A DNA stretch of 64,000 nucleotides from Zhongshania marina. GTDB taxonomy: Bacteria; Pseudomonadota; Gammaproteobacteria; Pseudomonadales; Spongiibacteraceae. Each line of letters opens with the position of its first letter. Within the stretch, counting starts at the first letter, position 1. Positions 1 to 64,000 of the stretch are shown here, piece by piece. The notes beneath the pieces are model-generated. The model made no database searches. It was not told the DNA's origin and was given only the letters and a program-made list of their open reading frames with translations. The position numbers were made by a program, and so were the translations under genes. The stretch covers positions 62,001 through 126,000 of the forward strand of contig NZ_PQGG01000040.1 of NCBI RefSeq assembly GCF_002915595.1, written 5' to 3'.

Positions 1-421
1 ACACCTTTAACGACGGAAAACACTCCTTAAGACTCGGAATATCCTCCCAGTGAGTGGTGACTTCGTGGTCGCTAACAACACCCGCAGCGGCAAGTAAAAA
101 TACGCCGGTGCAAACCGACGCAGTCAAGCTTGACTGCGCGGCCTGCTTGCCAATCCATGACAACACCGCGGGCTTAGACATCTCATGGTGATGGACTCCG
201 CCGACGACAATAAGCACATCTATTTGTGGATGATTGCCAAAGTGGTAGTTGGGAATAACCGTAAACCCTGCGCGAGCGCATACAGGGCCATCCGCTTCAG
301 AAACTAAAAACACAGTAAACGGCTGCTCATCGCTCACGCGGGATGCCGTTGAAAACACTTCAAAGGGGCCCGCGAAATCTAAAATTTCGGCATTGCCATA
401 ACAGTAAATACCAATATTCAT
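1..421 (-). CDS. DJ-1/PfpI-family protein, N-terminal part (GlxA-like), cut by the window edge
   Basis: An open frame starts at the ATG complementary to 419-421 and runs off the left edge, giving about 140 residues. It begins MNIGIYCYGNAEILDFAGPF, the usual start of the class-I glutamine-amidotransferase-like domain of GlxA-type proteins. Near residue 115 is SVCTGVFLLAAAG, the nucleophile-elbow cysteine of DJ-1/PfpI proteins, followed by TTHWED, also typical. Family members are either stand-alone DJ-1/PfpI proteins or AraC-type regulators with a C-terminal helix-turn-helix; the part that would decide this is outside the window. It lies 11 bases downstream of the frameshifted glutathione S-transferase gene on the same strand and is probably cotranscribed with it. 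Confidence 0.8.
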   Translation of the reverse strand, partial: MNIGIYCYGNAEILDFAGPFEVFSTASRVSDEQPFTVFLVSEADGPVCARAGFTVIPNYHFGNHPQIDVLIVVGGVHHHEMSKPAVLSWIGKQAAQSSLTASVCTGVFLLAAAGVVSDHEVTTHWEDIPSLKECFPSLKV

Positions 422-432
422 AAGCCGTACCA

Positions 433-1139
433 CTACGCCTGACTGTAATAACGTTTATGGATGTTGCGACAAAAACTAGCGAGGTTTTCATAGCGCCGCG
501 CAATATCATTAAAGTCATTATCAATATCAGCCAAAATAAACTGTGCTAAAAAGCCAAAAACACAGACGTCAAGCACACTCGGTTTGTCGTTAAAGAAGTA
601 GCTTTATTCCCTAAAAGGACCGAGAGGCTATCGAGGCTATATATAAATATTTGCTGTATTTCTGAATCAGAATGACGACCTAGACCCTGCTTATAAATCG
701 CCGAACGAACACTTCTACGCACAATATACGGCACGAAGCGACGCATCGGAAAAGGCAATGATCCAAAAAATGTCGCCCTTGTTAGTGGCCATGTCTGCTC
801 TCTAATCCAACGCGAATAGAGCAAGCACCAATACATATTCTCGTCTAGTGATTTGGCAATTAAATACGCCTGAGCTCGCTGTTCTGGACTTAAGTCCGAG
901 CTCAAGCTCACACCGGGTTTGCTATTTAGATAGTCAAGAATAAATGCCGAATCTGCGATGGTTTTACCACCCTCAACAATATACGGCAGTTTGCCCTTGG
1001 GGGCGGTACGCAGGTTTGCAATTTCAGACTTGCGCTCAAACTCCAAGCCCGCAATGCGCAAATAAACATCAATTTTTAAAACGAAGGGGCTAGCATCTAC
1101 TAGCCCAAAGCCTTCCCCAAATCCATATAAGGTAATCAT
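433..1139 (-). pseudogene. Glutathione S-transferase-like protein, frameshifted near its C-terminus
   Basis: The N-terminal part starting at the ATG at 1139 (MITLYGFGEGFGLVDASPF) has a thioredoxin-like GST N-domain with the cis-proline segment GKLPYIVEGG and then ADSAFILDYL. It resembles the GST_N_4/failed-axon-connections-like group. A GGAGG five bases upstream supports this start. After residues GNK the frame runs into an unrelated tail ending at 546. Shifting frame at about 601-605 restores a convincing C-domain: YFFNDKPSVLDVCVFGFLA, then about 40 more residues to a TAG at 433-435. The total of 707 bases is not a multiple of three, which fits one missing base. The site follows AATAAA, so an assembly or sequencing error is as likely as a real mutation. 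Confidence 0.75.
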
Positions 1140-1172
1140 ATTGCCTCCGTGGCAAATCACCTATGCACATTG

Positions 1173-1610
1173 TTAAGGCCCGTTTAACATGATCCGCGTT
1201 GCCAACTGGACTTCACGTAAAAAGCCACTTAACGCCACAATCAAAAAACACATTGCCAGCACAAATAAAGCCGCCACCACAAGGCTGCTATTCCAACCGA
1301 CAACCGCACTCAAAAACAACAACGCAATAACCACGCAAACTAACAGCGCACTGGCAGTGCTAAAACCTATTGCTCGGTGCACCACTCGCGCCCTGCGGGT
1401 AAGCATGCTTAATTCATCGCGAATCACCATACTCCGCTCTTCGCTTACTGTCTCTAGCCGATGATGCAGATTGCGACTGCGATCAATAATTCTGGCTAAA
1501 CGATTAGTCAATACATTTAAAATTCCACCAATACCCGCCAGCAAGAATACCGGTGCAACCGCCTGCTGTATGGCGTGGGTAATGGTGACGACCTCAATAT
1601 CTACTGCCAT
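1173..1610 (-). CDS. DUF2721 family membrane protein
   Basis: This 145-residue protein has the DUF2721 layout. An N-terminal hydrophobic segment (HAIQQAVAPVFLLAGIGGIL) is followed by the conserved NVLTNRLARIIDRSR stretch, a charged cytosolic region (residues about 45-75), and two closely spaced C-terminal membrane segments (about 82-103 and 108-130). The N-terminal residues plus the Arg-rich NRLARIIDR segment are the family hallmark. No function is established for the family. It lies between the Rieske gene and the GST-like gene on the same strand with short gaps, so cotranscription is likely. Confidence 0.85.
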   Translation of the reverse strand: MAVDIEVVTITHAIQQAVAPVFLLAGIGGILNVLTNRLARIIDRSRNLHHRLETVSEERSMVIRDELSMLTRRARVVHRAIGFSTASALLVCVVIALLFLSAVVGWNSSLVVAALFVLAMCFLIVALSGFLREVQLATRIMLNGP

Positions 1611-1645
1611 TTTATTCCCTAATTTAAGGCCATCTATAGCAGGCC

Positions 1646-2011
1646 TTACAGATGTAAAAAAACTTGTTCGCCTTCACACTCTACTTTGAAAGTTTTTAAT
1701 GCCTGGGGTGATTTTCCCAAAGCAATTAATTTGTGGGTCCAGGTCGGCATTGGCATTCCAATAAATGCATTCGTCCAATCAATATTCTCGCCGTTCAATA
1801 AATCAAAACTGGAGCCGTGGAAAGGACACACTACTGCACCGTCACAAACCTTGCCCTTAGCCAGCGGCAAGCCCAAGTGGGGGCAGCGATTTTCTACCGC
1901 ACAAAGCTGCCCATTCACTCGGCTCAATAATACTTTAGTGCCATTAACGGTTTTACTTAGTAAGGTGTCGTTTTGAATTTCGTCTAGATTTGCAGCAAAA
2001 ATCCTTTCCAT
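1646..2011 (-). CDS. Small Rieske [2Fe-2S] protein
   Basis: The protein carries both halves of the Rieske cluster-binding motif, CPHLG and CPFHGSSFD, with intervening spacing typical of ferredoxin-type Rieske proteins (two Cys and two His ligands). Length is about 121 residues, matching stand-alone Rieske ferredoxins or NirD-like proteins, with no oxygenase catalytic domain. I place the start at the ATG at 2011 (MERIFAANLDE) because GGGGG precedes it at good spacing. An upstream ATG at 2041 and a TTG at 2047 overlapping the Lrp stop are possible but have no good ribosome-binding site. Probable role is electron transfer, partner unknown. It follows the Lrp-type regulator directly, suggesting one transcript. 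Confidence 0.8.
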   Translation of the reverse strand: MERIFAANLDEIQNDTLLSKTVNGTKVLLSRVNGQLCAVENRCPHLGLPLAKGKVCDGAVVCPFHGSSFDLLNGENIDWTNAFIGMPMPTWTHKLIALGKSPQALKTFKVECEGEQVFLHL

Positions 2012-2043
2012 TGTCGCCCCCAGTTCGTCAGTTATTAACATCC

Positions 2044-2523
2044 TCAAGCATTTTGTGACGACAACAAGGGCAGCGAGGTTTTACTCACCGGAGACTTCAT
2101 CACAAAGCTAGAGTGTACGCCGGTAACGCCATCTATTCGAGTGATCTTGTTAAGTAACAAAGCCTGAAATCCGTCCATATCGGCAACAATCACTTTCAGC
2201 AAATAATCCGCCGACTGGCCCGTGATCAAATGGCACTCTAATACTTCTGGATAGTCACCCACATGGCGCTCAAAATTTTCAAAGCGCTCGGGCGTGTGCC
2301 TATCCATACTGATTTGAATAAACGCCATTAAATTCAGACCCAGCGCGCGGGCGTTAAGTACGGCCCGATAAGCCCCAATTAACCCCGCCTCTTCCAAGCG
2401 ACGAACCCGTCGCAAGCACGGAGACGGCGACAATCCGATACGATCTGCCAAGTCCTGATTACTTAAGCGACCATCTTCCTGCAGAGCTTCTAGAATTCGC
2501 CTATCATAGCCATCCAAGTTCAC
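2044..2523 (-). CDS. Lrp/AsnC family transcriptional regulator
   Basis: The 159 residues show the full Lrp architecture. An N-terminal winged helix begins MNLDGYDRRILEALQEDGRL, with the recognition region LADRIGLSPSPCLRRVRRLE (about residues 25-44). It is followed by the RAM effector domain with the conserved VLECHLITGQSADYLLKV core. Family members bind amino acids and activate or repress nearby amino-acid genes. It is transcribed divergently from leuA, which makes control of leuA or of its own promoter a natural inference, but no binding data can be read from sequence. The last 13 residues (SKTSLPLLSSQNA) extend beyond the domain. Confidence 0.92.
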   Translation of the reverse strand: MNLDGYDRRILEALQEDGRLSNQDLADRIGLSPSPCLRRVRRLEEAGLIGAYRAVLNARALGLNLMAFIQISMDRHTPERFENFERHVGDYPEVLECHLITGQSADYLLKVIVADMDGFQALLLNKITRIDGVTGVHSSFVMKSPVSKTSLPLLSSQNA

Positions 2524-2569
2524 TTAAATTCCACCATATCAACAATAAAAGGCATAACATTCTATTTTT

Positions 2570-2591
2570 CTAACATTAATAGCAATATTAG
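2570..2591. promoter_or_regulatory. Imperfect inverted repeat upstream of the lrp-type gene
   Basis: CTAACAT at 2570-2576 and ATATTAG at 2585-2591 form a 7-bp inverted repeat with one mismatch in an A/T-rich stretch. It sits between the divergent lrp-type gene and leuA. Position and base composition fit an Lrp-type operator. This is inference from symmetry only. Confidence 0.3.
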
Positions 2592-2639
2592 ACCAAATAA
2601 GAACGATTTCAAGCTAAAATTCGCAATCTTATGCCAGAC

Positions 2640-2825
2640 CTCTCCCCCTATACTGGGAACCGTGGAGTTATCGCTCCCACCCCTTGTCGAAACGAGCGCA
2701 ACACCCCGCGATCGGGCCGCACAAAACAGCAACTTTTATAAAAAGTGAAACAGGAATACACGGTAAAACGCCCGGCACCCCGGGCCCTGCCACCACACAA
2801 CTTATAGACTTAGGAAATTTTGATC
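2640..2825 (+). promoter_or_regulatory. Possible structured 5' leader of leuA
   Basis: The stretch before leuA contains a perfect 6-bp hairpin, GCCCGG and CCGGGC at 2770-2785 with a CACC loop. It also contains an ACTTTT/AAAAGT hairpin at 2732-2746 and a GTGGAG/CTCCcAC pairing near 2660-2680. No U-run follows the GC hairpin, so it is not a simple terminator. A short frame starting at the ATG near 2631 has no leucine cluster, so classical Leu-codon attenuation is not supported. AGGAAA just before the leuA start is the likely ribosome-binding site. Confidence 0.3.
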
Positions 2826-4517
2826 ATGGGCGAATTCAACCACCGCAAATATCGGCCTACGCCGGTCATCGCCATACCAGACCGCCAGTGGCCCAACAAC
2901 AGCATCGAACAAACACCACAGTGGTGCTCAGTCGATTTACGCGACGGCAATCAAGCCTTGGTTGAACCCATGAACGTGCAGCAAAAACTGCGTATGTGGG
3001 ATCTATTAGTCAAACTCGGCTTCACCCAAATTGAAGTGGGATTTCCCGCAGCATCGCAGCCGGACTTCGACTTTGTGCGCGCGCTAATCGACGGCAACCG
3101 TATCCCCGACAATGTCACAGTTCAGGTGTTGACTCAGGCCCGCGAAGAATTGATCGCCCGCAGCTACGAATCACTAAAAGGCGCAAAGAATGCCATTGTG
3201 CATGTATACAACTCCACCAGCCCAGTACAACGTGAACGGGTTTTCGGCCTAGACAAACAAGGCATTATCGACATTGCTATTCAAGGCGCAAAATGGGTGA
3301 AGGAGTACGCCGCTAGGCAGCCAGAAACCAACTGGTCATTCCAATATTCACCAGAAAGTTTCAGCAGCACAGAAGTTGATTTTGCCGTAGAAATTAGTGA
3401 TGCCGTCATTGCCGAATGGCGCGACAGTGGAAACCCTATCATTATTAATTTGCCGGCAACGGTGGAATGCGCCAGCCCCAATGTATTTGCAGATCAAGTG
3501 GAGTGGTTCTGCCGCAACACCCGCTACCGCAAAGACATTACCGTGTCTGTGCATACCCACAATGATCGCGGCTGCGGTGTCGCTGCGGGCGAGCTGGCGG
3601 TAATGGCCGGTGCCGATCGGGTTGAAGGTACGCTACTGGGCAACGGCGAGCGCACAGGCAATATGGACATTGTCACTATGGCGATGAACCTTTACAGCCA
3701 AGGCGTAGATCCCGGCCTGAATTTGGCCGATATGGACGAAATTATTGCCGTGGTAGAGCACTGTACAAACATACCGCTGCATCCGCGCCACCCCTATGCG
3801 GGGGAGTTGGTATTCACGGCATTTTCAGGAAGCCACCAAGACGCCATCCGCAAGTGCCTGAGCAAGCAGCAGGACGATGAGCACTGGCAGGTCGCCTATC
3901 TGCCGATTGACCCCGCTGATTTAGGACGCAGCTACGAGGCGGTAATTCGCATTAATAGCCAATCAGGTAAAGGCGGCGTGAGCTGGGTATTGGAGAATGA
4001 CTACGGTCTGCAACTACCGCGCTGGCTACAAATTGACGCCAGCCGAATGGTGCAAGCTCGAGCAGAGGAAATTTCTGGTGAAGTGACGTCCGCGCAAATA
4101 TGGGATTTATTCGACGCCCACTATCTGCAGGCCAAACAGAATATATCTATTCAGAATTTTTCAGTTAGTCAGGACAATTCTGAAAATGGCGGCCAAGACG
4201 TATTAAGCCTGAGCTTTAGCGACCGGCGTGGCAGCACCACGCTCAAAGGCCATGGCGACGGCGCAATCAGCGCCTTGGTTGACGCATGGCAAAACGAGTT
4301 TGGTGACAAGATTGAAATACTGGACTACCGCGAACATGCGCTAGGTACAGGCACAGACTCGCAGGCCATCGCCTATGTGCACCTGTCGATTAACAAGCAA
4401 CGCTATATTGGTATCGCCAAACACCGCGATGTTATTTCAGCTTCACTGCAGGCAGTACTAAATGCCTCAGTACAGGCTGCAAACATCTCTGCAAACGCAG
4501 AACGTATGGCAAGCTAA
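2826..4517 (+). CDS. leuA: 2-isopropylmalate synthase
   Basis: This enzyme condenses acetyl-CoA with 2-oxoisovalerate to 2-isopropylmalate, the first committed step of leucine synthesis in the cytosol. The 563-residue protein matches the long LeuA form of pseudomonads. It has the KYRPTPVIAIPDRQWP N-terminus, the HMGL-like barrel signature WCSVDLRDGNQALVEPM (residues 33-49), the metal-binding HTHNDRG, and GTLLGNGERTGN. A C-terminal LeuA dimerisation/regulatory domain containing LGTGTDSQAIAYVHL follows, where leucine feedback usually acts. I take the ATG at 2826 rather than the TTG two codons earlier; AGGAAA lies 9 bases upstream. A strong terminator follows, so it appears monocistronic. A divergent Lrp-type regulator is a candidate controller. 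Confidence 0.97.
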   Translation: MGEFNHRKYRPTPVIAIPDRQWPNNSIEQTPQWCSVDLRDGNQALVEPMNVQQKLRMWDLLVKLGFTQIEVGFPAASQPDFDFVRALIDGNRIPDNVTVQVLTQAREELIARSYESLKGAKNAIVHVYNSTSPVQRERVFGLDKQGIIDIAIQGAKWVKEYAARQPETNWSFQYSPESFSSTEVDFAVEISDAVIAEWRDSGNPIIINLPATVECASPNVFADQVEWFCRNTRYRKDITVSVHTHNDRGCGVAAGELAVMAGADRVEGTLLGNGERTGNMDIVTMAMNLYSQGVDPGLNLADMDEIIAVVEHCTNIPLHPRHPYAGELVFTAFSGSHQDAIRKCLSKQQDDEHWQVAYLPIDPADLGRSYEAVIRINSQSGKGGVSWVLENDYGLQLPRWLQIDASRMVQARAEEISGEVTSAQIWDLFDAHYLQAKQNISIQNFSVSQDNSENGGQDVLSLSFSDRRGSTTLKGHGDGAISALVDAWQNEFGDKIEILDYREHALGTGTDSQAIAYVHLSINKQRYIGIAKHRDVISASLQAVLNASVQAANISANAERMAS

Positions 4518-4526
4518 TGTTCGAGG

Positions 4527-4566
4527 AAAAAAAAGCCGCGCTGCAGTCATTCGGCGCGGCTTTTTT
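4527..4566 (+). terminator. Rho-independent terminator of leuA
   Basis: AAAAAAGCCGCGC pairs with GCGCGGCTTTTTT around a loop of about 12 bases, ending in a T-run. It lies 10 bases after the leuA stop. The A-run on the other side makes it usable for the convergent gene as well. Confidence 0.92.
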
Positions 4567-4605
4567 CATCGTCAAATCTCAAAATAAAATCAAAGCGATA
4601 ACGCT

Positions 4606-5622
4606 CTATTTCTCTTTTCTCGCCTTAATGTTCACCACCGCCTGAAACCCATCCTGATTGTCGGTAATCGACATATCAGATACCGAATACTTAGAATCAC
4701 TAATCACCAAACCCACACCCGCCCGCACTCTCACTCGGCTAGTGATCGGCTTTGCCTGCCTAGCAAAATCCTTTGGTTTAATTTGATAATCGTCGGCTAT
4801 ATCAATGCCGGTACTGCTCGCCACACCAGATATCACCTCAGATAGCGCTTCGGAATCAATATATTGCGAGGAGATATGCTTTAGCTCACCTATCGAAGTG
4901 AGCTCGGCAGACTTTATCTTCTCGGTAATTTCCTTATTCAGTTCGGCGATATCTTGGGTATCTTCTATTTTGGAGCTGACCCCCTTCAAAATTAAGCCGC
5001 TCAACTTGGCATAAGATTTTGATGTTGCCCTTGGCGATACCTTCAAAAATGACTCCATCCAATACTTTGTTTTTTGGCCAAGATTGTCGACAACAAACAC
5101 ACCTTGATCATTAGGAAGGATTAGCGCGCCCTTCTGTATTTTATTTAAAGAAATACCGCTGCGCTCAAACATATCAAAGGAGTCCGATGACTCCACAATC
5201 TCAATAAAATTGTCTTTATTCTCAATCTTTAGCACGGCAAGTGCATTCGACGCAGTTTCATTATGCTTTATTCCAGCAAACTGCAAAAAAATCAGGTCGC
5301 CGCCCGAAATGTTTTGGTGGGTAGACGTGGCATACAAATGCTTTGCAATAGCCTGAGTGCTGTTCAAAAATTCACCAGATGCATTGAATATTTTTCCAGC
5401 AATATTCGCCACAGTATTCAAGGAAATATCTGACTCATGAAAAAAATCGTATATCTCGCTTTGCTTAGAAAGCGGGAGTAAGTAGTGCTTAATAAGCAAC
5501 TCACTCAAAGACTCATCAGCCGTCGACTCCTTCTCAGCAAGACGCATCCCCTCTTCACGCGCCTTGCTTCCCACCCGATGCACTGCAATATGTGTCAGCC
5601 GCGCAGAACTTACATCAATCAT
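4606..5622 (-). CDS. Nucleoid-associated protein, NdpA/YejK-like family
   Basis: The 338-residue protein resembles the PF04245 (37-kDa nucleoid-associated) family, in the variant I associate with Bacteroidota and assorted accessory loci rather than E. coli YejK. Recognisable blocks are ARLTHIAVHRVGSKAREEG at the N-terminus, FFHESDISLNTV, AKHLYATSTHQNISGGDL, IENKDNFIEIVES, and YWMESFLKVSPRAT. Known members bind the nucleoid; a biochemical activity is not well defined. It is flanked by leuA (convergent) and a 350-base non-coding stretch, so it looks like a single-gene unit. Its codon use and A/T content look a little different from leuA, which could reflect acquisition, but I cannot quantify this. 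Confidence 0.75.
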   Translation of the reverse strand: MIDVSSARLTHIAVHRVGSKAREEGMRLAEKESTADESLSELLIKHYLLPLSKQSEIYDFFHESDISLNTVANIAGKIFNASGEFLNSTQAIAKHLYATSTHQNISGGDLIFLQFAGIKHNETASNALAVLKIENKDNFIEIVESSDSFDMFERSGISLNKIQKGALILPNDQGVFVVDNLGQKTKYWMESFLKVSPRATSKSYAKLSGLILKGVSSKIEDTQDIAELNKEITEKIKSAELTSIGELKHISSQYIDSEALSEVISGVASSTGIDIADDYQIKPKDFARQAKPITSRVRVRAGVGLVISDSKYSVSDMSITDNQDGFQAVVNIKARKEK

Positions 5623-5970
5623 ACAATCCCACTCATGTTTAGTTTAAATCCTTGCATGTGGCGCTTCCTGCATTCTTAGTATTGCGCAAACAAACATTTG
5701 AGAATCAGTATGCGGGGAAACTGGTAAAGTGAGTAGATTACAGACCACTCGCGCTATTTCCAGAATATGCAGGAACGCCTCGCGGAAAATACCACACAAC
5801 TCGGCACATCACACCGCTAGGGAAAGAAAATTGAGTAATTTTTGAAATACGGAAGCTGAATATTGAAACAGTAGCGCTACTGCCGTATATAGAGCCTGCC
5901 CGACTCCTGCTAAACCTATATTAGAAATTCCGCGCCATAAAATGCTTAACGAAACATATAGGATAAATAG
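5623..5970. other. Non-coding stretch with one perfect palindrome
   Basis: No convincing gene is visible on either strand. A perfect 14-bp palindrome, CAGTAGCGCTACTG, occupies 5869-5882. The right part lies downstream of the minus-strand gene ending at 5971 and the left part is the upstream region of the NdpA-like gene, so it should hold that gene's promoter; I cannot place one with confidence. Confidence 0.4.
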
Positions 5971-6423
5971 CTACTTTTCCTCGTCAGGCGGTAACACGGG
6001 CTTTATCCGACGCGCCTTCATGTCTATGCCCGCTCTCGTCAAATAGCCTGCGGCCTTATTTATACCTCTAATCGAGGTGTATACAGATTCTGAGATCAAA
6101 TCGTGAGTTTGCCTAACTATTCTTGTTGTATCTCGAGTTGCAGCAAACGACTCAAGCGTATCGAAAGGAATTTTTGCGATTCCCATATGGACACTACGGA
6201 CGGTAGCGGTACTAGTATCTATAACCGTTTCCGTAAAGTCCTGCGCTGACTCCAATTGACGATGCCAGTCTTCCTGGTAGCGCAATTCAAGTAAGCTGGC
6301 GGCGTCCTCACGCAAACGAAGAGAGAACGCTTTTATATTGCACTCATGCCTCCACAGGGAAAAAGATGAAATTCCCGCCAAGAGCACCGCTGCTACACAT
6401 AGCAAAATATCAACCCAAACCAT
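5971..6423 (-). CDS. Small single-pass membrane protein of unknown function
   Basis: The 150-residue product begins with one strong hydrophobic segment (VDILLCVAAVLLAGISSFSLW, residues about 4-24). A long, largely helical, charged soluble region with many Glu, Arg and Ser/Thr follows, ending in a Pro-rich PVLPPDEEK tail. I recognise no family. It overlaps the upstream gene ending at 6410 by 14 bases, so the two are almost certainly translated from one transcript and may form a pair. The topology predicts an inner-membrane anchor with a soluble domain. Confidence 0.6.
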   Translation of the reverse strand: MVWVDILLCVAAVLLAGISSFSLWRHECNIKAFSLRLREDAASLLELRYQEDWHRQLESAQDFTETVIDTSTATVRSVHMGIAKIPFDTLESFAATRDTTRIVRQTHDLISESVYTSIRGINKAAGYLTRAGIDMKARRIKPVLPPDEEK

Positions 6424-6781
6424 GAATACTTATCTCCGCCTGCACGCCTCTTTCTTCAAGCTGACCGCGCATAATTTCCACAGTACGTTTATACACTATG
6501 CTGCGAATCACATCTGGTGCAAAATTATTTAATAGCCCAGCAAATACTGATTCTTTTGTCGCCAGCTCAACCGGATTTAATATTTTAATCGCAATAAACC
6601 CCTTGCCTTCTGACACCGGAATTTGATTAAAATCAACAGGATTAGCCCTCCACGCTTTGGCTAAAGCACGCTGTTCGTCCTGAAGCGTCAATAACAGGCG
6701 GCGCTGTGCATTCAGCCTAACTAATAAATAAGTAATAACTATTAAAAGTAATGCAAATAGAGCTAATGAAAAATAATACAT
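6410..6781 (-). CDS. Small membrane-anchored protein of unknown function
   Basis: Taking the ATG at 6781 (MYYFSLALFALLLIVITYLL) gives 124 residues with an N-terminal transmembrane helix. A short coiled-coil-like stretch rich in Arg, Leu and Gln (RLNAQRRLLLTLQDEQRALA) comes next, then a soluble domain with alternating hydrophobic residues (GKGFIAIKILNPVELATKES). A longer version starting at 6847 adds a basic, non-membrane leader and looks less likely. It overlaps the next gene by 14 bases. No family is recognised; the architecture mirrors its neighbour, suggesting partners in the membrane. Confidence 0.6.
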   Translation of the reverse strand: MYYFSLALFALLLIVITYLLVRLNAQRRLLLTLQDEQRALAKAWRANPVDFNQIPVSEGKGFIAIKILNPVELATKESVFAGLLNNFAPDVIRSIVYKRTVEIMRGQLEERGVQAEISIHGLG

Positions 6782-6926
6782 AGATTTCCTCAATAAATTA
6801 TCACACCGCCTATACAAGGCAGCAGAGTTGGCGCTCTTTAGCCACAATATACATCTTTATAAACACTCCCACCTATCTAAACAGGTCCAAAGAATGAGAT
6901 AAGATAAAAACTTTAACACCATAACA

Positions 6927-6964
6927 AAAAATGCGTGAGGCACTCTTCGCGCCTCACGCATTTT
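6927..6964 (-). terminator. Rho-independent terminator downstream of the DUF445 gene
   Basis: AAAATGCGTGAGGC pairs perfectly with GCCTCACGCATTTT over a loop of about 9 bases. Read on the minus strand it ends in TTTTTTG, directly after the stop codon at 6989. It separates the DUF445 gene from the two small membrane-protein genes. Confidence 0.88.
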
Positions 6965-6988
6965 ATAGCTCCCTTTACACCAAGAGGG

Positions 6989-8221
6989 CTACCCCAAATA
7001 TGTAAATAAAATTAGCTGAGCAATACCAACACAACAGCCTAGTGCAGCACCCACCAAAATCAAAATCCATTCATCTTCTTTAAATGCTGGCCGCAGCATA
7101 TCTTCAAAATCTGGTGGCGGAAGCACCTCAAGCTGAGAAGCCAAGGTATTAGCGAGATCCATGGCGTCTTTTGCATAAACATCAATTGATTTAACTGCAT
7201 CTGGTAGCCTTTCAACCAAACGTTCTGCAGCTACTTCTTTAATTTTTACATACTGGCGAGTACCTACCGTCCAAGCCACAAAGGGACGAGCGATACCAGA
7301 TTGGTCATCAATAACACGTTTTACGTGACGGGCAATCATCATAAATACTCGGTCAGAATACGGACCTTTTAACACGGCTTCAATGATGTTGCTCGGTGTA
7401 ACAATTTCGTCAGCAATGAGTCGAGCATAATCGCGAGAAACCTCTTTTTGGCGCTTATGGAAAATACCATGTAGCTTCCATGGCCCTAATCGCATTGGCG
7501 ACTGAGGTTGGAAAATCATCCGCAATGCCACCACATTAGTGCAATACCCCACTAACAGACCAAACAATGGCAGCTGCCAATCTGCTTTATAGAACATCCA
7601 TCCGAGCATTTGAAAAAAGCCAAACAAGCTGCCGAAATATAACCCCGACACACCGATGAATTTAAATTCCTCACTACCCGTTTCTTGAAATATACGATTG
7701 ATAAGTGCTTTATCTCGCACCAAGGTGGTAACCACCATATCTTTTAAATCGAAAACATTTTCTATGTCATTTCGCAGATCCTTCATCACCTCTGCTACGG
7801 CAGCCGGCGAATCGGCTTGAATGCGATGTATGATGAGATCTTTTGCCGCACGCGGCAGTGTTTCCCATATGCCTGGCTCAAATTCAGACATAATCTCTTC
7901 AACCATATGGTTGACCAGATTGATAATAGGCCCCTCAATTTCTTCAGCAACACGAACTGGGTCAAGCCGATCAAAAACTTCCCTCTCGGTAATCAAGCGG
8001 GGAACAATCGTATCTACCGCAATACTCGCCATTTTTCCGGCTTTGCTAGGAATAATTCCCTGCCAACCCAAAATTGGTGGTTTACCAACAAATTCCAGTG
8101 GCGAAAACATCATTTTGATTGCCACCACATTGGTAATAAAGCCAACGACGCCACTCGTTATGGGCATAGATAAATAAAGCACCCAGTGCGCTGAAAATTC
8201 TAACCATACGGCCTCTAACAT
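6989..8221 (-). CDS. DUF445 family inner-membrane protein
   Basis: This 410-residue protein matches the DUF445 (YheB-like) family. It opens with a membrane segment leading into the family signature GVVGFITNVVAIKMMFSPLEF (about residues 25-45), followed by GIIPSKAGKMA. The same signature recurs mid-protein as GYCTNVVALRMIFQPQSP with a second GIFHKRQ element, so the protein is an internal duplication, as usual in this family. A final hydrophobic segment (ILILVGAALGCCVGIAQLILF) closes it. Function is unknown. The Abi-alpha-like gene lies 41 bases upstream on the same strand, so they form a likely two-gene operon ended by the terminator at 6927-6964. Confidence 0.9.
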   Translation of the reverse strand: MLEAVWLEFSAHWVLYLSMPITSGVVGFITNVVAIKMMFSPLEFVGKPPILGWQGIIPSKAGKMASIAVDTIVPRLITEREVFDRLDPVRVAEEIEGPIINLVNHMVEEIMSEFEPGIWETLPRAAKDLIIHRIQADSPAAVAEVMKDLRNDIENVFDLKDMVVTTLVRDKALINRIFQETGSEEFKFIGVSGLYFGSLFGFFQMLGWMFYKADWQLPLFGLLVGYCTNVVALRMIFQPQSPMRLGPWKLHGIFHKRQKEVSRDYARLIADEIVTPSNIIEAVLKGPYSDRVFMMIARHVKRVIDDQSGIARPFVAWTVGTRQYVKIKEVAAERLVERLPDAVKSIDVYAKDAMDLANTLASQLEVLPPPDFEDMLRPAFKEDEWILILVGAALGCCVGIAQLILFTYLG

Positions 8222-8261
8222 AAATCACCCCAATTATTATATTTTTATCTAGCAAATTATT

Positions 8262-9008
8262 TTATTGATCTTCGACGTTACATATATCCCAAAATAAGTT
8301 GCCAGCTCGACTAAGCTTCAGCGTCTTGCGATCACATCGAAGACGAAAATACCCCGCCTTCTGCGCGACGCCTAACGCCTCCATTACATCACTATTTGCT
8401 TCTAACACTTGATAATCTAATTCAAATTCAGAGTTAATCGCGCCAAATTCAATTAACCCCAAAGCATTGAGATTTGAGAGATAGACCGGCATTAAATCCC
8501 GTACTTTGACCCTCGCAGGTTTAACAACGGAGGAAATACCAGACAGTAATATTTCGCGCTGACCAGTTAAGGTCTGTGAGCCGCTAACACTTATGACCGC
8601 GTGACCACTGCCGTCGGACAAAGCAGATAAAATCCTCACTTCATCGGCAACTATGTGATCCAGAACTCGATTCGCCCAACTACGTACGGACTCTTCTTTG
8701 CTCTGCTCCATAGCGTCCTGCATCATAAATTGTAGACGCTGCGCGGGGGATCTAGGTTGAATAGGATCGGAACAGCGGTCACTTCCAGCAACTGTTTTTT
8801 CATTACTAGCCGCTGAATCAGGCCCTCCTAGCAGCCCGCTGTTTTGCGGCTCACGCGAGACAGCGCGCCGCAAACGCCGGTGAAGAGTTTGAAGCATCGC
8901 ATCTTCAACCACTTCATATTCACGCTGAACAAAGTCCGCACCAGGCAGACGTTCAGCACTTTCAGATATTTTGCGGGCAAGTTTGACAAGTTGTTCAGTA
9001 GTGCGCAT
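8262..9008 (-). CDS. Abi-alpha (DUF4393)-like protein
   Basis: The 248-residue product shows features I associate with the Abi-alpha/DUF4393 family. A helical middle region contains MEQSKEESVRSWANRVLDHI, then DEVRILSALSDGSGHAVISV (the family's 'ariL.al' segment), NLNALGLIEF, and a C-terminal LSRAGNLFWDICN that matches the family's ending 'LT.fGr.F..ac'. Residues 50-80 are low-complexity and variable. Members are sometimes annotated as abortive-infection proteins, but most are not tested, and here it sits next to DUF445 rather than other defence genes. I prefer the ATG at 9008 to the TTG at 9020. The gene is upstream of, and probably cotranscribed with, DUF445. Confidence 0.55.
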   Translation of the reverse strand: MRTTEQLVKLARKISESAERLPGADFVQREYEVVEDAMLQTLHRRLRRAVSREPQNSGLLGGPDSAASNEKTVAGSDRCSDPIQPRSPAQRLQFMMQDAMEQSKEESVRSWANRVLDHIVADEVRILSALSDGSGHAVISVSGSQTLTGQREILLSGISSVVKPARVKVRDLMPVYLSNLNALGLIEFGAINSEFELDYQVLEANSDVMEALGVAQKAGYFRLRCDRKTLKLSRAGNLFWDICNVEDQ

Positions 9009-9060
9009 AAGTAAAGCCAACAGTTATTATTTATCATTCGGCAGTAAACACTGACACCTT

Positions 9061-9085
9061 GTAATGCTACATTACTCAATGTAAT
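9061..9085. promoter_or_regulatory. Three alternating half-sites at 10-bp spacing
   Basis: GTAAT at 9061, its reverse complement ATTAC at 9071 and GTAAT again at 9081 recur every 10 bp in the divergent region between the Abi-alpha-like gene and the DUF4282 gene. Together they form two overlapping inverted repeats (GTAATG-CTA-CATTAC and ATTAC-TCAAT-GTAAT). Helical phasing of one turn suggests a regulator or an autoregulatory site; the cognate protein is unknown. Confidence 0.4.
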
Positions 9086-9161
9086 ATGTACAACATCTAA
9101 AGTCGCTATACTAAGTTATCGATAATAATACCAAAATAATAGACCATCGACGGAGGGCTGT

Positions 9162-9578
9162 ATGCCGAAGAGAAAGCTTGGTGAGTTTATTTCCGAGTTT
9201 GCCAAAGCACTTAGTGATATCAACTTTAACCATATTGTTACCACCAGGATGCTACCGACTATATACGTAGCTGGAATCATATTTGCTGCTCTTCTTGCTC
9301 TGTCTTTAGCGGTAAGCTCATGGGAATCGAACAGCTGGCCTGCACGCCTAATTTGGTCATTTGTCTTTTCCCCAATGCTTTTTATTGGCCTGGTAACCAT
9401 TTGGCGCGTCATTTTAGAACTCTGCCTATCCATTTTTGAAATGACCGTCGTGGTTCGTTCATTGCACACCGAGCTAGAAAAAGTCTCTGGGGTTACCGAC
9501 GAAATTGCCACCGATCTTCCTAGAATCCAGTTTTGGAAAACACGCAAACAAAGTAATAGCTCAAAAAATCAAAAATAA
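9162..9578 (+). CDS. DUF4282 domain-containing membrane protein
   Basis: The 138-residue protein follows the DUF4282 pattern: a short polar N-terminus (SEFAKALSDINFNHIVTTRM), a first membrane helix (about residues 33-53), then a second helix and the conserved ending FIGLVTIWRVILELCLSIFEM. A charged C-terminal tail rich in Lys, Asn and Ser follows. GGAGG precedes the ATG at proper distance. An open frame on the opposite strand covers the same bases but lacks coding character. It is the first gene of a plus-strand run, 33 bases before the DUF1302 gene, so it probably belongs to that operon. Function of the family is unknown. Confidence 0.8.
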   Translation: MPKRKLGEFISEFAKALSDINFNHIVTTRMLPTIYVAGIIFAALLALSLAVSSWESNSWPARLIWSFVFSPMLFIGLVTIWRVILELCLSIFEMTVVVRSLHTELEKVSGVTDEIATDLPRIQFWKTRKQSNSSKNQK

Positions 9579-9611
9579 ACACCTAAAAACAATAAGTAAG
9601 GGGATTTTATT

Positions 9612-11747
9612 TTGGCTAAATACCGTACCGTCATATTCACGGTATCTCTGCTTTCCGGCCTACTCCACGCCGAAGTAGAGAGTGAAACACCGATTGACCT
9701 GAACATACCCAGCTCGCCAGCCGTAAAAGTGTCGTTTGATAACGTATTAATGTGGAGCGTCGGCTTCCGAGTAGAATCCCCCGACCCAGACATGATCGGC
9801 AAAGTGAGCCTTGAGCAGAACCGCAATTTATGTGCTGCTGACGATTGTATTGGGCTGTCTAGAAATGACACAGCGCCGAATGAACGCTTTATGGCGGCCA
9901 GAGGATTACTATCCTCTAACACCGACGACGGCAACCTAAATTATGATGCAGGCGATCCTGTCCTTGGGTTTCTAAAATGGGACTCTCGGCTATCACTTGG
10001 CTTTGAAAATTTCGACGTAGAGATCAGCTGGCAATATCTATTCGATGCCGTGAACTACGGCTTTGAAGAGTTCTATAGCAATCAAATTGTGAGTCCCGGA
10101 ACCCAGCCAGGCCAGGCAACCTACCGTGATCGCCCAGAAGAAACCGAAGCCGCAATCGGCCAATTTATTGACTTGCGGGACGCATGGGTGTCATTTCGCA
10201 TGCCAATTGGCGAACGCGAAGCCGACATTAAAATCGGCCGCCAACTCCTAAATTGGGGAGAGTCCACCTTTGTATTACGGGGCAACCTAAACTTTATAAA
10301 CCCCTACGAAACCAATAATTTGTTCCGTCCCGGTTTTGAATTAGAGGAAATTTATCGCCCCGTCGGGCTAGTCAATTTTGACATGGCATGGTCGGACCGC
10401 CTGCGAGTTCAAGCCTTTTACCAGTTTGAATGGTTACCCTACGGCCTGCCAGCCAAGGGCGCTGTCTACTCATTTTTAGACGCTGGCAACGAGGTCACCC
10501 ACAACGAATCCGTGGTACTGCCATTTGCAAAAACACCCAATGATCCAGACCAACTTCAGACCCCTGCAAGCCCTTTGCTATCCCTAATTTCGGGCACCAG
10601 TTTTAGCGCCCGCCGCGCCCCCAACCGTGAAGCAAAAGACGGCGGTCAATTTGGCGTAGGCTTACGCTATTTTCGGGACGACTGGTTTGACGGCACCGAA
10701 TTAGCAGTATTTTTGGCCAATTATCACGCTCGCATCCCGAGCTTAAGTGGCTACGCGGCCGATGCCTCCTGCACTCGCCGTGAAGGTAATGGCCGCGGCG
10801 TTGATACCAGCAATATCGCTGAATTTTTGATTGACTGCGGGATCCCCCTTCTAAATACACCAGGCCAAGATTTTGAAGCACTGCCCCTAGACACTTTCCG
10901 CTACTTTCTTGAATACCCAGAAGACATCCACCTCTTGGGCGCCACCTTTAATATTGAATCGAGCGGTATTCTCTACGGCGGGGAATTTGCTTACCGGCAC
11001 AACCAGCCCGTTCAAGTCGATCTCGAAGACATTATCTTTGCCGGTCTACAGCCCGCATTCCCCAGACACGACATTTTAATCATACCGGGAACCCTGCCAG
11101 GACTGCCTGCCGCAACTATTCCCGCCTCGCAAACCGCACTACCCGACTACGTAACCAGCTATCGCGGCGGCACCGCTGGCGAAATTGCCCCCAACGCATA
11201 TATTCGTGGCTACGAATCCGAGCAAACCGTACAGCTCACCCTTACCGCAACGAAACTGTTCGGCAATCGCAGTTCATTTTTAGGCTCCAAGCAGTTTGCA
11301 CTCTTGGCTGAGGTACAGGGTATTTGGGTGCCGGGCCTGCCATCACTCGATCAATTGCAATATGAGGGGCCAGGTACCCACACCCACGCCAGTCCAGGTA
11401 CAGCAGACACCGGTAACGGTTCATTACTGAACCCCATACGTAATGAAGGAGGCTATGTAAGCGAGTTCTCTTGGGGCTACCGATTAACCGCAATAGGCTC
11501 ATTTGACCTTCCCATCAAAGGTGTAGAAATGCGACCTCTACTGGTTTGGCTGCACGACATTGAAGGCGTCAGCCCAGGCTTTGCGGAGAACTTTCTTGAA
11601 GGACGTCAGATTGGTATTTTCCAAGTTGATTTTCGTCGCGGCCCCTGGACTCTAGGCACTACCTATAACTTCTTCGGCGGCGGCGGAGACCGCAATGCAT
11701 TTAGAGACCGAGACTTTATGTCGATGTACCTACGCTACAAATTCTGA
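9612..11747 (+). CDS. DUF1302 family outer-membrane protein
   Basis: The 711-residue protein has a signal peptide (MAKYRTVIFTVSLLSGLLHA, cleavage expected after residue 20). Its long beta-rich body has DUF1302 landmarks: RLSLGFENFDVEISWQYLF, WVSFRMPIGEREADIKIGRQ with LLNWGESTFV, and GVGLRYFRDDWFDGTELAVF. It ends MSMYLRYKF with a terminal Phe as in BAM substrates. It starts at a TTG with an AAGGGG ribosome-binding site. DUF1302 proteins are outer-membrane proteins found with lipid, alkane or steroid catabolism genes, usually beside a DUF1329 gene; no DUF1329 gene is present here. Instead two anchored repeat proteins follow after 17 bases, suggesting a different partner set. Role in passage of hydrophobic substrates is inference. 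Confidence 0.9.
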   Translation: MAKYRTVIFTVSLLSGLLHAEVESETPIDLNIPSSPAVKVSFDNVLMWSVGFRVESPDPDMIGKVSLEQNRNLCAADDCIGLSRNDTAPNERFMAARGLLSSNTDDGNLNYDAGDPVLGFLKWDSRLSLGFENFDVEISWQYLFDAVNYGFEEFYSNQIVSPGTQPGQATYRDRPEETEAAIGQFIDLRDAWVSFRMPIGEREADIKIGRQLLNWGESTFVLRGNLNFINPYETNNLFRPGFELEEIYRPVGLVNFDMAWSDRLRVQAFYQFEWLPYGLPAKGAVYSFLDAGNEVTHNESVVLPFAKTPNDPDQLQTPASPLLSLISGTSFSARRAPNREAKDGGQFGVGLRYFRDDWFDGTELAVFLANYHARIPSLSGYAADASCTRREGNGRGVDTSNIAEFLIDCGIPLLNTPGQDFEALPLDTFRYFLEYPEDIHLLGATFNIESSGILYGGEFAYRHNQPVQVDLEDIIFAGLQPAFPRHDILIIPGTLPGLPAATIPASQTALPDYVTSYRGGTAGEIAPNAYIRGYESEQTVQLTLTATKLFGNRSSFLGSKQFALLAEVQGIWVPGLPSLDQLQYEGPGTHTHASPGTADTGNGSLLNPIRNEGGYVSEFSWGYRLTAIGSFDLPIKGVEMRPLLVWLHDIEGVSPGFAENFLEGRQIGIFQVDFRRGPWTLGTTYNFFGGGGDRNAFRDRDFMSMYLRYKF

Positions 11748-11764
11748 ACAGTGGAAACCCTATA

Positions 11765-12529
11765 ATGATAAAAACAAAACAACATCAAACCGGTATTTCA
11801 ACCATCGCCCTACTCCTTAGCACCTTAGCCGTCGGCGTCATTATTGGTGGCGGCCTTGGTGCCGCATGGACAATCAAAAATGTCGAAGCGCGTCTATTGC
11901 TTCACGAGCAACCCGCCGACATCAGGATTAACGACGCCCTCATGGTGCGCGCACGCGTATTGAATCAGCTGGATATCAGTATTAATGAAATGATCCGCAC
12001 TCAGGTACCCATCAATAAAGATGTAACCGTACCGGTAAATGAAACCTTAAACCTGATGGCTGCGATAAAAACCCGCGTACCCGTCGAGCTCACTGTTCTC
12101 GTTAACGACGTTATTACCATTGATCAAGTTCTTGACCTTGATGCGGTCGTTGAAGCAGAAGTGCTCGGGGAAATCATCGACATTCCAATTCGTGGCAAAG
12201 TACCAGTAAGAGCAGAGGTCCCCATTAGCCTAAAGATTCCCGTGCGCGAAAATATTCCCGTTGACCTACTAACACCGGTAAAAGCTGTACTAAAACAAGC
12301 CTTAACAGTACCGCTTAATACAGTAATCGACGCCGAAATTCCCATTCGCAGCAATATGAGTGTTCCTGTGCACTCAGATATCGAGGCTAAGTTATTTCTA
12401 CCCAAAGAGGATATTAAGGCCACCATCACCTACGCCGACCTAAATATTCCACTGAACACGCTAAAATTAGGTCTTAGCGACGAAGACTCCCCCGAGCGAC
12501 GCGATGAAGACAAGAAGGAGTCCGAATGA
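11765..12529 (+). CDS. Membrane-anchored Val/Ile-Pro-Val repeat protein, copy 1
   Basis: The 254 residues start with a short basic N-terminus and one Gly-rich transmembrane helix (ALLLSTLAVGVIIGGGLGAA, about residues 15-34). About 190 residues of strictly alternating hydrophobic and polar residues follow. They are punctuated about a dozen times by VPV, IPV, VPI or IPI, for example TRVPVELTVLVNDVITIDQV and GKVPVRAEVPISLKIPV. The pattern predicts a long beta-structure in the periplasm. The end is highly charged (ERRDEDKKESE). I recognise no family. It lies 17 bases after the DUF1302 gene and overlaps its paralogue by ATGA. The shape is reminiscent of elongated beta-groove lipid-transfer proteins, but that is inference only. 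Confidence 0.8.
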   Translation: MIKTKQHQTGISTIALLLSTLAVGVIIGGGLGAAWTIKNVEARLLLHEQPADIRINDALMVRARVLNQLDISINEMIRTQVPINKDVTVPVNETLNLMAAIKTRVPVELTVLVNDVITIDQVLDLDAVVEAEVLGEIIDIPIRGKVPVRAEVPISLKIPVRENIPVDLLTPVKAVLKQALTVPLNTVIDAEIPIRSNMSVPVHSDIEAKLFLPKEDIKATITYADLNIPLNTLKLGLSDEDSPERRDEDKKESE

Positions 12530-13239
12530 AAATTCTTTCACCCCGCGGTCTTCTATTGCTGCTTCCACTAACGCTGGCAATCATCATCGCTGGCACTTGG
12601 GCCGGCACTCAGCTATTTCAGTTTGGCCTGATCAAACTCACACTGAGCGAGCAAGATATAAAAGTCCGCCTTCCCCCACAACTAAACGCGTCGATGGAGA
12701 GCACTCGCCCCCTCGACATTCAACTCAATGGAGATATCAGCACGGTAGTGCCGTTTAAAGAGGTTCTGGATGTTCCCTTCAAAGGTGAGTATCCGGTTAA
12801 CGTCAAATTAGACGCCAATATCCCAGTTGCGTTTGAAGTCGTCTACGAAGGTATTATTCCCGTAGATACCATGGCGGCGATAACCGCAACAACGGAAATT
12901 AATTTCGGCAATGTAAAAAAACTGCGCAATCTCAAAATTTCCACCTCGATTCCGATGAAGTTTGATCTGCCAGTTAATTTACGCGTACCGGTAAAAGACA
13001 ATATCCGCTTTAATTATAACGGCCCTATTACCGTCTACGCTGACGAGATGCTACAACTACCGGTAGACACCGTTATTGAGACAACAATAAATGTCGACCA
13101 GAGAGTATCAACACCGGTAACGTCGCGCCTAAATCTCGTCGCCGAACTACCTCAAGAAGAGGTATCAGCTACGATTGTTCACTCGGAGCTGAACCTCAGG
13201 CCGGCCACATTACAACTCCTAAAAAAGGAGACTAAATAA
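12526..13239 (+). CDS. Membrane-anchored Val/Ile-Pro-Val repeat protein, copy 2
   Basis: This 237-residue paralogue has the same build as the preceding protein. An N-terminal transmembrane helix (LLLLPLTLAIIIAGTWAG) leads into a beta-rich repeat region with about ten Pro-Val-type steps, such as GEYPVNVKLDANIPVAFEV and FDLPVNLRVPVKDN. Both proteins end with a comparable block, here LPQEEVSATIVHSELNL and in copy 1 LPKEDIKATITYADLNI, so they arose by duplication. Translation is coupled to copy 1 by an ATGA overlap. Its last 8 bases overlap the end of the convergent monooxygenase gene. No family is recognised. Together with the DUF1302 protein it could form a conduit across the envelope. Confidence 0.8.
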   Translation: MKILSPRGLLLLLPLTLAIIIAGTWAGTQLFQFGLIKLTLSEQDIKVRLPPQLNASMESTRPLDIQLNGDISTVVPFKEVLDVPFKGEYPVNVKLDANIPVAFEVVYEGIIPVDTMAAITATTEINFGNVKKLRNLKISTSIPMKFDLPVNLRVPVKDNIRFNYNGPITVYADEMLQLPVDTVIETTINVDQRVSTPVTSRLNLVAELPQEEVSATIVHSELNLRPATLQLLKKETK

Positions 13240-14797
13240 GCTCGCCCTCTACTACGTCGAGCACCGCCGCCTCCTTCTCTACCTTGCGGGGAACACAGTG
13301 ATGGTTCCCCAATTTAAATTCTCTACTCAGGTATCGGTACACAAAAGTAAAGCCCGGCCATAAAGTCCAGTTTTCACCCTTATCGTTGATATACCAGCTC
13401 TGACAACCAGATTGCCAGATCGTATTTTTTAAGCGCGACTGAATCTGACGAACAAACTTTGTCTGCACCGATTCTTTTACCTCAACACTCGCTAAACCGT
13501 GCTGACGCATTTTACTTAGCGCGTCGCCAATATAGCGAATCTGAGATTCGATCATATACACTTGGGAGTTGTGACCCAAACCGGTATTTGGCCCTAACAA
13601 TAAAAAGAAATTAGGGAAGCCTGACAACATACAGCCTAAATGTGACTGGGCGCCGTTTTCCCAAGACTCAGCCAATGTCTGCCCGTCAGCATTGCGAATA
13701 TCGAGCGCCGCAACGGCATCCAGAGTTTTAAACCCTGTACCCAAGATGATCACATCCACCTCATGACTCACGCCATTACTATCTATAATCGCATTTCCGT
13801 TGACGCGCTCAATACCGCAGGTCTCCAGTGCAACATGCTCGCGATTAATTGCCGCGTAATAGTCGTTCGAAATAAGAACCCGCTTACACCCCATATGGTA
13901 GTCAGGCGTCAGCTTCTGCACTTTTACAGGATCTTTTACATATTTTTTGATATGCCGCACTGCCTGCGCTTCTACCACCTTCAAAGCGCTGGTGAAGTAA
14001 TTAAATGCCAGTGCGCGCCCTTCTAGTCGCGAATAAGTCGCCGCACGACGTAAAGACATCAAAGGCGGTACAGTCTCATATAAGCCCTGTTCCAGCTTAG
14101 AGATAACTCGATCAGGTTTTGGTAATACCCACGCGGCCGAACGCTGAAATAAGGTTAATGACTTCACCTGCTGGGTAATTGCCGGTACAAACTGTATCGC
14201 ACTGGCACCAGTACCAATCACCGCAACACGCTTACCCGTCAAATCGACATCATGGCGCCACTGGGCCGAGTGAAACACCTCACCCTTGAAATCATTTAAG
14301 CCGCGAATATCTGGAATATTCGGCAGATGCAAAGCACCAATAGCAGAGACCAACTTCCGGGCCTGTACACGCTGACCATTGCTAAATTTTAACTGCCAAA
14401 TTTTCTCTTGCGCATCGAAGCGAGCCCCTGACAAAGCATGGCCGTAGCACATATGCTCATCTAAATTGACATCGCGAAGTACTTTTTCAAGGTACTGCTG
14501 TATTTCTGCTTGGGGAGCAAAGCCCCGCGACCAGCTCGGATTTTGCGCAAACGAAAAAGAGTAAAGCGCCGACTCAACATCGCAGGCGCAACCCGGATAG
14601 CTATTGTCTCGCCAGGTGCCCCCCGCCGAAGCTGCTTTCTCAAAAATGCGAAAATCATTGATACCGCGCTTTTTAAGCTCCGCGCCCATACCAATGCCAG
14701 AGAACCCGCTACCTATAATTGCAACATCCAGTACCCCCTCGGCTTGGTTTTTCCGTCGAGAGGTTCTCGTGATGTTGTCGGATTGCGATGCGCCCAT
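13232..14797 (-). CDS. Flavin-containing monooxygenase, Baeyer-Villiger type
   Basis: The 521-residue protein has the two dinucleotide-binding motifs of class B flavin monooxygenases: GSGFSG at residues 29-34 for FAD, and GTGASAIQFVP about 165 residues further on for NADPH. Between them lies FKGEVFHSAQW, matching the Baeyer-Villiger fingerprint FxGxxxHxxxW, with Arg instead of the usual Pro/Asp after the Trp. GTGFKTLD and LGPNTGLGHNSQVYMIE near the end are further family blocks. It should oxygenate a ketone or other hydrophobic substrate with NADPH and O2. GGAG precedes the ATG. It is divergent from the SDR/PF10118 operon, with the TGTTACA-like sites between, so joint regulation is likely. 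Substrate cannot be told from sequence. Confidence 0.92.
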   Translation of the reverse strand: MGASQSDNITRTSRRKNQAEGVLDVAIIGSGFSGIGMGAELKKRGINDFRIFEKAASAGGTWRDNSYPGCACDVESALYSFSFAQNPSWSRGFAPQAEIQQYLEKVLRDVNLDEHMCYGHALSGARFDAQEKIWQLKFSNGQRVQARKLVSAIGALHLPNIPDIRGLNDFKGEVFHSAQWRHDVDLTGKRVAVIGTGASAIQFVPAITQQVKSLTLFQRSAAWVLPKPDRVISKLEQGLYETVPPLMSLRRAATYSRLEGRALAFNYFTSALKVVEAQAVRHIKKYVKDPVKVQKLTPDYHMGCKRVLISNDYYAAINREHVALETCGIERVNGNAIIDSNGVSHEVDVIILGTGFKTLDAVAALDIRNADGQTLAESWENGAQSHLGCMLSGFPNFFLLLGPNTGLGHNSQVYMIESQIRYIGDALSKMRQHGLASVEVKESVQTKFVRQIQSRLKNTIWQSGCQSWYINDKGENWTLWPGFTFVYRYLSREFKLGNHHCVPRKVEKEAAVLDVVEGELI

Positions 14798-14860
14798 AAT
14801 TTTTCTCCGTCATTAACCTTCATATTTTTATATCACTACTTGACGATGCCAACATACAAC

Positions 14861-14896
14861 GTTACATTTATTAATGTCAACATAGTCAATGTTACA
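14861..14896. promoter_or_regulatory. Inverted GTTACATT-type sites in a divergent promoter region
   Basis: GTTACATT (14861-14868) and AATGTTAC (14889-14896) form an inverted pair with one mismatch. A further related half-site, AATGTCAAC, starts at 14873. TTGACA on the minus strand lies within the cluster and could be the -35 of the monooxygenase promoter. Half-sites resemble those at 21486-21507, suggesting one regulator for both catabolic units. Confidence 0.45.
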
Positions 14897-14941
14897 AATA
14901 TCAGTGACTCATAGAATTCTGTTAAGAATAAGAGGCATGAC

Positions 14942-15808
14942 ATGAAGAACTTTAAAACCAAGGTCGTCGTCGTTACCGGCGCCGCATCAGGAATAGGTAG
15001 GGCCCTAGCCCTACAACTCGACCGCGAAGATGCGGTACTCGCATTAGTAGACAAAGATGCCAGCGCCCTAGCCGCATTGAACGACGCAACAGGGCATCGC
15101 CACCTCGTCCAAGAGCTTGATGTTGCCGACAGGAAGGCGGTCTACCAATTTGCAGCGCGTGTCAGCACTGAGCTAGGTGGCGCCGATGTAGTGATTAACA
15201 ATGCCGGTGTCGCGGTATCGCAGACTATTGCCGAGCTGGACTACGATGATTTCGAGTGGTTATTCAATATCAATTTTTGGGGAATGGTATACGGCACCAA
15301 GGCTTTTTTACCGCAATTGTTAACAAAGCCGGAAGCAGCCATCGTTAATGTATCTAGCTTGTTCGGATTACTATCCATCCCCACCCAGGGCGCGTACAAC
15401 GCCAGCAAATTTGCCATCCGCGGTTTTACTGAAGCCTTACAGGCCGAATTGAAAGGGACGAATATTACTGCGCACTCAATACACCCCGGCGGCATCCGCA
15501 CCAACATTGCACGCAACGCGCGACTCTACCAAGCACCGGGTGGCGTAAGCGATGCAGCAGCCGGCGTTGATCTTTTTTCTCGAATTAGCTTTACCGATGC
15601 TGACAAGGCGGCAAGCATTCTCCTTAAGGGGATTCAAAATAAGCGCGCTCGCATTCTGATCGGGCCTGACGCCGTCGCACTCGATATCGTTCAACGACTA
15701 TTCCCCAAACAATACACCAATGCATTCAACTTCTTTGAACAACTGTTGAACCGTCTAACACCGCTCAACAAAGCTAAAGCCCCCCTCACAGAAATTACAA
15801 AAGCATAA
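14942..15808 (+). CDS. Short-chain dehydrogenase/reductase
   Basis: This 288-residue protein is a classical SDR. It has the cofactor motif TGAASGIG near residues 13-20, NNAGVAV for the adenine-pocket NNAG element, the catalytic Ser in NVSSLFGL and YNASK for YxxxK. Asp at the end of the second strand (LVDKD) favours NAD(H). It should interconvert an alcohol and a ketone in the cytosol. It is the first gene after the divergent regulatory region and 17 bases before the PF10118 gene, forming an SDR-hydrolase-MerR unit opposite the monooxygenase. An alcohol dehydrogenase supplying the ketone for the Baeyer-Villiger enzyme is a plausible job; the substrate is not determinable here. Confidence 0.93.
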   Translation: MKNFKTKVVVVTGAASGIGRALALQLDREDAVLALVDKDASALAALNDATGHRHLVQELDVADRKAVYQFAARVSTELGGADVVINNAGVAVSQTIAELDYDDFEWLFNINFWGMVYGTKAFLPQLLTKPEAAIVNVSSLFGLLSIPTQGAYNASKFAIRGFTEALQAELKGTNITAHSIHPGGIRTNIARNARLYQAPGGVSDAAAGVDLFSRISFTDADKAASILLKGIQNKRARILIGPDAVALDIVQRLFPKQYTNAFNFFEQLLNRLTPLNKAKAPLTEITKA

Positions 15809-15825
15809 ATAAGGAAGCGACTAAA

Positions 15826-16683
15826 ATGAAAACTACAACTCTAGCTGTAAAACCTGTACGTCGTGATCTGCGCTTTACATTCGACAGCAAACGCATGACT
15901 AACTGGCACCCCGACGGCCCCCATGCCAGCAATTTTTACAACACACTATCGGTGTTCTTTCCCGAAGGTGAACAGTTCTTTATCGACTCAGTACGTCACT
16001 ACCGCGACAAAAAACAAATCAACAACAAAAAATTACTGGCGGAAATAAGCGCATTTATTGGCCAGGAAGCAATGCACGGCCGCGAACATCGTGACTACAA
16101 TGCTGCAATCGCAGCAGCCGGCTTGGGCGGCGAGCAAATGGATGCCTTTGTTGGCAAATTACTGCAAACCATGCGCAAAATCCTACCGCCGTCAATGCAA
16201 CTTGGTGGCACCTGTGCACTAGAACACCTTACCGCCTCACTCGCGGGCTATATCCTTGAGGACGAAAGTTTTCTAGAAGGTGCAGATGAACATATGGCGG
16301 CAGTGTGGCAGTGGCATGCGCTTGAAGAAACTGAACACAAAGGCGTGTGTTATGACGTGTACGAGCATGTAGTGGGCCAAGACACCAAGGCCTACGCTAT
16401 TCGCGGTAGCTCAATGATCATTGCCATGAGCATTTTCTGGAGTAGCGTGTTGCCATTCTGGCTTTATATGAACTACCGTTCAGGAGCGATGACTGACCTC
16501 AAAGGATGGCGTGCTGGTGGTAAAATCTTATTTGGTCGCAAAGGTATTCTGCGACATTTTTCAAAAGACTTTATTGACTACTTCCGTCGAGACTTCCACC
16601 CTTGGGATCATGACAACTCGGCACAGCTAAAACGCCTAGAAGCCCTAGCGCAACGCTTTGCACCGCCAGCTAAAGCTGCCTAA
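15826..16683 (+). CDS. PF10118 metal-dependent hydrolase family protein, copy 1
   Basis: The 285 residues belong to the COG3687/PF10118 family, annotated as predicted metal-dependent hydrolases. Ferritin-like di-metal motifs are visible: GQEAMHGREH, LEHLTAS, and WHALEETEHKGVCYDVY, i.e. repeated Glu and ExxH ligands on a helical bundle. A hydrophobic stretch (SMIIAMSIFWSSVLPFWLYM) suggests membrane association. AAGGAAG precedes the ATG. True chemistry is unproven; the ligand pattern would also suit a di-iron oxygenase or desaturase-like enzyme. It is cotranscribed with the SDR, and a second copy of the family lies at 17830-18819. A hairpin after the gene probably ends the two-gene transcript. 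Confidence 0.88.
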   Translation: MKTTTLAVKPVRRDLRFTFDSKRMTNWHPDGPHASNFYNTLSVFFPEGEQFFIDSVRHYRDKKQINNKKLLAEISAFIGQEAMHGREHRDYNAAIAAAGLGGEQMDAFVGKLLQTMRKILPPSMQLGGTCALEHLTASLAGYILEDESFLEGADEHMAAVWQWHALEETEHKGVCYDVYEHVVGQDTKAYAIRGSSMIIAMSIFWSSVLPFWLYMNYRSGAMTDLKGWRAGGKILFGRKGILRHFSKDFIDYFRRDFHPWDHDNSAQLKRLEALAQRFAPPAKAA

Positions 16684-16733
16684 GCGCAACTGCAGCCTAC
16701 CTTGATGGGTAATTCAGTAAAATTCTGCAACGC

Positions 16734-16765
16734 CAATACCGCTGGGATCATTACCAGCGGTATTG
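16734..16765 (+). terminator. Hairpin terminator after the PF10118 gene
   Basis: CAATACCGCTG (16734-16744) pairs perfectly with CAGCGGTATTG (16755-16765) over a 10-base loop. The following bases are TTATCTATTG, so the T-run is poor, but the stem is strong and lies between two genes. Confidence 0.6.
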
Positions 16766-16807
16766 TTATCTATTGCCAATGACTATATCAGCTATATAAT
16801 AAGCGGG

Positions 16808-17602
16808 ATGAAAGCACCCACTAGCTCTATCCGCGGACGCAAATCCAGCAAACAACAATTGGCCGATGGCGAATACACGGTTGACGATCTCGCTCGCCGT
16901 GGCAATACCACTGTACGCAACATCCGCGCTTATCAAGATCGTGGGATTCTCGCCCCACCTTTAAAACGCGGAAGACTTGGCATATATAACGACGACCACG
17001 CGGCGCGACTCGATATTATTAATAACCTGCTTGATCGTGGTTACACTATTGAGAATATTCGCGAGCTACTCGCCGCGTGGACGGACGGCCGCGATCTAGA
17101 AGATCTTCTGGGCTTAGAGCGAGCTATCACCCAAGTATTCAATTCAGAACAACCACGCGAGTACACCATTAGCGAACTTTTAAAAATGTTCGGCATTAAA
17201 GCTGCTCGTAAAAGCATCATTGATGAAGCAGTTAAACTCGGACTATTAGAGCGGAAGCGCAATAAATTTGTAGCCCCAAGCCCCAAGCTAATTGAAGCTG
17301 GTGAGCAGATGGTAAAGCTGGGGATGTCCTTTGAAGAAATCATCGAACTCATGCGCTTATTACGCGGCAATGTTCAACGCGCCGCTGATGGCCTCGTCAA
17401 AGTTGCTGTAGATCGATTTGATGAATTTGGCGACGATCTTCCCCCGCCAGAAACCCTTAGTGAGTTGTCACGCCTTATTTGGGAACTCAAACCAGTTGCG
17501 CACCAAGCTATTCGCGCCGAAGCAGAACTTGCATTAAACCGCTCTCTGCGAAACTTTCTCGGCGACCGCCTTTCTGCAGTAATTGAGCATTTACACGAGT
17601 AA
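16808..17602 (+). CDS. MerR family transcriptional regulator
   Basis: Using the ATG at 16808 the product has 264 residues. The N-terminal MerR winged helix is clear: EYTVDDLARRGNTTVRNIRA, then YQDRGILAPPLKRGR and YNDDHAARLDIINNLLDRGY, which is the helix-turn-helix plus the wing. The C-terminal two thirds are helical and lack an obvious Cys-rich metal site, so an organic ligand is more likely than a metal. A further winged-helix-like segment (EYTISELLKMFGIKAARKSI) occurs near residue 115. A TTG 45 bases upstream was rejected as start. It sits just after the SDR/PF10118 pair and is the obvious candidate for controlling the surrounding catabolic units; this is inference. Confidence 0.88.
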   Translation: MKAPTSSIRGRKSSKQQLADGEYTVDDLARRGNTTVRNIRAYQDRGILAPPLKRGRLGIYNDDHAARLDIINNLLDRGYTIENIRELLAAWTDGRDLEDLLGLERAITQVFNSEQPREYTISELLKMFGIKAARKSIIDEAVKLGLLERKRNKFVAPSPKLIEAGEQMVKLGMSFEEIIELMRLLRGNVQRAADGLVKVAVDRFDEFGDDLPPPETLSELSRLIWELKPVAHQAIRAEAELALNRSLRNFLGDRLSAVIEHLHE

Positions 17603-17740
17603 CAACCAGATACTTCTTTAATAAGTCCCACAAAGAACTTTTTAAAGTACCGCCACTCTTTCGCCTAAAAAAACCAAACATCGAGTGTGATTTTAGCGAG
17701 CCCGTGCGTAGTGGCTACCAACACTAGAATTCTCTAAGTC

Positions 17741-17775
17741 AAAAAAAACCAGCTCCAATATAATATTGAAGCTGG
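17741..17775 (-). terminator. Rho-independent terminator of the M24/EphD-like/PF10118 operon
   Basis: On the minus strand CCAGCT and AGCTGG close a stem (with further A/T pairs inside) followed by eight T residues (complement of 17741-17748). It lies about 55 bases after the stop at 17830. Confidence 0.8.
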
Positions 17776-17829
17776 CTATTCAAGCTACGACCTGAATTTA
17801 ATCTTTACTGATACTGACTAAACTTTCTA

Positions 17830-18819
17830 TCAAACAGCCTTAGCATTCACAGCTTTGGGTTGCTGGGTAGCACGGTAGGCTGGCGAACTATTTAAGTAGG
17901 CTAATGCCTGCTCTGTCGAACCCTCATTTAACGGATGGTATAAGGGGGAAAGAAAAGGCAACTCTTTCATAAACAACCACGCTGGATGCGGTAAATGCCC
18001 CGTCTTAGAGACTTTCGCCCACTCCCGCCACAACCAAGGACGGAATGCACTAGGCTTCTTCTTAGCAAAGCGCGGATCTTGCTTCATGATATGAGCCGCT
18101 CCATCTGCCCAAATCATAAAGATCAAGGGGAATGAAATTGATGCGAGGTAGTAGCGAGAAAGATATCCGCCCCCCAAATGTCGATATAAATCAAAAGCGA
18201 CACAGCGGTGCTCAACTTCTTCAGCTCCATGCCAACGCAATAGATCTAGCAACATTTCGTCTGCGCCCGCTTCATCCCATGTTTTGTTCTCCATCGCATA
18301 CATGCCAAGCACACAGGTCATGTGCTCAATTGCGGCAATGATGCCCAAGCGAAATATCAACCAGCGCCGCTCTAAAAACTTAGGCACTTTGCGACCATAA
18401 GGTTTGTCGGCAAGAATGACGGTGAACAACTTGTCCATAAAGTCAGTATTACGCTCGGTCTCAATCCCATGGCTATTTAGGTATTTTTCAATCGCCCCGC
18501 CGTGAGCGCGAGCATGCATTGCTTCTTGGCGCATAAAAGCCTGCACATCTGCACGCAATTTTTCGTCGGTGATCAAGGGCAGAGCTTGGTTATAAAGACG
18601 GCAAAACCAAAACTCGCCAGCCGGCAAAATCAAATTCAATTCGTTAATAAAATGACTAGCAAAAGGCTGGTCTGGTATCCACTCCAGCTTCGTTTTTGAC
18701 CAATCAAACTCTACCCGCCGCGGCGTCATGTAATGAGGGCTGGAAGATCCTTTCTTGCCCGACAACTTCAGAACATTACGCAATTTTGATTCTGCTTTTA
18801 CTTTCACTTGTGTATTCAT
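17830..18819 (-). CDS. PF10118 metal-dependent hydrolase family protein, copy 2
   Basis: The 329-residue product is a second, diverged PF10118 protein. The same metal-ligand blocks appear: RQEAMHARAHGG, IEHMTCVLGMYAMEN, and LRWHGAEEVEHRCVAFDLY. It differs from copy 1 by a longer N-terminus and a C-terminal tail (SPAYRATQQPKAVNAKAV). GGAG lies before the ATG. It begins 16 bases after the stop of the hydrolase-SDR fusion gene, so the three genes M24-fusion-PF10118 form one operon ending at the terminator at 17741-17775. Each PF10118 copy is therefore paired with its own SDR. Chemistry is unproven, as for copy 1. Confidence 0.88.
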   Translation of the reverse strand: MNTQVKVKAESKLRNVLKLSGKKGSSSPHYMTPRRVEFDWSKTKLEWIPDQPFASHFINELNLILPAGEFWFCRLYNQALPLITDEKLRADVQAFMRQEAMHARAHGGAIEKYLNSHGIETERNTDFMDKLFTVILADKPYGRKVPKFLERRWLIFRLGIIAAIEHMTCVLGMYAMENKTWDEAGADEMLLDLLRWHGAEEVEHRCVAFDLYRHLGGGYLSRYYLASISFPLIFMIWADGAAHIMKQDPRFAKKKPSAFRPWLWREWAKVSKTGHLPHPAWLFMKELPFLSPLYHPLNEGSTEQALAYLNSSPAYRATQQPKAVNAKAV

Positions 18820-18835
18820 TGTCAGTGTTCTCCTA

Positions 18836-20593
18836 CTACCCTGCTAAGTCATAACGCGCTATACGACGAGCCAGCTTCGGCGCAAAACGACCCAGCCAGT
18901 TCAATCCGTACGCTTCTACCCCTACCAGTACTTCATCATTACTACCATCAATGGCGTCGAGAATGCCGCTAGCAACCGCCTTAGGACTTAAATTGCGGCG
19001 CGCATAAAGTGCTGAGGCACGGGCACGCTTTTGGTTTTCACCCGCTTCGTCTTGGCCAACAAAATTAGACCGATCTGTGATGCCGCTATTTACAATACCG
19101 GGGCACACCGTAATCACTCGGATACCCGAATCAGCCAGATCAGCACGCATACAGTCTGATAGCATGCGAACAGCTGCTTTGGTGGTGGAGTATGCGGTCA
19201 TCGTGCGAGTTGGCGTAAACGCCGCTGCCGAGGCGACATTGACAATGGTAGCCCTCCTCCCAGCCTTAGCCATTTGCTGACCAAAGAGACGTGATCCATG
19301 AATCACACTCCAGAGATTAACGCCCAGTATTTTCTCCCAATCCTTCGCGCTAGTTTCCAAAAATGGGCCCGCCATACCAATACCGGCGTTATTGACCAAA
19401 ATTGACGGACTATCATTGTTTGCCTCTAATTCCGCCGCTAAGGCCTCCCACGCCGCTGCGTCGCTAACATCCATGACACGAGCTTGCGCATTGGCACCCA
19501 AAAGTTGCGCTAATTCGATGCTGCGATCTAGCGCCACCGGATCAATATCTATACCAATAACGTCAGCCCCTTGTTCCGCTAAGGCCAACAATGTTTCTCG
19601 GCCTATACCATTGCCGGCACCGGTAACAAGCGCCAATTTTCCAGAATACTTTTTGCGCTGGTCATCAGTCTGGAGACGTCTAAGCGCCACAGGCGCCTCG
19701 TTATCATCTGCACCGGACTCGATAAAATCAACAAAGCGACTTACTCGGTCTACAACCAACTGCGGATGACTAACCTGCAACCAATGACCCGCATCGACAT
19801 CTTCCCGCCATAGCCGAGGTGCCCATTTATACAAGTCATCCAGTAATTCAACCGTTACAAACTTATCCCGCTCGGGAACAATTAATTGCACAGGTACCGT
19901 GGTTCGTTTTTCCTGTGGTGCAGTGAGTCGCTGGCTCATATTTGCACGGTAAAGACGCACACCAGTCACGCCGTCTTTACGCTGACTAGGGTTAGGGCAA
20001 GCCTCACCCACCCCTTCAACGCGCTCCAAAATACTTGGCCACAATTTATCTAGCCCGGTATTCCACAACGCAGGTGCGAAGCCCGGCAAATGAAAAGCAC
20101 CGATATACCAAGAGTGAATAAGCTGATTAACAACTTTATGGTATTCGCTAGGCTTGCCGCTCTTAAGACGCTGCCCAATCCAATATCCGGTATGATCCAA
20201 TGACGGCCCAGAAATACTAGTATACGAGGCAATTCGGCTCGCCATAGCCGGATCACTTACAGACTCCCAGCTCTGGATTGAACCCCAATCATGGGCGACA
20301 AGATGCACCGCACGCTTCGGGCTAACCGCATTAATTACTGCGCGGAAGTCACCCGCAAGGTGCTCAAGCGAGTACGCTTTGGTATGCTTGGGCGCATCAG
20401 ATTCGCCGGCGCCGCGTACGTCATAAACCACCACATGAAAACGCTCTGCGAGCAGTTTCGCCGTGGCATCCCAAACATGGCTTGAATCTGGATAGCCATG
20501 AACCATAACAATGGTAGGCTGCGCTTCCGGATTCCACTCCCGGACATGGAGATTGACGCCATTTACCGTGATAGTGCGATTTATTTCGTTCAT
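18836..20593 (-). CDS. Fusion of epoxide-hydrolase-like alpha/beta hydrolase and short-chain dehydrogenase (EphD-like)
   Basis: The ATG at 20593 overlaps the upstream stop as ATGA and gives 585 residues in two domains. Residues about 1-285 are an alpha/beta hydrolase with HGYPDSSHVWD (oxyanion hole), VAHDWGSIQSW where Asp replaces Ser as nucleophile as in epoxide hydrolases, and DAGHWLQVSHPQ with the catalytic His. Residues about 315-580 are an SDR with TGAGNGIG, NNAGIGMAGPF and YSTTK. The arrangement is that of mycobacterial EphD, implicated in lipid metabolism. A substrate epoxide or ester would be opened and then oxidised or reduced by one polypeptide. It is the middle gene of a three-gene operon. 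Confidence 0.93.
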   Translation of the reverse strand: MNEINRTITVNGVNLHVREWNPEAQPTIVMVHGYPDSSHVWDATAKLLAERFHVVVYDVRGAGESDAPKHTKAYSLEHLAGDFRAVINAVSPKRAVHLVAHDWGSIQSWESVSDPAMASRIASYTSISGPSLDHTGYWIGQRLKSGKPSEYHKVVNQLIHSWYIGAFHLPGFAPALWNTGLDKLWPSILERVEGVGEACPNPSQRKDGVTGVRLYRANMSQRLTAPQEKRTTVPVQLIVPERDKFVTVELLDDLYKWAPRLWREDVDAGHWLQVSHPQLVVDRVSRFVDFIESGADDNEAPVALRRLQTDDQRKKYSGKLALVTGAGNGIGRETLLALAEQGADVIGIDIDPVALDRSIELAQLLGANAQARVMDVSDAAAWEALAAELEANNDSPSILVNNAGIGMAGPFLETSAKDWEKILGVNLWSVIHGSRLFGQQMAKAGRRATIVNVASAAAFTPTRTMTAYSTTKAAVRMLSDCMRADLADSGIRVITVCPGIVNSGITDRSNFVGQDEAGENQKRARASALYARRNLSPKAVASGILDAIDGSNDEVLVGVEAYGLNWLGRFAPKLARRIARYDLAG

Positions 20594-21462
20594 GCCACTT
20601 TCTCCAAAGGCCAAAGACCACGAGACTGCCAACGGCGTACATGCGGCACATCGTCGTCCAGCCAATACGCATCTGTTTCAGTCACAACCAACAACTCTTC
20701 CCACTTTGCGCCGGTGCCGCGAAAACCTAGATGAGGCTCCACCGCCCACAGGCCAGGTGTTGGTGCGTGATCCGCGCGTTTACCGCTATTCCATATCGGA
20801 GAGTCACCACCCTTCAACATCCCCCAGCCACCAGCCACCAGCTCGCGAATATTCCTCAAACCGAAATGAGCCAGATTAATATGGCTCTGCTTACCATCGT
20901 CTTTAAGAAGCTCAACCCGATGAGCAAGTGTTTCAAAAGGGTATGCTTTATGACGGGGCTCATAGCCATGACGGGCACAAAGTGAATCAACCGCACGACT
21001 GATATCAGCTAAGGGAAGACGCTGTCGCACCTGCTCCAGCAGCAATATTCGATACTCGAGCAAGTCGTCCATTAACTGGTCTAAAAGCTTATTTTCACCA
21101 ACTACCCCACAGTAGCCGATGTCAGCCGTGTAGCCATGACGACTAGGCGCACAGTCGAGGATATAAGGCATACCTTCTTCAAGACGACGATTGCCAGGAT
21201 AGAACGCAGGATTAAAGCCACCAAGATGCTTAAAACCAATAAATCCATCAAAAGCAGTCCGATCACCAAACCACGCGAAGGGCTTGTGAAACCAGTCATC
21301 CACCCCGTGATCCATTAGCCAAGATTCCATTTTCTTAGCAACATCCTTTTCACTTACGCCAGGCTGAAGGTCTGCGGCAACCGCCTCGGCACAGTCATAA
21401 GCAAGCCGCTGAATATCACGAAATCCTGTTAGATCTTCATTAGAAAGAGTGTTTGCGCTCAT
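20590..21462 (-). CDS. M24 family (aminopeptidase P/creatinase-like) protein
   Basis: The 290-residue protein has a pita-bread-fold metallopeptidase core without the N-terminal domain of aminopeptidase P. Possible metal ligands are seen in ILDCAPSRHGYTADIG (two Asp), the region around INLAHFGLRNI (His), VEPHLG (Glu) and WEELLVVTE (Glu). The conserved N-terminal half includes ADLQPGVSEKDVAKKMESWL. Several such single-domain M24 proteins act on non-peptide substrates, so peptidase activity should not be assumed. It is the first gene of the operon, preceded by the TGTTACA/TGTAACA repeat, and its stop overlaps the fusion gene start. Confidence 0.85.
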   Translation of the reverse strand: MSANTLSNEDLTGFRDIQRLAYDCAEAVAADLQPGVSEKDVAKKMESWLMDHGVDDWFHKPFAWFGDRTAFDGFIGFKHLGGFNPAFYPGNRRLEEGMPYILDCAPSRHGYTADIGYCGVVGENKLLDQLMDDLLEYRILLLEQVRQRLPLADISRAVDSLCARHGYEPRHKAYPFETLAHRVELLKDDGKQSHINLAHFGLRNIRELVAGGWGMLKGGDSPIWNSGKRADHAPTPGLWAVEPHLGFRGTGAKWEELLVVTETDAYWLDDDVPHVRRWQSRGLWPLEKVA

Positions 21463-21485
21463 AATGTTATTCTTCTACTGATTAA

Positions 21486-21507
21486 TGTTACATCAAAAAC
21501 TGTAACA
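21486..21507. promoter_or_regulatory. Perfect TGTTACA/TGTAACA operator-like repeat
   Basis: TGTTACA (21486-21492) and TGTAACA (21501-21507) form a perfect 7-bp inverted repeat separated by 8 bases. It starts 24 bases upstream of the M24 gene start. The same half-site type occurs at 14861-14896. A TetR- or MerR-type regulator is the likely reader. Confidence 0.6.
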
Positions 21508-21893
21508 GTATTCAGGGAGCGATGCAACAATTAGAAATCTAGACTAATTCAAGAAAAAACAAGGTGCTTCAGTGACGCCTCCCACCCCATAGCGTGAGGC
21601 TCAACGCCGCGAAAGGCACAGTAGAAACCAATAGGTCTTAGCCAGAATGTAGTGATTAAAAAGGCATCCACACTTATCGCTGACAAACATCGCGTTTATC
21701 AAAATGCGTTCGAAAAGCAGAACAAGCTCAAGAGATAATGAAACACTTCTAGATTAGCCGTTAAAGGCTTTAGAGAGGTTTGGCTGTCAGTCGCATAGAC
21801 AAATACATCTACACTGCGCCCACCATAAAAGCGCGTAATGATATTGGAATACATCGCCCTAAGATGACTTACTGAGACTTACTAATAGGCGAT
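21508..21893. other. Non-coding stretch
   Basis: No gene or clear gene remnant is visible on either strand. A short AGCC/GGCT hairpin near 21757-21770 and a direct GACTTACT duplication near 21863-21880 are the only structures I see. It separates the catabolic operon promoter from the end of the heme operon. Confidence 0.4.
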
Positions 21894-22292
21894 TCAATTC
21901 CATTTACTACGTATTTCAAGGAGCTGCTCCTGCGATAATTCAGGACGACTTAGCAGCCAAATCAATACGGCCACAATAAGAAATACCAGCACACATTTTG
22001 CCCACAGCGGAAACGTAGAAAAAGAAATCAAAAGTATGCTCACGACCATACTGGCGCCAGCTAAATATTTAGCCCGCCGTGGCACCGCTCTGTGTCGCTG
22101 CCAAGTATGGATGGGTGGTCCAAGGCGGGGGTGTGTCAGGAGCCATTGCTTGAGCGCCGGCCAACCATGACCGGCAGCCCAAGTCGCTAAGAGTAAAAAT
22201 ACCGTGGTAGGCATACCAGGTAAGGCAATACCGATAATGGCTAAGACCACAAAGCACAGTGCCAAGCATCGCCAGATAAGCTGACTCAGCAT
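21894..22292 (-). CDS. DUF454 (YbaN-like) membrane protein
   Basis: The 132-residue protein matches DUF454. It starts with a membrane helix and the family signature GIALPGMPTTVFLLLATWAA, followed by LLTHPRLGPPIHTW with the conserved HP...G.. W block. Two more hydrophobic segments lie at about residues 78-95 and 98-115. The start overlaps the heme oxygenase stop by 7 bases (ATGCTGA), so translation is coupled. Function is unknown, but the family is repeatedly seen next to heme-uptake and heme-degradation genes, and its place as last gene in this heme operon agrees with that. A role in membrane handling of heme or its products is inference. Confidence 0.9.
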   Translation of the reverse strand: MLSQLIWRCLALCFVVLAIIGIALPGMPTTVFLLLATWAAGHGWPALKQWLLTHPRLGPPIHTWQRHRAVPRRAKYLAGASMVVSILLISFSTFPLWAKCVLVFLIVAVLIWLLSRPELSQEQLLEIRSKWN

Positions 22293-22915
22293 GCAGCTTT
22301 TGAGTCTAAGTCTTTGTATAGTTCATCGACAGATTGATAAACAAAATTAAAAGCGTCTATAGCGCCCGCGATCACTTCTTGCATTTGTATGTCGTCCAAT
22401 TGAATTGCGTCTAAATCGCCGGTAACTTTCCGCCAGTAGCGAGCGCGGCCTTCAGCGTGGCCTGCTAAATGGCGCGCGCCGAATTCTTCCGATAAGCCTA
22501 GCTTCTCTTTCGCAATTTTAAAAAGAATAGCGCCCCCCATACTCGAACCCTCTTGGGTGTAAACCCACCCCAAAGCCCCCAACTTGCTTGCTTTGGGGAC
22601 CGCCTTCGCAGCAAAAATATCTTGCGCCAATTCGACTTCACTTACACCCAAATCCTGAGAATCAGCCAACACCTTTGCCAAGCGATCACCCTTTGCTAAA
22701 GAAGGTAAAAGGGACTGCAACTCAGAGCTATTATAGAGATTTTCGGTTACGGCATGTAAGCGAACTTGCATCCGCACGAACCTAGAAAAACGCTGGCGAT
22801 CAGCAAAAGGCGACAACTTCATAATACGCTTATCTAACCGGCTATGCTCGGCGCTAGTTCCTTGTTTTAAGCGCGCCGAAAGCGGCATTAATTTATACTC
22901 AATATCCAAACTCAT
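22286..22915 (-). CDS. Heme oxygenase (biliverdin-producing, HemO/BphO-like)
   Basis: This 209-residue protein looks like a bacterial heme oxygenase, which opens heme with O2 and electrons to biliverdin, CO and Fe2+ in the cytosol. The proximal His lies in KQGTSAEHSRLDKRIM near residue 24. The distal-helix glycines are in the QEGSSMGGAILFKIA segment, and FSRFVRMQVRLHAVTENLY is a typical helix. AAGGG six bases before the ATG supports the start. It follows the HmuY-like lipoprotein gene by 113 bases and is translationally coupled to DUF454, which fits an import-then-degrade operon under Fur. A phytochrome gene, which would suggest BphO, is not nearby. Confidence 0.92.
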   Translation of the reverse strand: MSLDIEYKLMPLSARLKQGTSAEHSRLDKRIMKLSPFADRQRFSRFVRMQVRLHAVTENLYNSSELQSLLPSLAKGDRLAKVLADSQDLGVSEVELAQDIFAAKAVPKASKLGALGWVYTQEGSSMGGAILFKIAKEKLGLSEEFGARHLAGHAEGRARYWRKVTGDLDAIQLDDIQMQEVIAGAIDAFNFVYQSVDELYKDLDSKAAC

Positions 22916-23028
22916 TACTAACCCTTCTAGCTAATTTCAGTTTTTACACGACGTAATGCATCGACAAACATATTTTTGATTAAATCAGTAAGCCCAAATC
23001 GATCAGCCACTGCCGTATATTAGCCAGA

Positions 23029-24363
23029 CTAATTCGAACTCAAGGGGCTGTATTCAATCTCAAAATTACCCGCCGCTCCTGAGTCGCCGTAATAATTCAG
23101 AATACGAAGTTTCCAAATTGCCTGATCTTGGCCGCGAAGCACATATACAACGTTACGCGGTGAAATATGATGCACGCCATCACCGTCATTACAGAATCCA
23201 GAATAGTAGTACCAGCCAAAATCGCTGTTGATACCCGCACAGGCTGCGTCGCCAGTGCGTACTGCTTCTGGATAAGTGATGAATGCTAAGGCATCTTCTT
23301 CATCACTATGATATTCCGCGTCAGCGGGCTCTGCGGTAACAGCACTCCAATCTGCATCGAGCATATCGTGTATACCCACATTGGCGGTTCCCGAGCTTCC
23401 GCCGTTGACTTTAATATCGGTACGCATAATGGCGATATCCCAACTGCTGTCGTCACTGGGGTTGACGGGAACTACTTGGCGCTGCTCAGCCAGATTAAGA
23501 TAAACCCAATTTTCCTCATCAGAAGCATCTACCTGTGCAGTGCTAATATTATTTTCTGTAGTGAAATCAGCCCTCCCCAAGGGGGCCGTGCCCTCCTCTG
23601 GCTCTGGCATACAAGTGCCCCCGCTAATTGCAGCAAATTGATATGTGGGGTGGCCGGCCTCGTCGTCGCTACTGCGGTAAGAAACCATCTTTAACTTAAA
23701 GTAATGACAATCGTGGGTTCGCAGTATATATGCGACGTTAGATCGCTCAGTGATATTTTGCCCAAAAGCAGAATCGCGGTACCAACCGTGATCACCACCG
23801 CCAATAATGGGCGTTGGTGATTTGTCTGCCGCTGGATAGGTGTTCATGGCATAGATGGCCTGCGCTAGCGTCAATGGATTGCCATCGTGATCGCCGACTT
23901 CGTCGGTGTGAAAAGTCACTGTGCCAGCTGGGGGCGCGGCACTGATAGAATCAAAGGGATAATTCTCGCCCTCTGCGGTCTTATCTGCATAAACTGCCGA
24001 ACTAAAACCGCTACTAGGCGCACCAGAAACACCGCCGTTTAGTTTTATTTCCGCACCTTTATGCGCCAAATGCCATTCGTCGCTGGCGTCGGGATTCACG
24101 GGATTTACTTGCTGTTGATTCACTAAATCAACGTACACCCAATCATTACCACTAGCGTCAACCTCAGCAATAAATACATTGCCACTAAGACTAAATTTAA
24201 GCTGATCGCCACCGGGGCCTGGCTCGGTTAACGTAGGCGTGACGCCGCCTTCTGACTCGGTGTTGTTGTCATCACTTTTTGAAGATAGGTTTTCTGTACA
24301 AGCGGCAAGTAAGAATGCAAAGCTCAGCAATAGAGCAATTATTGATGGTTTCATTTGCGTCAT
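23029..24363 (-). CDS. HmuY-like heme-binding lipoprotein with two tandem domains
   Basis: From the ATG at 24363 (ATGA overlap with the receptor stop) the product has 444 residues. A lipoprotein signal peptide ends FAFLLAAC with the lipid-bearing Cys at residue 22. A Gly/Ser/Thr/Pro linker is followed by two related domains, about residues 55-245 and 265-440. Equivalent segments are WVYVDLVNQQQVNPVNP / WVYLNLAEQRQVVPVNP, then EIKLNGGVSG / DIKVNGGSSG, and FHTDE / YHSDE. These match the HmuY family of surface hemophores, which take heme and hand it to a TonB receptor. Single-domain HmuY is the norm, so the tandem form is notable. Which residues bind heme cannot be told here. Confidence 0.85.
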   Translation of the reverse strand: MTQMKPSIIALLLSFAFLLAACTENLSSKSDDNNTESEGGVTPTLTEPGPGGDQLKFSLSGNVFIAEVDASGNDWVYVDLVNQQQVNPVNPDASDEWHLAHKGAEIKLNGGVSGAPSSGFSSAVYADKTAEGENYPFDSISAAPPAGTVTFHTDEVGDHDGNPLTLAQAIYAMNTYPAADKSPTPIIGGGDHGWYRDSAFGQNITERSNVAYILRTHDCHYFKLKMVSYRSSDDEAGHPTYQFAAISGGTCMPEPEEGTAPLGRADFTTENNISTAQVDASDEENWVYLNLAEQRQVVPVNPSDDSSWDIAIMRTDIKVNGGSSGTANVGIHDMLDADWSAVTAEPADAEYHSDEEDALAFITYPEAVRTGDAACAGINSDFGWYYYSGFCNDGDGVHHISPRNVVYVLRGQDQAIWKLRILNYYGDSGAAGNFEIEYSPLSSN

Positions 24364-26357
24364 TTCAAATTCCATTTAACTTCTAGGTAAGCGTTTCGCG
24401 GCTGAATGGGAAGATACTGGGAATCGCCAGCATCGCTAATATTGTTTAGCCCAACGGCCAGCTCAAAAGGTGCAAAGCCCTTCCACGCAGCGCGAGCGTC
24501 TAGCAGGGTGTAAGCCTCGGCTTCGCCAGCACCGGTAGGCGGGCCGCCTGCGTCTAGCTCTACACCAAAAGTTCGCGAGTCGGTCCATGTGCCGCGCAGA
24601 GCCAAGTAATAGCGCTGAGTATCCCAAGCCAATGCCAAGTTAGCTCGCTGCTTAGGCCTGCCTGACAGCTCTTCGCCGGTGGCCTTGTCTTCACTCCATA
24701 AATAGCCGTAGCCAAATTGCAAATTGAATTCCGGTAGGATCTCTGGCTGCCATGCCCACTGCATATCTAGGCCCATAAGACTGGCGCGAGACACATTGCG
24801 ATAGCTGAAAATCATGGAAGGCGTTGTTGCGACTTGAATAATATCTATTAAATCTTCAACTTCGTTGTTGTAGGCAGAAATAGAAACGCTGTGCTGTGGC
24901 GATGGCAGCCAGCTCAGGCCAAAATTAAATCCCGTACTGCTTTCGGGCTTTAAATCGAGATTACCCTCTACACGATAGCCCACCGAAGGATTATCAAAAC
25001 GCAATAACAGTTCTCGAAAACTCGGCGGGCGATAACCTTGACCGTAACCGACACGCGTAAAAAGGGTGTCACTGATATCGTAGCGCATGGCAAGTTTAGG
25101 CGAGAGCTGATCACCAAATTGTGAATCTCGGTCGAGCCTCAACCCCGGCACCAAATGTAATCGCCCGTCAGCTAATTGAAGATCATCTTGAATATAAACC
25201 GCTTGGCGATCCCGCTCAGCCACCTGCCCCAAACGGTCGGCATCTAATTCTTCAATCTGAAATTCGGCACCGACAGAAAGTAAATGTTCGCCAAATAATG
25301 TATTTAATACCGATGGCGAAATATCCCATTGCAAGCCTGCGGACATCAGCTCATTAACAGTTTCTTCGTCTATGGTATTGTCATTACTGCCAATCTGATC
25401 TTGCAAAAATTGGTCGTAATAGCGGTTGTAATAAAAATCCACGGTTAGAGTGCTATTTTCCAAGCTCATTTTCGGCCGTACACCCAAACGAGTTTCTTCA
25501 ATTTGTTTATAGGTTTTATAAACTGCGCCGCCGGTGCCGCCATCATTGCGCTCGGTATCATCTAAGGAATACGCGAGGTCAAAATCGACACCAAATTGCT
25601 CATTCGCTTGCCAATTACCACTCACGCCACCAAAAGTGGAATCGCCTACTACGCCGTCTTCGGCAATAGTGGATTTATCTAAATCAAAGCCATCTAAATG
25701 ACTATAGCCACCCGACAAAGACGCACTAAGGCTGTCGCCGTTTAAAGCCAGTTGCCCGAATACGTCTTGATTTCCCGCATCATCAGCACGCAAGATGAGC
25801 GCTCCTCCCTCTCCCTTACGCTGACTAATAATGTTCACCACGCCGCCCAAGGCATCGCCACCATAAAGCGCAGACGACGGCCCTTTTACAATTTCGATAC
25901 GCTCAATGTCAGCAACATGAAGCCGACTTAAATCAATGGCACCGTTTATTCGGCCAATCATGCGACGGCCATTCACTAAAATAAGCACATGCTCTGAAGA
26001 CAAACCTTGAATTTGAATAGCTGAGCCGCGCCCCGCTGCACGGTTTGCGTAAACGCCACCCTCACGCTCAAGTAGCTCAGCAACATCTCGGGCACCGGAC
26101 CGTGCAATTTGTGCAGCGTCAATTAACTGCACCTCTACTGGCGAATCGATTAATGAGTACGGTGTGCGGGTGCCCGTTACGACAACGGTTTCAATAAGAC
26201 GCTGATTATCCTTACGTGATGTATCGCTATTCACCACTGACTCACTCAGTGCTACCGCGTAGTTTGCGTGGAGCAGCACTGAACTTAGCGCAATATAAGT
26301 AGCTAGCTGCAAACTTGGCTTTAGCCAATACGCTAAGGTGCCACTGGACGTCTTCAT
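24360..26357 (-). CDS. TonB-dependent outer-membrane receptor, HmuR-like heme receptor
   Basis: The 665-residue receptor has a signal peptide, a TonB box region (LIETVVVTGTRTPY), a plug with VQLIDAAQIARSGARDVAEL, IEIVKGPSSALYGGDALGGV and a 22-strand barrel region. The segment GYRPPSFRELLL...NLDLKPES corresponds to the FRAP and NPDL boxes conserved in heme receptors. It does not end in Phe but in EVKWNLK. The next gene encodes the HmuY-like lipoprotein with an ATGA overlap, then heme oxygenase and DUF454. A Fur box overlaps its promoter. The context makes heme or hemoprotein the likely ligand. A hmuR symbol would be reasonable but is not proven. Confidence 0.9.
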   Translation of the reverse strand: MKTSSGTLAYWLKPSLQLATYIALSSVLLHANYAVALSESVVNSDTSRKDNQRLIETVVVTGTRTPYSLIDSPVEVQLIDAAQIARSGARDVAELLEREGGVYANRAAGRGSAIQIQGLSSEHVLILVNGRRMIGRINGAIDLSRLHVADIERIEIVKGPSSALYGGDALGGVVNIISQRKGEGGALILRADDAGNQDVFGQLALNGDSLSASLSGGYSHLDGFDLDKSTIAEDGVVGDSTFGGVSGNWQANEQFGVDFDLAYSLDDTERNDGGTGGAVYKTYKQIEETRLGVRPKMSLENSTLTVDFYYNRYYDQFLQDQIGSNDNTIDEETVNELMSAGLQWDISPSVLNTLFGEHLLSVGAEFQIEELDADRLGQVAERDRQAVYIQDDLQLADGRLHLVPGLRLDRDSQFGDQLSPKLAMRYDISDTLFTRVGYGQGYRPPSFRELLLRFDNPSVGYRVEGNLDLKPESSTGFNFGLSWLPSPQHSVSISAYNNEVEDLIDIIQVATTPSMIFSYRNVSRASLMGLDMQWAWQPEILPEFNLQFGYGYLWSEDKATGEELSGRPKQRANLALAWDTQRYYLALRGTWTDSRTFGVELDAGGPPTGAGEAEAYTLLDARAAWKGFAPFELAVGLNNISDAGDSQYLPIQPRNAYLEVKWNLK

Positions 26358-26452
26358 GGGTTTCTCTTACATAGAATGCGTGTGTGTAAATTCTTTACTT
26401 GCGCCGAGCTAAAGTGCGCCCTATTGACTAGCGGCTTGGCCAGTAAGTCACA

Positions 26453-26482
26453 ATAGTAAACGACAATGATTGTCATTATCAA
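26453..26482 (-). promoter_or_regulatory. Sigma-70 promoter of the heme operon
   Basis: On the minus strand TTGATA (complement of 26477-26482) and TACTAT (complement of 26453-26458) are 18 bases apart, about 95 bases upstream of the receptor start. The Fur box covers the spacer and the -35. Confidence 0.7.
26462..26480. promoter_or_regulatory. Fur box between the heme operon and the DUF6607 gene
   Basis: On the minus strand the 19 bases read GATAATGACAATCATTGTC, matching 17 of 19 positions of the Fur consensus GATAATGATAATCATTATC. It overlaps the promoter elements of both divergent units, so iron-loaded Fur should repress both. Confidence 0.9.
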
Positions 26483-26499
26483 TAGCAACTGTTTACAAT
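26470..26499 (+). promoter_or_regulatory. Sigma-70 promoter of the DUF6607 gene
   Basis: TTGTCA (26470-26475) and TACAAT (26494-26499) with an 18-base spacer lie 42 bases before the ATG at 26541. The -35 lies inside the Fur box. Confidence 0.6.
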
Positions 26500-26540
26500 A
26501 GCGCTTTCTTGAAACGTAATTTGAATTAGGTAACAGGCAT

Positions 26541-27512
26541 ATGTTGCTCCGAATTTTTTTACTCCCGCTTGTCGCGTTCATCACGGGATGCACGATCAAC
26601 CCAAATACGCAGGCGGTGTTAAAAACTACCGATAAGGCTTCTATAAACAGCATTTCTTTTGAACAAGACCGCCAAGCGATACTCGCTATGCAGGGAGAAT
26701 ACCAAGTCCGTTTTCAATTTAATGAAACTGTGACTCTTGCGCCCAACTATGAAAAAAGGCCAGGCAAAGATACTGCGGCTTGGGAAACCGTCATCGTCAT
26801 CGCCGACGAGGGTGACTTCATCTCTCTTCAACATTTGCTACAAATGCAAGATGGCAATGTGATAAAGCACTGGCGTCAAGACTGGCATTATCAGGCGGAC
26901 GAGCGCTTGGAATTTGATGACGATCAAACATGGCGACTACAGTCGCTGCCTAAAAGCGAATCAAAAGGCAGATGGACACAATGCGTTTACGAAGTGTCTG
27001 ATGCGCCGCGCTACTGCGGCAGCGGCCGCTGGGAATATGAATTTGACACCCCAACTTGGACTTCCGACCGCAGCTGGCGACCACTGCCCCGCCGTGAATA
27101 CACTAGCCGCAATGACTACAACGCATTACGGGTTGTCAATCGCCACACTATTACCCCAGCTGGCTGGAGCCATGAACAAGACAATAGCAAAGTTCAGCGC
27201 AAGCAAAACCAAAACAGCAGTGCTTTAACTCGAGAATTTGGCTACAACAGCTATACCAAAACCACAGAAATGGATTTCTCACCAGCGTACAAATACTGGG
27301 AGAAAACCGCATCATTTTGGCAACGTGTACGCACGCAATGGGCGCAACTCATCACCGAAAATAATGGCATTAAATTGCTTACCGAAGTCGACGGCATGGC
27401 CATTATTATCCCAATGTTTGCACTCGCTGAAAGAGCCCAGCAAGGCGAAGAGATTAGTGACCAAGATATTGCCGATATTCTTGCTACGCACACTGCAGCG
27501 CCACGAGATTAA
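26541..27512 (+). CDS. DUF6607 family lipoprotein
   Basis: The 323-residue protein begins with a lipoprotein signal (MLLRIFLLPLVAFITGC, Cys at residue 17). It continues with blocks typical of DUF6607: AILAMQGEYQVRFQFNETV, VIKHWRQDWHYQ, GRWTQCVYEVSDAPRYCGSG, PLPRREYTSRNDYN, RHTITPAGWSHEQDN and GYNSYTKT. The family's role is unknown. It is divergent from the heme operon over a shared Fur box, so it should be expressed under iron limitation together with heme uptake. That context suggests an envelope-located part in heme or iron acquisition. A terminator follows. Confidence 0.88.
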   Translation: MLLRIFLLPLVAFITGCTINPNTQAVLKTTDKASINSISFEQDRQAILAMQGEYQVRFQFNETVTLAPNYEKRPGKDTAAWETVIVIADEGDFISLQHLLQMQDGNVIKHWRQDWHYQADERLEFDDDQTWRLQSLPKSESKGRWTQCVYEVSDAPRYCGSGRWEYEFDTPTWTSDRSWRPLPRREYTSRNDYNALRVVNRHTITPAGWSHEQDNSKVQRKQNQNSSALTREFGYNSYTKTTEMDFSPAYKYWEKTASFWQRVRTQWAQLITENNGIKLLTEVDGMAIIIPMFALAERAQQGEEISDQDIADILATHTAAPRD

Positions 27513-27526
27513 CAGCTAAATAAATC

Positions 27527-27562
27527 AGGCCTGAGAACTGAACCCTTATTTCAGGCCTTTAC
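27527..27562 (+). terminator. Probable terminator of the DUF6607 gene
   Basis: AGGCCTGA (27527-27534) pairs with TCAGGCCT (27551-27558) over a 16-base loop, followed by TT. It begins 15 bases after the stop. The T-run is weak. Confidence 0.55.
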
Positions 27563-27891
27563 AAGTGCTTATAAATTTCTGCCAAACCTCATTAAAATCC
27601 ATCCTGAAGTACGACGACGAACAACCCCATATCTCAGCCATAATCTCTTACGCCGTACTCAGTATCGAAGCTCCAATTGTACACCGAGGCCGCCCGGAGG
27701 CAGCGTAGCCTCGGGGGACTGGGGCGCCGACATAGCCTTCTCTAAACTGATAGGTTTCACTGATAGTCTTAGTTAGTGAGGTTTCTGCCTCCTAACCTTG
27801 TTGCGGTGCTTCTATGAAGATTCCTAAAGGAAATACATTCTGAAATTGCCACACCGAAGTTTGCACACCAGATCAATCTTAAGCCCGCTAG
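27563..27891. other. Non-coding stretch with a GC-rich inverted repeat
   Basis: No gene is visible. CCGAGGC (27684-27690) and GCCTCGG (27708-27714) form a 7-bp hairpin in a locally GC-rich patch that stands out from its surroundings. It could be part of an unannotated small RNA or a remnant; nothing in it lets me choose. Confidence 0.35.
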
Positions 27892-27921
27892 TTGCATTTA
27901 TGCTACCGCACAGAATACAAT
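27892..27921 (+). promoter_or_regulatory. Sigma-70 promoter of the fecI-like gene
   Basis: TTGCAT (27892-27897) and TACAAT (27916-27921) are separated by 18 bases. The -10 overlaps the start of the Fur box at 27919. Confidence 0.6.
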
Positions 27922-27937
27922 GAGATCGATTCTCATT
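27919..27937. promoter_or_regulatory. Fur box of the FecI/FecR/receptor set
   Basis: AATGAGATCGATTCTCATT is a perfect palindrome (7-bp arms AATGAGA/TCTCATT). It has the AATGAGA...TCTCATT form common for Fur sites in pseudomonad-like bacteria, and it lies 30 bases before the sigma-factor start codon. Confidence 0.88.
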
Positions 27938-27967
27938 TGCGACAAGTAACCTCTTCAGGAATATAAC

Positions 27968-28477
27968 GTGTCAGGCAGCGAGTTAGCTCACACAAGCGAT
28001 ATCCAGCATTTGTACAGCAACCATCACGGCTGGCTGCGGGGCTGGCTGCGCTCGCGGCTGGGTTGTTCAGAGACAGCCGCCGATCTGACCCAAGACACCT
28101 TTGTTAAAGTGCTATTGCGGGATACCAGCACAACGCCTCTTCGTGAACCCCGCGCCTACCTCACGCATATCGCCCGCTCGCTGATGATTAATCATTGGCG
28201 TCGTCGAGACATCGAACAGGCCTATTTACAGACACTGATGCTGTTACCGGAGCCAGAATCGCCTTCGCCAGAGCATCAAGAACTGATACTTGAAACCCTT
28301 TATGAGATTGATGCGGCACTCGACAGTTTGCCCAGCGACGTTAGACAGGCGTTTTTATTAGCACAACTGGAGGGCATGAAGTATCGCGATATTGCTGCCC
28401 GCCTAGCAGTGTCTGAAATCACCATTAAGCGATACATCAAGCGCGCACTGGTTCAATGCATGCTGGTCATGGAGTAA
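27968..28477 (+). CDS. FecI-type ECF sigma factor
   Basis: The 169-residue protein has region 2 (WLRGWLRSRLGCSETAADL, then DLTQDTFVKVLL, AYLTHIARSLMINHWRRRD) and region 4 (LPSDVRQAFLLAQLEGMKYR, with DIAARLAVSEITIKRYIKRA) of iron-starvation sigma factors. It starts with GTG after AGGA. It directs RNA polymerase to a receptor promoter when released by its FecR partner. The FecR-like gene starts 6 bases downstream and the receptor with an STN signalling domain follows, giving a complete cell-surface signalling set. A Fur box overlaps its promoter, so expression is expected only in iron limitation. Confidence 0.93.
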   Translation: MSGSELAHTSDIQHLYSNHHGWLRGWLRSRLGCSETAADLTQDTFVKVLLRDTSTTPLREPRAYLTHIARSLMINHWRRRDIEQAYLQTLMLLPEPESPSPEHQELILETLYEIDAALDSLPSDVRQAFLLAQLEGMKYRDIAARLAVSEITIKRYIKRALVQCMLVME

Positions 28478-28483
28478 GCGGCA

Positions 28484-29434
28484 ATGTCTATCACCCTAGA
28501 GCGGAAAGTACTTGAAGAAGCAGCGGACTGGCTGATAAAAATGCAAGAGGACCTTATGGACGATGCCGAGATAAACCGCTTTAAACAATGGTTAGCACTT
28601 AGCAATGCCCACCGCCTAGCATGGCAGCGCGCCGAAAAAATTACTACCAAACTCGGCACCTTACCGCCTTCAATAGGCATGGCTACTTTGGATCGCCCAA
28701 GCAAACCAGAGCGCCGTGAAGCGGTCGCCAAACTTGCCTTATTTATCGCCGCCGCTCCCGTAGGCTGGAGTGTTTGGGACATCACCCATAAACAGCTTCA
28801 TATTGCTGACTACCGCACCCGCGTGGGCGAACAACAAAAAGTGACCATTGCCGATGGATCGCAAATCACCCTGAATACCGACACGGCCATCGATGTGTCA
28901 TTCAGTAATGAGCAGCGTTTGATTATGTTGCGCAAAGGCGAAATTTATATAGAAACCAGCCATCGGAACGACCCTCGTCCATTTCTAGTTAGCAGTGTAC
29001 AGGGACAATTACGCGCTCTAGGCACCCGTTTTAGCGTGCGCCAATTTACCAACACCAGCCACTTAGCCGTACTCAAAGGTGCCGTCGAAGTCACTCCAGC
29101 TAACGGCCCTGCAGTGGTAATCACTGCAGGGCAACAAACCACATTTGACGCCCTTCAAACCGATAATATTATTCCTGCAGACGACCTGAGCGCCGCGTGG
29201 ACTAATGGCATGCTTATGGCCGATGCCATGCCATTGCAAACTCTATGTGATGACTTAAGCCGTTTTCGTAATAGCCGCCTGCGGGTAGAGCCAGCCATTG
29301 CCAACTTAGCGGTGTCTGGCGCATTCCCTCTTAGCGACACCAACAAAGCCCTAGACATGCTCGCGGCCACCTACCCTATCACCGTCAACAAAGCCTTGTT
29401 TGGTTATATGACAACACTTTCGCCTAAAGACTAG
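28484..29434 (+). CDS. FecR-type anti-sigma factor
   Basis: The 316 residues show the FecR architecture. A cytoplasmic N-terminal part contains EEAADWLIKMQEDLMDDAEI, LSNAHRLAWQRAE and the sigma-binding Trp residues. A membrane segment follows near residues 85-103 (LALFIAAAPVGWSVWDIT). The periplasmic FecR domain has VTIADGSQITLNTDTAIDV and RLIMLRKGEIYIETSH, then FLVSSVQGQLRALGTRFSV. The C-terminal part resembles an STN-like fold (LDMLAATYPITV) that contacts the receptor signalling domain. It is cotranscribed with the FecI-like gene and transmits ligand occupancy of the receptor to the sigma factor. Confidence 0.92.
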   Translation: MSITLERKVLEEAADWLIKMQEDLMDDAEINRFKQWLALSNAHRLAWQRAEKITTKLGTLPPSIGMATLDRPSKPERREAVAKLALFIAAAPVGWSVWDITHKQLHIADYRTRVGEQQKVTIADGSQITLNTDTAIDVSFSNEQRLIMLRKGEIYIETSHRNDPRPFLVSSVQGQLRALGTRFSVRQFTNTSHLAVLKGAVEVTPANGPAVVITAGQQTTFDALQTDNIIPADDLSAAWTNGMLMADAMPLQTLCDDLSRFRNSRLRVEPAIANLAVSGAFPLSDTNKALDMLAATYPITVNKALFGYMTTLSPKD

Positions 29435-29545
29435 GTAAAAAAAATCGCTCTACTTTTTTAACGCAAGCTACCATTCGCAGCTAATTTAGAAATATATAAA
29501 ATTATTTTTCCTAATGCTGATACTTTCTCCGTTTTCACTTGGCAA

Positions 29546-29580
29546 GGTAAGTACAGAACATATTGATTACTGCACTTACC
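29546..29580 (+). promoter_or_regulatory. Hairpin in the 5' leader of the STN receptor gene
   Basis: GGTAAGTACAG (29546-29556) pairs with CTGCACTTACC (29570-29580), ten of eleven positions, over a 13-base loop. It ends just before the AAGGAA ribosome-binding site. It may affect translation or mRNA stability, or mark a small-RNA target. The FecI-dependent promoter should lie upstream of it, in the A/T-rich stretch 29490-29530. Confidence 0.4.
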
Positions 29581-29593
29581 ACAAGGAAACACC

Positions 29594-31789
29594 ATGCGCC
29601 CCTTCACCCACGCTGCTTTAACTCGACCATTGCTATGCGCGCTGGCGCTTGCTTGCGCCACAGCTACTTTTGCGGACACCGCAACTCAAGCCCAACATTA
29701 TGAGCTAGCAGCAGGTCCGCTTGGCCGAAATTTATCCCTTATCGCCACCCAAAACGGCATCCCCCTCGCCTTTGATCCTGCATTAACTCAAGGCCTGCAA
29801 AGCCCTGCGCTCGACGGAAACTACACCCCGCAACAGGTATTGAACTTACTGATCGAAGGCAGCGGTTTAAAATTGATTCAAAAGGAAGATGGCAGTTACA
29901 CACTTGAAAAAAGCCAAAATTTAACAAGTTTGCCTGCCGTAAAAATCAGCGCATCGTCAATCAACTCACCACAAACATCCTTAGATTACAGCCGAGATGA
30001 ACTTAATGCGGTGCAACCCCGTGACGTAAAGGAGCTATTCAAAAAAGACGCCGCAGTCGCTGTTGGCGGATCAATTCCCGTCAATCAGAAAGTATATGTA
30101 CGTGGTGTTGAAGAAACCGCAATGGCGGTCAGCATTGACGGCGGCCGCCAGAACAATAAGGTATTTCACCACAATGCCACCAACTTGATTGACCCATCAC
30201 TACTCAAAGCGGTACGTGCTTCTGCGGGTGTTGCCGCCGCCGATGATGGCCCGGGCGCGATCGGCGGTAGCTTGGTATATGAAACCGTCGATGTAGAAGA
30301 CTTGCTATCCCCGCAACGTAATTTTGGTGGCTTTGTTGATGGTCGCTACAGCTCCAACGGCGATCAGCTTACTACCGGCGCTTCCATATACGGCCGCAAC
30401 AGCGGTTTTGAAGCACTGTTCTATCTGAATCATACCAACGGAGACGATTACGAAGATGGCGAAGGTGACACCGTGCGCTTTACCGAGCCAGGCTTACTCA
30501 GCAAATTAAGCAAAGTCGCCTATGAGGATGAACAGGTAGGTCGTTTTGAACTATCGATGGAAAACGTAAACGATGAATCTCAGCGCCCTTACCGCGCTAA
30601 CTTTGTTGGTTTAACTGTGGGCCGTCCCGTGCCGGAATCTCGTGTCTATGACCTGACGCGAGAGAGTCTCAATTTCAACTACAGCCGAGACACCGCGCAA
30701 GGCTTGTGGAACCCAAGTGTGACAATTGCTAGTGGCGAAACCGAACTAGAAACCCGTGAAGTTCCGTTGGATGATCCGACCGCCCTTATTGTTTACACAG
30801 GCATTACCGAAAGTCAGTCCATGACCGTTAAAAACACCTTTTACACACGCTTCGGCGAAATTGTTGCAGGCGTAGATCACTACGACGACAGCGCTATTTT
30901 CAGATACGAAGGCGATCCAGACTTAGAAGAACAAGCAGAAAATTTGGGCGTCTTTATTCAAATGCGTCAGACTATCGGTGAGCAGTTAAATCTTTCCTAC
31001 GGCATACGTCATGATCAGCAAGACTTCACAGGTACTGACGGCTCGAGTCACGATGACTCTGGCACCAGTGGCAATATTGCCGCCGACTACCAAATTAACG
31101 ACTACCTCACCGCCAAAGCAGCTTACGCCCAAGTATGGGGTGGCGTCGCACTAGCAGAGAACTTCATTCTTAACGGTGGCTGGAGCTATGACAATATCAA
31201 AGCGGTAGAAGCTGAAAACTACAGCTTTGCCCTTCGCACACTAGTTGGTGGTGCTTTTGCGGAAGCAACCTTATACCAAACCGATATTGAAAATGGTCGC
31301 ACACCATCCTACGGTGGAGGCCCTGATTTGGCCGCCAACTTTAAAATTGATGGCTACGATATTGTGGTCGGCTTCCTCGGTCAGCGAGGCGAGATCACAA
31401 TGAAATACGCCAATATTGAATCCGAAATGGACGGCATAGTAGCCAGCTCATACGATGGTAATTACTTCACCGTACCCTTGGGCGAAATCATCACCATTAG
31501 CGGTACACTAAATCTATCTCAGGTTCCTGTGACCTTAGGAATGGATGCCGAATTTGCCCTAGAAAATGATGCCGTCGAAGACAGCGGCGCAAAACAAGAT
31601 AGCTACACGGTTGTTAACGCCTACGTGAATTACGCGGCGACTGATAATCTAAACCTACGGCTGTCCATAGACAATCTAACTGATGAGTCTTACACAGACA
31701 GAGCAAGCTATGGGCAGGAATTCACTACCGTTAAAACGCTTTTAGAACCGGGACGGTCGATCATATTAAGCGCACGCCTTGGCTTTTAA
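29594..31789 (+). CDS. TonB-dependent receptor with STN signalling domain (FecA-type transducer)
   Basis: The 731-residue receptor has a signal peptide ending in ATATFA. An STN domain covers about residues 35-108 (YELAAGPLGRNLSLIATQNG, QGLQSPALDGNYTPQQVLNL). The plug has VYVRGVEETAMAVSIDGGR and DGPGAIGGSLVYET, and the barrel ends ILSARLGF with terminal Phe. The STN domain is what signals through FecR to FecI, so this receptor should induce its own synthesis when its ligand is present. The plug and the HHN motif resemble receptors for heme or ferric siderophores; I cannot assign the ligand. The gene is 160 bases after fecR, with room for its own ECF-dependent promoter. Confidence 0.93.
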   Translation: MRPFTHAALTRPLLCALALACATATFADTATQAQHYELAAGPLGRNLSLIATQNGIPLAFDPALTQGLQSPALDGNYTPQQVLNLLIEGSGLKLIQKEDGSYTLEKSQNLTSLPAVKISASSINSPQTSLDYSRDELNAVQPRDVKELFKKDAAVAVGGSIPVNQKVYVRGVEETAMAVSIDGGRQNNKVFHHNATNLIDPSLLKAVRASAGVAAADDGPGAIGGSLVYETVDVEDLLSPQRNFGGFVDGRYSSNGDQLTTGASIYGRNSGFEALFYLNHTNGDDYEDGEGDTVRFTEPGLLSKLSKVAYEDEQVGRFELSMENVNDESQRPYRANFVGLTVGRPVPESRVYDLTRESLNFNYSRDTAQGLWNPSVTIASGETELETREVPLDDPTALIVYTGITESQSMTVKNTFYTRFGEIVAGVDHYDDSAIFRYEGDPDLEEQAENLGVFIQMRQTIGEQLNLSYGIRHDQQDFTGTDGSSHDDSGTSGNIAADYQINDYLTAKAAYAQVWGGVALAENFILNGGWSYDNIKAVEAENYSFALRTLVGGAFAEATLYQTDIENGRTPSYGGGPDLAANFKIDGYDIVVGFLGQRGEITMKYANIESEMDGIVASSYDGNYFTVPLGEIITISGTLNLSQVPVTLGMDAEFALENDAVEDSGAKQDSYTVVNAYVNYAATDNLNLRLSIDNLTDESYTDRASYGQEFTTVKTLLEPGRSIILSARLGF

Positions 31790-31804
31790 TAAGCTTCTTT
31801 ACTC

Positions 31805-31836
31805 TGACGAGATGGTATAAGCCTGCCGTCTCGTCA
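31805..31836 (+). terminator. Hairpin after the STN receptor gene
   Basis: TGACGAGA (31805-31812) and TCTCGTCA (31829-31836) form a perfect 8-bp stem 16 bases after the stop. It lacks a T-run, so it may be a weak or assisted terminator. Confidence 0.4.
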
Positions 31837-31849
31837 ATGCACTTTGCGA

Positions 31850-32220
31850 ATGGCGGATACTTCATCTCTAAGAAGACCGTGTAGCAACAGGTAGCCAAAG
31901 GCTCCGACAAACCACTAGATTACGAAAAACTTGTGACCACAATAAAGAATACTTTTGGCAGCATAGATGTACTTGTAAATGCGGCTGGGAGCTTCACCTG
32001 GGAAAAATTTAACGACGGCGAGTTTTCCAGCTGGGATCGTATGTTTAGATTGAATTTACTAAGCGCAGTATCAATGAGCGAAGCAGCACTGGGCGTAATA
32101 AAACAAAGCCGCCTCGCCTTGCCGGAAACAACCTCTAGTAGCTGGATAAAACCAAACGCCACTGCTGACGTGATTGCGTTTTTATCGTCAGATGCGCACG
32201 ATCAATATCTGGGGCGCTAA
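31850..32220 (+). pseudogene. Remnant of a short-chain dehydrogenase gene
   Basis: Translation shows DYEKLVTTIKNTFGSIDVLV followed by NAAGSF, the NNAG region of an SDR, and at the end ADVIAFLSSDAHDQYLGR, the usual SDR C-terminal stretch. The middle third, including the catalytic Ser and YxxxK, is missing, and an in-frame TAG lies at 31882. The longest open part runs from a GTG at 31933 to 32220, 95 residues. With no catalytic residues it cannot be a working SDR. It is a degraded, internally deleted gene between two TonB receptor genes. Confidence 0.7.
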
Positions 32221-32299
32221 CCCTAGTTCCAAAAGGCGGATCGTTTTGTATGAAACATTAGTTACTAACAAGAAATTGGTGCTCCGCACTGGGCTTAAA

Positions 32300-34354
32300 T
32301 TAAAAACTGAGCCCAACTGACACTCTCACTGTACGCGGCTCGATAACATGATAATGAATATCGTCAGTCTCTACTCCGCTAGGCTCACCAGCAAGGCGCG
32401 AAGCATAGAAATAGTCGATGTCGTGGTCGTCGCTATCAGTTAGGTTGAGAACATCTGCTTTAATGACCCAATTCGCCACACGATAGCCTGCACGCAGATT
32501 CCAAATTGTGCTCGCATCTGACGTGACTGATCCATCCTCAATGAGTGGCCGCTCACCAAAATGGCGAAGCCGTAAACTGCCGAACCAACCGCTGCCGAAA
32601 TCAGCGCTCAAGCCCGCTTGAAATACATTTTCAATTGCTCCTGGAATCTCATTGCCCTCTGGTGCCGAATCGGTAAATTCAGCATCTGTATAGGCATATT
32701 CAAAATCCAAGCTCAACAACTCAGTAATCTGGTAATAGGCGGTAAGTTCTAGACCGCTCCGTTTGGAGCCGCGACTGGCTTCGGTGTTACCCGCATCACC
32801 GACAAATAACAACTCACTGTCTAGTTCCAGCGTCCACAGCGACAATGAGGTATTAACGCGATCACTGATAAAGCCGCGCACACCGAACTCATAGCCCAGA
32901 GATCTAACCAATGGATCAACGGCATTCACCTGACTACCATCAGTGGGCGATACCTGTATTGTGGTGCCTCTAGCGTCGTTGGAGTGAAAACCTTGGCCCG
33001 CAGAAATATAGCCTTCCCACTCATCATTTAAGGTATAGATAAGACTGCCTTTCAACGATGAAATTTGATCGTCGCTTGTACCACTATTGGCGGACAAATC
33101 TACACCATTTGTATTTATGCCAGTTTGGTCACTTACGTCAAAGTCGTAAACGTCGTAGCGCGCACCTATAACACTACGTAGTTGATCACTCCATGTAATG
33201 CGATTTTCCCAGTAAATGCCTACGCTGGATTCTTCAACTCGGTCGCTGCGGATAGCGCCAATGCGTTGCCGCTCTTGGGTGTGGTATAGGCCAACTTCCT
33301 TAATGTCGTCTACACGAAAATCAGCGCCGAATTTATTGCTCATGCCACGCCCCCCTAGCTGGCTTTCAGCGAGATAGCTAAATTGCCCACCATAAAGTTT
33401 GCGATCATCAACTTGCTCAAATTGATCACCGTTGATTTCATCGTCCAGAAAATACGTGAAGTTAGACCACAGACTCAAATCGTAGTCGATGATATAAGCC
33501 GACGCCTGCCAAGCCCCTTGCTCCCAATTGACGTTAAAGCTATAACGGCTAGATTCTCCGCCAAGACTGTCATCGATTGACCCAAGTTCGTCGATGATAC
33601 CTTGTTCTACCGCCCGCGATGGAATTTGATCGGCACTATTCCAGCTATTGTCATAGGCCATAAATGCTACACTCAACTGGCCATCATCCAAGGCAACACT
33701 ATGTTTCAGTAGCAGATTAACCTTATGTAAATCTTCCTCAATGTCCGACCACGGGCCGTCGTAGCTATTAGCTTCGAATGCAAAGCTTGTGACTCCACCA
33801 GCATGTACCACGCTGTCCATAGCCAGTAGCCGGTAATAAGCATCTTCGCCTATGGTGACTTCCACTAAACCTTTGTCTAGTCTATTGGAGGTGCTTATCT
33901 GCGCACTACCTGCGCCACTAAAGTCGCCAATGTCAGCATAATAAGCACCCTTTTTGTATGCGAGCTGAGCAACCATTTCAGGTATAAGATAATTAAGGTC
34001 AGAATAGCCTTGGCCGTGACCGTGGGTGCGCATATTGACCGGCATACCATCTATACTGGTATTGAAGTCAGTGCCGTGATCAAGATTAAAGCCGCGTAAA
34101 AAATATTGATTGGCCTTCCCCGTACCACTGTGTTGCGTCACTACCATACCCGGCACAAGCTCCAGTACCTCACCGGTGCGCAGCAGGGGGCGAAGTGCAA
34201 TTTCTTGCTGACCAACCACACCTTCAGAGGCAGAGACTGCTGCACCAAGCAGATTGATTCGCCGCCCCTCCACCTCAACCGTCTCTAATTCCGTCTCGCT
34301 GGCGATCGCGGTATCGCCTAGTAGTACCAATAACACCCACCCCAATCTTTTCAT
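32300..34354 (-). CDS. TonB-dependent receptor, probable target of the adjacent BlaI/M56 pair
   Basis: The 684-residue receptor has a signal peptide (VLLVLLGDTAIASE) and a TonB-box-like ETVEVEGRRI. The plug contains VLELVPGMVVTQHSGTGKA followed by NQYFLRGFNLDHGTDFN and a His-rich NMRTHGHGQGYSDL. The barrel ends VRVSVGLSF with terminal Phe. No Fur box is visible upstream, unlike the two iron sets to the left. Instead the next gene, divergent across about 110 bases, encodes a BlaI-type repressor with an M56 peptidase. Regulation of the receptor by that pair is inference. The ligand is unknown; the His-rich plug segment leaves open a metal other than iron. Confidence 0.9.
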   Translation of the reverse strand: MKRLGWVLLVLLGDTAIASETELETVEVEGRRINLLGAAVSASEGVVGQQEIALRPLLRTGEVLELVPGMVVTQHSGTGKANQYFLRGFNLDHGTDFNTSIDGMPVNMRTHGHGQGYSDLNYLIPEMVAQLAYKKGAYYADIGDFSGAGSAQISTSNRLDKGLVEVTIGEDAYYRLLAMDSVVHAGGVTSFAFEANSYDGPWSDIEEDLHKVNLLLKHSVALDDGQLSVAFMAYDNSWNSADQIPSRAVEQGIIDELGSIDDSLGGESSRYSFNVNWEQGAWQASAYIIDYDLSLWSNFTYFLDDEINGDQFEQVDDRKLYGGQFSYLAESQLGGRGMSNKFGADFRVDDIKEVGLYHTQERQRIGAIRSDRVEESSVGIYWENRITWSDQLRSVIGARYDVYDFDVSDQTGINTNGVDLSANSGTSDDQISSLKGSLIYTLNDEWEGYISAGQGFHSNDARGTTIQVSPTDGSQVNAVDPLVRSLGYEFGVRGFISDRVNTSLSLWTLELDSELLFVGDAGNTEASRGSKRSGLELTAYYQITELLSLDFEYAYTDAEFTDSAPEGNEIPGAIENVFQAGLSADFGSGWFGSLRLRHFGERPLIEDGSVTSDASTIWNLRAGYRVANWVIKADVLNLTDSDDHDIDYFYASRLAGEPSGVETDDIHYHVIEPRTVRVSVGLSF

Positions 34355-34467
34355 TCGATGTTCTCTTCTCTATTATTCGTCGGCGAAAATCCGTATCGTC
34401 GTTTGCGCCGTAACTTGTCTATCACATTTTGCCGCGCGCGCTAAAAACCGATAAGGGGTCGGTATTT

Positions 34468-34908
34468 ATGAATACCTTTAAAAAAAGCATTGATCGCTTA
34501 CTAGGTCACCACCGCCAAAGATCACCTGCCCCCACATTGGGCGGTCGCGAACTCGAAGTAATGAAAATATTATGGCGAGGAGAAGTACTTTCAGCCCAAC
34601 AGGTATTACAAGAAATTACAGATAACAGCCTGAGTTTAAGTACTATGCAGAGCACCTTAGAGCGCCTTCATCGAAAAGAATTGATTAGCAGAGAGAAAAC
34701 CGGCCGCTTTTATCTTTATCGTGCTGCCGTCAGCCGTAATACCATTATCACGCAGCTATTAGGCGAAATCGCCGATCAACTTGGAGATGGTGACCTTGCT
34801 CCGATGATTTCGGGATTTATGTCATTCATTGACCAAGAAACCTCTGAACCGCTGCCGGCTGATCTCCGCAATGAAATCCAAGGATTAACACCTAACCCAG
34901 ATGAATAG
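34468..34908 (+). CDS. BlaI/MecI/CopY family repressor
   Basis: Using the ATG at 34468 with AAGGGG upstream gives 146 residues. The BlaI winged helix is visible: LGGRELEVMKILWRGEVLSA, QQVLQEI, LSTMQSTLERLHRKELISRE, and GRFYLYRAAVSR. The C-terminal helices mediate dimerisation. Such repressors are removed from DNA when a partner M56 peptidase causes their cleavage; the partner gene overlaps its end by 8 bases. No beta-lactamase or PBP gene is nearby, so the regulon is probably the divergent TonB receptor. The first helical stretch carries a His/Arg-rich segment (LLGHHRQRSPAP) that is not a usual part of the family. Confidence 0.9.
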   Translation: MNTFKKSIDRLLGHHRQRSPAPTLGGRELEVMKILWRGEVLSAQQVLQEITDNSLSLSTMQSTLERLHRKELISREKTGRFYLYRAAVSRNTIITQLLGEIADQLGDGDLAPMISGFMSFIDQETSEPLPADLRNEIQGLTPNPDE

Positions 34909-35866
34909 CACACTTGGCAATATCGGCAATTACCTCGTTGGTTGGACTCTAATCACCTTAGTGCTGTCTTGGTTATTCGCTTTAACTTATCCACTATTAT
35001 TGCGGGTGCTTAACACAAGCGGCGCGCAGCAAGCCTCTCGCGCCACTCTAATTTACGTACTGCTGCCGCCCGCCGCTGCCATACTTGCACTGCTTATATT
35101 ATCGGTACCTGAACTGGCATTTCCGCTCGTATCAACTCATTGCCATGAAACACTTTGCACACCACATACACTACACATGAGCACAGATACCCTCGAAGAT
35201 ATTGTGTCAGTCTTTTCGGTAGTCATTGTTTTAACAGGCCTCTGCACTTTAATCGCCACTCAACTTATACACAGCAGAAAACGACTGCGGGTTCTTCGCG
35301 ACTTATCAGAAGATAACTCTCCCAAATACCGCCTGATAGACAGCCCTGAACATATAGCGTGGTGCGCTGGCCTATTACGCCCGCAGATTTTTATATCGAG
35401 TGGCTTACTAGCATCCCTATCTGCGGAGCAGTTACGCGTTGTATTAATCCACGAAAAAACACATGCCATACGACGCGACAATCTGCGCAAATGGCTATTG
35501 TATTGGGCGACATTTACTTGGCCAAAAAATATTAGACGTAATATCCGACAAAACTATTCAAATTACAGCGAACATATCTGTGATTTGGTAGCGGCTCAAT
35601 TAGAACAAAAACATCATAAGCTCAATGCCCTTATCGACACCTTGGCGTCGACAGACTCCATAGGTCTCGCCCCATTAACGACTAACAACCATCAAAGAAA
35701 ACGAGTAACAGCCCTGCAACGAGAGCTACACTTGCAGAACGCGAGTAGCAGCTCAAAAAACATATCACGGCTTTTACCGGAATTTTTAATCGCTGCAATA
35801 TGGCTACTATCAGTCATTACCGCTGTTCACTTTGGGCACCCGCTATTGGAATGGCTATCTAGCTAA
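34901..35866 (+). CDS. M56 family (BlaR1-like) membrane metallopeptidase without a sensor domain
   Basis: The 321 residues include N-terminal membrane helices (about residues 11-33, 50-66 and 100-120) and a cytosolic peptidase segment with LLRPQIFISSGLLASLSAEQ. Next is HEKTHAIRRDN, which is the zinc-binding HExxH motif, and then YSEHICDLVAA with a candidate third ligand. A last helix (FLIAAIWLLSVITAVHFG) closes the protein. BlaR1 and MecR1 carry an extracytoplasmic penicillin-binding sensor after this; here it is absent, so the signal must be sensed differently. The start overlaps the BlaI-type gene by 8 bases, indicating coupled translation and a functional pair. Confidence 0.88.
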   Translation: MNSTLGNIGNYLVGWTLITLVLSWLFALTYPLLLRVLNTSGAQQASRATLIYVLLPPAAAILALLILSVPELAFPLVSTHCHETLCTPHTLHMSTDTLEDIVSVFSVVIVLTGLCTLIATQLIHSRKRLRVLRDLSEDNSPKYRLIDSPEHIAWCAGLLRPQIFISSGLLASLSAEQLRVVLIHEKTHAIRRDNLRKWLLYWATFTWPKNIRRNIRQNYSNYSEHICDLVAAQLEQKHHKLNALIDTLASTDSIGLAPLTTNNHQRKRVTALQRELHLQNASSSSKNISRLLPEFLIAAIWLLSVITAVHFGHPLLEWLSS

Positions 35867-35910
35867 CCTTAAAGAAATTTGTCACTAGGGCGTCACAGCC
35901 AAATTTCAGG

Positions 35911-35942
35911 CATAAAAAAACCCAGATCAAGGATCTGGGTTT
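35911..35942 (-). terminator. Terminator of the tRNA-Arg gene
   Basis: AAACCCAGATC and GATCTGGGTTT form an 11-bp stem with an AAG loop; on the minus strand it runs into TTTTTTT. It lies about 27 bases after the tRNA 3' end and may also serve the M56 gene from the other side. Confidence 0.88.
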
Positions 35943-35968
35943 CTTCATATAAGTCAATGACTTATGTT

Positions 35969-36045
35969 TGGCGCGCCCGGCACGATTCGAACGTGCGACC
36001 GCCTGGTTCGTAGCCAGGTACTCTATCCAGCTGAGCTACGGGCGC
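35969..36045 (-). tRNA. tRNA-Arg (anticodon ACG)
   Basis: On the minus strand the 77 bases fold as a full cloverleaf. Acceptor GCGCCCG pairs with CGGGCGC, the D-arm contains AGCTCAGCTGGATAGAGT, the anticodon stem CCTGG/CCAGG encloses CTACGAA, and the T-arm has the GTTCGAATC loop. The 3' CCA is encoded. The anticodon ACG, normally edited to ICG, reads CGU, CGC and CGA Arg codons. Confidence 0.97.
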
Positions 36046-36057
36046 TTCAGGCTGCGT

Positions 36058-36086
36058 ACTATATGGAAGCGGGCTTGCCCTGTCAA
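36058..36086 (-). promoter_or_regulatory. Consensus sigma-70 promoter of the tRNA-Arg gene
   Basis: On the minus strand TTGACA (complement of 36081-36086) and TATAGT (complement of 36058-36063) are 17 bases apart, about 12 bases before the mature 5' end. GC-rich bases next to the -10 resemble the discriminator of stable-RNA promoters. Confidence 0.85.
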
Positions 36087-36192
36087 CGACTTCTCGCAAT
36101 ATATTGTTAAATTCCGTATGTTGCTCAAAGATTCACCAACATATTGATATATAAGCCGATTACGGAATGCGCTAGCCCTCAAATTATCCCGT

Positions 36193-37215
36193 TTAGTCTG
36201 CTTGTTGCCCAGGTGTAAGTAGGTAATGACCAACAAACCACTCTTGCCCTCCTCGGTAGGCAAATAGCTCAGAGCACGCCAGCATAAACATCCGCCAGCG
36301 CTGGTATTGCACCTTAGGATTGGGCGCATCTTTCAGAATCTCGAGCGCTTTTGTTTTGTTAGCATCCAGCTGTTCAAGCCAGGCTTCGAGAGTTTTTGAG
36401 TAATGTTCGCCGTTCACGCGCCAACTATCGACCATACGCATATGTTCTGAGAAGTGCATGAGTGTGTCGAATGCGGGCATTTGGCCACCACTGAAGAAAT
36501 TGTCCGTCATCCAGCCGCCATCAAAGGGGTAATGCAGATAGGCGTGACAAAATATATGCACGAACATAAGGCCATTTGGCTCTAACCACTGGGAGACATT
36601 AGCAAGCAGGTCTCGGTAGTTTCTTACATGCTCTAACATTTCCACACTTACAACGCGGTCAAAGCGCTGTGTAAAGGCGAGCTCGGCGACATTGCAGGTT
36701 ATTACTTCAATATTGCTCAAACCGCGTTGCTTAGCTTGTTCTTCTATAAATAAACGCTGGCCAGCGGAATTGGATACTGCGGTAATATGCGACGCGGGAT
36801 AACGGGCAGCAGCCCACAGGGTAAAACTGCCCCACCCACAGCCAAGATCCAACACCTTTTGCCCGTCAATTAACTGAGCCCGCTCAGCGTATAGTTCCAA
36901 CATAGCCTGTTCGGCATCGGCTAGGCTTTCACAATTTTCATCCCACCAGCAGCTACTGTATTTGAGACAGGGCCCCAACATTAGCTCGAATAGCGCCGCC
37001 GGCACTTCATAGTGCTGGGCATTGGCATCGCCGGTATTAATTGCAATTTCCGAGTTGCGAAGTTCGTCGCGAAATTGCCTGCGACGGACTTCATTGCTGT
37101 TTAAATCACCGCTGCCTTCTTGTACCAAACGGTCGGCTAGTTCGCGGCGAATCCCCCGCCGCAGCAGCACATCAGGCACTAAACCACGTTCGGCAAGTAC
37201 GATTGGATCTATCAT
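36193..37215 (-). CDS. Cyclopropane-fatty-acyl-phospholipid synthase-like methyltransferase
   Basis: From the ATG at 37215 (GGAG seven bases upstream) the protein has 340 residues. The SAM-binding motif is VLDLGCGWGSFTLWAAARY, followed by ITAVSNSAGQRLFIEEQAKQ, and FDRVVSVEMLEHVRNY. The later MFVHIFCHAYLHYPFDGG and TDNFFSGGQMP are typical for the CFA-synthase-like family. It lacks the N-terminal domain of E. coli Cfa and has instead about 85 N-terminal residues including AERGLVPDVLLRRGIRRELA. It probably methylates a lipid or small substrate; actual cyclopropanation is uncertain. An earlier ATG at 37257 is possible. It follows the CoA-transferase gene, but a terminator lies between. Confidence 0.88.
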   Translation of the reverse strand: MIDPIVLAERGLVPDVLLRRGIRRELADRLVQEGSGDLNSNEVRRRQFRDELRNSEIAINTGDANAQHYEVPAALFELMLGPCLKYSSCWWDENCESLADAEQAMLELYAERAQLIDGQKVLDLGCGWGSFTLWAAARYPASHITAVSNSAGQRLFIEEQAKQRGLSNIEVITCNVAELAFTQRFDRVVSVEMLEHVRNYRDLLANVSQWLEPNGLMFVHIFCHAYLHYPFDGGWMTDNFFSGGQMPAFDTLMHFSEHMRMVDSWRVNGEHYSKTLEAWLEQLDANKTKALEILKDAPNPKVQYQRWRMFMLACSELFAYRGGQEWFVGHYLLTPGQQAD

Positions 37216-37304
37216 GATTAACTCCGTCACTGAGCGATTCGTTTTACTTAGGCTCATTACGATTCGGGACGGAATACGGATCTTGGCAGCAACAAATTTT
37301 AGGC

Positions 37305-37332
37305 AATAAAAAGGGCCGCAAAAGCGACCCTT
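37305..37332 (-). terminator. Terminator of the CaiB/BaiF gene
   Basis: On the minus strand AAGGGTCGC pairs with GCGGCCCTT (one G-T wobble) over a TTTT loop, followed by TTTATT. It lies 19 bases after the gene's stop codon. Confidence 0.8.
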
Positions 37333-37350
37333 GTTCATCACAACAGCAGC

Positions 37351-38484
37351 TTAACTCAATACACCCGCTGCACGCAGCGCGGCAAGTGTCTCGCTATCGT
37401 AGCCAGCAACTGACGACAGTACGTCTTCTGTATCACTACCAGGGCGTGGCGCACCGGCTTGCACAGTAGGCACTGTGCGGCTGAACTTTGGTGCGGGGCC
37501 CGGCTGAATTTCACCATTCACTTCAATAAAAGATTTTCTCGCCACATTGTGGGGATGCTTTGGTGCTTCTGTCATCGACAGTATCGGAGCGAAACACGCA
37601 TCCGTGCCTTCAAGTAGCTCACACCATTGGTCGCGGGTTTTGGTTTTAAAGATCACGGCTAGCTTTTCTTTCAGCTCAGGCCAGCGCGTAGGATCTAGCT
37701 GCGGCTCAAAGCTTTTGTCTAACTCTAGCTTCTCTTTTAACAAATGATAGAACTGTGGCTCGATAGGCCCAATTGAAACATGCTTACCATCGCTGGTTTC
37801 GTAGGTTTCATAGAAATGCGCGCCCGTATCTAGCAGGTTCACACCACGCTTATCAGTCCATTGTTTTTGGTTAAAGAAGCAGTACACCATATGCATTAAC
37901 GCAGCAGAGCCTTCTACCATAGAAGTATCTACCACCTGCCCCTTGCCGCTGCGGGTCGCCTCTAAGATGGCAGACACCACTCCAAAGGCCAAGAACATAC
38001 CGCCGCCGCCAAAATCACCGACTAAATTTATTGGTGGTACAGGCTTGTCACCGTCGCGTCCCATTGCATGGAGTGCGCCGGAAAGAGAAATATAGTTAAT
38101 ATCGTGGCCAGCGGTGTGGGCCAGCGGGCCAGTTTGGCCCCAGCCGGTCATACGGCCATATACCAGTTTTGGGTTGCGCGCTGCACAGTCTTCTGGACCA
38201 ATACCCAAACGCTCCGCCACACCTGGACGAAAGCCTTCTATTAAGGCATCTGCAGATTCACAGAGTTTTAACACAGCTTCAACGCCGCGCGGGTCTTTTA
38301 AATTAAGCGCAATCGATTTCTTTCCGCGCTCACTAATGACATTTGCAACTGGCGCATCTGCAGCTGCTGATTTGCGGGTGATGGAAATCACCTCCGCGCC
38401 CATATCAGCAAACATCATTCCCGCAAACGGGGCTGGCCCCAGCCCCTCGAGCTCTATAATTCGTATTCCTGCAAGTGGTCCCAT
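37351..38484 (-). CDS. CaiB/BaiF CoA-transferase family protein, alpha-methylacyl-CoA racemase-like
   Basis: The 377-residue protein resembles alpha-methylacyl-CoA racemases. Blocks are GIRIIELEGLGPAPFAGMMF, SIALNLKDPRG, ADALIEGFRPGVAERLGIGP, YGRMTGWGQTGPLAHTAGHD, NYISLSGALHAMG and LVGDFGGGGM. The catalytic residues of mycobacterial MCR (His126, Asp156, Glu241) have likely counterparts in TAGHDINY, GDFGGGG and HFYETYE. It would epimerise the alpha-methyl centre of branched-chain or steroid side-chain acyl-CoAs before beta-oxidation. This fits the lipid-catabolic flavour of the window. It stands alone between the methyltransferase and a TonB receptor. Confidence 0.92.
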   Translation of the reverse strand: MGPLAGIRIIELEGLGPAPFAGMMFADMGAEVISITRKSAAADAPVANVISERGKKSIALNLKDPRGVEAVLKLCESADALIEGFRPGVAERLGIGPEDCAARNPKLVYGRMTGWGQTGPLAHTAGHDINYISLSGALHAMGRDGDKPVPPINLVGDFGGGGMFLAFGVVSAILEATRSGKGQVVDTSMVEGSAALMHMVYCFFNQKQWTDKRGVNLLDTGAHFYETYETSDGKHVSIGPIEPQFYHLLKEKLELDKSFEPQLDPTRWPELKEKLAVIFKTKTRDQWCELLEGTDACFAPILSMTEAPKHPHNVARKSFIEVNGEIQPGPAPKFSRTVPTVQAGAPRPGSDTEDVLSSVAGYDSETLAALRAAGVLS

Positions 38485-38727
38485 ATCTCTTCCTGTGTAT
38501 TCATTGTCAATGAGGCTCGGCTATTAGCCGATTATTGTATGTTAGCTACCGCTAACTATTTATTGCAGTATGGACGCAATCGCCTCCAAACCAAGCACCG
38601 CGCTATTTTGCACGTTCAACTTGATTTAGGGAACCGTCAAAGTCGGCGGGTTTTGGTTTTAGGCGCCACTCCCCCGCACAATTTCTATCATACGGAGGTG
38701 CCTAGACGATGGTCTTGCGGGGAAGAA

Positions 38728-40824
38728 TTAGAAGCGGAATACAAATCCCGCATAGGCAGAGCGGGGCTCGCCAGAATTAAAGATAGTTGAATTAGCCGAT
38801 ACCGTGTCAACAACGCTGTGAACCGACACATAGTCTTCGTCGGTGATATTGCGAATATCGAGAGACACCTGCCACACTTCGCGGTTTACACCAAGGCGAA
38901 AGCCCAGCAAATTGTAGCCGTCAATAGTGTAGGAGTTAGAAAAGTCTGCGTAGCGCTCATCCACTATGTCAAAGGTCGGGCCGGCGTAAAAACCATTATC
39001 GTGGCGATATAATATTTCACCATGAATAACGTAAGACGGTGCAGCGGGAAAACTATTGTCGCCATAGCTCGCATCATTATCAAAGGAAAATTCATTAAAT
39101 GTAATGCTTAGCAGAGGCTCGATCCGAGCCATATGAGAAACGGCAAAGCTCGCATCTAGCAGGGCCTCTATTCCCGCATGTATGGTATCGTCCACATTGC
39201 TGGTTACGCTGGTTCCTGGTGCAGCGGGGTCGTCTTGTGACAAAATTTCATCTTGAATCAAGGCATAGTATAGAGACACATCCCAGCGCCAAAAGCCGTC
39301 ATTTGCAAGCGCATAACGTCCGCGGCTTCCCACCTCAAACACTTGCCCTTGCATAGGATCTAAGGTCGCGCTAGTAGCACTAGCTTCATCTTCTAATTCA
39401 AAATTAGTGGGCGCCTCATAGAGTTTGCTGACATTAGCAAACACGTCGACACCGTCGCTCAACTGATAAATAACACCCGCGCGCGGGTTGATGCTGTCGT
39501 AATCCGCAGAGGGATTACGCAGAGCGCCACTGCTTACCGTGGTGTTGCGCACGTCCCGCTCGCTTGAAATAGATTGAACTCCATAGACCAATGTCCAGCG
39601 ATCACTAAACTGCCAGCGATCCATCACAAAAATTTCAACACTTTCAGCGCTATTATCAACAAGCGTCGTCAGGCCATTTCTCAAACCGCCATCGTTGCGA
39701 TAATTACCGCCCTCAACTTTATTCTCACCCCAGTTAAGGCCAAGTAAAATCGCGTGATCACCCAGCGCGTGCTTATAGCGAAGCATTGCGCCACGATCCT
39801 GATGGTCGGTGTCAATCAGCAAGCTGAAAACCTCTACCGGCGCATCGGGACCATCACCATCGAAGTCGACCAAAACCTTATCTACAATCGGGTGATACAA
39901 ACTTTGATTTTCTTGGTAAGCCCCCACCTCGATACTGCTGCTTTCGCTTAATGTGAAGGTGGTTTTGTTCGCAAAACGCCGAGTATTAACATCGACCTGA
40001 AAATTACCTGACTCAGCCGTAGCGCCCGCTTGGTCAGGATCGGCCGCTAGTTCTGCCTCTGTAAGCGCACCCGCCAACTCTTGGTCATTGGCGATGTAGG
40101 TAAAAAAGAAACGCGATTCAATATTGTCACTGGGCTGCCAACCAAGATTGGCATACACACCTTTGCGCTCGCTTTCATTGTGATCACGATAGCCGTCGCG
40201 CTGCTTCTGCTCTAGGGTAATAAGGCCGTCCAAAGACTCACTCAATACCGAACGTAATGTCAGCCGCGATTGCTGCAGACCAAAACTCCCTGCCCCTATA
40301 AACAGTTCATTGTTCTCGGTATTTCGCGCTGTGGGCGTCACAAAATCTATCGCGCCGCCCAGTGTACTCGCGCCATATTTTAAGGCGTTAGCGCCGCGCG
40401 CGATGGTTGCGTAACGGCTAGCCAAAGGGTCAATCACACGATTATGGTTATTACCATCAGCGGTGGTAACCGGAAGCCCATCTTGCAATAGCTTGATGCC
40501 GTTCATATCGTAGTTGGTAGCATCAAGATTTGAACCGCGACTAGAAAAGAAAATACTATCGCTGCCGCTGGTGCTCACTGACCAAACACCGGGAATATAA
40601 CGCAGGGCGTCAGACAGGTTGGCAGTGTTGCGCTCCATCAACGATGCACTATCTAAAATAGACACCGCCCCCGGCGTTAGCACTTGTTCAGCTTGAAGCG
40701 TAGATTTTAGCTCCTGCCCCTGCACTAGCATTTCTTCCATTTTGTTTGCGGCGTGATCAGCAAACGTACTCACAGGAAGCGCAGCCAGTAGGCCCGCCGT
40801 ACATATAAAGGGGAATTGTTTCAT
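38728..40824 (-). CDS. TonB-dependent receptor
   Basis: From the ATG at 40824 (MKQFPFICTAGLLAALPVST) the protein has 698 residues including a signal peptide. A TonB-box-like EEMLVQGQEL follows, then a plug with LSDALRYIPGVWSVSTSGSD, FFSSRGSNLDATNYDMNGIK and GANALKYGASTLGGAIDFVT, and a barrel ending AYAGFVFRF. The plug pattern (RG...YDMNGIKLLQDGLPV) resembles receptors of the FecA/hydroxamate-siderophore type, but there is no STN domain. I see no clear Fur box upstream, and no transport partner gene adjoins. Ligand unknown. Confidence 0.9.
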   Translation of the reverse strand: MKQFPFICTAGLLAALPVSTFADHAANKMEEMLVQGQELKSTLQAEQVLTPGAVSILDSASLMERNTANLSDALRYIPGVWSVSTSGSDSIFFSSRGSNLDATNYDMNGIKLLQDGLPVTTADGNNHNRVIDPLASRYATIARGANALKYGASTLGGAIDFVTPTARNTENNELFIGAGSFGLQQSRLTLRSVLSESLDGLITLEQKQRDGYRDHNESERKGVYANLGWQPSDNIESRFFFTYIANDQELAGALTEAELAADPDQAGATAESGNFQVDVNTRRFANKTTFTLSESSSIEVGAYQENQSLYHPIVDKVLVDFDGDGPDAPVEVFSLLIDTDHQDRGAMLRYKHALGDHAILLGLNWGENKVEGGNYRNDGGLRNGLTTLVDNSAESVEIFVMDRWQFSDRWTLVYGVQSISSERDVRNTTVSSGALRNPSADYDSINPRAGVIYQLSDGVDVFANVSKLYEAPTNFELEDEASATSATLDPMQGQVFEVGSRGRYALANDGFWRWDVSLYYALIQDEILSQDDPAAPGTSVTSNVDDTIHAGIEALLDASFAVSHMARIEPLLSITFNEFSFDNDASYGDNSFPAAPSYVIHGEILYRHDNGFYAGPTFDIVDERYADFSNSYTIDGYNLLGFRLGVNREVWQVSLDIRNITDEDYVSVHSVVDTVSANSTIFNSGEPRSAYAGFVFRF

Positions 40825-40942
40825 AAGCCAGTAAACCACATAGAAAAATATGGCGAAATTCTAGGGTTTTCCCGCCCAAGAACCAATGCGGCAAATCGTC
40901 GCACCATAGGATATACAAGCAAAATTACTTGGAAAAATGGCG

Positions 40943-40973
40943 CAAAAAAAACCCTTGATGTGAACACCAAGGG
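40943..40973 (-). terminator. Terminator of the emrAB-like operon
   Basis: On the minus strand CCCTTG pairs with CAAGGG (with GTG/CAT extending inward) and is followed by eight T residues. It is 35 bases downstream of the transporter stop. Confidence 0.85.
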
Positions 40974-41007
40974 CAAAGCATTGCAAGAACAAGGGCTTTT
41001 AAAAAGA

Positions 41008-42555
41008 TTAGTCCATTACTGCATCATGACTGCTCTGGCCCAGCTTGCCGGGACGCAGAAGCAACAGCATGGGTATCGCGCACAAAACACCCAATGCCAT
41101 GTAATGAAAATCGCCAAGCATGCCTAAAACGGCAGACTGGCGCTGCAATTCGCTTTCGACGCCTAATAGGGCATTCACTCCATTAAGACCATTTGAGGAA
41201 TTCACATACTCAATCAGCGCCGGATTAAAGGCATTCACATTTTCTGCCAGTACCGAATGCGCCATTTTCGTACCGTAATCCTGATAGGCAAAGGCAAGCG
41301 CAATGCCCACGCTGCTACCAACATTGCGCAGCAAGCTATATAAAGAAGTACCGTCGCCACGGAATTCAGGCGCCAAGGTAGAAAACGTCACCGCCGACAA
41401 AGGCACAAATATAAAACCCAAACCCAAGCCCTGCACCATACCGCTTAGCACAATTTCTTGCGCCCCCACGTCGGCGGTAAAGTTCGACATCCAATGCAGG
41501 GCATAAGCCAAAAGCAGCATGCCTACCAGTATGGGAAGCCGAGCATCGACACGGCTCAAGATATGACCAGAAATCTGCATGGCAATCATGGTGCCTATGC
41601 CACGCGGCGCCATGAGTAAACCTGCTGTAATGACAGGATAGCCCTGCAATCTTTGCAAAAACGGGGGCAATAATGCGAAAGTCGAAAACAACACCACACC
41701 CAGCATGGCAATAATGATTAAGCCGCCCACCAAATTGCGGTCTTTAAACAAGCTAGGTGATATAAACGGCTTGTCTGTCGTCATGGTATGAACAACAAAC
41801 AAATACATTGCAGCAATGGCTAAACCACATTCCACCATGATCTCGGTGGACTGAAACCAGTCCAAACTTTGGCCGCGATCCAACATCAATTGCAGGGATG
41901 CAATGGCAACACTAAGGAATAAAAAGCCAGTAAAATCCATCGGCGCCGAGCGGCGCGGCTCCGAATCCGGAAGCGCTGCTTTTAATGCAAAAAAAGTAGC
42001 AATGCCAATAGGTAAATTAATATAAAAAACCCAGCGCCAACTATAATACTCCGTCAGCCAACCACCTAGGGCGGGGCCAATAATTGGGCCAATCATTACC
42101 CCAACGCCCCACGCCGCCATCGCGGAACCTTGCTTTTCGGGTGGGTAAGTATCTAATAAGGTCGTTTGCGAAAGCGGTACTAAAGCCGCGCCAAATATGC
42201 CCTGCAGTAAACGAAAAAATACAATTTCAGTAAGACTACTCGCTATACCGCAGAGCATGGAGGCGATAGTAAAGCCCGCCACCGCAATCAGAAATATTCG
42301 CTTCACACCGTAGCGGTTTGCTAAATATCCGGTAGGAGTTGTCGCAATCGCCGAAGCGACAATATACGAGGTTAAGACCCACGCGACCTGCTCCTGCGAC
42401 GCCGACAAGCTCCCCTGCATATGGGGCAGCGCGACATTGGCAATAGTGGTATCTAATGCCTGCATCATGGTTGCAGACAAGGTGCCAAAGGTTATCAGGC
42501 CCGTCGCGCCAAGAGCTACGGCGGGAGCGCTAGCCTTTAGCGCGTCACCACGCAT
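41008..42555 (-). CDS. DHA2 family MFS drug efflux transporter, EmrB-like
   Basis: The 515-residue transporter has the 14-helix DHA2 pattern. Motif C-like GVMIGPIIGPALGGWL, motif A-like GYLANRYGVKRIF, and LDTTIANVALPHMQGSLSA at the start are diagnostic of EmrB. It exports hydrophobic compounds with proton antiport, working with a periplasmic EmrA-type adaptor and an outer-membrane channel. The ATG at 42555 follows the adaptor gene stop by one base (TAAAATG). An earlier TTG at 42573 is unlikely. No TolC-like gene is near. The operon is marR-emrA-emrB. Confidence 0.94.
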   Translation of the reverse strand: MRGDALKASAPAVALGATGLITFGTLSATMMQALDTTIANVALPHMQGSLSASQEQVAWVLTSYIVASAIATTPTGYLANRYGVKRIFLIAVAGFTIASMLCGIASSLTEIVFFRLLQGIFGAALVPLSQTTLLDTYPPEKQGSAMAAWGVGVMIGPIIGPALGGWLTEYYSWRWVFYINLPIGIATFFALKAALPDSEPRRSAPMDFTGFLFLSVAIASLQLMLDRGQSLDWFQSTEIMVECGLAIAAMYLFVVHTMTTDKPFISPSLFKDRNLVGGLIIIAMLGVVLFSTFALLPPFLQRLQGYPVITAGLLMAPRGIGTMIAMQISGHILSRVDARLPILVGMLLLAYALHWMSNFTADVGAQEIVLSGMVQGLGLGFIFVPLSAVTFSTLAPEFRGDGTSLYSLLRNVGSSVGIALAFAYQDYGTKMAHSVLAENVNAFNPALIEYVNSSNGLNGVNALLGVESELQRQSAVLGMLGDFHYMALGVLCAIPMLLLLRPGKLGQSSHDAVMD

Positions 42556-42556
42556 T

Positions 42557-43708
42557 TTATAGCTGGCCTGCAATTAATGCGGTATCACGGGAATTATTCG
42601 CGGTAGAGAGCTTATCGCTATTTCCACCGAAAAAAGCCAGTATTGCTTTCATTCTGTCCGGTACGCCCGTGTCAACTTCGACACTAACACTCAAACCGGC
42701 GCGCAGTGGCGATTCATTTTCGTGATGATTAATGGCAAGACGCACCGGTAAACGCTGGACGATTTTGACCCAGTTCCCCGTTGCATTCTGAGGTGGCAAT
42801 AGCGCAAACTCCGCGCCAGTAGCCTGTGCAATACTGTCAACCGTTGCTGTCCATTGTTCGCTAGGATAGGCATCAATTTCTACCGCTACTTCTGCGCCCG
42901 GTTCCAGCTTGGCCAATTGATCTTCTTTAAAATTCACCACAATCCAAGGGTCAGAATTTGCTACAACGCTAATCAGCGGCATGCCGGGCATTGCGTACTG
43001 CCCGCGATGTGGCACCTTAGAGGCAATACCGGCGATTGGAGCACGCAAAATACAGCGTTCAACATTCAATTCTGCGCGCTCTAATTCCGCCTGTGCCGCC
43101 ATCACCTGGGGGTGATGATCGGCATCTACTTCATATTTTCCACCTAACTGCGCCAAGGTCTCTGCACTGTCACTGACTAATTTACTAACGGTATTTCTAG
43201 CGACATTGAGGTCGCGTTGCGCTTGATCCAGCGCCGTTCCCGATGCCATGCCACGCTGGTGTAAATCGTTAATCCGTTGCTGCTGCTTTGATGCAAAATC
43301 GAAATCATCTTTAGCTGCCGCCAACGCTGCTTGTTTCTGCACATATGCTGCTTTTAGAGACTCAACACGCATATAGGCTTGCTCTAGCTCAGCTTGCGCG
43401 TCATGCAATTCGACCTCAAAAGCCCGTGCGTCAATTGTTAATAAAATATCGCCAGCCTCGACAAACTGGTTTTCTTTAACAGGAACCGAGGCAATATTGC
43501 CGCTAATCTCAGCGCCAACATTCACAACGTCGGCTTTGATATAGGCATTATCAGTAGCGATATAGCGCCCGCCGAACATAAATAAATACACGGCAATAAA
43601 AAGCCCGACAACCGGAACGACCATAAATAAGCGGGTGCGTAAACGACGCCGACTAAGCCTCTGAGCTGAGTTCAAATCTGCTGACAATGTCTCTTCTTGG
43701 CTTCCCAT
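42557..43708 (-). CDS. HlyD/EmrA-type membrane fusion protein
   Basis: The 383-residue adaptor has one N-terminal transmembrane helix (about residues 27-46). Two biotinyl-lipoyl-like halves follow (TDNAYIKADVVNVGAEISGN and CILRAPIAGIASKVPHRGQY). A long coiled-coil hairpin lies between them, from about residue 90 to 205. The C-terminal beta-barrel segment contains DPWIVVNFKEDQLAKLEPGA and GLSVSVEVDTG. TDNAYI is typical for EmrA. The start overlaps the MarR stop by one base (TAATG). It should bridge the EmrB-like pump to an outer-membrane channel. Confidence 0.93.
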   Translation of the reverse strand: MGSQEETLSADLNSAQRLSRRRLRTRLFMVVPVVGLFIAVYLFMFGGRYIATDNAYIKADVVNVGAEISGNIASVPVKENQFVEAGDILLTIDARAFEVELHDAQAELEQAYMRVESLKAAYVQKQAALAAAKDDFDFASKQQQRINDLHQRGMASGTALDQAQRDLNVARNTVSKLVSDSAETLAQLGGKYEVDADHHPQVMAAQAELERAELNVERCILRAPIAGIASKVPHRGQYAMPGMPLISVVANSDPWIVVNFKEDQLAKLEPGAEVAVEIDAYPSEQWTATVDSIAQATGAEFALLPPQNATGNWVKIVQRLPVRLAINHHENESPLRAGLSVSVEVDTGVPDRMKAILAFFGGNSDKLSTANNSRDTALIAGQL

Positions 43709-44208
43709 TACACACCTTCCTTGCTTGAACGCGCCGGCGTAACGTTAGCCGTTTCCGCTTTCACAGCATCACTATCTAAATTGCAAAAATTCTTTTTTAC
43801 TCGCACTAGCATATCTTCTAGTACTTTAGCTTCGGCAACACTAAAACCCGCAAATGCAATGGCGCGGGTCTGCTCTGCTATTTCGTTTAACTCTTCTAAC
43901 AATGGCTCTGCTTTTTCAGTTAAATACAGACTCACCGCACGGCGGTCATGCTCCTGCCTTTCGCGAAGCACCAGCCCCGCCTTAACCAAGCGATCAACAC
44001 TCTGCGCCACCGTCACCGGATTCACATCGAGATGCACCGCGAGACTCGCCTGATTAATACCAGGCTCTCGGGACAGCTTCAGCAAGGTTAGCCACTGCGG
44101 CTGAGTTAAATTTAAATGCTGGGCCCGACGACGAAACTCCTCCCTCACGACTCGAGAGGTTTCGGCCAGCATTGATGCTGCAATTGAAAATTGGCTAGTA
44201 CGTTTCAT
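43708..44208 (-). CDS. MarR family transcriptional regulator
   Basis: From the ATG at 44208 the product has 166 residues. The MarR winged helix is clear: RRAQHLNLTQPQWLTLLKLS, INQASLAVHLDVNPVTVAQS, VDRLVKAGLVLRERQEHDRR and AVSLYLTEKA. Longer versions start upstream but contain no coding-like sequence and run through the operators. It is the first gene of the efflux operon. Two inverted repeats 30 bp apart lie just upstream, so it very likely represses itself and the pump genes, with inducer binding relieving repression. Confidence 0.92.
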   Translation of the reverse strand: MKRTSQFSIAASMLAETSRVVREEFRRRAQHLNLTQPQWLTLLKLSREPGINQASLAVHLDVNPVTVAQSVDRLVKAGLVLRERQEHDRRAVSLYLTEKAEPLLEELNEIAEQTRAIAFAGFSVAEAKVLEDMLVRVKKNFCNLDSDAVKAETANVTPARSSKEGV

Positions 44209-44234
44209 GAGGCCATAGTAGCAAATAGATAGGC

Positions 44235-44249
44235 ACCTAATCAATAGGT
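44235..44249. promoter_or_regulatory. MarR operator, site 1
   Basis: ACCTAATCAATAGGT is an inverted repeat (7-bp arms, one mismatch, 1-base centre). It starts 27 bases upstream of the marR start codon. Centre-to-centre distance to site 2 is 30 bp, about three helical turns. Confidence 0.75.
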
Positions 44250-44264
44250 AGCTAATAACTAGAC

Positions 44265-44279
44265 ACCTATTAAATAGGT
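44265..44279. promoter_or_regulatory. MarR operator, site 2
   Basis: ACCTATTAAATAGGT is a perfect inverted repeat with 7-bp arms around a single A. The same consensus as site 1, ACCTATT-N-AATAGGT, makes a common reader near-certain. Confidence 0.82.
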
Positions 44280-44412
44280 AACTTTCTAAATTATTGATTT
44301 TGATAACAAAGTAAGCCGAAAAGGAATAGTACGGAAGACCTAGATACCAAAGCCGCCCGCGAAACTGGGCAACTATGAGCAGAAAAAATCGCAATGAATA
44401 CAAAACACCTAA

Positions 44413-44440
44413 GGCACTTCCCGGCAGTGCGGGAAGTGCC
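44413..44440 (-). terminator. Hairpin terminator of the CBS-domain gene
   Basis: GGCACTTCCCG and CGGGAAGTGCC form a perfect 11-bp stem with a 6-base loop, 11 bases after the gene stop. On the minus strand it is followed by TTAGGTGTTTTG, so the T-run is displaced. Confidence 0.65.
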
Positions 44441-44451
44441 ACTATTCGCTG

Positions 44452-45015
44452 TTAGCGATGAAGGGCAGACAAATACAATTCAGCAAACTTGGGGGGCTGC
44501 TGAATACATACATCCATTTTCAATTTTCGGGCAATATCGCTGGCGGAAATCACGCCGCGGATTTGATGCTTCTCGCGCTCCACCACCAAACAGTGCTGAT
44601 GACCAAACTGCTTTAATACCGACAGCACATCGGCGACTGTCATCAAGGCCAAGTCACTATAATCGAACACCTTTAAGTCCTGACGCTTGCGCATCATATC
44701 AGCGACCTGCAGCTCCTCGCGGTTAAAGCCCTTAGCAACCTTCTTAATGATTTCGCTGTCGCTCAAGTCCTCGAGCGCGATAACACCAACAAACAAACCG
44801 TGTTCATCAATCACTAATTTTAAGCGAACATGCGAACGCTTCATCATTCTCTCTGCGTCCACGGCGCTGCTATTCGCATCAATGACCAAGGGCTCATATA
44901 CCGTAAAATCGGTAAACACGACGGTTGCGGGAGAATCCGCGCTAATTTTTTGGAAGTTTTCGGGGCGAACCAACTGATCGACCTGATCAGCCTCATACAA
45001 TTCAAAATGTCTCAT
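44452..45015 (-). CDS. CBS-domain pair protein
   Basis: The 187-residue protein consists of two CBS repeats. The first has FTVYEPLVIDANSSAVDAER with KLVIDEHGLFVGVIALEDLS (about residues 38-85). The second has LMTVADVLSVLKQFGHQHCL with IRGVISASDIARKL (about residues 120-165). Between them is VADMMRKRQDLKVFDYSDLA. Such proteins bind adenine nucleotides and regulate partners. There is no fused effector domain and no neighbour that gives a partner, so the role is unknown. A terminator hairpin follows. Confidence 0.88.
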   Translation of the reverse strand: MRHFELYEADQVDQLVRPENFQKISADSPATVVFTDFTVYEPLVIDANSSAVDAERMMKRSHVRLKLVIDEHGLFVGVIALEDLSDSEIIKKVAKGFNREELQVADMMRKRQDLKVFDYSDLALMTVADVLSVLKQFGHQHCLVVEREKHQIRGVISASDIARKLKMDVCIQQPPKFAELYLSALHR

Positions 45016-45083
45016 GATCTTTTCACTCTACATATTCAAACAAACTGCTAATCACCACAGGCCATTAACAATACTTTGTATAA

Positions 45084-45371
45084 TCAGAGTGCGATTGGCG
45101 GAGACCGAATTGAGGTATTCCCATAAATGCGCTGGGCGACGCAAGAACAAGGCTGGGCTGGAGCAAGCCCATTTAAGAAATAAAGGGGGCCTACACTAGA
45201 AATGGATTTAGTTAAGGTAAATACAAGTTCTGGGGATTCAGGAAAACCAGAATCGACCTCGACAAGACTGCTTACACTGGCAGGAATGGTGTTTTTTGCA
45301 ACATGATGGTTATCTGCCAGTGCAAAGCTGCACAGCATTAAGACCATTATGGAACAAACAAATCGCAACAT
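45084..45371 (-). CDS. Possible small secreted protein, doubtful
   Basis: A frame from the ATG at 45371 gives 95 residues. The start MLRFVCSIMVLMLCSFALAD is a convincing signal peptide with an Ala-x-Ala-like cleavage site. The rest (NNTIPASV-like, Ser/Val-rich, then Cys-Ser-Cys) is not recognised, and the last third (AQRIYGNTSIRSPPIAL) lacks coding character. It may be a short secreted protein or a gene truncated by mutation. Confidence 0.35.
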   Translation of the reverse strand: MLRFVCSIMVLMLCSFALADNHHVAKNTIPASVSSLVEVDSGFPESPELVFTLTKSISSVGPLYFLNGLAPAQPCSCVAQRIYGNTSIRSPPIAL

Positions 45372-45377
45372 ACCCAA

Positions 45378-45709
45378 CTCAGTTAAGTCCTCAACACGAC
45401 TAAACTTACTCCGTTTTATAACAAACAGCCATAGCGTATTTATGTGTAATTAAGGTCAAAATTAACATGCCTCTCAATTTTACTATCGACTACTTACCAC
45501 GGATACGCAGCCACTACCGACTCATCGCAAACCCAGCGCTTTCAGAAATGCGCTGTAAAATCATCTCCTTACGCTATTAATTGATCAGACAATCACAGCG
45601 ATACTAAAGCGGACGATGACTCCAACAGGTGGCTAAGGTATATTCCCAGACTTAGAATCCAATAACGGTATTATTCGCACAATTACATTGCTGTGAACAA
45701 ACAGGTCTT
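45378..45709. other. Non-coding stretch upstream of the FHA-EAL gene
   Basis: No gene, repeat or hairpin with a T-run is evident. It should carry the promoter of the FHA-EAL gene on its right side, but I find no consensus element I would defend. Confidence 0.35.
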
Positions 45710-46792
45710 ATGGATAACACCTACTATCTTGAAAGCCGCATCGCCGGTAGCACAAATCCGCAGCGAATCGTGCTCGACACGCTTCCCATCACCATTGGGC
45801 GTAGTGCGGACTGCGCGGTCATCATCAACAACTCGTCCCTGTCTCGTGTTCACGCCCGAATCGAGCTGCGTGCCAACAAACTTATTCTCTGCGATTTAGA
45901 CAGCACCAATGGCTGCTTTATAAACCACCAACGAATTGAGTCTAATACCGAATTGCAGCTCGGCGACATTGTGCATTTTGCAGGCATTGAATATTGCCTA
46001 AAAGCCGAAGACAATAGCACAGAAGACGACGACCGAACCCGCATCTATATGCAAACACTGCCCAAGCATTTTGCAGTAAAAAGCAAAGAGTTTGCAGAGC
46101 TACTCGACCAGCAGCTAGTCACCACGTTTCAGCAAATTATTACCCTGCAGAACGGTGACGTATATGGCTATGAGCTCCTAGGCAGGGGCAAACACCCCTC
46201 GCTAGATGCCAGCCCTTTCGAGCTATTTAAAATTGCCGAATCCCTTAATAAGCAAATTGAACTTAGCGTGCTATTTCGGCGACGGGGCTTTATGCAAGCG
46301 GAATTAGCTGGCATTAAAAAGCCGCTATTTTTTAACTCCCACCCTGAGGAATGCCACAACCCCGACCAATTACTGTCTGAACTGAGTGAGCTACGCAAGC
46401 TCCACCCTAGCTTACAGCTTATATTTGAAGTGCATGAAGCGGCGGTAACTGACCTTGGCGCCATGATCGCCATTCGCAACGGCTTAACTGACTTAAATAT
46501 TGGCTTGGCGTACGACGACTTCGGCTCTGGGCAAGCCCGCTTACGCGAACTCACCGAAGCGCCGCCGGACATTGTCAAATTCGACATTAGCCTAGTTCGC
46601 GGTATCGGCAACAGCGAATCAGCACGCTATAAATTACTGGCATCACTCAACAAGCTGGTTCAAGACATGGGCATAGCAACATTAGCGGAGGGCGTAGAAA
46701 CAGAAGACGACGCCATCGCTTGCCATACTATCGGTATTAATTATTTCCAGGGCTATTATTACGGCCGCCCCACTGCTATTACATCAGAATAA
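45710..46792 (+). CDS. FHA domain-EAL domain fusion protein (probable c-di-GMP phosphodiesterase)
   Basis: The 360-residue protein has an N-terminal FHA domain at about residues 20-100 (ITIGRSADCAVIINNSSLSR, VHARIE, DLDSTNGCFINHQRIE) that binds phosphothreonine peptides. A C-terminal EAL domain covers about residues 125-355. The EAL signature reads YGYELLGR, with FNSHPEE, IFEVHE, YDDFGSG, IVKFDIS, AEGVET and QGYYYGRP. All expected metal and catalytic residues of active EAL enzymes appear present, although EAL itself is ELL. It would hydrolyse c-di-GMP under control of a phosphorylated partner. This pairing is not one I know from a well-studied protein. It is a single-gene unit. Confidence 0.9.
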   Translation: MDNTYYLESRIAGSTNPQRIVLDTLPITIGRSADCAVIINNSSLSRVHARIELRANKLILCDLDSTNGCFINHQRIESNTELQLGDIVHFAGIEYCLKAEDNSTEDDDRTRIYMQTLPKHFAVKSKEFAELLDQQLVTTFQQIITLQNGDVYGYELLGRGKHPSLDASPFELFKIAESLNKQIELSVLFRRRGFMQAELAGIKKPLFFNSHPEECHNPDQLLSELSELRKLHPSLQLIFEVHEAAVTDLGAMIAIRNGLTDLNIGLAYDDFGSGQARLRELTEAPPDIVKFDISLVRGIGNSESARYKLLASLNKLVQDMGIATLAEGVETEDDAIACHTIGINYFQGYYYGRPTAITSE

Positions 46793-46955
46793 AAACGCAC
46801 TGCGCTGGCGTCCCAATATCAGCTATCCAAATAAGCCAGCCTTACAATTCCAACATTATTATTGAGATGCACACCGCTACTAGGCTATGGTGAAACCCAT
46901 TCGTGCTTGGCTAATTAAAATAATCTAGCCATCGTTGTTTTTACGGAGAACGCCA

Positions 46956-48008
46956 GTGATCAAATCCCAAGCTTATGCCGCCAGCGCCGCTGATTTACCT
47001 CTTGCCCCCTTTGAATTTGAGCGTCGCGAAGCAGATAGCCGCGATCTCGTGCTAGAACTTCTCTACTGCGGGGTATGCCACTCAGATATACACTACGCTC
47101 GCAATGAATGGGGATATAGCCGCTTTCCCATCGTGCCCGGTCACGAAATGATTGGTCGCGTTAGCAACGTTGGCAGCGACGTCAGTGGATTCAAAATTGG
47201 CGATTTGGTTGGCGTAGGCTGCATCATCGATTCCTGCCGGCATTGTGAGCCCTGCCAGGATGGCGAAGAACACTATTGCCAGAAAGGCGTGACCATGAGT
47301 TATGGCAGCAAGGAGCGCAAAGACGGCAGCGTAATCAGCCAAGGCGGCTACTCCACAAACTATGTGATAGATGCGGATTTTGCGCTCCGTATTCCAGACG
47401 CCCTCGACCCTAAGGCAGTCGCCCCCCTACTCTGCGCGGGGATCACAACATGGTCGCCACTTCGGCGCTGGAATATTGGCCCCGGCATGAAGGTCGGCGT
47501 CGTAGGACTCGGCGGACTCGGCCACATGGCCCTCAAATTTGCCCACGCCTTTGGCGCAGAGCTCACTTTATTTACCACCAGCGAATCTAAAGCTGCCGAT
47601 GCCAAAAAGCTTGGCGCAAGCCATATAGTGGTCTCCAGCGACAGAGAGGCGATGAAAGCAGCCCGCGGCTTTGATTTTATTCTTGATACAGTGTCCGCCG
47701 TCCACGACATTAATCCCTATTTATCGGCATTAAAGCGCAATGGCACACTGTGCTTGGTGGGTTTGCCGGATCAGCAGCTGGCCTTTAAATCATCGCTAGT
47801 GCTAAGCAACAAGGTGATATCTGGCTCAATGATCGGTGGAATACAAGAAACTCAGGAAATGCTCGATTACTGCGGCAAACACAATATTACCGCAGACGTT
47901 GAGTTAATCAGTATTGATGACATTAACGACGCATTTGAGCGGGTAGTTAAAGGTGATGTGAAATATCGCTTTGTAATTGACTTAGCGACATTAAAAAACC
48001 AAAAGTAA
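46956..48008 (+). CDS. Zinc-dependent alcohol dehydrogenase, NAD(P)-dependent (CAD/YahK-like)
   Basis: Starting at the GTG at 46956 with GGAG about 10 bases upstream, the product has 350 residues. Catalytic zinc ligands lie in YCGVCHSDIHYARNEWG and PGHEMIGRV. The structural zinc Cys cluster is DSCRHCEPCQDGEEHYC, and the cofactor motif is VGVVGLGGLGHMALK. The His/Asn arrangement and the WSPLRRW segment are those of cinnamyl-alcohol-dehydrogenase-like aldehyde reductases. It probably reduces diverse aldehydes with NADPH in the cytosol. It is a single-gene unit with a hairpin after it. A TTG at 46935 is the longest alternative and is less likely. Confidence 0.93.
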   Translation: MIKSQAYAASAADLPLAPFEFERREADSRDLVLELLYCGVCHSDIHYARNEWGYSRFPIVPGHEMIGRVSNVGSDVSGFKIGDLVGVGCIIDSCRHCEPCQDGEEHYCQKGVTMSYGSKERKDGSVISQGGYSTNYVIDADFALRIPDALDPKAVAPLLCAGITTWSPLRRWNIGPGMKVGVVGLGGLGHMALKFAHAFGAELTLFTTSESKAADAKKLGASHIVVSSDREAMKAARGFDFILDTVSAVHDINPYLSALKRNGTLCLVGLPDQQLAFKSSLVLSNKVISGSMIGGIQETQEMLDYCGKHNITADVELISIDDINDAFERVVKGDVKYRFVIDLATLKNQK

Positions 48009-48015
48009 AATATGC

Positions 48016-48040
48016 GCGCCATTCTCTAGAAGAATAGCGC
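48016..48040. terminator. Hairpin between the convergent alcohol dehydrogenase and GGDEF genes
   Basis: GCGCcATTCT and AGAATaGCGC pair (one internal mismatch) over a CTAGA loop, 8 bases after one stop codon and 15 before the other. No T-run; probably a weak bidirectional terminator. Confidence 0.45.
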
Positions 48041-48054
48041 GATTACGCACACCG

Positions 48055-49014
48055 CTATAGTGAGGCGCCCTCTACACGGTTCCGCCCACCTTCCTTAGCT
48101 TTATACAGTTGTTCGTCGGCAGCGGATAAAAGCTCTTTAGATTCATTAGTCTTTGGTGTTGTACAAGCAACGCCAACACTAATAGTAACGCGATCTGCAT
48201 TGCCCGACATTGCATGGGGCATGGCTAAGTCATACACCCTACTACGAATCGCCTCGGCCTTTGCTAATGCCGCCTCTAAGCTGGTTTCTGGCATCAGACA
48301 GACAAACTCTTCGCCACCGTAACGCGACACGACATCGCGGCCACGCCACTCATGTCCTTTCAAGGCGTCGGCGACCATTTTCAAACAAGCATCACCCTCT
48401 AAATGGCCGTAATGGTCGTTGTATTTTTTGAAATGATCGACATCAATCATAATGACCGACAGAGGCTTGTCAGTTCTGCGACACGCCCGCCACTCAACCT
48501 GTAATCGCTCATCAAAAATTCGCCTATTAGAAATGCCCGTTAAGCCATCTACCGATGCCAACTGCCGCAGCGCGTCTGCCTGAATCTTCAGCATCAAATG
48601 GGTTTTAACTCTCGCCTTCACAACGGAGGGATTAACAGGCTTAGTAATAAAATCGACGGCACCAACCTCTAAACCCAAAGTTTCTTCTTCTGGGCTATCT
48701 TGTGAGGTGACAAAAATAACGGGAACATCTCGGGTTTCCGGCTCTGACTTAAGCTTGCGACAAACTTCAATACCGTCCATGTCCGGCATGACAACATCTA
48801 GCAAAATAAGGTCAGGATCTTTCTGGCGACAAACATCCAAGGCCTGTTGCCCGCTGGTTGCCATAAACACTTCACAGCTTGCACTAAACACCTGATATAA
48901 AACCTGAATATTCACTGGCTGGTCGTCAACAATGAGCAGTTTAGGCCGCTCCGGATAAATCGCGCCTGGCGCAAAATCAACATCCAAAGAAAATAGAGAT
49001 TGTGTATCAGTCAT
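48055..49014 (-). CDS. Response regulator with GGDEF diguanylate cyclase output
   Basis: The 319-residue protein joins a receiver domain (about residues 22-142) to a GGDEF domain (about residues 150-312). In the receiver DDQPVN gives the acidic pair and LILLDVVMPDMDG the phospho-accepting Asp. In the GGDEF domain MIDVDHFKKYND and YGGEEF are the active site. RGRD five residues before GGEEF is an intact inhibitory I-site. It should make c-di-GMP when phosphorylated, with product feedback. The large hybrid kinase gene lies 107 bases upstream on the same strand, so it is the likely phosphodonor. Confidence 0.93.
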   Translation of the reverse strand: MTDTQSLFSLDVDFAPGAIYPERPKLLIVDDQPVNIQVLYQVFSASCEVFMATSGQQALDVCRQKDPDLILLDVVMPDMDGIEVCRKLKSEPETRDVPVIFVTSQDSPEEETLGLEVGAVDFITKPVNPSVVKARVKTHLMLKIQADALRQLASVDGLTGISNRRIFDERLQVEWRACRRTDKPLSVIMIDVDHFKKYNDHYGHLEGDACLKMVADALKGHEWRGRDVVSRYGGEEFVCLMPETSLEAALAKAEAIRSRVYDLAMPHAMSGNADRVTISVGVACTTPKTNESKELLSAADEQLYKAKEGGRNRVEGASL

Positions 49015-49121
49015 ATCTTGAGCCTATTTACGCAAATTTGAACATCGCCACTGGAGTTGAATATCTGCACATCCACGACCGACAACATTGCAAAGAAAAT
49101 TTTCATCATACAAATTCAAAC

Positions 49122-52100
49122 TTATGCCGGCAAAATCTTGCTCAGAATCTCATGTGCTTTGGTAAAATCTAACATCGAAATTGCTTCATCTAAAGCCTGC
49201 GCTTGATCACTAAATGTCGTCAAACCAGCCTTTAATTCAGCGTGAACATCCATTGCCCGCATATTACTTTCTTTCAATAGCTGCAGCAGTTCTTGTAGCT
49301 TTTCTGTGTCGATTTCCTTCTCAACTGCATCCGCAATTTCAAGAGGATCTAAATGATTAGCAAGATCCCCCAGCACCTCACTCGCCTGCCGCAGTAGCTC
49401 CTCAGATTTACTGAGTATCGATTCTATAACAGACACCTCAACAACGCTTTTTGCTGCTAATTCAGCCTCCGACAGCGATGCCGCCAATGCCTGCGCCCCC
49501 AAGGTCGCCGACACACCTCTTAGAGTATGCAGCTCACGAACCGCACTGGGGCGATTATTTTTGTGCAATAAATCCAGCACGCGCTGTACGTCATTGCAAT
49601 GCCGATCCGCAAACATACGCGCTTGCCCAGCATAAAGTTTGCGATTATTTCCCATCCTCAGCAGCGCTTCTTTAAAAACAAAGCCCTTGGGTGCTTCCGG
49701 CAATACGGCGCTATCTGGGACAGCATCATTTTCTTCAAGATCTGCTGTGATCGAGTTTTCCTGTCTGCCAGCGGCTTTTAATAAGGCATTCACCAACTCC
49801 GCCAACTCAAAGGGTTTCCCAATATGATCATTCATCCCTGCGGCTAAACACGCCTCTTTATCAGAGGGCATGGCATTTGCCGTCATCGCAATTATTGGCA
49901 AAAACTTAAGACCTAGGGTTTCACGAATTTCCCGCGTTGCCTCGTAACCATCCATTACTGGCATTTGTAAATCCATCAGCACCACGTCGAAGGGCATTTC
50001 GGCACGACGAATACGATCAACACCAAGCTGTCCGTTGTCGGCAACGTCAACCTCCGCTCCCTCTATTGCTAACAATTCCCGAGCCACCTGCTGATTAGTT
50101 ATATTGTCCTCAACAAGTAATATGCGCATACCAGACAAAGAATTTTTAGCCTTTTGAGCATCGCGAGGACCATCCTCTAAAGCTGCTGGCAACTTCCCAG
50201 ATTGCGCATCAACCACGGAGTTATAAATATCTGACGCCGTTACTGGCTTCATTAAGAAACCATTTAAGGGTGAATGTTCCGCATCGACGCGCTGGTCGAA
50301 TACTTCTCTGGCATGGGCGGTGACCATGACCAGACGAGGCAATTCCGAGCTCTCCCCCAGATTTCGAATAGCCTTCGCGGTTTCCCAACCGTCCATGTTC
50401 GGCATCATCCAATCTATAAAAGCGATATCAAAACGCTTACCGCTAACAAGGCTCTCCGCTATCAACTCAACTGCTTTCGCGCCGGATTCCGTCTCCACTG
50501 TCGTCCAGCCCAAAGACTCGCAGATGCCTGAAATAATCTGTCTTGCACTGGCATTATCATCAACCACCAATATATGTAAGTTTCTGCACTCGGGTGCAAT
50601 AACTCGACGCCCGGCTTCGATCAATTCCTGATCTGCAACCTTGTCAACTATCAATGAAAATGAGAATGTGCTTCCTTTGCCCAGCTCACTTTCGACCTCT
50701 AGCTCACCACCCATAAGCCGGATAAGTCGCTGACTAATAACCAGACCTAAACCAGTACCACCAAAACGGCGGTTAGTGCCAGCTTCTGCCTGTGCAAAAG
50801 ACTCGAATACCCGCTGCTGCTGTTCCTGCGTCATGCCAATACCGGTATCACGCACGCTAAATCCCAACACCAATTTCTGCGTACGCTCATACTGTATATA
50901 TAAAGACAACATCACTTCACCCTGCTCGGTAAACTTCACCGCATTACCTGCAAGGTTAATTAAAATTTGCTTCATTCTCAGCGCATCGCCCATGACCATT
51001 TTCGGCACCGTAGGGTCGATATTAAATAATATCTCAACATTCTTTTCGCTCAGATTCATGCTGAGAATCACCGCGATATCACGCAAAACATCGTCAATAA
51101 TTACCGGCTGAATATCGAGAATTAATTTGCCGGCCTCAATCTTTGAATAATCCAAAATATCATTAATTATTCCCAACAAGGCCTCCGCCGCACCGCTGGC
51201 TTTGCGTACATAATCCGATTGCCGGTCTGTCATATCGGTGTATTTGAGCAGGTTTAACATACCCAATACCGCGTTCATTGGCGTGCGTATTTCATGACTC
51301 ATATTAGCCAGAAATTCACTTTTGGCCTTGCTCGCCTCTTCCGCCACTGCCTTAGCTTCTTCTAGCTCCCGCTGCTGTCGTTTTTGTCTTGTTAGGTCGC
51401 GGGCGATACCTAGGTAGCCGATCACCTGCTGTTCGTTATCGTACAAGGTATTGCTTTTCAGCATCACGGGGAAATGCGAACCGTCTTTGCGAACAAAGGT
51501 CCATTCGCGCTCGTAATTCACATCACTAAGGATCTGATCACCCGTACCACCGGCCTTACTAAGGCGCTCAAGTTCAGGCTGAATTTCAGAAGGTTCAAAG
51601 AGCATCCACATTGGCTTTTTATCGACCACCTCATCTGCACTATAACCCAGCATTTTCTCTGCAGCGGGGTTGAACAGTGTGAGTGTGCCGTCGGGACGAT
51701 TAGTAAAAATAGCGTATCCCGCATTAGTTAAAATGCCATTCTGCAATGCAGCAGTCCGTTGCAGCTCTCTAGTTCGCAATTCCACTTGCTTCTCAAGCCC
51801 CTCATTCAGCAATACCAATTGCTTCTGAGCGGCCTTCACTTCCGTTATATCGCGGATGATATTTGCGATACCAAATATTTCGCTGCCCTCTCTCTGCACA
51901 GGCGATACGGTGATGGCAACATCGATAAGATCACCGCTTATGGTGCGACGCTGAGTAATAAGGTCAGAAACCGTTTCGCCTTTCGATACGCGGTTAAATA
52001 TTTCAAGCTCTTCAGAGAGCAAATTCTCAGGAACAATAAGCTCCGTCATATTCTTGCCGATAGCTTGGCTTGCTTTGTAGCCAAACATCTCCTCGGCGGC

Positions 52101-53264
52101 GCGGTTCCAACTCTGCACCACATCACTCAGTGATTTACTCACTACCGCATCATCTGTTCCATCAACAATGGCCGCCATACGTGCATTTTGTTGATCTGCC
52201 TGCGCACGGCGCCGAAGGTTGGCCGCAACGAGGTATAAAAAGACCAAAGATAGAGCGACAAACCCAAATAAAATGTAAAGATTAAACAGTCTTGCTGCTG
52301 CCACTGCATCATCAATTACCGTGTTTGGCGCGGTGACAACCAAATCAATAGAACGATTAGTGTCGTAGGTTATGGTACGCAATATTGCATGAACGACTTC
52401 TTGATTGTCTAAACGAATAAATGCCGAGTCGGTGTCGTCATCCCCAGTACTGAACTCATCAGACCAGCGATAATGTTTGCCCAGTTCAAAACCGAAAGCC
52501 TTTTCTTGCACAGGGTGTAAGAGAAAATCACCTTCACTATTCAGCACATAAATATTTTCGTAGCTTTCCAGCTCACTACTTAAAGTACGGAAAATTTCTT
52601 CCATATTTAAATTGATCACGAGTATGCCAAACACGCGGTGATTGTCATCAACAATCGGTGTCGCTAGACGCAGAGTAGGCACGTGGGGTTCTTCTATCTC
52701 GCCGTACTCGCGGTTTAAATTTATCTCCGAGACATACACTTCGCCGGCATGACGCGTAATGGCTTCTTTGAAATATTCACTGTCAGACTTTTGCTGCAAT
52801 CCGCCCGCTTTAATTTTACGAATGCGACCATCTTTACGGTCTACCCGCACCAGCTCCTTACCACCTTCGCTAACACCGATATAGCGCACCTGCATAACAG
52901 AGGGATGGGTTTCTAAATAGGACACAAAAATTTCTTGTAAGCGCTTTGACCATATTTGAAGAGAACTTTTTTCGCGCTCGTCAAAACCATTGTTGCGGCT
53001 AGCGCGAATAATGCCACTAATAGGAGGGGTGCCAGACAAAAAATAAGCGTCCTTTTTTAGCCTGTCTAAAGTTGCGAGCATGGCCTTGCTGCGGGCTGCC
53101 GCCACATCATCAAGATGTCGCTCCAGTGTGTTCGTTTGATTCTTGCGTACATTGTGATCCGAAATTGGAATCATCACTGTTGCTGCCACCGCAAAAATTA
53201 GCAGCACAACGACGATATACCGCCACTGCAGTGTACTCACTATCGATTTATAGCTCTTAAACAC
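49122..53264 (-). CDS. Membrane hybrid histidine kinase: Cache-PAS-PAS-HisKA-HATPase-REC-REC-Hpt
   Basis: I use the GTG at 53264 with GGGAG upstream, giving 1380 residues. In order it has a transmembrane helix near residues 15-33, a periplasmic Cache-type sensor with a second helix near 330-350, two PAS domains (about 365-480 and 510-630), and HisKA with FLANMSHEIRTPMNAVLG. HATPase follows with GNAVKFTEQGEV, VRDTGIGMTQEQ and GTGLGLVISQRLI. Two receivers come next (DIAFIDWMMPNMDGWE; VVLMDLQMPVMDGYEATRE), then an Hpt domain with LHTLRGVSATLG. This is a full phosphorelay in one chain. The next gene is a REC-GGDEF protein, a natural target. Sensor ligand is unknown. Confidence 0.94.
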   Translation of the reverse strand: MFKSYKSIVSTLQWRYIVVVLLIFAVAATVMIPISDHNVRKNQTNTLERHLDDVAAARSKAMLATLDRLKKDAYFLSGTPPISGIIRASRNNGFDEREKSSLQIWSKRLQEIFVSYLETHPSVMQVRYIGVSEGGKELVRVDRKDGRIRKIKAGGLQQKSDSEYFKEAITRHAGEVYVSEINLNREYGEIEEPHVPTLRLATPIVDDNHRVFGILVINLNMEEIFRTLSSELESYENIYVLNSEGDFLLHPVQEKAFGFELGKHYRWSDEFSTGDDDTDSAFIRLDNQEVVHAILRTITYDTNRSIDLVVTAPNTVIDDAVAAARLFNLYILFGFVALSLVFLYLVAANLRRRAQADQQNARMAAIVDGTDDAVVSKSLSDVVQSWNRAAEEMFGYKASQAIGKNMTELIVPENLLSEELEIFNRVSKGETVSDLITQRRTISGDLIDVAITVSPVQREGSEIFGIANIIRDITEVKAAQKQLVLLNEGLEKQVELRTRELQRTAALQNGILTNAGYAIFTNRPDGTLTLFNPAAEKMLGYSADEVVDKKPMWMLFEPSEIQPELERLSKAGGTGDQILSDVNYEREWTFVRKDGSHFPVMLKSNTLYDNEQQVIGYLGIARDLTRQKRQQRELEEAKAVAEEASKAKSEFLANMSHEIRTPMNAVLGMLNLLKYTDMTDRQSDYVRKASGAAEALLGIINDILDYSKIEAGKLILDIQPVIIDDVLRDIAVILSMNLSEKNVEILFNIDPTVPKMVMGDALRMKQILINLAGNAVKFTEQGEVMLSLYIQYERTQKLVLGFSVRDTGIGMTQEQQQRVFESFAQAEAGTNRRFGGTGLGLVISQRLIRLMGGELEVESELGKGSTFSFSLIVDKVADQELIEAGRRVIAPECRNLHILVVDDNASARQIISGICESLGWTTVETESGAKAVELIAESLVSGKRFDIAFIDWMMPNMDGWETAKAIRNLGESSELPRLVMVTAHAREVFDQRVDAEHSPLNGFLMKPVTASDIYNSVVDAQSGKLPAALEDGPRDAQKAKNSLSGMRILLVEDNITNQQVARELLAIEGAEVDVADNGQLGVDRIRRAEMPFDVVLMDLQMPVMDGYEATREIRETLGLKFLPIIAMTANAMPSDKEACLAAGMNDHIGKPFELAELVNALLKAAGRQENSITADLEENDAVPDSAVLPEAPKGFVFKEALLRMGNNRKLYAGQARMFADRHCNDVQRVLDLLHKNNRPSAVRELHTLRGVSATLGAQALAASLSEAELAAKSVVEVSVIESILSKSEELLRQASEVLGDLANHLDPLEIADAVEKEIDTEKLQELLQLLKESNMRAMDVHAELKAGLTTFSDQAQALDEAISMLDFTKAHEILSKILPA

Positions 53265-53503
53265 CCGATACTCCCGTAAACGCAAGGGCAAAAACAGACC
53301 GCATGATGACTATAACGCAATCGCCTAAGCTTAATAAACGTGGTCTTTTGTTATTGTCGCTAGATTAGTATCTTATAGACCTAGGGCCCTAAAGTCTCAA
53401 TTAGCAATACACTAGGATTTGCAAGGAATAGCCATCCAAAGCACGGAAATAACGGCGTTTTTGAGGGAATAGATAAGCGCTGTGAAAAAAGGTGGCAAGG
53501 CAG

Positions 53504-53532
53504 GAAGAAAGTGGGCGACACTCGCCGCCCAC
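53504..53532 (-). terminator. Terminator of the amidohydrolase-like lipoprotein gene
   Basis: On the minus strand GTGGGCG pairs with CGCCCAC over an 8-base loop and is followed by TTTCTTCC. It lies 9 bases after the stop codon at 53541. Confidence 0.7.
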
Positions 53533-53540
53533 ACGACAAA

Positions 53541-55739
53541 TTAGCGGTTAATTGTTCGCTCCCACATCTGTAAATAGACTTCTGCGGAGTTGTATAGGTC
53601 GGTTATGGCCTGCTCGCCACCCTCGATACGCACAGCCTCTACCCAATCTGCGATCATACCGTAGTGAGCCAAACCCTCGGCATTAATATCAAAACTGCGA
53701 TTACCCTCAGGCACAACTGACTGCTGAAAGGTCAGCGCTGGGATGTCAGCAAACTGCGCTCCCCAACCTTCTCCACTAAACAAGGTGAAAGGATAGCTGA
53801 CATTAACGGAATCGCTGCCGCGAGGCCCAGACTGCGTCGCCAAGCCATTGGTGTCGGCACCGTAGCCCATCGCAAAATCAAAGTTACTACTTTTGAGTGG
53901 GCGCAAGCGGTTTTGGTCTGCAACAAACTGCTTACCATTGCCCTTAGCGGGATACAAAATTCCACCAACGTCTAATATCCGCTTGACCTGTTCGATGCTA
54001 ATACCGCCGTGACCTCCGTGGGTAGATACCAGCGGATACTTTGGCGTTTTGGCTTCTGCCATCGCCAGAACATCATCTTTAATCGACAATTCTAGGTGAT
54101 CGATTTCAATTATCAGTTTCTTATCCATCATGCGCTGAAACATAAACTCGCCAAGTGCGGTTAGGCCACGCGCATTACACTGCCGCTTCGCAGTCGGATA
54201 AATCGGTAAAATACCTTGGGTCAGCTCCGTGAGTAAATCCGACACGGGATTGCCACCCCCAGAGGGATCCAAGGAGGTCATGATCGCGCCAGCCTCAAAG
54301 AAATAAGGCTGTTCAGGGCAATCATAGGTTTGCCAAAACTTGCCCGTATCAACAAAGTTGCCGACATTAAGTACTAAGCCGTCAAAGATCCCATTGCCCC
54401 CAAAAGCGTTGTCAAATTCGTGGATAGGGAACATCTCACGCACACCTAAATCGTATAAACGATCCATCTGCGCCGCTATCTCTGCCTCATCACATCCGTT
54501 AATTTCGGTAAGCCCGCCCGGTTGAGTTACATCGCAATTAAATAGATGCGAAATCTCAATACCAAGCACGACCGCAAGTTTGCCCTCATTAATAACTTCA
54601 CGTGCCGTGGTCGGATTATCGACAATTCGGAACCAACCTAGGCCAGGGCCACCTTCTTGGGCGTCAATATAATCCTGCATATCATGCATGAACTGGATCT
54701 GCGAAATCGCGCTCTCCATTTCATTGCACTTTTCTAGCATGACCATTCCCGCCGCATCGCCAATAATGTCGGCCAAATCAAAGCCTGACTGACTGGCAAT
54801 AGCGGCTTCGGATTGCAATGTGCAAAGTACTTCATTCTCAACCAAGTCGTTAACCAAGACTCGCAAACCCGCCAGCCACGCACGTTCAATCCATTTGTAA
54901 TACATTGCTTCATGGGTCAGCGCGTCGCGCTTAGGCCAGTCTACAAAGGTTGGCCAGCCGGCGGTGTCGTGCACTCCCAAGGGCATACCACTGGGGCCTA
55001 GTAAGTTGCCGACCAAATCTAAAGAACCCTGCGGGCCGTGTTCGGCTTCGCAGCTACCCATTGCCTCAGTAACACCAAAGGGGTGGAATGGCCGCCCAGC
55101 ATGCGCTCCACCTAAGAAGGTTGTCGCACTGATATGAGAGTGAACATCGGCAAAGCCAATAACCGGTGCATCAACGCCCCGCCCTTTATACGTAGTGCCG
55201 CTGACGTTGGTACTTAACTCTGGAAATGTTGCACAGCCTGTATTCTCCGCAAACTGGAATGCAGTTGCCGCTGGCGCGTCAGCCAGTTCTAATCGAGCCG
55301 TGCTAGGGTTCACCGCCAAAGCCATACCTGCTGCGAACTCAGACACCAGGGTAAAGTTTGTGCCCACGCCACTCACAATCCAATTAGACGTTTCAGACGG
55401 CGTGGCAGCACTTTTAATAATGCCAGCGGCAACATTTAAAAATGTGCCTTCGTCGTCATAGATGAGGTATTCACCCAGCGCCGTTGGTTTCATATAAAAC
55501 GGTGTCGCGTCGGCCAGCCTTGTCGCGCTAGAAACATAGTTCCCGTCGTCGCCTCGAACCACAAAACGGCCAGCGCTATCCCGCATCGCAAAACAGGAAT
55601 TTGCTAAAACAAAGTTGTTCTCAGCAAAACTGAGCGTGGGGGAGGAATTTCCCCGCGATGACGAGGATGAAGAGCCACCACAGGCTGACAGCGCCGCAGC
55701 AACTGCAATAATAATTCCTAGCCGAGAAAATACAGACAT
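53541..55739 (-). CDS. Lipoprotein with membrane-dipeptidase/amidohydrolase-like domain
   Basis: The 732-residue protein has a lipoprotein signal (IIVAVAAALSACGGSSSSSS, lipid Cys at residue 20) and a Ser/Gly linker. A beta-trefoil-like region (about residues 40-170) follows. Then comes a large metal-dependent hydrolase domain starting FADVHSHISATTFLGGAHAG, where HSH suggests a metal site. Later blocks are VLGIEISHLFNCD, IEIDHLELSIKDDVLAMAEA, YPLVSTHGGHGG and FAMGYGADTNGL, reminiscent of peptidase family M19. It is outside the cytoplasm, anchored by lipid. The substrate is unknown. It is single-gene and divergent from the multi-spanning membrane protein gene. Confidence 0.75.
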   Translation of the reverse strand: MSVFSRLGIIIAVAAALSACGGSSSSSSRGNSSPTLSFAENNFVLANSCFAMRDSAGRFVVRGDDGNYVSSATRLADATPFYMKPTALGEYLIYDDEGTFLNVAAGIIKSAATPSETSNWIVSGVGTNFTLVSEFAAGMALAVNPSTARLELADAPAATAFQFAENTGCATFPELSTNVSGTTYKGRGVDAPVIGFADVHSHISATTFLGGAHAGRPFHPFGVTEAMGSCEAEHGPQGSLDLVGNLLGPSGMPLGVHDTAGWPTFVDWPKRDALTHEAMYYKWIERAWLAGLRVLVNDLVENEVLCTLQSEAAIASQSGFDLADIIGDAAGMVMLEKCNEMESAISQIQFMHDMQDYIDAQEGGPGLGWFRIVDNPTTAREVINEGKLAVVLGIEISHLFNCDVTQPGGLTEINGCDEAEIAAQMDRLYDLGVREMFPIHEFDNAFGGNGIFDGLVLNVGNFVDTGKFWQTYDCPEQPYFFEAGAIMTSLDPSGGGNPVSDLLTELTQGILPIYPTAKRQCNARGLTALGEFMFQRMMDKKLIIEIDHLELSIKDDVLAMAEAKTPKYPLVSTHGGHGGISIEQVKRILDVGGILYPAKGNGKQFVADQNRLRPLKSSNFDFAMGYGADTNGLATQSGPRGSDSVNVSYPFTLFSGEGWGAQFADIPALTFQQSVVPEGNRSFDINAEGLAHYGMIADWVEAVRIEGGEQAITDLYNSAEVYLQMWERTINR

Positions 55740-55852
55740 AGTCGTATCCTAAAATTAAGCAATATCGCTGGCCCTGACGTCACCAAGCAATTTCACAATG
55801 ACGCATGCTATCATAATGTGTACTTATATCTAACAATACACACTAGCTGCCG

Positions 55853-55882
55853 TGTCAGAAGTCACATTTACGTACACTGACA
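55853..55882. promoter_or_regulatory. Inverted repeat in the divergent region
   Basis: TGTCAG (55853-55858) and CTGACA (55877-55882) form a perfect 6-bp inverted repeat with an 18-base spacer. It lies between the divergent lipoprotein and membrane-protein genes and could be a shared operator. Confidence 0.35.
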
Positions 55883-55986
55883 ACACTCTAATAGAAGTTA
55901 GGCGCCACAGTAGCATCTATTGCCAAGATCACCATCACCTTAGTGAGGTATGGCAAGCCAAGCGCTAATCTCAACAAGGCGATAAG

Positions 55987-57528
55987 ATGAGTCAATGCAC
56001 TAGCAAGCAAGCGCCCTCCGCCACACAAAGCAAGCCAGCTTTATGTGTAAATGCGCAATCTATGCCTCGCATAATCAAATATTTGGCGCTGATTGCGCTA
56101 AGCCTGCTTTATTGCAATGCATCCTACGGCCACTCATTCGGCCAAACCTACACTTTGCCAGTACCACTGTCTTTATATTTATATGGCTCCGCTGCGGCGC
56201 TTGCGGTGTCCTTTTTGGTGTTTGGGTATTTTTTGCGCGCTGACAATTTACAAGCCAATTCCAGCATTCGCTTGAATATTCCAAATGCATTGATTTCAGC
56301 ACTACGGTCCGCCAAACCGTGGGTACAAGGGTTCAGTGTATTCATGTTATTGCTATGTATTGCGACTGGCCTTCTTGGCAACCGCAATCCCTACGGCAAT
56401 TTTAATATGACCTTTTTCTGGGTGATTTTTGTACTGGCCTACGCGTATTTCTGTGCGTTAACAGGAAACAGCTACCAATGGTTAAACCCGTGGAAAATAT
56501 TGTCAGATGGCATTGGCCGATTTTATAAACCCTATCAGCAGGGATTATTCAATTGGCCTGCACGCTTGAACTATTGGCCGGCAACAATTCTGTATATGGT
56601 TTTTATTTGGCTGGAATTATTTGGGACGGCGACACCGCTATCACTATCTAAATATTTACTCGCTTACACTGTATTAAATTTGCTTGCGGCGGGCTTAGTA
56701 GGCATACGGAATTGGTATAAATACGGTGAGCTTTTCAGCGCTCTTTTGATGTTGCTGTCAAAAATGAGTTTTGTGTGTCGTCGTACAGCAAAGGAAAATA
56801 CTGAACCTAGCGCCGTTATTCAAAGCCCGTTTATACGCTTGAATCGATCCGCCCCCTCAGAACTAAGCCTGCTTGCATTCATTTTATGCATGCTAGCCTC
56901 AACGGCTTTTGATGGTCTACATGAATCACAGCTTTGGATACGTACATTTTGGGTTGACTTGAATCCTTACTTTCAACCTTATGTCGGGACGAACCCATTT
57001 AGCGCCTACCCCAAATTAAGGACGCTGTATTTAATCTATCAAACCATGTGCTTAGTACTTTTACCGCTAATTTATTTTTTAATTTATTATGGCTTTATTG
57101 CTTTAAGTAAATACATCGTGAATAGTAGCTTCACCAGTAAACAACTTGCTTTGCACTTTGCCTATTCACTGCTACCCATCGTACTAGCCTATCACCTAAG
57201 TCACTACTATCCATTAGTGCAAACACAGGGAATTAAGATCATCAGCCTCGCCTCTGATCCCTTTGGTATTGGCATGAATATTTTTGCTACTGCGGAATGG
57301 TTCCGTGCGCCGATCATTCCCAATGTGGAAACTGTCTGGCATGCACAGCTAGGTCTAATTGTGCTCGGGCATATTATGAGCGTCTATATTGCTCATCGCC
57401 AAGCGCTTGCGTTGTTCGGGTCGAAACGGCAGGCCATGCTAAGCCAAATCCCGATGCTGGTATTAATGATCGCCTTCACCGTCGCTGGGCTGTGGATACT
57501 GTCATTACCTATGGGAAACCCAAGCTAA
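55987..57528 (+). CDS. Polytopic membrane protein, similar to proteins annotated as fenitrothion hydrolase (FedB-like)
   Basis: The 513-residue protein has about ten to twelve predicted membrane helices after a poorly conserved N-terminus. The segment HSFGQTYTLPVPLSLYLYGS, then AAALAVSFLVFGYFLRA, is the part I recognise from a family often labelled fenitrothion hydrolase, a name based on one organophosphate-degrading homologue. LLGNRNPYGNFNMTFFWVIF and YQWLNPWKIL are also conserved-looking. Real substrate and activity are unknown; a membrane transport or reductase role is possible. An internal Met (MPRIIKYLALIALSL) would be an alternative start. It is divergent from the amidohydrolase-like gene and convergent, 15 bases apart, with DUF6482. 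Confidence 0.55.
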   Translation: MSQCTSKQAPSATQSKPALCVNAQSMPRIIKYLALIALSLLYCNASYGHSFGQTYTLPVPLSLYLYGSAAALAVSFLVFGYFLRADNLQANSSIRLNIPNALISALRSAKPWVQGFSVFMLLLCIATGLLGNRNPYGNFNMTFFWVIFVLAYAYFCALTGNSYQWLNPWKILSDGIGRFYKPYQQGLFNWPARLNYWPATILYMVFIWLELFGTATPLSLSKYLLAYTVLNLLAAGLVGIRNWYKYGELFSALLMLLSKMSFVCRRTAKENTEPSAVIQSPFIRLNRSAPSELSLLAFILCMLASTAFDGLHESQLWIRTFWVDLNPYFQPYVGTNPFSAYPKLRTLYLIYQTMCLVLLPLIYFLIYYGFIALSKYIVNSSFTSKQLALHFAYSLLPIVLAYHLSHYYPLVQTQGIKIISLASDPFGIGMNIFATAEWFRAPIIPNVETVWHAQLGLIVLGHIMSVYIAHRQALALFGSKRQAMLSQIPMLVLMIAFTVAGLWILSLPMGNPS

Positions 57529-57543
57529 GATGCTTTATACGCT

Positions 57544-57834
57544 TTACCCTAAGGCTAACTTCATACTCGACGTTGTCGCGGCGTCGGGCATCATGAGTTC
57601 GTCATTGGCAGAATGATGAATGAGCACCACCCTACTTCCGCAACCGTGCTCAAGTAAAGCTGCTTTTATTTCGGCAACACTACGACGGCACAAAGGCGTA
57701 TTGTCCAGCTCGAATATTCGCAGCAGCTTACCCTCCAAGGCTAGGAATGCGGTATACCGCCCGCCCTCTATCACCTTAATGACTATCTCTGTAATAGGTA
57801 ATGCGGCTAACTGATCTGTAAAAACTTTGGTCAT
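57544..57834 (-). CDS. DUF6482 family protein
   Basis: Starting at the ATG at 57834 with AGGTG upstream, the product has 96 residues: short, no signal, mostly beta. It contains VIKVIEGGRYTAFLALEGKL and RSVAEIKAALLEHGCGSRVV, followed by LIHHSANDELM. These match DUF6482, a small family of unknown function. A longer version from 57927 only adds non-coding-looking residues. The gene converges on the membrane protein gene with a 15-base gap and no terminator between them. Confidence 0.8.
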   Translation of the reverse strand: MTKVFTDQLAALPITEIVIKVIEGGRYTAFLALEGKLLRIFELDNTPLCRRSVAEIKAALLEHGCGSRVVLIHHSANDELMMPDAATTSSMKLALG

Positions 57835-58112
57835 TTTTTCACCTATTATTATTTGCGAATGGAATACAGCATATATGCCAATACACAAATACAAACTCAT
57901 TACGTATGCACTGCAGTAGTAGATCAACGCCCGTCAAACTCAACTAATTGTACAAATGCATATTTGGCTCTGCTGCCCAATATATGATTGCAAAAACAAG
58001 GCCAGCTTAAAGAATTTTCCTGTTCCCATTTTATGACCCCATTCAAAACCACTTAGTTGCATTTACTTTGATATAATTTTTTAACTTTATTTGCACTCGG
58101 AAGCCACGCCCA

Positions 58113-58928
58113 ATGTCTAGCCAACCAATACTTTGCGATGCCACACTTACTGTCACCAATCGTTACGCTACACTTTGCTTTGAACGCGATGATGTGCGCA
58201 ATGCACTGACCGGAACGAGCTTAATAGATGATCTGTGCAGCACATTGGAGTGGGCTAACCGGAACAAGGATATTTCCTGCCTTATCATCACCGGCGCCGG
58301 CTCTGCATTTAGCTCTGGCGGCAATATAAAAGAAATGCGGGACAAAGTTGGCATGTTTGGCGGAAGCCCCAGCGAAATCAGCGACAGCTATAAGAATGGT
58401 ATCCAACGTATTTCCCGCGCCATGCACAGCGCAGAAATAGTCACCATCGCCGCTGTAAATGGTGCAGCAGTTGGTGCCGGTTTCGATCTCTGCTGTATGG
58501 CCGACATTAGAATTGGCTGTGAAAAGACTCGCTTTGGCGAGACATTTATTAATTTAGGTATTATCCCCGGTGACGGCGGAGCTTGGTTCCTGCAAAGGCT
58601 CATTGGTTATCAGCGCGCAGCCGAACTCACCTTCAGTGGACGCATCATAGAAAGTGCAGAAGCACTATCTTTAGGACTGTTACTTGAGTGTGTACCAAAA
58701 GAAACACTCCTCGCCGTTGCAGAGCGCTATGCCAAGGAATATGCGAGCAAACCACCGCAGGCATTGCGGGCGACAAAGCGTTTACTGAAGTTAGCGCAGC
58801 GACAGGAACTGGGGGATTTTCTAGAGGTATGTGCCGACGTTCAAAGCCAATGCCATCAAACTGAAGACCATCAGCGAGCGCTAAAAGCCTTCCTAGACAA
58901 AACACCTGCGCAATTTGAGGGCAATTAA
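58113..58928 (+). CDS. Enoyl-CoA hydratase/isomerase (crotonase) family protein
   Basis: The 271-residue protein has the crotonase fold signatures: ITGAGSAFSSGGNIKEMRDK forming the first half of the oxyanion hole, AAVNGAAVGAGFDLCCMADI forming the second, and LGIIPGDGGAWFLQRLIGY. Relative to rat enoyl-CoA hydratase the second catalytic Glu (Glu164 position) is kept in AAELTFSG. The first (Glu144 position) reads Phe in GETFINLG. The enzyme may therefore be an isomerase or another crotonase chemistry rather than a standard hydratase. A TATAAT box lies about 35 bases upstream (58072-58077). It is a single-gene unit with a hairpin after it. Confidence 0.9.
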   Translation: MSSQPILCDATLTVTNRYATLCFERDDVRNALTGTSLIDDLCSTLEWANRNKDISCLIITGAGSAFSSGGNIKEMRDKVGMFGGSPSEISDSYKNGIQRISRAMHSAEIVTIAAVNGAAVGAGFDLCCMADIRIGCEKTRFGETFINLGIIPGDGGAWFLQRLIGYQRAAELTFSGRIIESAEALSLGLLLECVPKETLLAVAERYAKEYASKPPQALRATKRLLKLAQRQELGDFLEVCADVQSQCHQTEDHQRALKAFLDKTPAQFEGN

Positions 58929-58959
58929 TTTACCACGCACCGAAATGAAGACCAGTAAA

Positions 58960-58985
58960 CGCCACCCGATAAGCTAGGGGTGGCG
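58960..58985. terminator. Hairpin between the convergent crotonase and spoVR genes
   Basis: CGCCACCC and GGGTGGCG form a perfect 8-bp stem with a 10-base loop, 31 bases after one stop and 7 before the other. No T-run on either side; likely a weak bidirectional terminator. Confidence 0.5.
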
Positions 58986-58992
58986 CTACACA

Positions 58993-60510
58993 TTAGGCGG
59001 GACTAACTTCCACTTTATCCACCACGCCGCGGCCTTCTTCAAACACCTCCATTGTCACGGTAAATCCCCAGAGCCGACTAAGGTGTTTAAGCACTTCAGT
59101 GGCATCGTCGGTTAAGGGTCGCTCACGAAGCCGGTTATAACGGAGTACCAATGAGCGATCTCCCATATGCTCGTATCGCAGTATTTGAATATCGGGAATC
59201 AGCACATCGCGATTATATTGCTTAGACAGCATGCGCCGCACTTCGCGGTAACCTGCCTCATTATGAATTGCCTCAACCCGTAAATGATCTTCTTTATGCT
59301 TGTCGGCTATCGCAAATAAATGGAATTCGCGAATCAGCTTCGGCGATAAATACTGCGCAATAAAGGATTCGTCCTTGTAATTGCGCATAGCAAAGTCAAG
59401 CACCTCGCGCCAATCCTTGTCTACGATATCGGGAAACCAAGCCCGATCCTCGTCATCGGGTTCTTCGCAAATACGACGGATATCCCGCATCATTGCAAAA
59501 CCTAAGGCATAGGGGTTGATACCTGAATAGCCCGGATGATCAAAACCGGGCTGCATCACCACATTGGTATGCGACTGCAAAATCTCGAACATAAAGCCAT
59601 CGTCGACCAAGCCGCGGTCGTACATGGTGTTCAACAATGTGTAATGCCAAAACGTCGCCCAACCTTCATTCATCACCTTGGTTAAACCCTGAGGATAAAA
59701 ATACTGGGCAAGTTTACGAACGATGCGAACAATCTCACGCTGCCAAGGTTCTAAGGTCGGCGAATATTTTTCAATAAAATACAGCAGGTTCTCTTGTGGC
59801 TCTGGCGGAAAGCTACGCATTTTACTTTTAGCGCGGGTTTTATCCGCCGCCTTCTGCGGTAGCGTGCGCCAAATATCGTCGTACTGTTTCCAAGCATGCT
59901 CCTCTCTTTCATGCTGACGATGCAGTTCATCCTCAGCCGACAGCGGCGACGGCCGATGAAAACGATCGACACCGTGATCCATCAAAGCGTGGCAGGCGTC
60001 GATAGTTTCCTCGACTCGGTCTTCGCCGTAGCGCTGTTCACAGTCAAATATATACTTCCGCGCAAACACCATGTAATCAACAATTGCGTCTGCGCTGGTC
60101 CATTGCTTAAAAAGATAATTGCCTTTAAAAAAGGAATTGTGGCCGTAGCAAGCATGGGCAATCACCAAGGCCTGCATGGGCATGCTATTGTCTTCCATCA
60201 GATAGGCGATACAGGGGTCTGAATTTATAACTAGCTCATAAGCCAGCCCTCTCATACCCCGCCGATACGCCTCTTCATTTTGTATAAATTCCTTGCCATA
60301 ACTCCAGTGGCTGTAGCTGATTGGCAAACCAACCGAGGCATAGGCATCTAGCATTTGCTCAGAGGCAATCACCTCGATTTGATTGGGATAGGTATCTAAG
60401 CCGTACTCTTTGGCAATGATGCCAATTTCCTTGTCATAGCGCTGCAATAACTCAAAGTTCCAATCCCCACCCTGAGACAACACCGTCTTACCCCGTTTAG
60501 CCGCCGTCAT
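58993..60510 (-). CDS. SpoVR family protein (YcgB-like)
   Basis: The 505-residue protein matches the SpoVR family closely: GLDTYPNQIEVIASEQMLDA, YAYSVGLPISYSHWSYGK-type motif near residue 58, MQALVIAHACYGHNSFFKGN, FPPEPQENLLYFIEKYSPTL, NEGWATFWHYTLLNTMYDRG and NPYALGFAMMRDI. The His/Glu-rich blocks suggest a metal site, but the activity is unknown. In this clade it is the last gene of the prkA(yeaG)-yeaH-spoVR set. Its start overlaps the DUF444 stop as ATGA. Confidence 0.95.
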   Translation of the reverse strand: MTAAKRGKTVLSQGGDWNFELLQRYDKEIGIIAKEYGLDTYPNQIEVIASEQMLDAYASVGLPISYSHWSYGKEFIQNEEAYRRGMRGLAYELVINSDPCIAYLMEDNSMPMQALVIAHACYGHNSFFKGNYLFKQWTSADAIVDYMVFARKYIFDCEQRYGEDRVEETIDACHALMDHGVDRFHRPSPLSAEDELHRQHEREEHAWKQYDDIWRTLPQKAADKTRAKSKMRSFPPEPQENLLYFIEKYSPTLEPWQREIVRIVRKLAQYFYPQGLTKVMNEGWATFWHYTLLNTMYDRGLVDDGFMFEILQSHTNVVMQPGFDHPGYSGINPYALGFAMMRDIRRICEEPDDEDRAWFPDIVDKDWREVLDFAMRNYKDESFIAQYLSPKLIREFHLFAIADKHKEDHLRVEAIHNEAGYREVRRMLSKQYNRDVLIPDIQILRYEHMGDRSLVLRYNRLRERPLTDDATEVLKHLSRLWGFTVTMEVFEEGRGVVDKVEVSPA

Positions 60511-61730
60511 ACAGACTCCTTCTGGAACAGCTCACGCAATACTGGATACACATCACCGCGATCCATTACTGTACTCATGGCGAAGGTTTCACTGCGAATC
60601 TGGCTATAAGCCGCCGCCAATGGCGTGATGGTAGAGGGACTATCTGGCACCTCTACGTAAGCAAAATACTTACATAAAGGCAGAATATCCTTGTTCAGTT
60701 TCATTGCACTGCGTTGCGGGTCACTGCCAAAAGCGTCACCGTCAGATACCTGAGCGCCATAGATATTCCACTCATTCGGTGAATAGCGCTCCTGCTGAAT
60801 ATCAATCATCAAATTCAAAGCTGACATGACCACCGTGCCGCCGGTTTGTGGGTCATGGAAAAAAGCGTGTTCGTCTACCTCCTCAGCATTCGAGGTATGA
60901 CGAATAAACACCAACTCAACCTGCTCGTATTTTCTACTTAAAAACAGATATAGAAGTGTGTAGAACCGCTTTGCTAAGTCCTTTTTTGCCTCCGACATAG
61001 ACGCCGACACATCCATTAAGCAAAACATCACTGCGCGGCTAATTGGCTTCGGCTCTTTAACCCGATGGCGAAATCGCAGGTCATATTCATCGAGATAGGG
61101 AATTCGCTGAATCCGTTTTTCTAAGGCTTCAATTTCTTCAGCATCGGCCCCTGCTTGCTTTAATTCTTCAAGCTCACGTTTAAGAGGTGCCGTTAAGGCT
61201 ATACGACGTGCCATCGCATTTTTTACTGAACGTGGCACAGAGAGATTCGCGGGGACACCGCTAGGTGTGTAACCAGCGCGACGATAAGTAAATTGTTGGG
61301 AGTCGCCCAGCACCGTGCGCGCCATACGAGGAAGTTCCAGATCATCAAAGAATAAATTCATGAACTCTTCTTTCGACAGAGTGAACATGAAATTGTCCTG
61401 ACCCTCTTCACCCTGGCCTTCTCCGCCAGAACCACTTCCACCACCGCCACCGGATTTAGGTTTGGCGATCATGTCGCCAGTATTAAATTCCTTATTCCCA
61501 GGATGGACCATTTCGCGGTCGCCACCCCGACCAATACGAAATCTCGGTTCAGAAATATCCTTTACCGGAATGCCAACCTCACCACCGCGAGACATATCGG
61601 TGATTGATCGGTCTGCCACAATATCTGCCACTGAACGTCGCAGTTGTGCCTTATACCGCTTGATGAAACGCTGGCGATTCGTCGCGTTTTTATTGCGATC
61701 ATTCAGGCGGCGGTCAATAATCATTGACAT
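60507..61730 (-). CDS. yeaH: DUF444 family protein YeaH
   Basis: The 407-residue protein matches YeaH/DUF444. Its N-terminal basic region starts MSMIIDRRLNDRNKNATNRQ. A Gly/Ser/Glu-rich flexible stretch (about residues 92-115) comes next, then FMNLFFDDLELPRMA. A von-Willebrand-A-like domain has FCLMDVSASMSEAKKDLAKR, where DxSxS is the MIDAS motif, and later VVMSALNLMIDIQQERY. In E. coli yeaG and yeaH are induced by nitrogen starvation and stress. It presumably works with the kinase encoded upstream and SpoVR downstream. ATGA overlap with spoVR shows coupling. Confidence 0.94.
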   Translation of the reverse strand: MSMIIDRRLNDRNKNATNRQRFIKRYKAQLRRSVADIVADRSITDMSRGGEVGIPVKDISEPRFRIGRGGDREMVHPGNKEFNTGDMIAKPKSGGGGGSGSGGEGQGEEGQDNFMFTLSKEEFMNLFFDDLELPRMARTVLGDSQQFTYRRAGYTPSGVPANLSVPRSVKNAMARRIALTAPLKRELEELKQAGADAEEIEALEKRIQRIPYLDEYDLRFRHRVKEPKPISRAVMFCLMDVSASMSEAKKDLAKRFYTLLYLFLSRKYEQVELVFIRHTSNAEEVDEHAFFHDPQTGGTVVMSALNLMIDIQQERYSPNEWNIYGAQVSDGDAFGSDPQRSAMKLNKDILPLCKYFAYVEVPDSPSTITPLAAAYSQIRSETFAMSTVMDRGDVYPVLRELFQKESV

Positions 61731-61899
61731 AGTACGCCCCTTATATTGGCCGTATTTTTAAGCTGATACCTGTTTGCAATTAGCCTTTTGCCCTCTGGCC
61801 TTATCAAAAGCGCGCTCGAAAGTTCGTTTATAGCTATAAACTCCACATCTCACGCGTTTCCTATCGCCAGCAAACAAAATTATGGCTTGCATCTAGGCC

Positions 61900-63822
61900 T
61901 TAACCTGCCTTTCTGACCCGCAGATACCACTCAGACAACAAACGCACCTGTTTAGGCGTATATCCTTTCTCCACCATTCGGGTAACAAAATTTTCGTGCT
62001 TCTGCTTATCTTCAACAGAGGCTTTTGCATTAAAGGAAATAACTGGCAGCAACTCCTCCGTACTAGAGAACATTTTTTTCTCAATGACTTCGCGTAATTT
62101 TTCGTAGCTGGTCCAGCTTGGATTACGCCCTTCATTTTGCGCCCGTGCCCGCAGCACAAAATTAACGATCTCATTACGGAAATCTTTAGGATTAGCGATT
62201 CCCGCAGGCTTCTCAATTTTTTCAAGCTCACCGTTTAATGTGCTGCGATCAAAAATTGCACCGGTCTCAGGATCGCGGTAATCCTCGTCCTGTATCCAGT
62301 AATCTGCAAAGGTCACGTAGCGATCAAATATGTTTTGACCGTATTCTGAGTAAGATTCCAAGTAGGAGGTTTGAATCTCTTTCCCAACGTATTCGGCATA
62401 GCGCACCGCAAGCCAACCCTTGATGAATTCAAGGTACACACGCTGGGTATCTTCTGGTAATTGCTCACGAAGAATTCGTTGCTCCAACACATACATTAAA
62501 TGTACTGGGTTGGCCGCTATCTCTGAGTTGTCGTAATTAAACACCGCCGACAGCACCTTGAATGCAAAGCGGGTCGACATGCCGTTCATGCCCTCATCAA
62601 TACCCGCATAATCGCGGTATTCTTGGAAGGATTTGGCTGCAGGGTCGGTGTCTTTCAAGGACTCGCCGTCATAGACCCGCATCTTAGAATATATACTGGA
62701 GTTTTCTGGCTCACGCAGGCGCGACAATACCGAAAACTGCGCCAACATTTCCAGCGTTCCCGGTGCACAGGGCGCTTCAGAGAGCGAGCTATGGCGCAGC
62801 AGCTTTTTGTAAATTTTAACCTCTTCGGTTACCTGCAAGCAGTAAGGCACTTTTACGATATAAACCCGATCGAGAAACGCTTCGTTATGCTTGTCATTCC
62901 GGAAGCTCTGCCACTCAGATTCATTCGAGTGAGCGAGAATCACCCCCTGAAATGGAATGGCCGAAAAGCCCTCAGTACCTTTATAGTTACCCTCTTGGGT
63001 CGCGGTTAATAAAGGGTGCAGCATCTTAATAGGTGCTTTGAACATCTCTACAAATTCAAGCAAACCTTGGTTCGCAAGACACAAGCCACCTGAATAAGAA
63101 TAGGCGTCAGGATCGTCCTGGGCATAGGCCTCTAATTTACGAATATCGACCTTACCCACAAGGGTAGAAATATCTTGGTTATTCTCATCCCCAGGCTCGG
63201 TTTTGGTGACGGCAACCTGTTTCAAAACCGAGGGTTGAATTCTCACCACACGGAATTTGCTCAAATCACCTTCGTATTCTTCAAGGCGTTTGATCGCCCA
63301 AGGCGAGGACAAGCCAGTAAGGTAGCGCTGGGGAATGCCGTACTCCTCTTCCAGCTGCTTGCCGTCGCGCTGTGGGTCAAATAAACCTAGCGGCGACTCA
63401 TTAATTGGCGAGCCTTTAAGAGCATAAATCGGCGCTGCTTCCATTAGCTTTTTGAGGCGTTCAGCAATAGAAGACTTACCACCACCGACGGGGCCGAGCA
63501 AATAAAGTACCTGCTTGCGCTCTTCCAATCCCTGCGCGGCATGTTTAAAGAACGCCACGATCTGGGCAATAACATCTTCTAGCCCGTAGAACTCTTCAAA
63601 CGCGGGGTAGCGCGGAATAAGACGATTAGAAAAAATGCGAGATAAACGCGGGTCTTTGCGGGTGTCGATTAACTCCGGCTCGCCGATGGCGGCCAGCATA
63701 CGCTCAGCAGGGGTTGCGTAAGCAAGTGGGTCTTGACGGCACAGGTCAAGGTAGGCCTCTAGGGACATTTCTTCGTCACGCCCCTTTAGGTATTGCTCAC
63801 GAACATTATCAAGTATGCCCAT
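61900..63822 (-). CDS. yeaG: PrkA family serine protein kinase (YeaG)
   Basis: The 640-residue protein is a PrkA/YeaG kinase. Key parts are MSLEAYLDLCRQDPLAYATP near the N-terminus, FFGLEDVIAQI-like FYGLEDVIAQIVAFFK, the Walker A LLGPVGGGKSSIAERL (about residues 108-123), PINESPLGLFD, LCLANQGLLEFVEMFKAPIK, and GVILAHSNESEWQSF. The C-terminal third has the kinase-like domain (EVIEKKMFSSTEELLPVISF). GGAG lies 10 bases before the ATG. It is the first gene of the stress operon followed by yeaH and spoVR, with a 169-base gap after it that shows no terminator. Regulation by nitrogen or stationary-phase stress is by analogy with enterics. Confidence 0.95.
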   Translation of the reverse strand: MGILDNVREQYLKGRDEEMSLEAYLDLCRQDPLAYATPAERMLAAIGEPELIDTRKDPRLSRIFSNRLIPRYPAFEEFYGLEDVIAQIVAFFKHAAQGLEERKQVLYLLGPVGGGKSSIAERLKKLMEAAPIYALKGSPINESPLGLFDPQRDGKQLEEEYGIPQRYLTGLSSPWAIKRLEEYEGDLSKFRVVRIQPSVLKQVAVTKTEPGDENNQDISTLVGKVDIRKLEAYAQDDPDAYSYSGGLCLANQGLLEFVEMFKAPIKMLHPLLTATQEGNYKGTEGFSAIPFQGVILAHSNESEWQSFRNDKHNEAFLDRVYIVKVPYCLQVTEEVKIYKKLLRHSSLSEAPCAPGTLEMLAQFSVLSRLREPENSSIYSKMRVYDGESLKDTDPAAKSFQEYRDYAGIDEGMNGMSTRFAFKVLSAVFNYDNSEIAANPVHLMYVLEQRILREQLPEDTQRVYLEFIKGWLAVRYAEYVGKEIQTSYLESYSEYGQNIFDRYVTFADYWIQDEDYRDPETGAIFDRSTLNGELEKIEKPAGIANPKDFRNEIVNFVLRARAQNEGRNPSWTSYEKLREVIEKKMFSSTEELLPVISFNAKASVEDKQKHENFVTRMVEKGYTPKQVRLLSEWYLRVRKAG

Positions 63823-64000
63823 CTTTGCAATCTCCTTCAGTGCTGTACTTCGACGTCCAGAATCACCTATCTAAAAGCTAATTCAAAACGCCTTATAAGT
63901 GTGCATGCATCTTTACTCTACTCTGATACGTAGCCGTCATCCAGTTGGTTTATCAATAATTTAGATAAAATTTTTTAAAAAAAAATTACGATATCTTAAA
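63823..64000 (-). promoter_or_regulatory. Upstream region of the prkA (yeaG) operon
   Basis: This A/T-rich region, especially 63950-64000 with long A/T runs, should contain the operon promoter. On the minus strand TATAAG lies about 85 bases before the start codon. I do not see a clear sigma-54 GG...GC element, and I cannot assign the sigma factor. Confidence 0.3.

Follow-up and report, generated by a model that had tools for sequence, protein, structure and literature searches.

Directly behind the gene for a DUF1302 outer-membrane protein in Zhongshania marina lie two genes for membrane-anchored proteins, here called A and B. The question raised by this locus is what kind of proteins A and B are, and whether they belong together with the DUF1302 barrel. 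The window, i.e. the whole stretch of 64,000 nucleotides that was analysed, had been interpreted before from its letters and open reading frames; this sequence-only reading proposed a four-gene unit, in which A and B form a long periplasmic beta-structure reaching from the inner membrane to the DUF1302 protein, as a conduit for hydrophobic molecules handled by the neighbouring monooxygenase block.

The four-gene row in the window

The row and its two divergent neighbours are as follows (positions in the window):

6989..8221, minus strand: DUF445 membrane protein gene, divergent neighbour (PF04286, 1.9e-16)
8262..9020, minus strand: Abi_alpha-domain gene, divergent neighbour (PF14337, 6.2e-22)
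9162..9578, plus strand: DUF4282 membrane protein gene, first of the row, 138 aa (PF14110, 1e-12)
9612..11747, plus strand: DUF1302 gene, putative outer-membrane barrel by family, TTG start, 711 aa (PF06980, 1.8e-122, residues 11-711)
11765..12529, plus strand: protein A gene, A-type predicted anchored giant beta-hairpin, 254 aa
12526..13239, plus strand: protein B gene, B-type predicted anchored giant beta-hairpin, 237 aa

The four genes are tied together as described earlier: the gaps measure 33 and 17 bases, and the last two genes overlap by ATGA at 12526-12529. The DUF4282 and DUF1302 assignments are confirmed by Pfam matches that both lie above the cut-offs, and the family match also makes the DUF1302 product a probable outer-membrane barrel; its signal peptide is recognised by eye only. 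A and B each have a single N-terminal hydrophobic helix, and the C-terminal block that they were said to share is one end of a similarity that spans from the membrane helix to this block. 3' of B, an FMO gene on the opposite strand runs towards it, and the two genes share 8 bases at the end of B.

The same arrangement, DUF4282 included, is found in a sister species (genome G017, locus L014), and the gap between DUF1302 and A is 17 bases in both Zhongshania species. Comparison of the window with this locus gave dN 0.116 and dS 1.37 for DUF4282, 0.033 and 0.91 for DUF1302, 0.075 and 1.07 for A, and 0.057 and 0.82 for B. Purifying selection acts on all four genes of the row between the two species.

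A and B as one new family

A and B share 26% identity over 214 columns (E=2e-23); they are homologues and form two subfamilies of a single new family. Neither has a Pfam match at E 1. For B, nothing was found in Pfam, NCBIfam or PHROGs; for A, nothing in PHROGs or PDB sequences and nothing over the cut-off in NCBIfam, where a single match lies far under its cut-off. The set analysed consists of 63 proteins of at least 200 aa, A being one of them, with shorter and X-holding proteins excluded. A profile of the family (A4, which leaves out two very long N-terminal extensions and an X-holding row) gave one unrelated chain in the PDB at E 0.79. Thus, profile searches with the repeat proteins lead to no named family among the libraries scanned. 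The 52 members scanned have no MCE or AsmA-type Pfam match at E 0.01, and the neighbours in the window none for MCE. No account of the family was found in the literature, partly among the best matches listed and with search terms other than locus tags. One Acinetobacter baumannii record labels its A-type protein (L084:8923-9657) 'MFS transporter', for which the protein sequence gives no support.

Predicted fold

The AlphaFold model of A (52 aligned sequences; mean pLDDT 68, pTM 0.35) has a helix at residues 13-39, main strands at 79-133 and 136-190, and shorter strands outside these. The model of B (23 sequences; mean pLDDT 63, pTM 0.24) has a helix at 6-33 and strands at 52-127 and 130-207. 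Each protein appears to consist of a membrane helix and one long beta-hairpin, at low to moderate confidence; the pairing of the two long strands as a hairpin is our reading of the strand list of the models. The predicted parts are the following, with the charge pairing described below:

11801..11881, plus strand: A membrane helix, residues 13-39 (AlphaFold/DSSP)
11912..12163, plus strand: A predicted hairpin arm 1, about residues 50-133 (model strand 79-133; charge pairing to residue 54)
12164..12169, plus strand: A predicted hairpin tip, residues 134-135, Leu-Gly (model turn; G135 in 26 of 26 A-type rows)
12170..12409, plus strand: A predicted hairpin arm 2, about residues 136-215 (model strand 136-190; charge pairing to residue 215)
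12541..12624, plus strand: B membrane helix, residues 6-33 (AlphaFold/DSSP)
12679..12906, plus strand: B predicted hairpin arm 1, residues 52-127 (model; charge registers 257 and 259)
12907..12912, plus strand: B predicted hairpin tip, residues 128-129 (model)
12913..13146, plus strand: B predicted hairpin arm 2, residues 130-207 (model; charge registers 257 and 259)

The models of the single proteins agree with the sequence-only reading in that both appear anchored, non-globular and built of very long beta-structure. The nearest PDB structures by Foldseek are lysenin, aerolysin, iota-type pores, the phi29 tail axis and the flagellar LP ring, at TM-scores of about 0.1. Lysenin has the best E-values (0.04 for A, 8.3e-4 for B), and only one match, for B, falls below 0.001, with none for A.

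Sequence regularities of the arms

The hydrophobic/polar alternation had been described as broken at VPV-like steps. This does not hold: the hydropathy autocorrelation of the 63 proteins still has period 2 at lag 40, where shuffled sequences give about zero. A and B of the window have a single phase flip in the middle, at residues 137 and 134, and small reversals only near the ends. A model with one flip outdoes each of 300 shuffles in all 63 proteins. The flip lies near the centre in A-type rows and, among B-type rows, only in the two Zhongshania and L123; in other B-type proteins, the phase mostly runs on or flips away from the centre. A phase flip by itself is thus no proof of a hairpin.

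The two faces of the A arms are sharply different, with a hydrophobic fraction of 0.75-0.78 on one and 0.10-0.13 on the other. Prolines are found mostly on the polar face, with 374 of 387 in the arms of A and 256 of 294 in those of B, and their most frequent successive spacing is 6 (246 cases versus 57 in shuffles). The arm length is nearly invariant. In A, G135 follows the Q49 column at a distance of 86 residues in every one of the 26 rows, and P229 follows G135 at 93 (22 rows) or 94 (4 rows); the two corresponding spans in the 23 B rows are 87-90 and 91-92. G135, P82, P147, P153, P159, P193 and P229 are invariant in all 26 A rows, each of which has the membrane helix, the two arms of near-fixed length and the glycine at the tip. 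Within the arms, hydropathy peaks at lags 18 and 36 are seen family-wide; as a guess, the 18-residue period might come from the twist of a two-stranded ribbon.

Charge registers argue for a hairpin

If the two halves of a hairpin are paired, polar residues that face each other should be oppositely charged at one constant sum i+j. In the 26 A-type rows, i+j=269 gives 182 opposite versus 10 like charges, the best of 250 registers (z 8.3), followed by a register with 67 opposite and 18 like. This sum is the one predicted by the turn of the model of A. As that model was built from the same alignments, the charge test is not wholly independent of it. The rows are related by descent, but the other registers carry equal relatedness, and the ratio at 269 is 99:6 when each 60% cluster is reduced to a single row (14 rows) and 63:4 (z 7.6) with rows below 45% identity (9 rows). 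The opposite-charge pairs in A extend from 132/137 to 54/215, past the long strands of the model, and the pairing length comes to about 79 residues per arm. The 23 B-type rows have two competing registers: the sum 259 is best (137:21), followed by 257 (83:18), the latter being the register of the model for B of the window. Taken one by one, many members but not all have the expected register as their best, and four members that occur alone have no common register. Taken together, the models and the charge registers support an anchored long beta-structure for A and B.

A different fold would also place prolines at regular distances: A and B could be beta-solenoids or AsmA/TamB-like grooves, in which short strands run across the axis and hexads build 18-residue coils. 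The proline spacings of 6 and 12 and the hydropathy peaks would suit such coils, and among the 52 members scanned one matched Bactofilin (1e-5; member and cut-off status not displayed) and two weakly matched LEA_2. However, coils stacked in parallel should pair charges at a constant difference, and no such register is comparable to the hairpin registers; the best ratio is 190:119 for A and 87:39 for B, and the i+18 register is unfavourable in both (117:162 in A, 98:125 in B). AlphaFold gives two long strands instead of coils or a groove, albeit at limited confidence, and when ten members were scanned singly, all their Pfam matches lay below their own cut-offs. The solenoid is thus disfavoured by the charge registers, and we regard it as quite improbable.

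The hairpins could also stand side by side and, like those of lysenin or aerolysin, close into an oligomeric beta-tube of great length, whose hydrophobic face would point to the lumen or to a membrane. The nearest PDB folds, long-hairpin pores and rings, point in this direction, but TM-scores of about 0.1 mean a likeness of long hairpins and no fold match. Prolines on the polar face would take away outward hydrogen bonds. Within A, no register other than 269 comes out strong, and the search for an edge register between A and B gave nothing firm: across 22 A-B pairs and six kinds of scan, none was clear, the best being A2-B2 parallel at shift 2 (73:25), in a scan that addresses edge pairing and not face-to-face packing. 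The tube therefore seems unlikely to us, although not as far-fetched as the solenoid.

Distribution and tandem arrangement

With A as the query, matches were obtained in 4 of 57 genomes, its own included; within the genus, only Z. marina (G000) and the sister species matched, out of 18. By profile searches, 8 of the 293 genomes sampled from the order have the family. It is present in 5 of 46 genomes of family f43, all of genus g94, in 5 of 44 of family f38, all of genus g77, in 2 of 2 of family f7, and in 30 of 149 of family f35, 28 of these with at least two matches. Genus g115, within f35, accounts for 22 of the matching genomes; it is termed Acinetobacter-like, because its neighbour genes match an A. 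baumannii record in size and order. In broader samples, 4 of 369 genomes of the class matched; without two that were judged to be false, the own genome and G312 remain. In the phylum, 7 of 398 genomes matched, and only the same two look real. Rejected matches are those of G445 (a Pro-Glu-rich, TonB-like frame), G547 (a stretch antisense to a 2,024-aa ORF) and L079-L083 from the phylum sample (no family-like ORF among plus-strand ORFs with a start codon). A tblastn search of plasmid records gave four, all A. baumannii; two exceed 3.9 Mb and are chromosome-sized. An A-B pair with 98.8% identity is also found in two records named as Acinetobacter phage, which may be host contigs.

Of 36 loci beyond the window, 26 have A and B in tandem; the two genes are -4 to 12 bases apart in 25 of these and 76 in one. 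The remaining 10 have one copy or a fragment. Two of these ten (L121 and L122) are an A-type and a B-type gene about 92 kb apart in one genome, G1186, so the two genes need not adjoin. Six genomes have a single copy at the locus (L012, L013, L031, L032, L070, L076); four of these represent, by alignment, a form with an additional repeat segment and lack DUF1302, DUF4282 and DUF445 in the stretches fetched. Two g94 genomes carry a third copy, A-type, 3' of the pair (L066:11457-12221 and L067:12216-12983), separated from it by a gene that looks LysR-like by eye.

Neighbour genes and the DUF1302 association

The loci were fetched with flanks of mostly 8-10 kb on the left side, shorter at contig ends (L129, L130 and L074 among others). 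In these stretches, DUF1302 and DUF4282 occur at only 1 of the 36 other loci, that of the sister species (L014); the other 35 have neither, and the FMO gene is missing from the same 35. Earlier neighbour calls had used a longest-ORF rule, by which some genes were lost under antisense ORFs, and a recheck without this rule (1,313 ORFs of at least 80 aa) gave the same result for DUF1302, DUF4282 and DUF445. Of the 293 genomes sampled from the order, 79 contain a DUF1302 match at 1e-20 and 8 the A/B family, with an overlap of 7. Five of these 7 have the two on different contigs; in the two Zhongshania alone they lie together. The association is thus lost in relatives, an outcome that the sequence-only reading itself had counted against its proposal. 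The conserved four-gene unit has to be given up, and the DUF1302 link of the A-B pair is local (2 of 18 genus genomes, 1 of 36 other loci). Of the proposed structure reaching to the DUF1302 protein, the anchored long beta-structure stands, on the models and the charge test, and the conserved unit with DUF1302 does not.

It had also been stated that DUF1302 proteins are usually paired with DUF1329, and this fits the cases at hand. Around DUF1302 places, ten stretches were fetched, and six neighbours (L168, L169, L170, L173, L174, L175), preselected for a DUF1329-like look, are all DUF1329; the neighbours in L171 and L172 were outside the family scan. The second DUF1302 gene of the Z. marina genome (L166, G000:C42:21001-35000, 342-7618) lies in a row of MMPL, DUF1329, YCF48 and DUF1302 genes, which we liken to AmeABCD. 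The genome has one more DUF1302 place, a weak one (L003/L167), which was rejected, as its ORF shows no barrel gene. Near the row of the window, neither DUF1329 nor an RND/MMPL pump was found among the ten neighbouring proteins scanned.

The neighbour that does recur is DUF445, in 7 of the 36 other loci (L014, L029, L066-L069, L123) and in three genera counting that of the window. Abi_alpha is found in six of these loci (L014, L029, L066-L069), so that Abi_alpha and DUF445 recur side by side near the pair, also in g94; in L123, DUF445 is alone, 3' of B and on the same strand. A DUF445 match is present in 25 of 33 family-bearing genomes, by a search that missed the copy of the window itself at its E-value. 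Given these numbers, chance adjacency in three genera seems unlikely. Relatives of a predicted metal-dependent hydrolase (PF10118) were seen in the window (15826-16683) and in 5 of the 36 family stretches (L014, L123, L126, L128, L131), in three genera and within about 7 kb of the pair.

The varied settings of the pair bring up another possibility, namely that A and B serve as a general strut or ruler of the envelope without a transport function, with DUF1302 and DUF4282 as chance neighbours in two Zhongshania. Elsewhere the pair is kept beside unrelated genes, e.g. between a glyceraldehyde-3-phosphate dehydrogenase gene and obgE in A. baumannii (L084), the arm length is near-fixed, and DUF1302 adjoins it in so few genomes of the genus. 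However, the spacing between DUF1302 and A is identical in both species, and a long hydrophobic face would seem costly for a mere strut. We consider the strut somewhat unlikely, but the most serious of the alternatives.

Proposed mechanism

From the predicted fold, we infer how A and B may be oriented, packed and extended, what they may dock to, and what lipid-carrying or conduit role they might have. The reading that we prefer, and to which we give about an even chance, is that A and B are anchored hairpins that span the periplasm, packed face to face, with DUF1302 as a possible local docking partner. The N-terminus would be cytoplasmic and followed by a single inner-membrane helix and an amphipathic antiparallel hairpin of about 80 residues per arm; the chain would leave the inner membrane, turn at the tip (Leu-Gly in A) and return. 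With a rise of 0.33 nm per residue in a beta-strand, about 79 paired residues would measure about 26 nm, and as the periplasm is roughly 20-25 nm wide, this would be enough to put the tip of A near the outer membrane. The prolines on the polar face, with the position of their NH facing away from the partner strand, should guard the free edges against further sheet formation. The Val/Ile face needs burial, for which the usual tandem partner is the natural candidate. Hairpins of A and B, one pair or several, may thus be packed by their hydrophobic faces into a periplasm-spanning rod or sheath that would hold the tips close to the outer membrane. For Zhongshania, the barrel encoded in the same row may be the docking partner in this membrane.

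A more far-reaching version would make the A-B hairpins a trans-periplasmic hydrophobic slide, which replaces the soluble DUF1329 shuttle and passes lipophiles between the inner membrane and the DUF1302 barrel in Zhongshania, with other outer-membrane partners in Acinetobacter. We think this improbable; if true, it would be a lipid bridge of paired single beta-hairpins running along the bridge axis.

Comparison with known systems

The trans-envelope bridges considered here, including those of TamB and YhdP, are built of grooves, rings or helical tubes. A and B differ from them in the predicted use of one hairpin with strands along the long axis, in about 240 residues only, and without an MCE or AsmA-type Pfam match in 52 members. 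With TamB/YhdP/YdbH, MCE proteins such as PqiB, and the Veillonella MlaD, they would share an inner-membrane anchor, a proposed span of the periplasm and a hydrophobic surface; as far as the parts of PMC10665443 used here describe MCE proteins and the Veillonella MlaD, these form grooves, rings or helical tubes, none from a single long hairpin. DUF1302-DUF1329-RND/MMPL export sets, such as AmeABCD and PP_0765/PP_0766/PP_2018/PP_2019, have the DUF1302 barrel in common with the window, and their partners handle hydrophobic compounds, according to the parts of PMC6394551 and PMC10866462 used here. The window differs in having predicted anchored hairpin proteins, with no DUF1329 or RND pump among ten neighbours.

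Very long hairpins, as predicted for A and B by models and charge register, are also found in lysenin, aerolysin and the flagellar LP ring. A and B differ in their membrane anchor, their proline-lined polar face and the lack of detectable homology, and their arms are presumably longer. To our knowledge, these would be among the longest single beta-hairpins. TonB-type proteins are anchored proline-rich rods with periplasmic reach and regular prolines; A and B resemble them in both respects, but are predicted to form a beta-hairpin and not a polyproline helix.

In the absence of any match to bridge profiles or entry in the libraries, we call the architecture new and leave function aside: what is new is the protein architecture of A and B, as modelled. 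The predicted hairpins are held to almost fixed length, and a single Acinetobacter-like genus has at least 22 genomes that carry the family. If A and B span the periplasm, they would be a new type of envelope-spanning part, and the meeting of A-B with the outer membrane would become directly testable.
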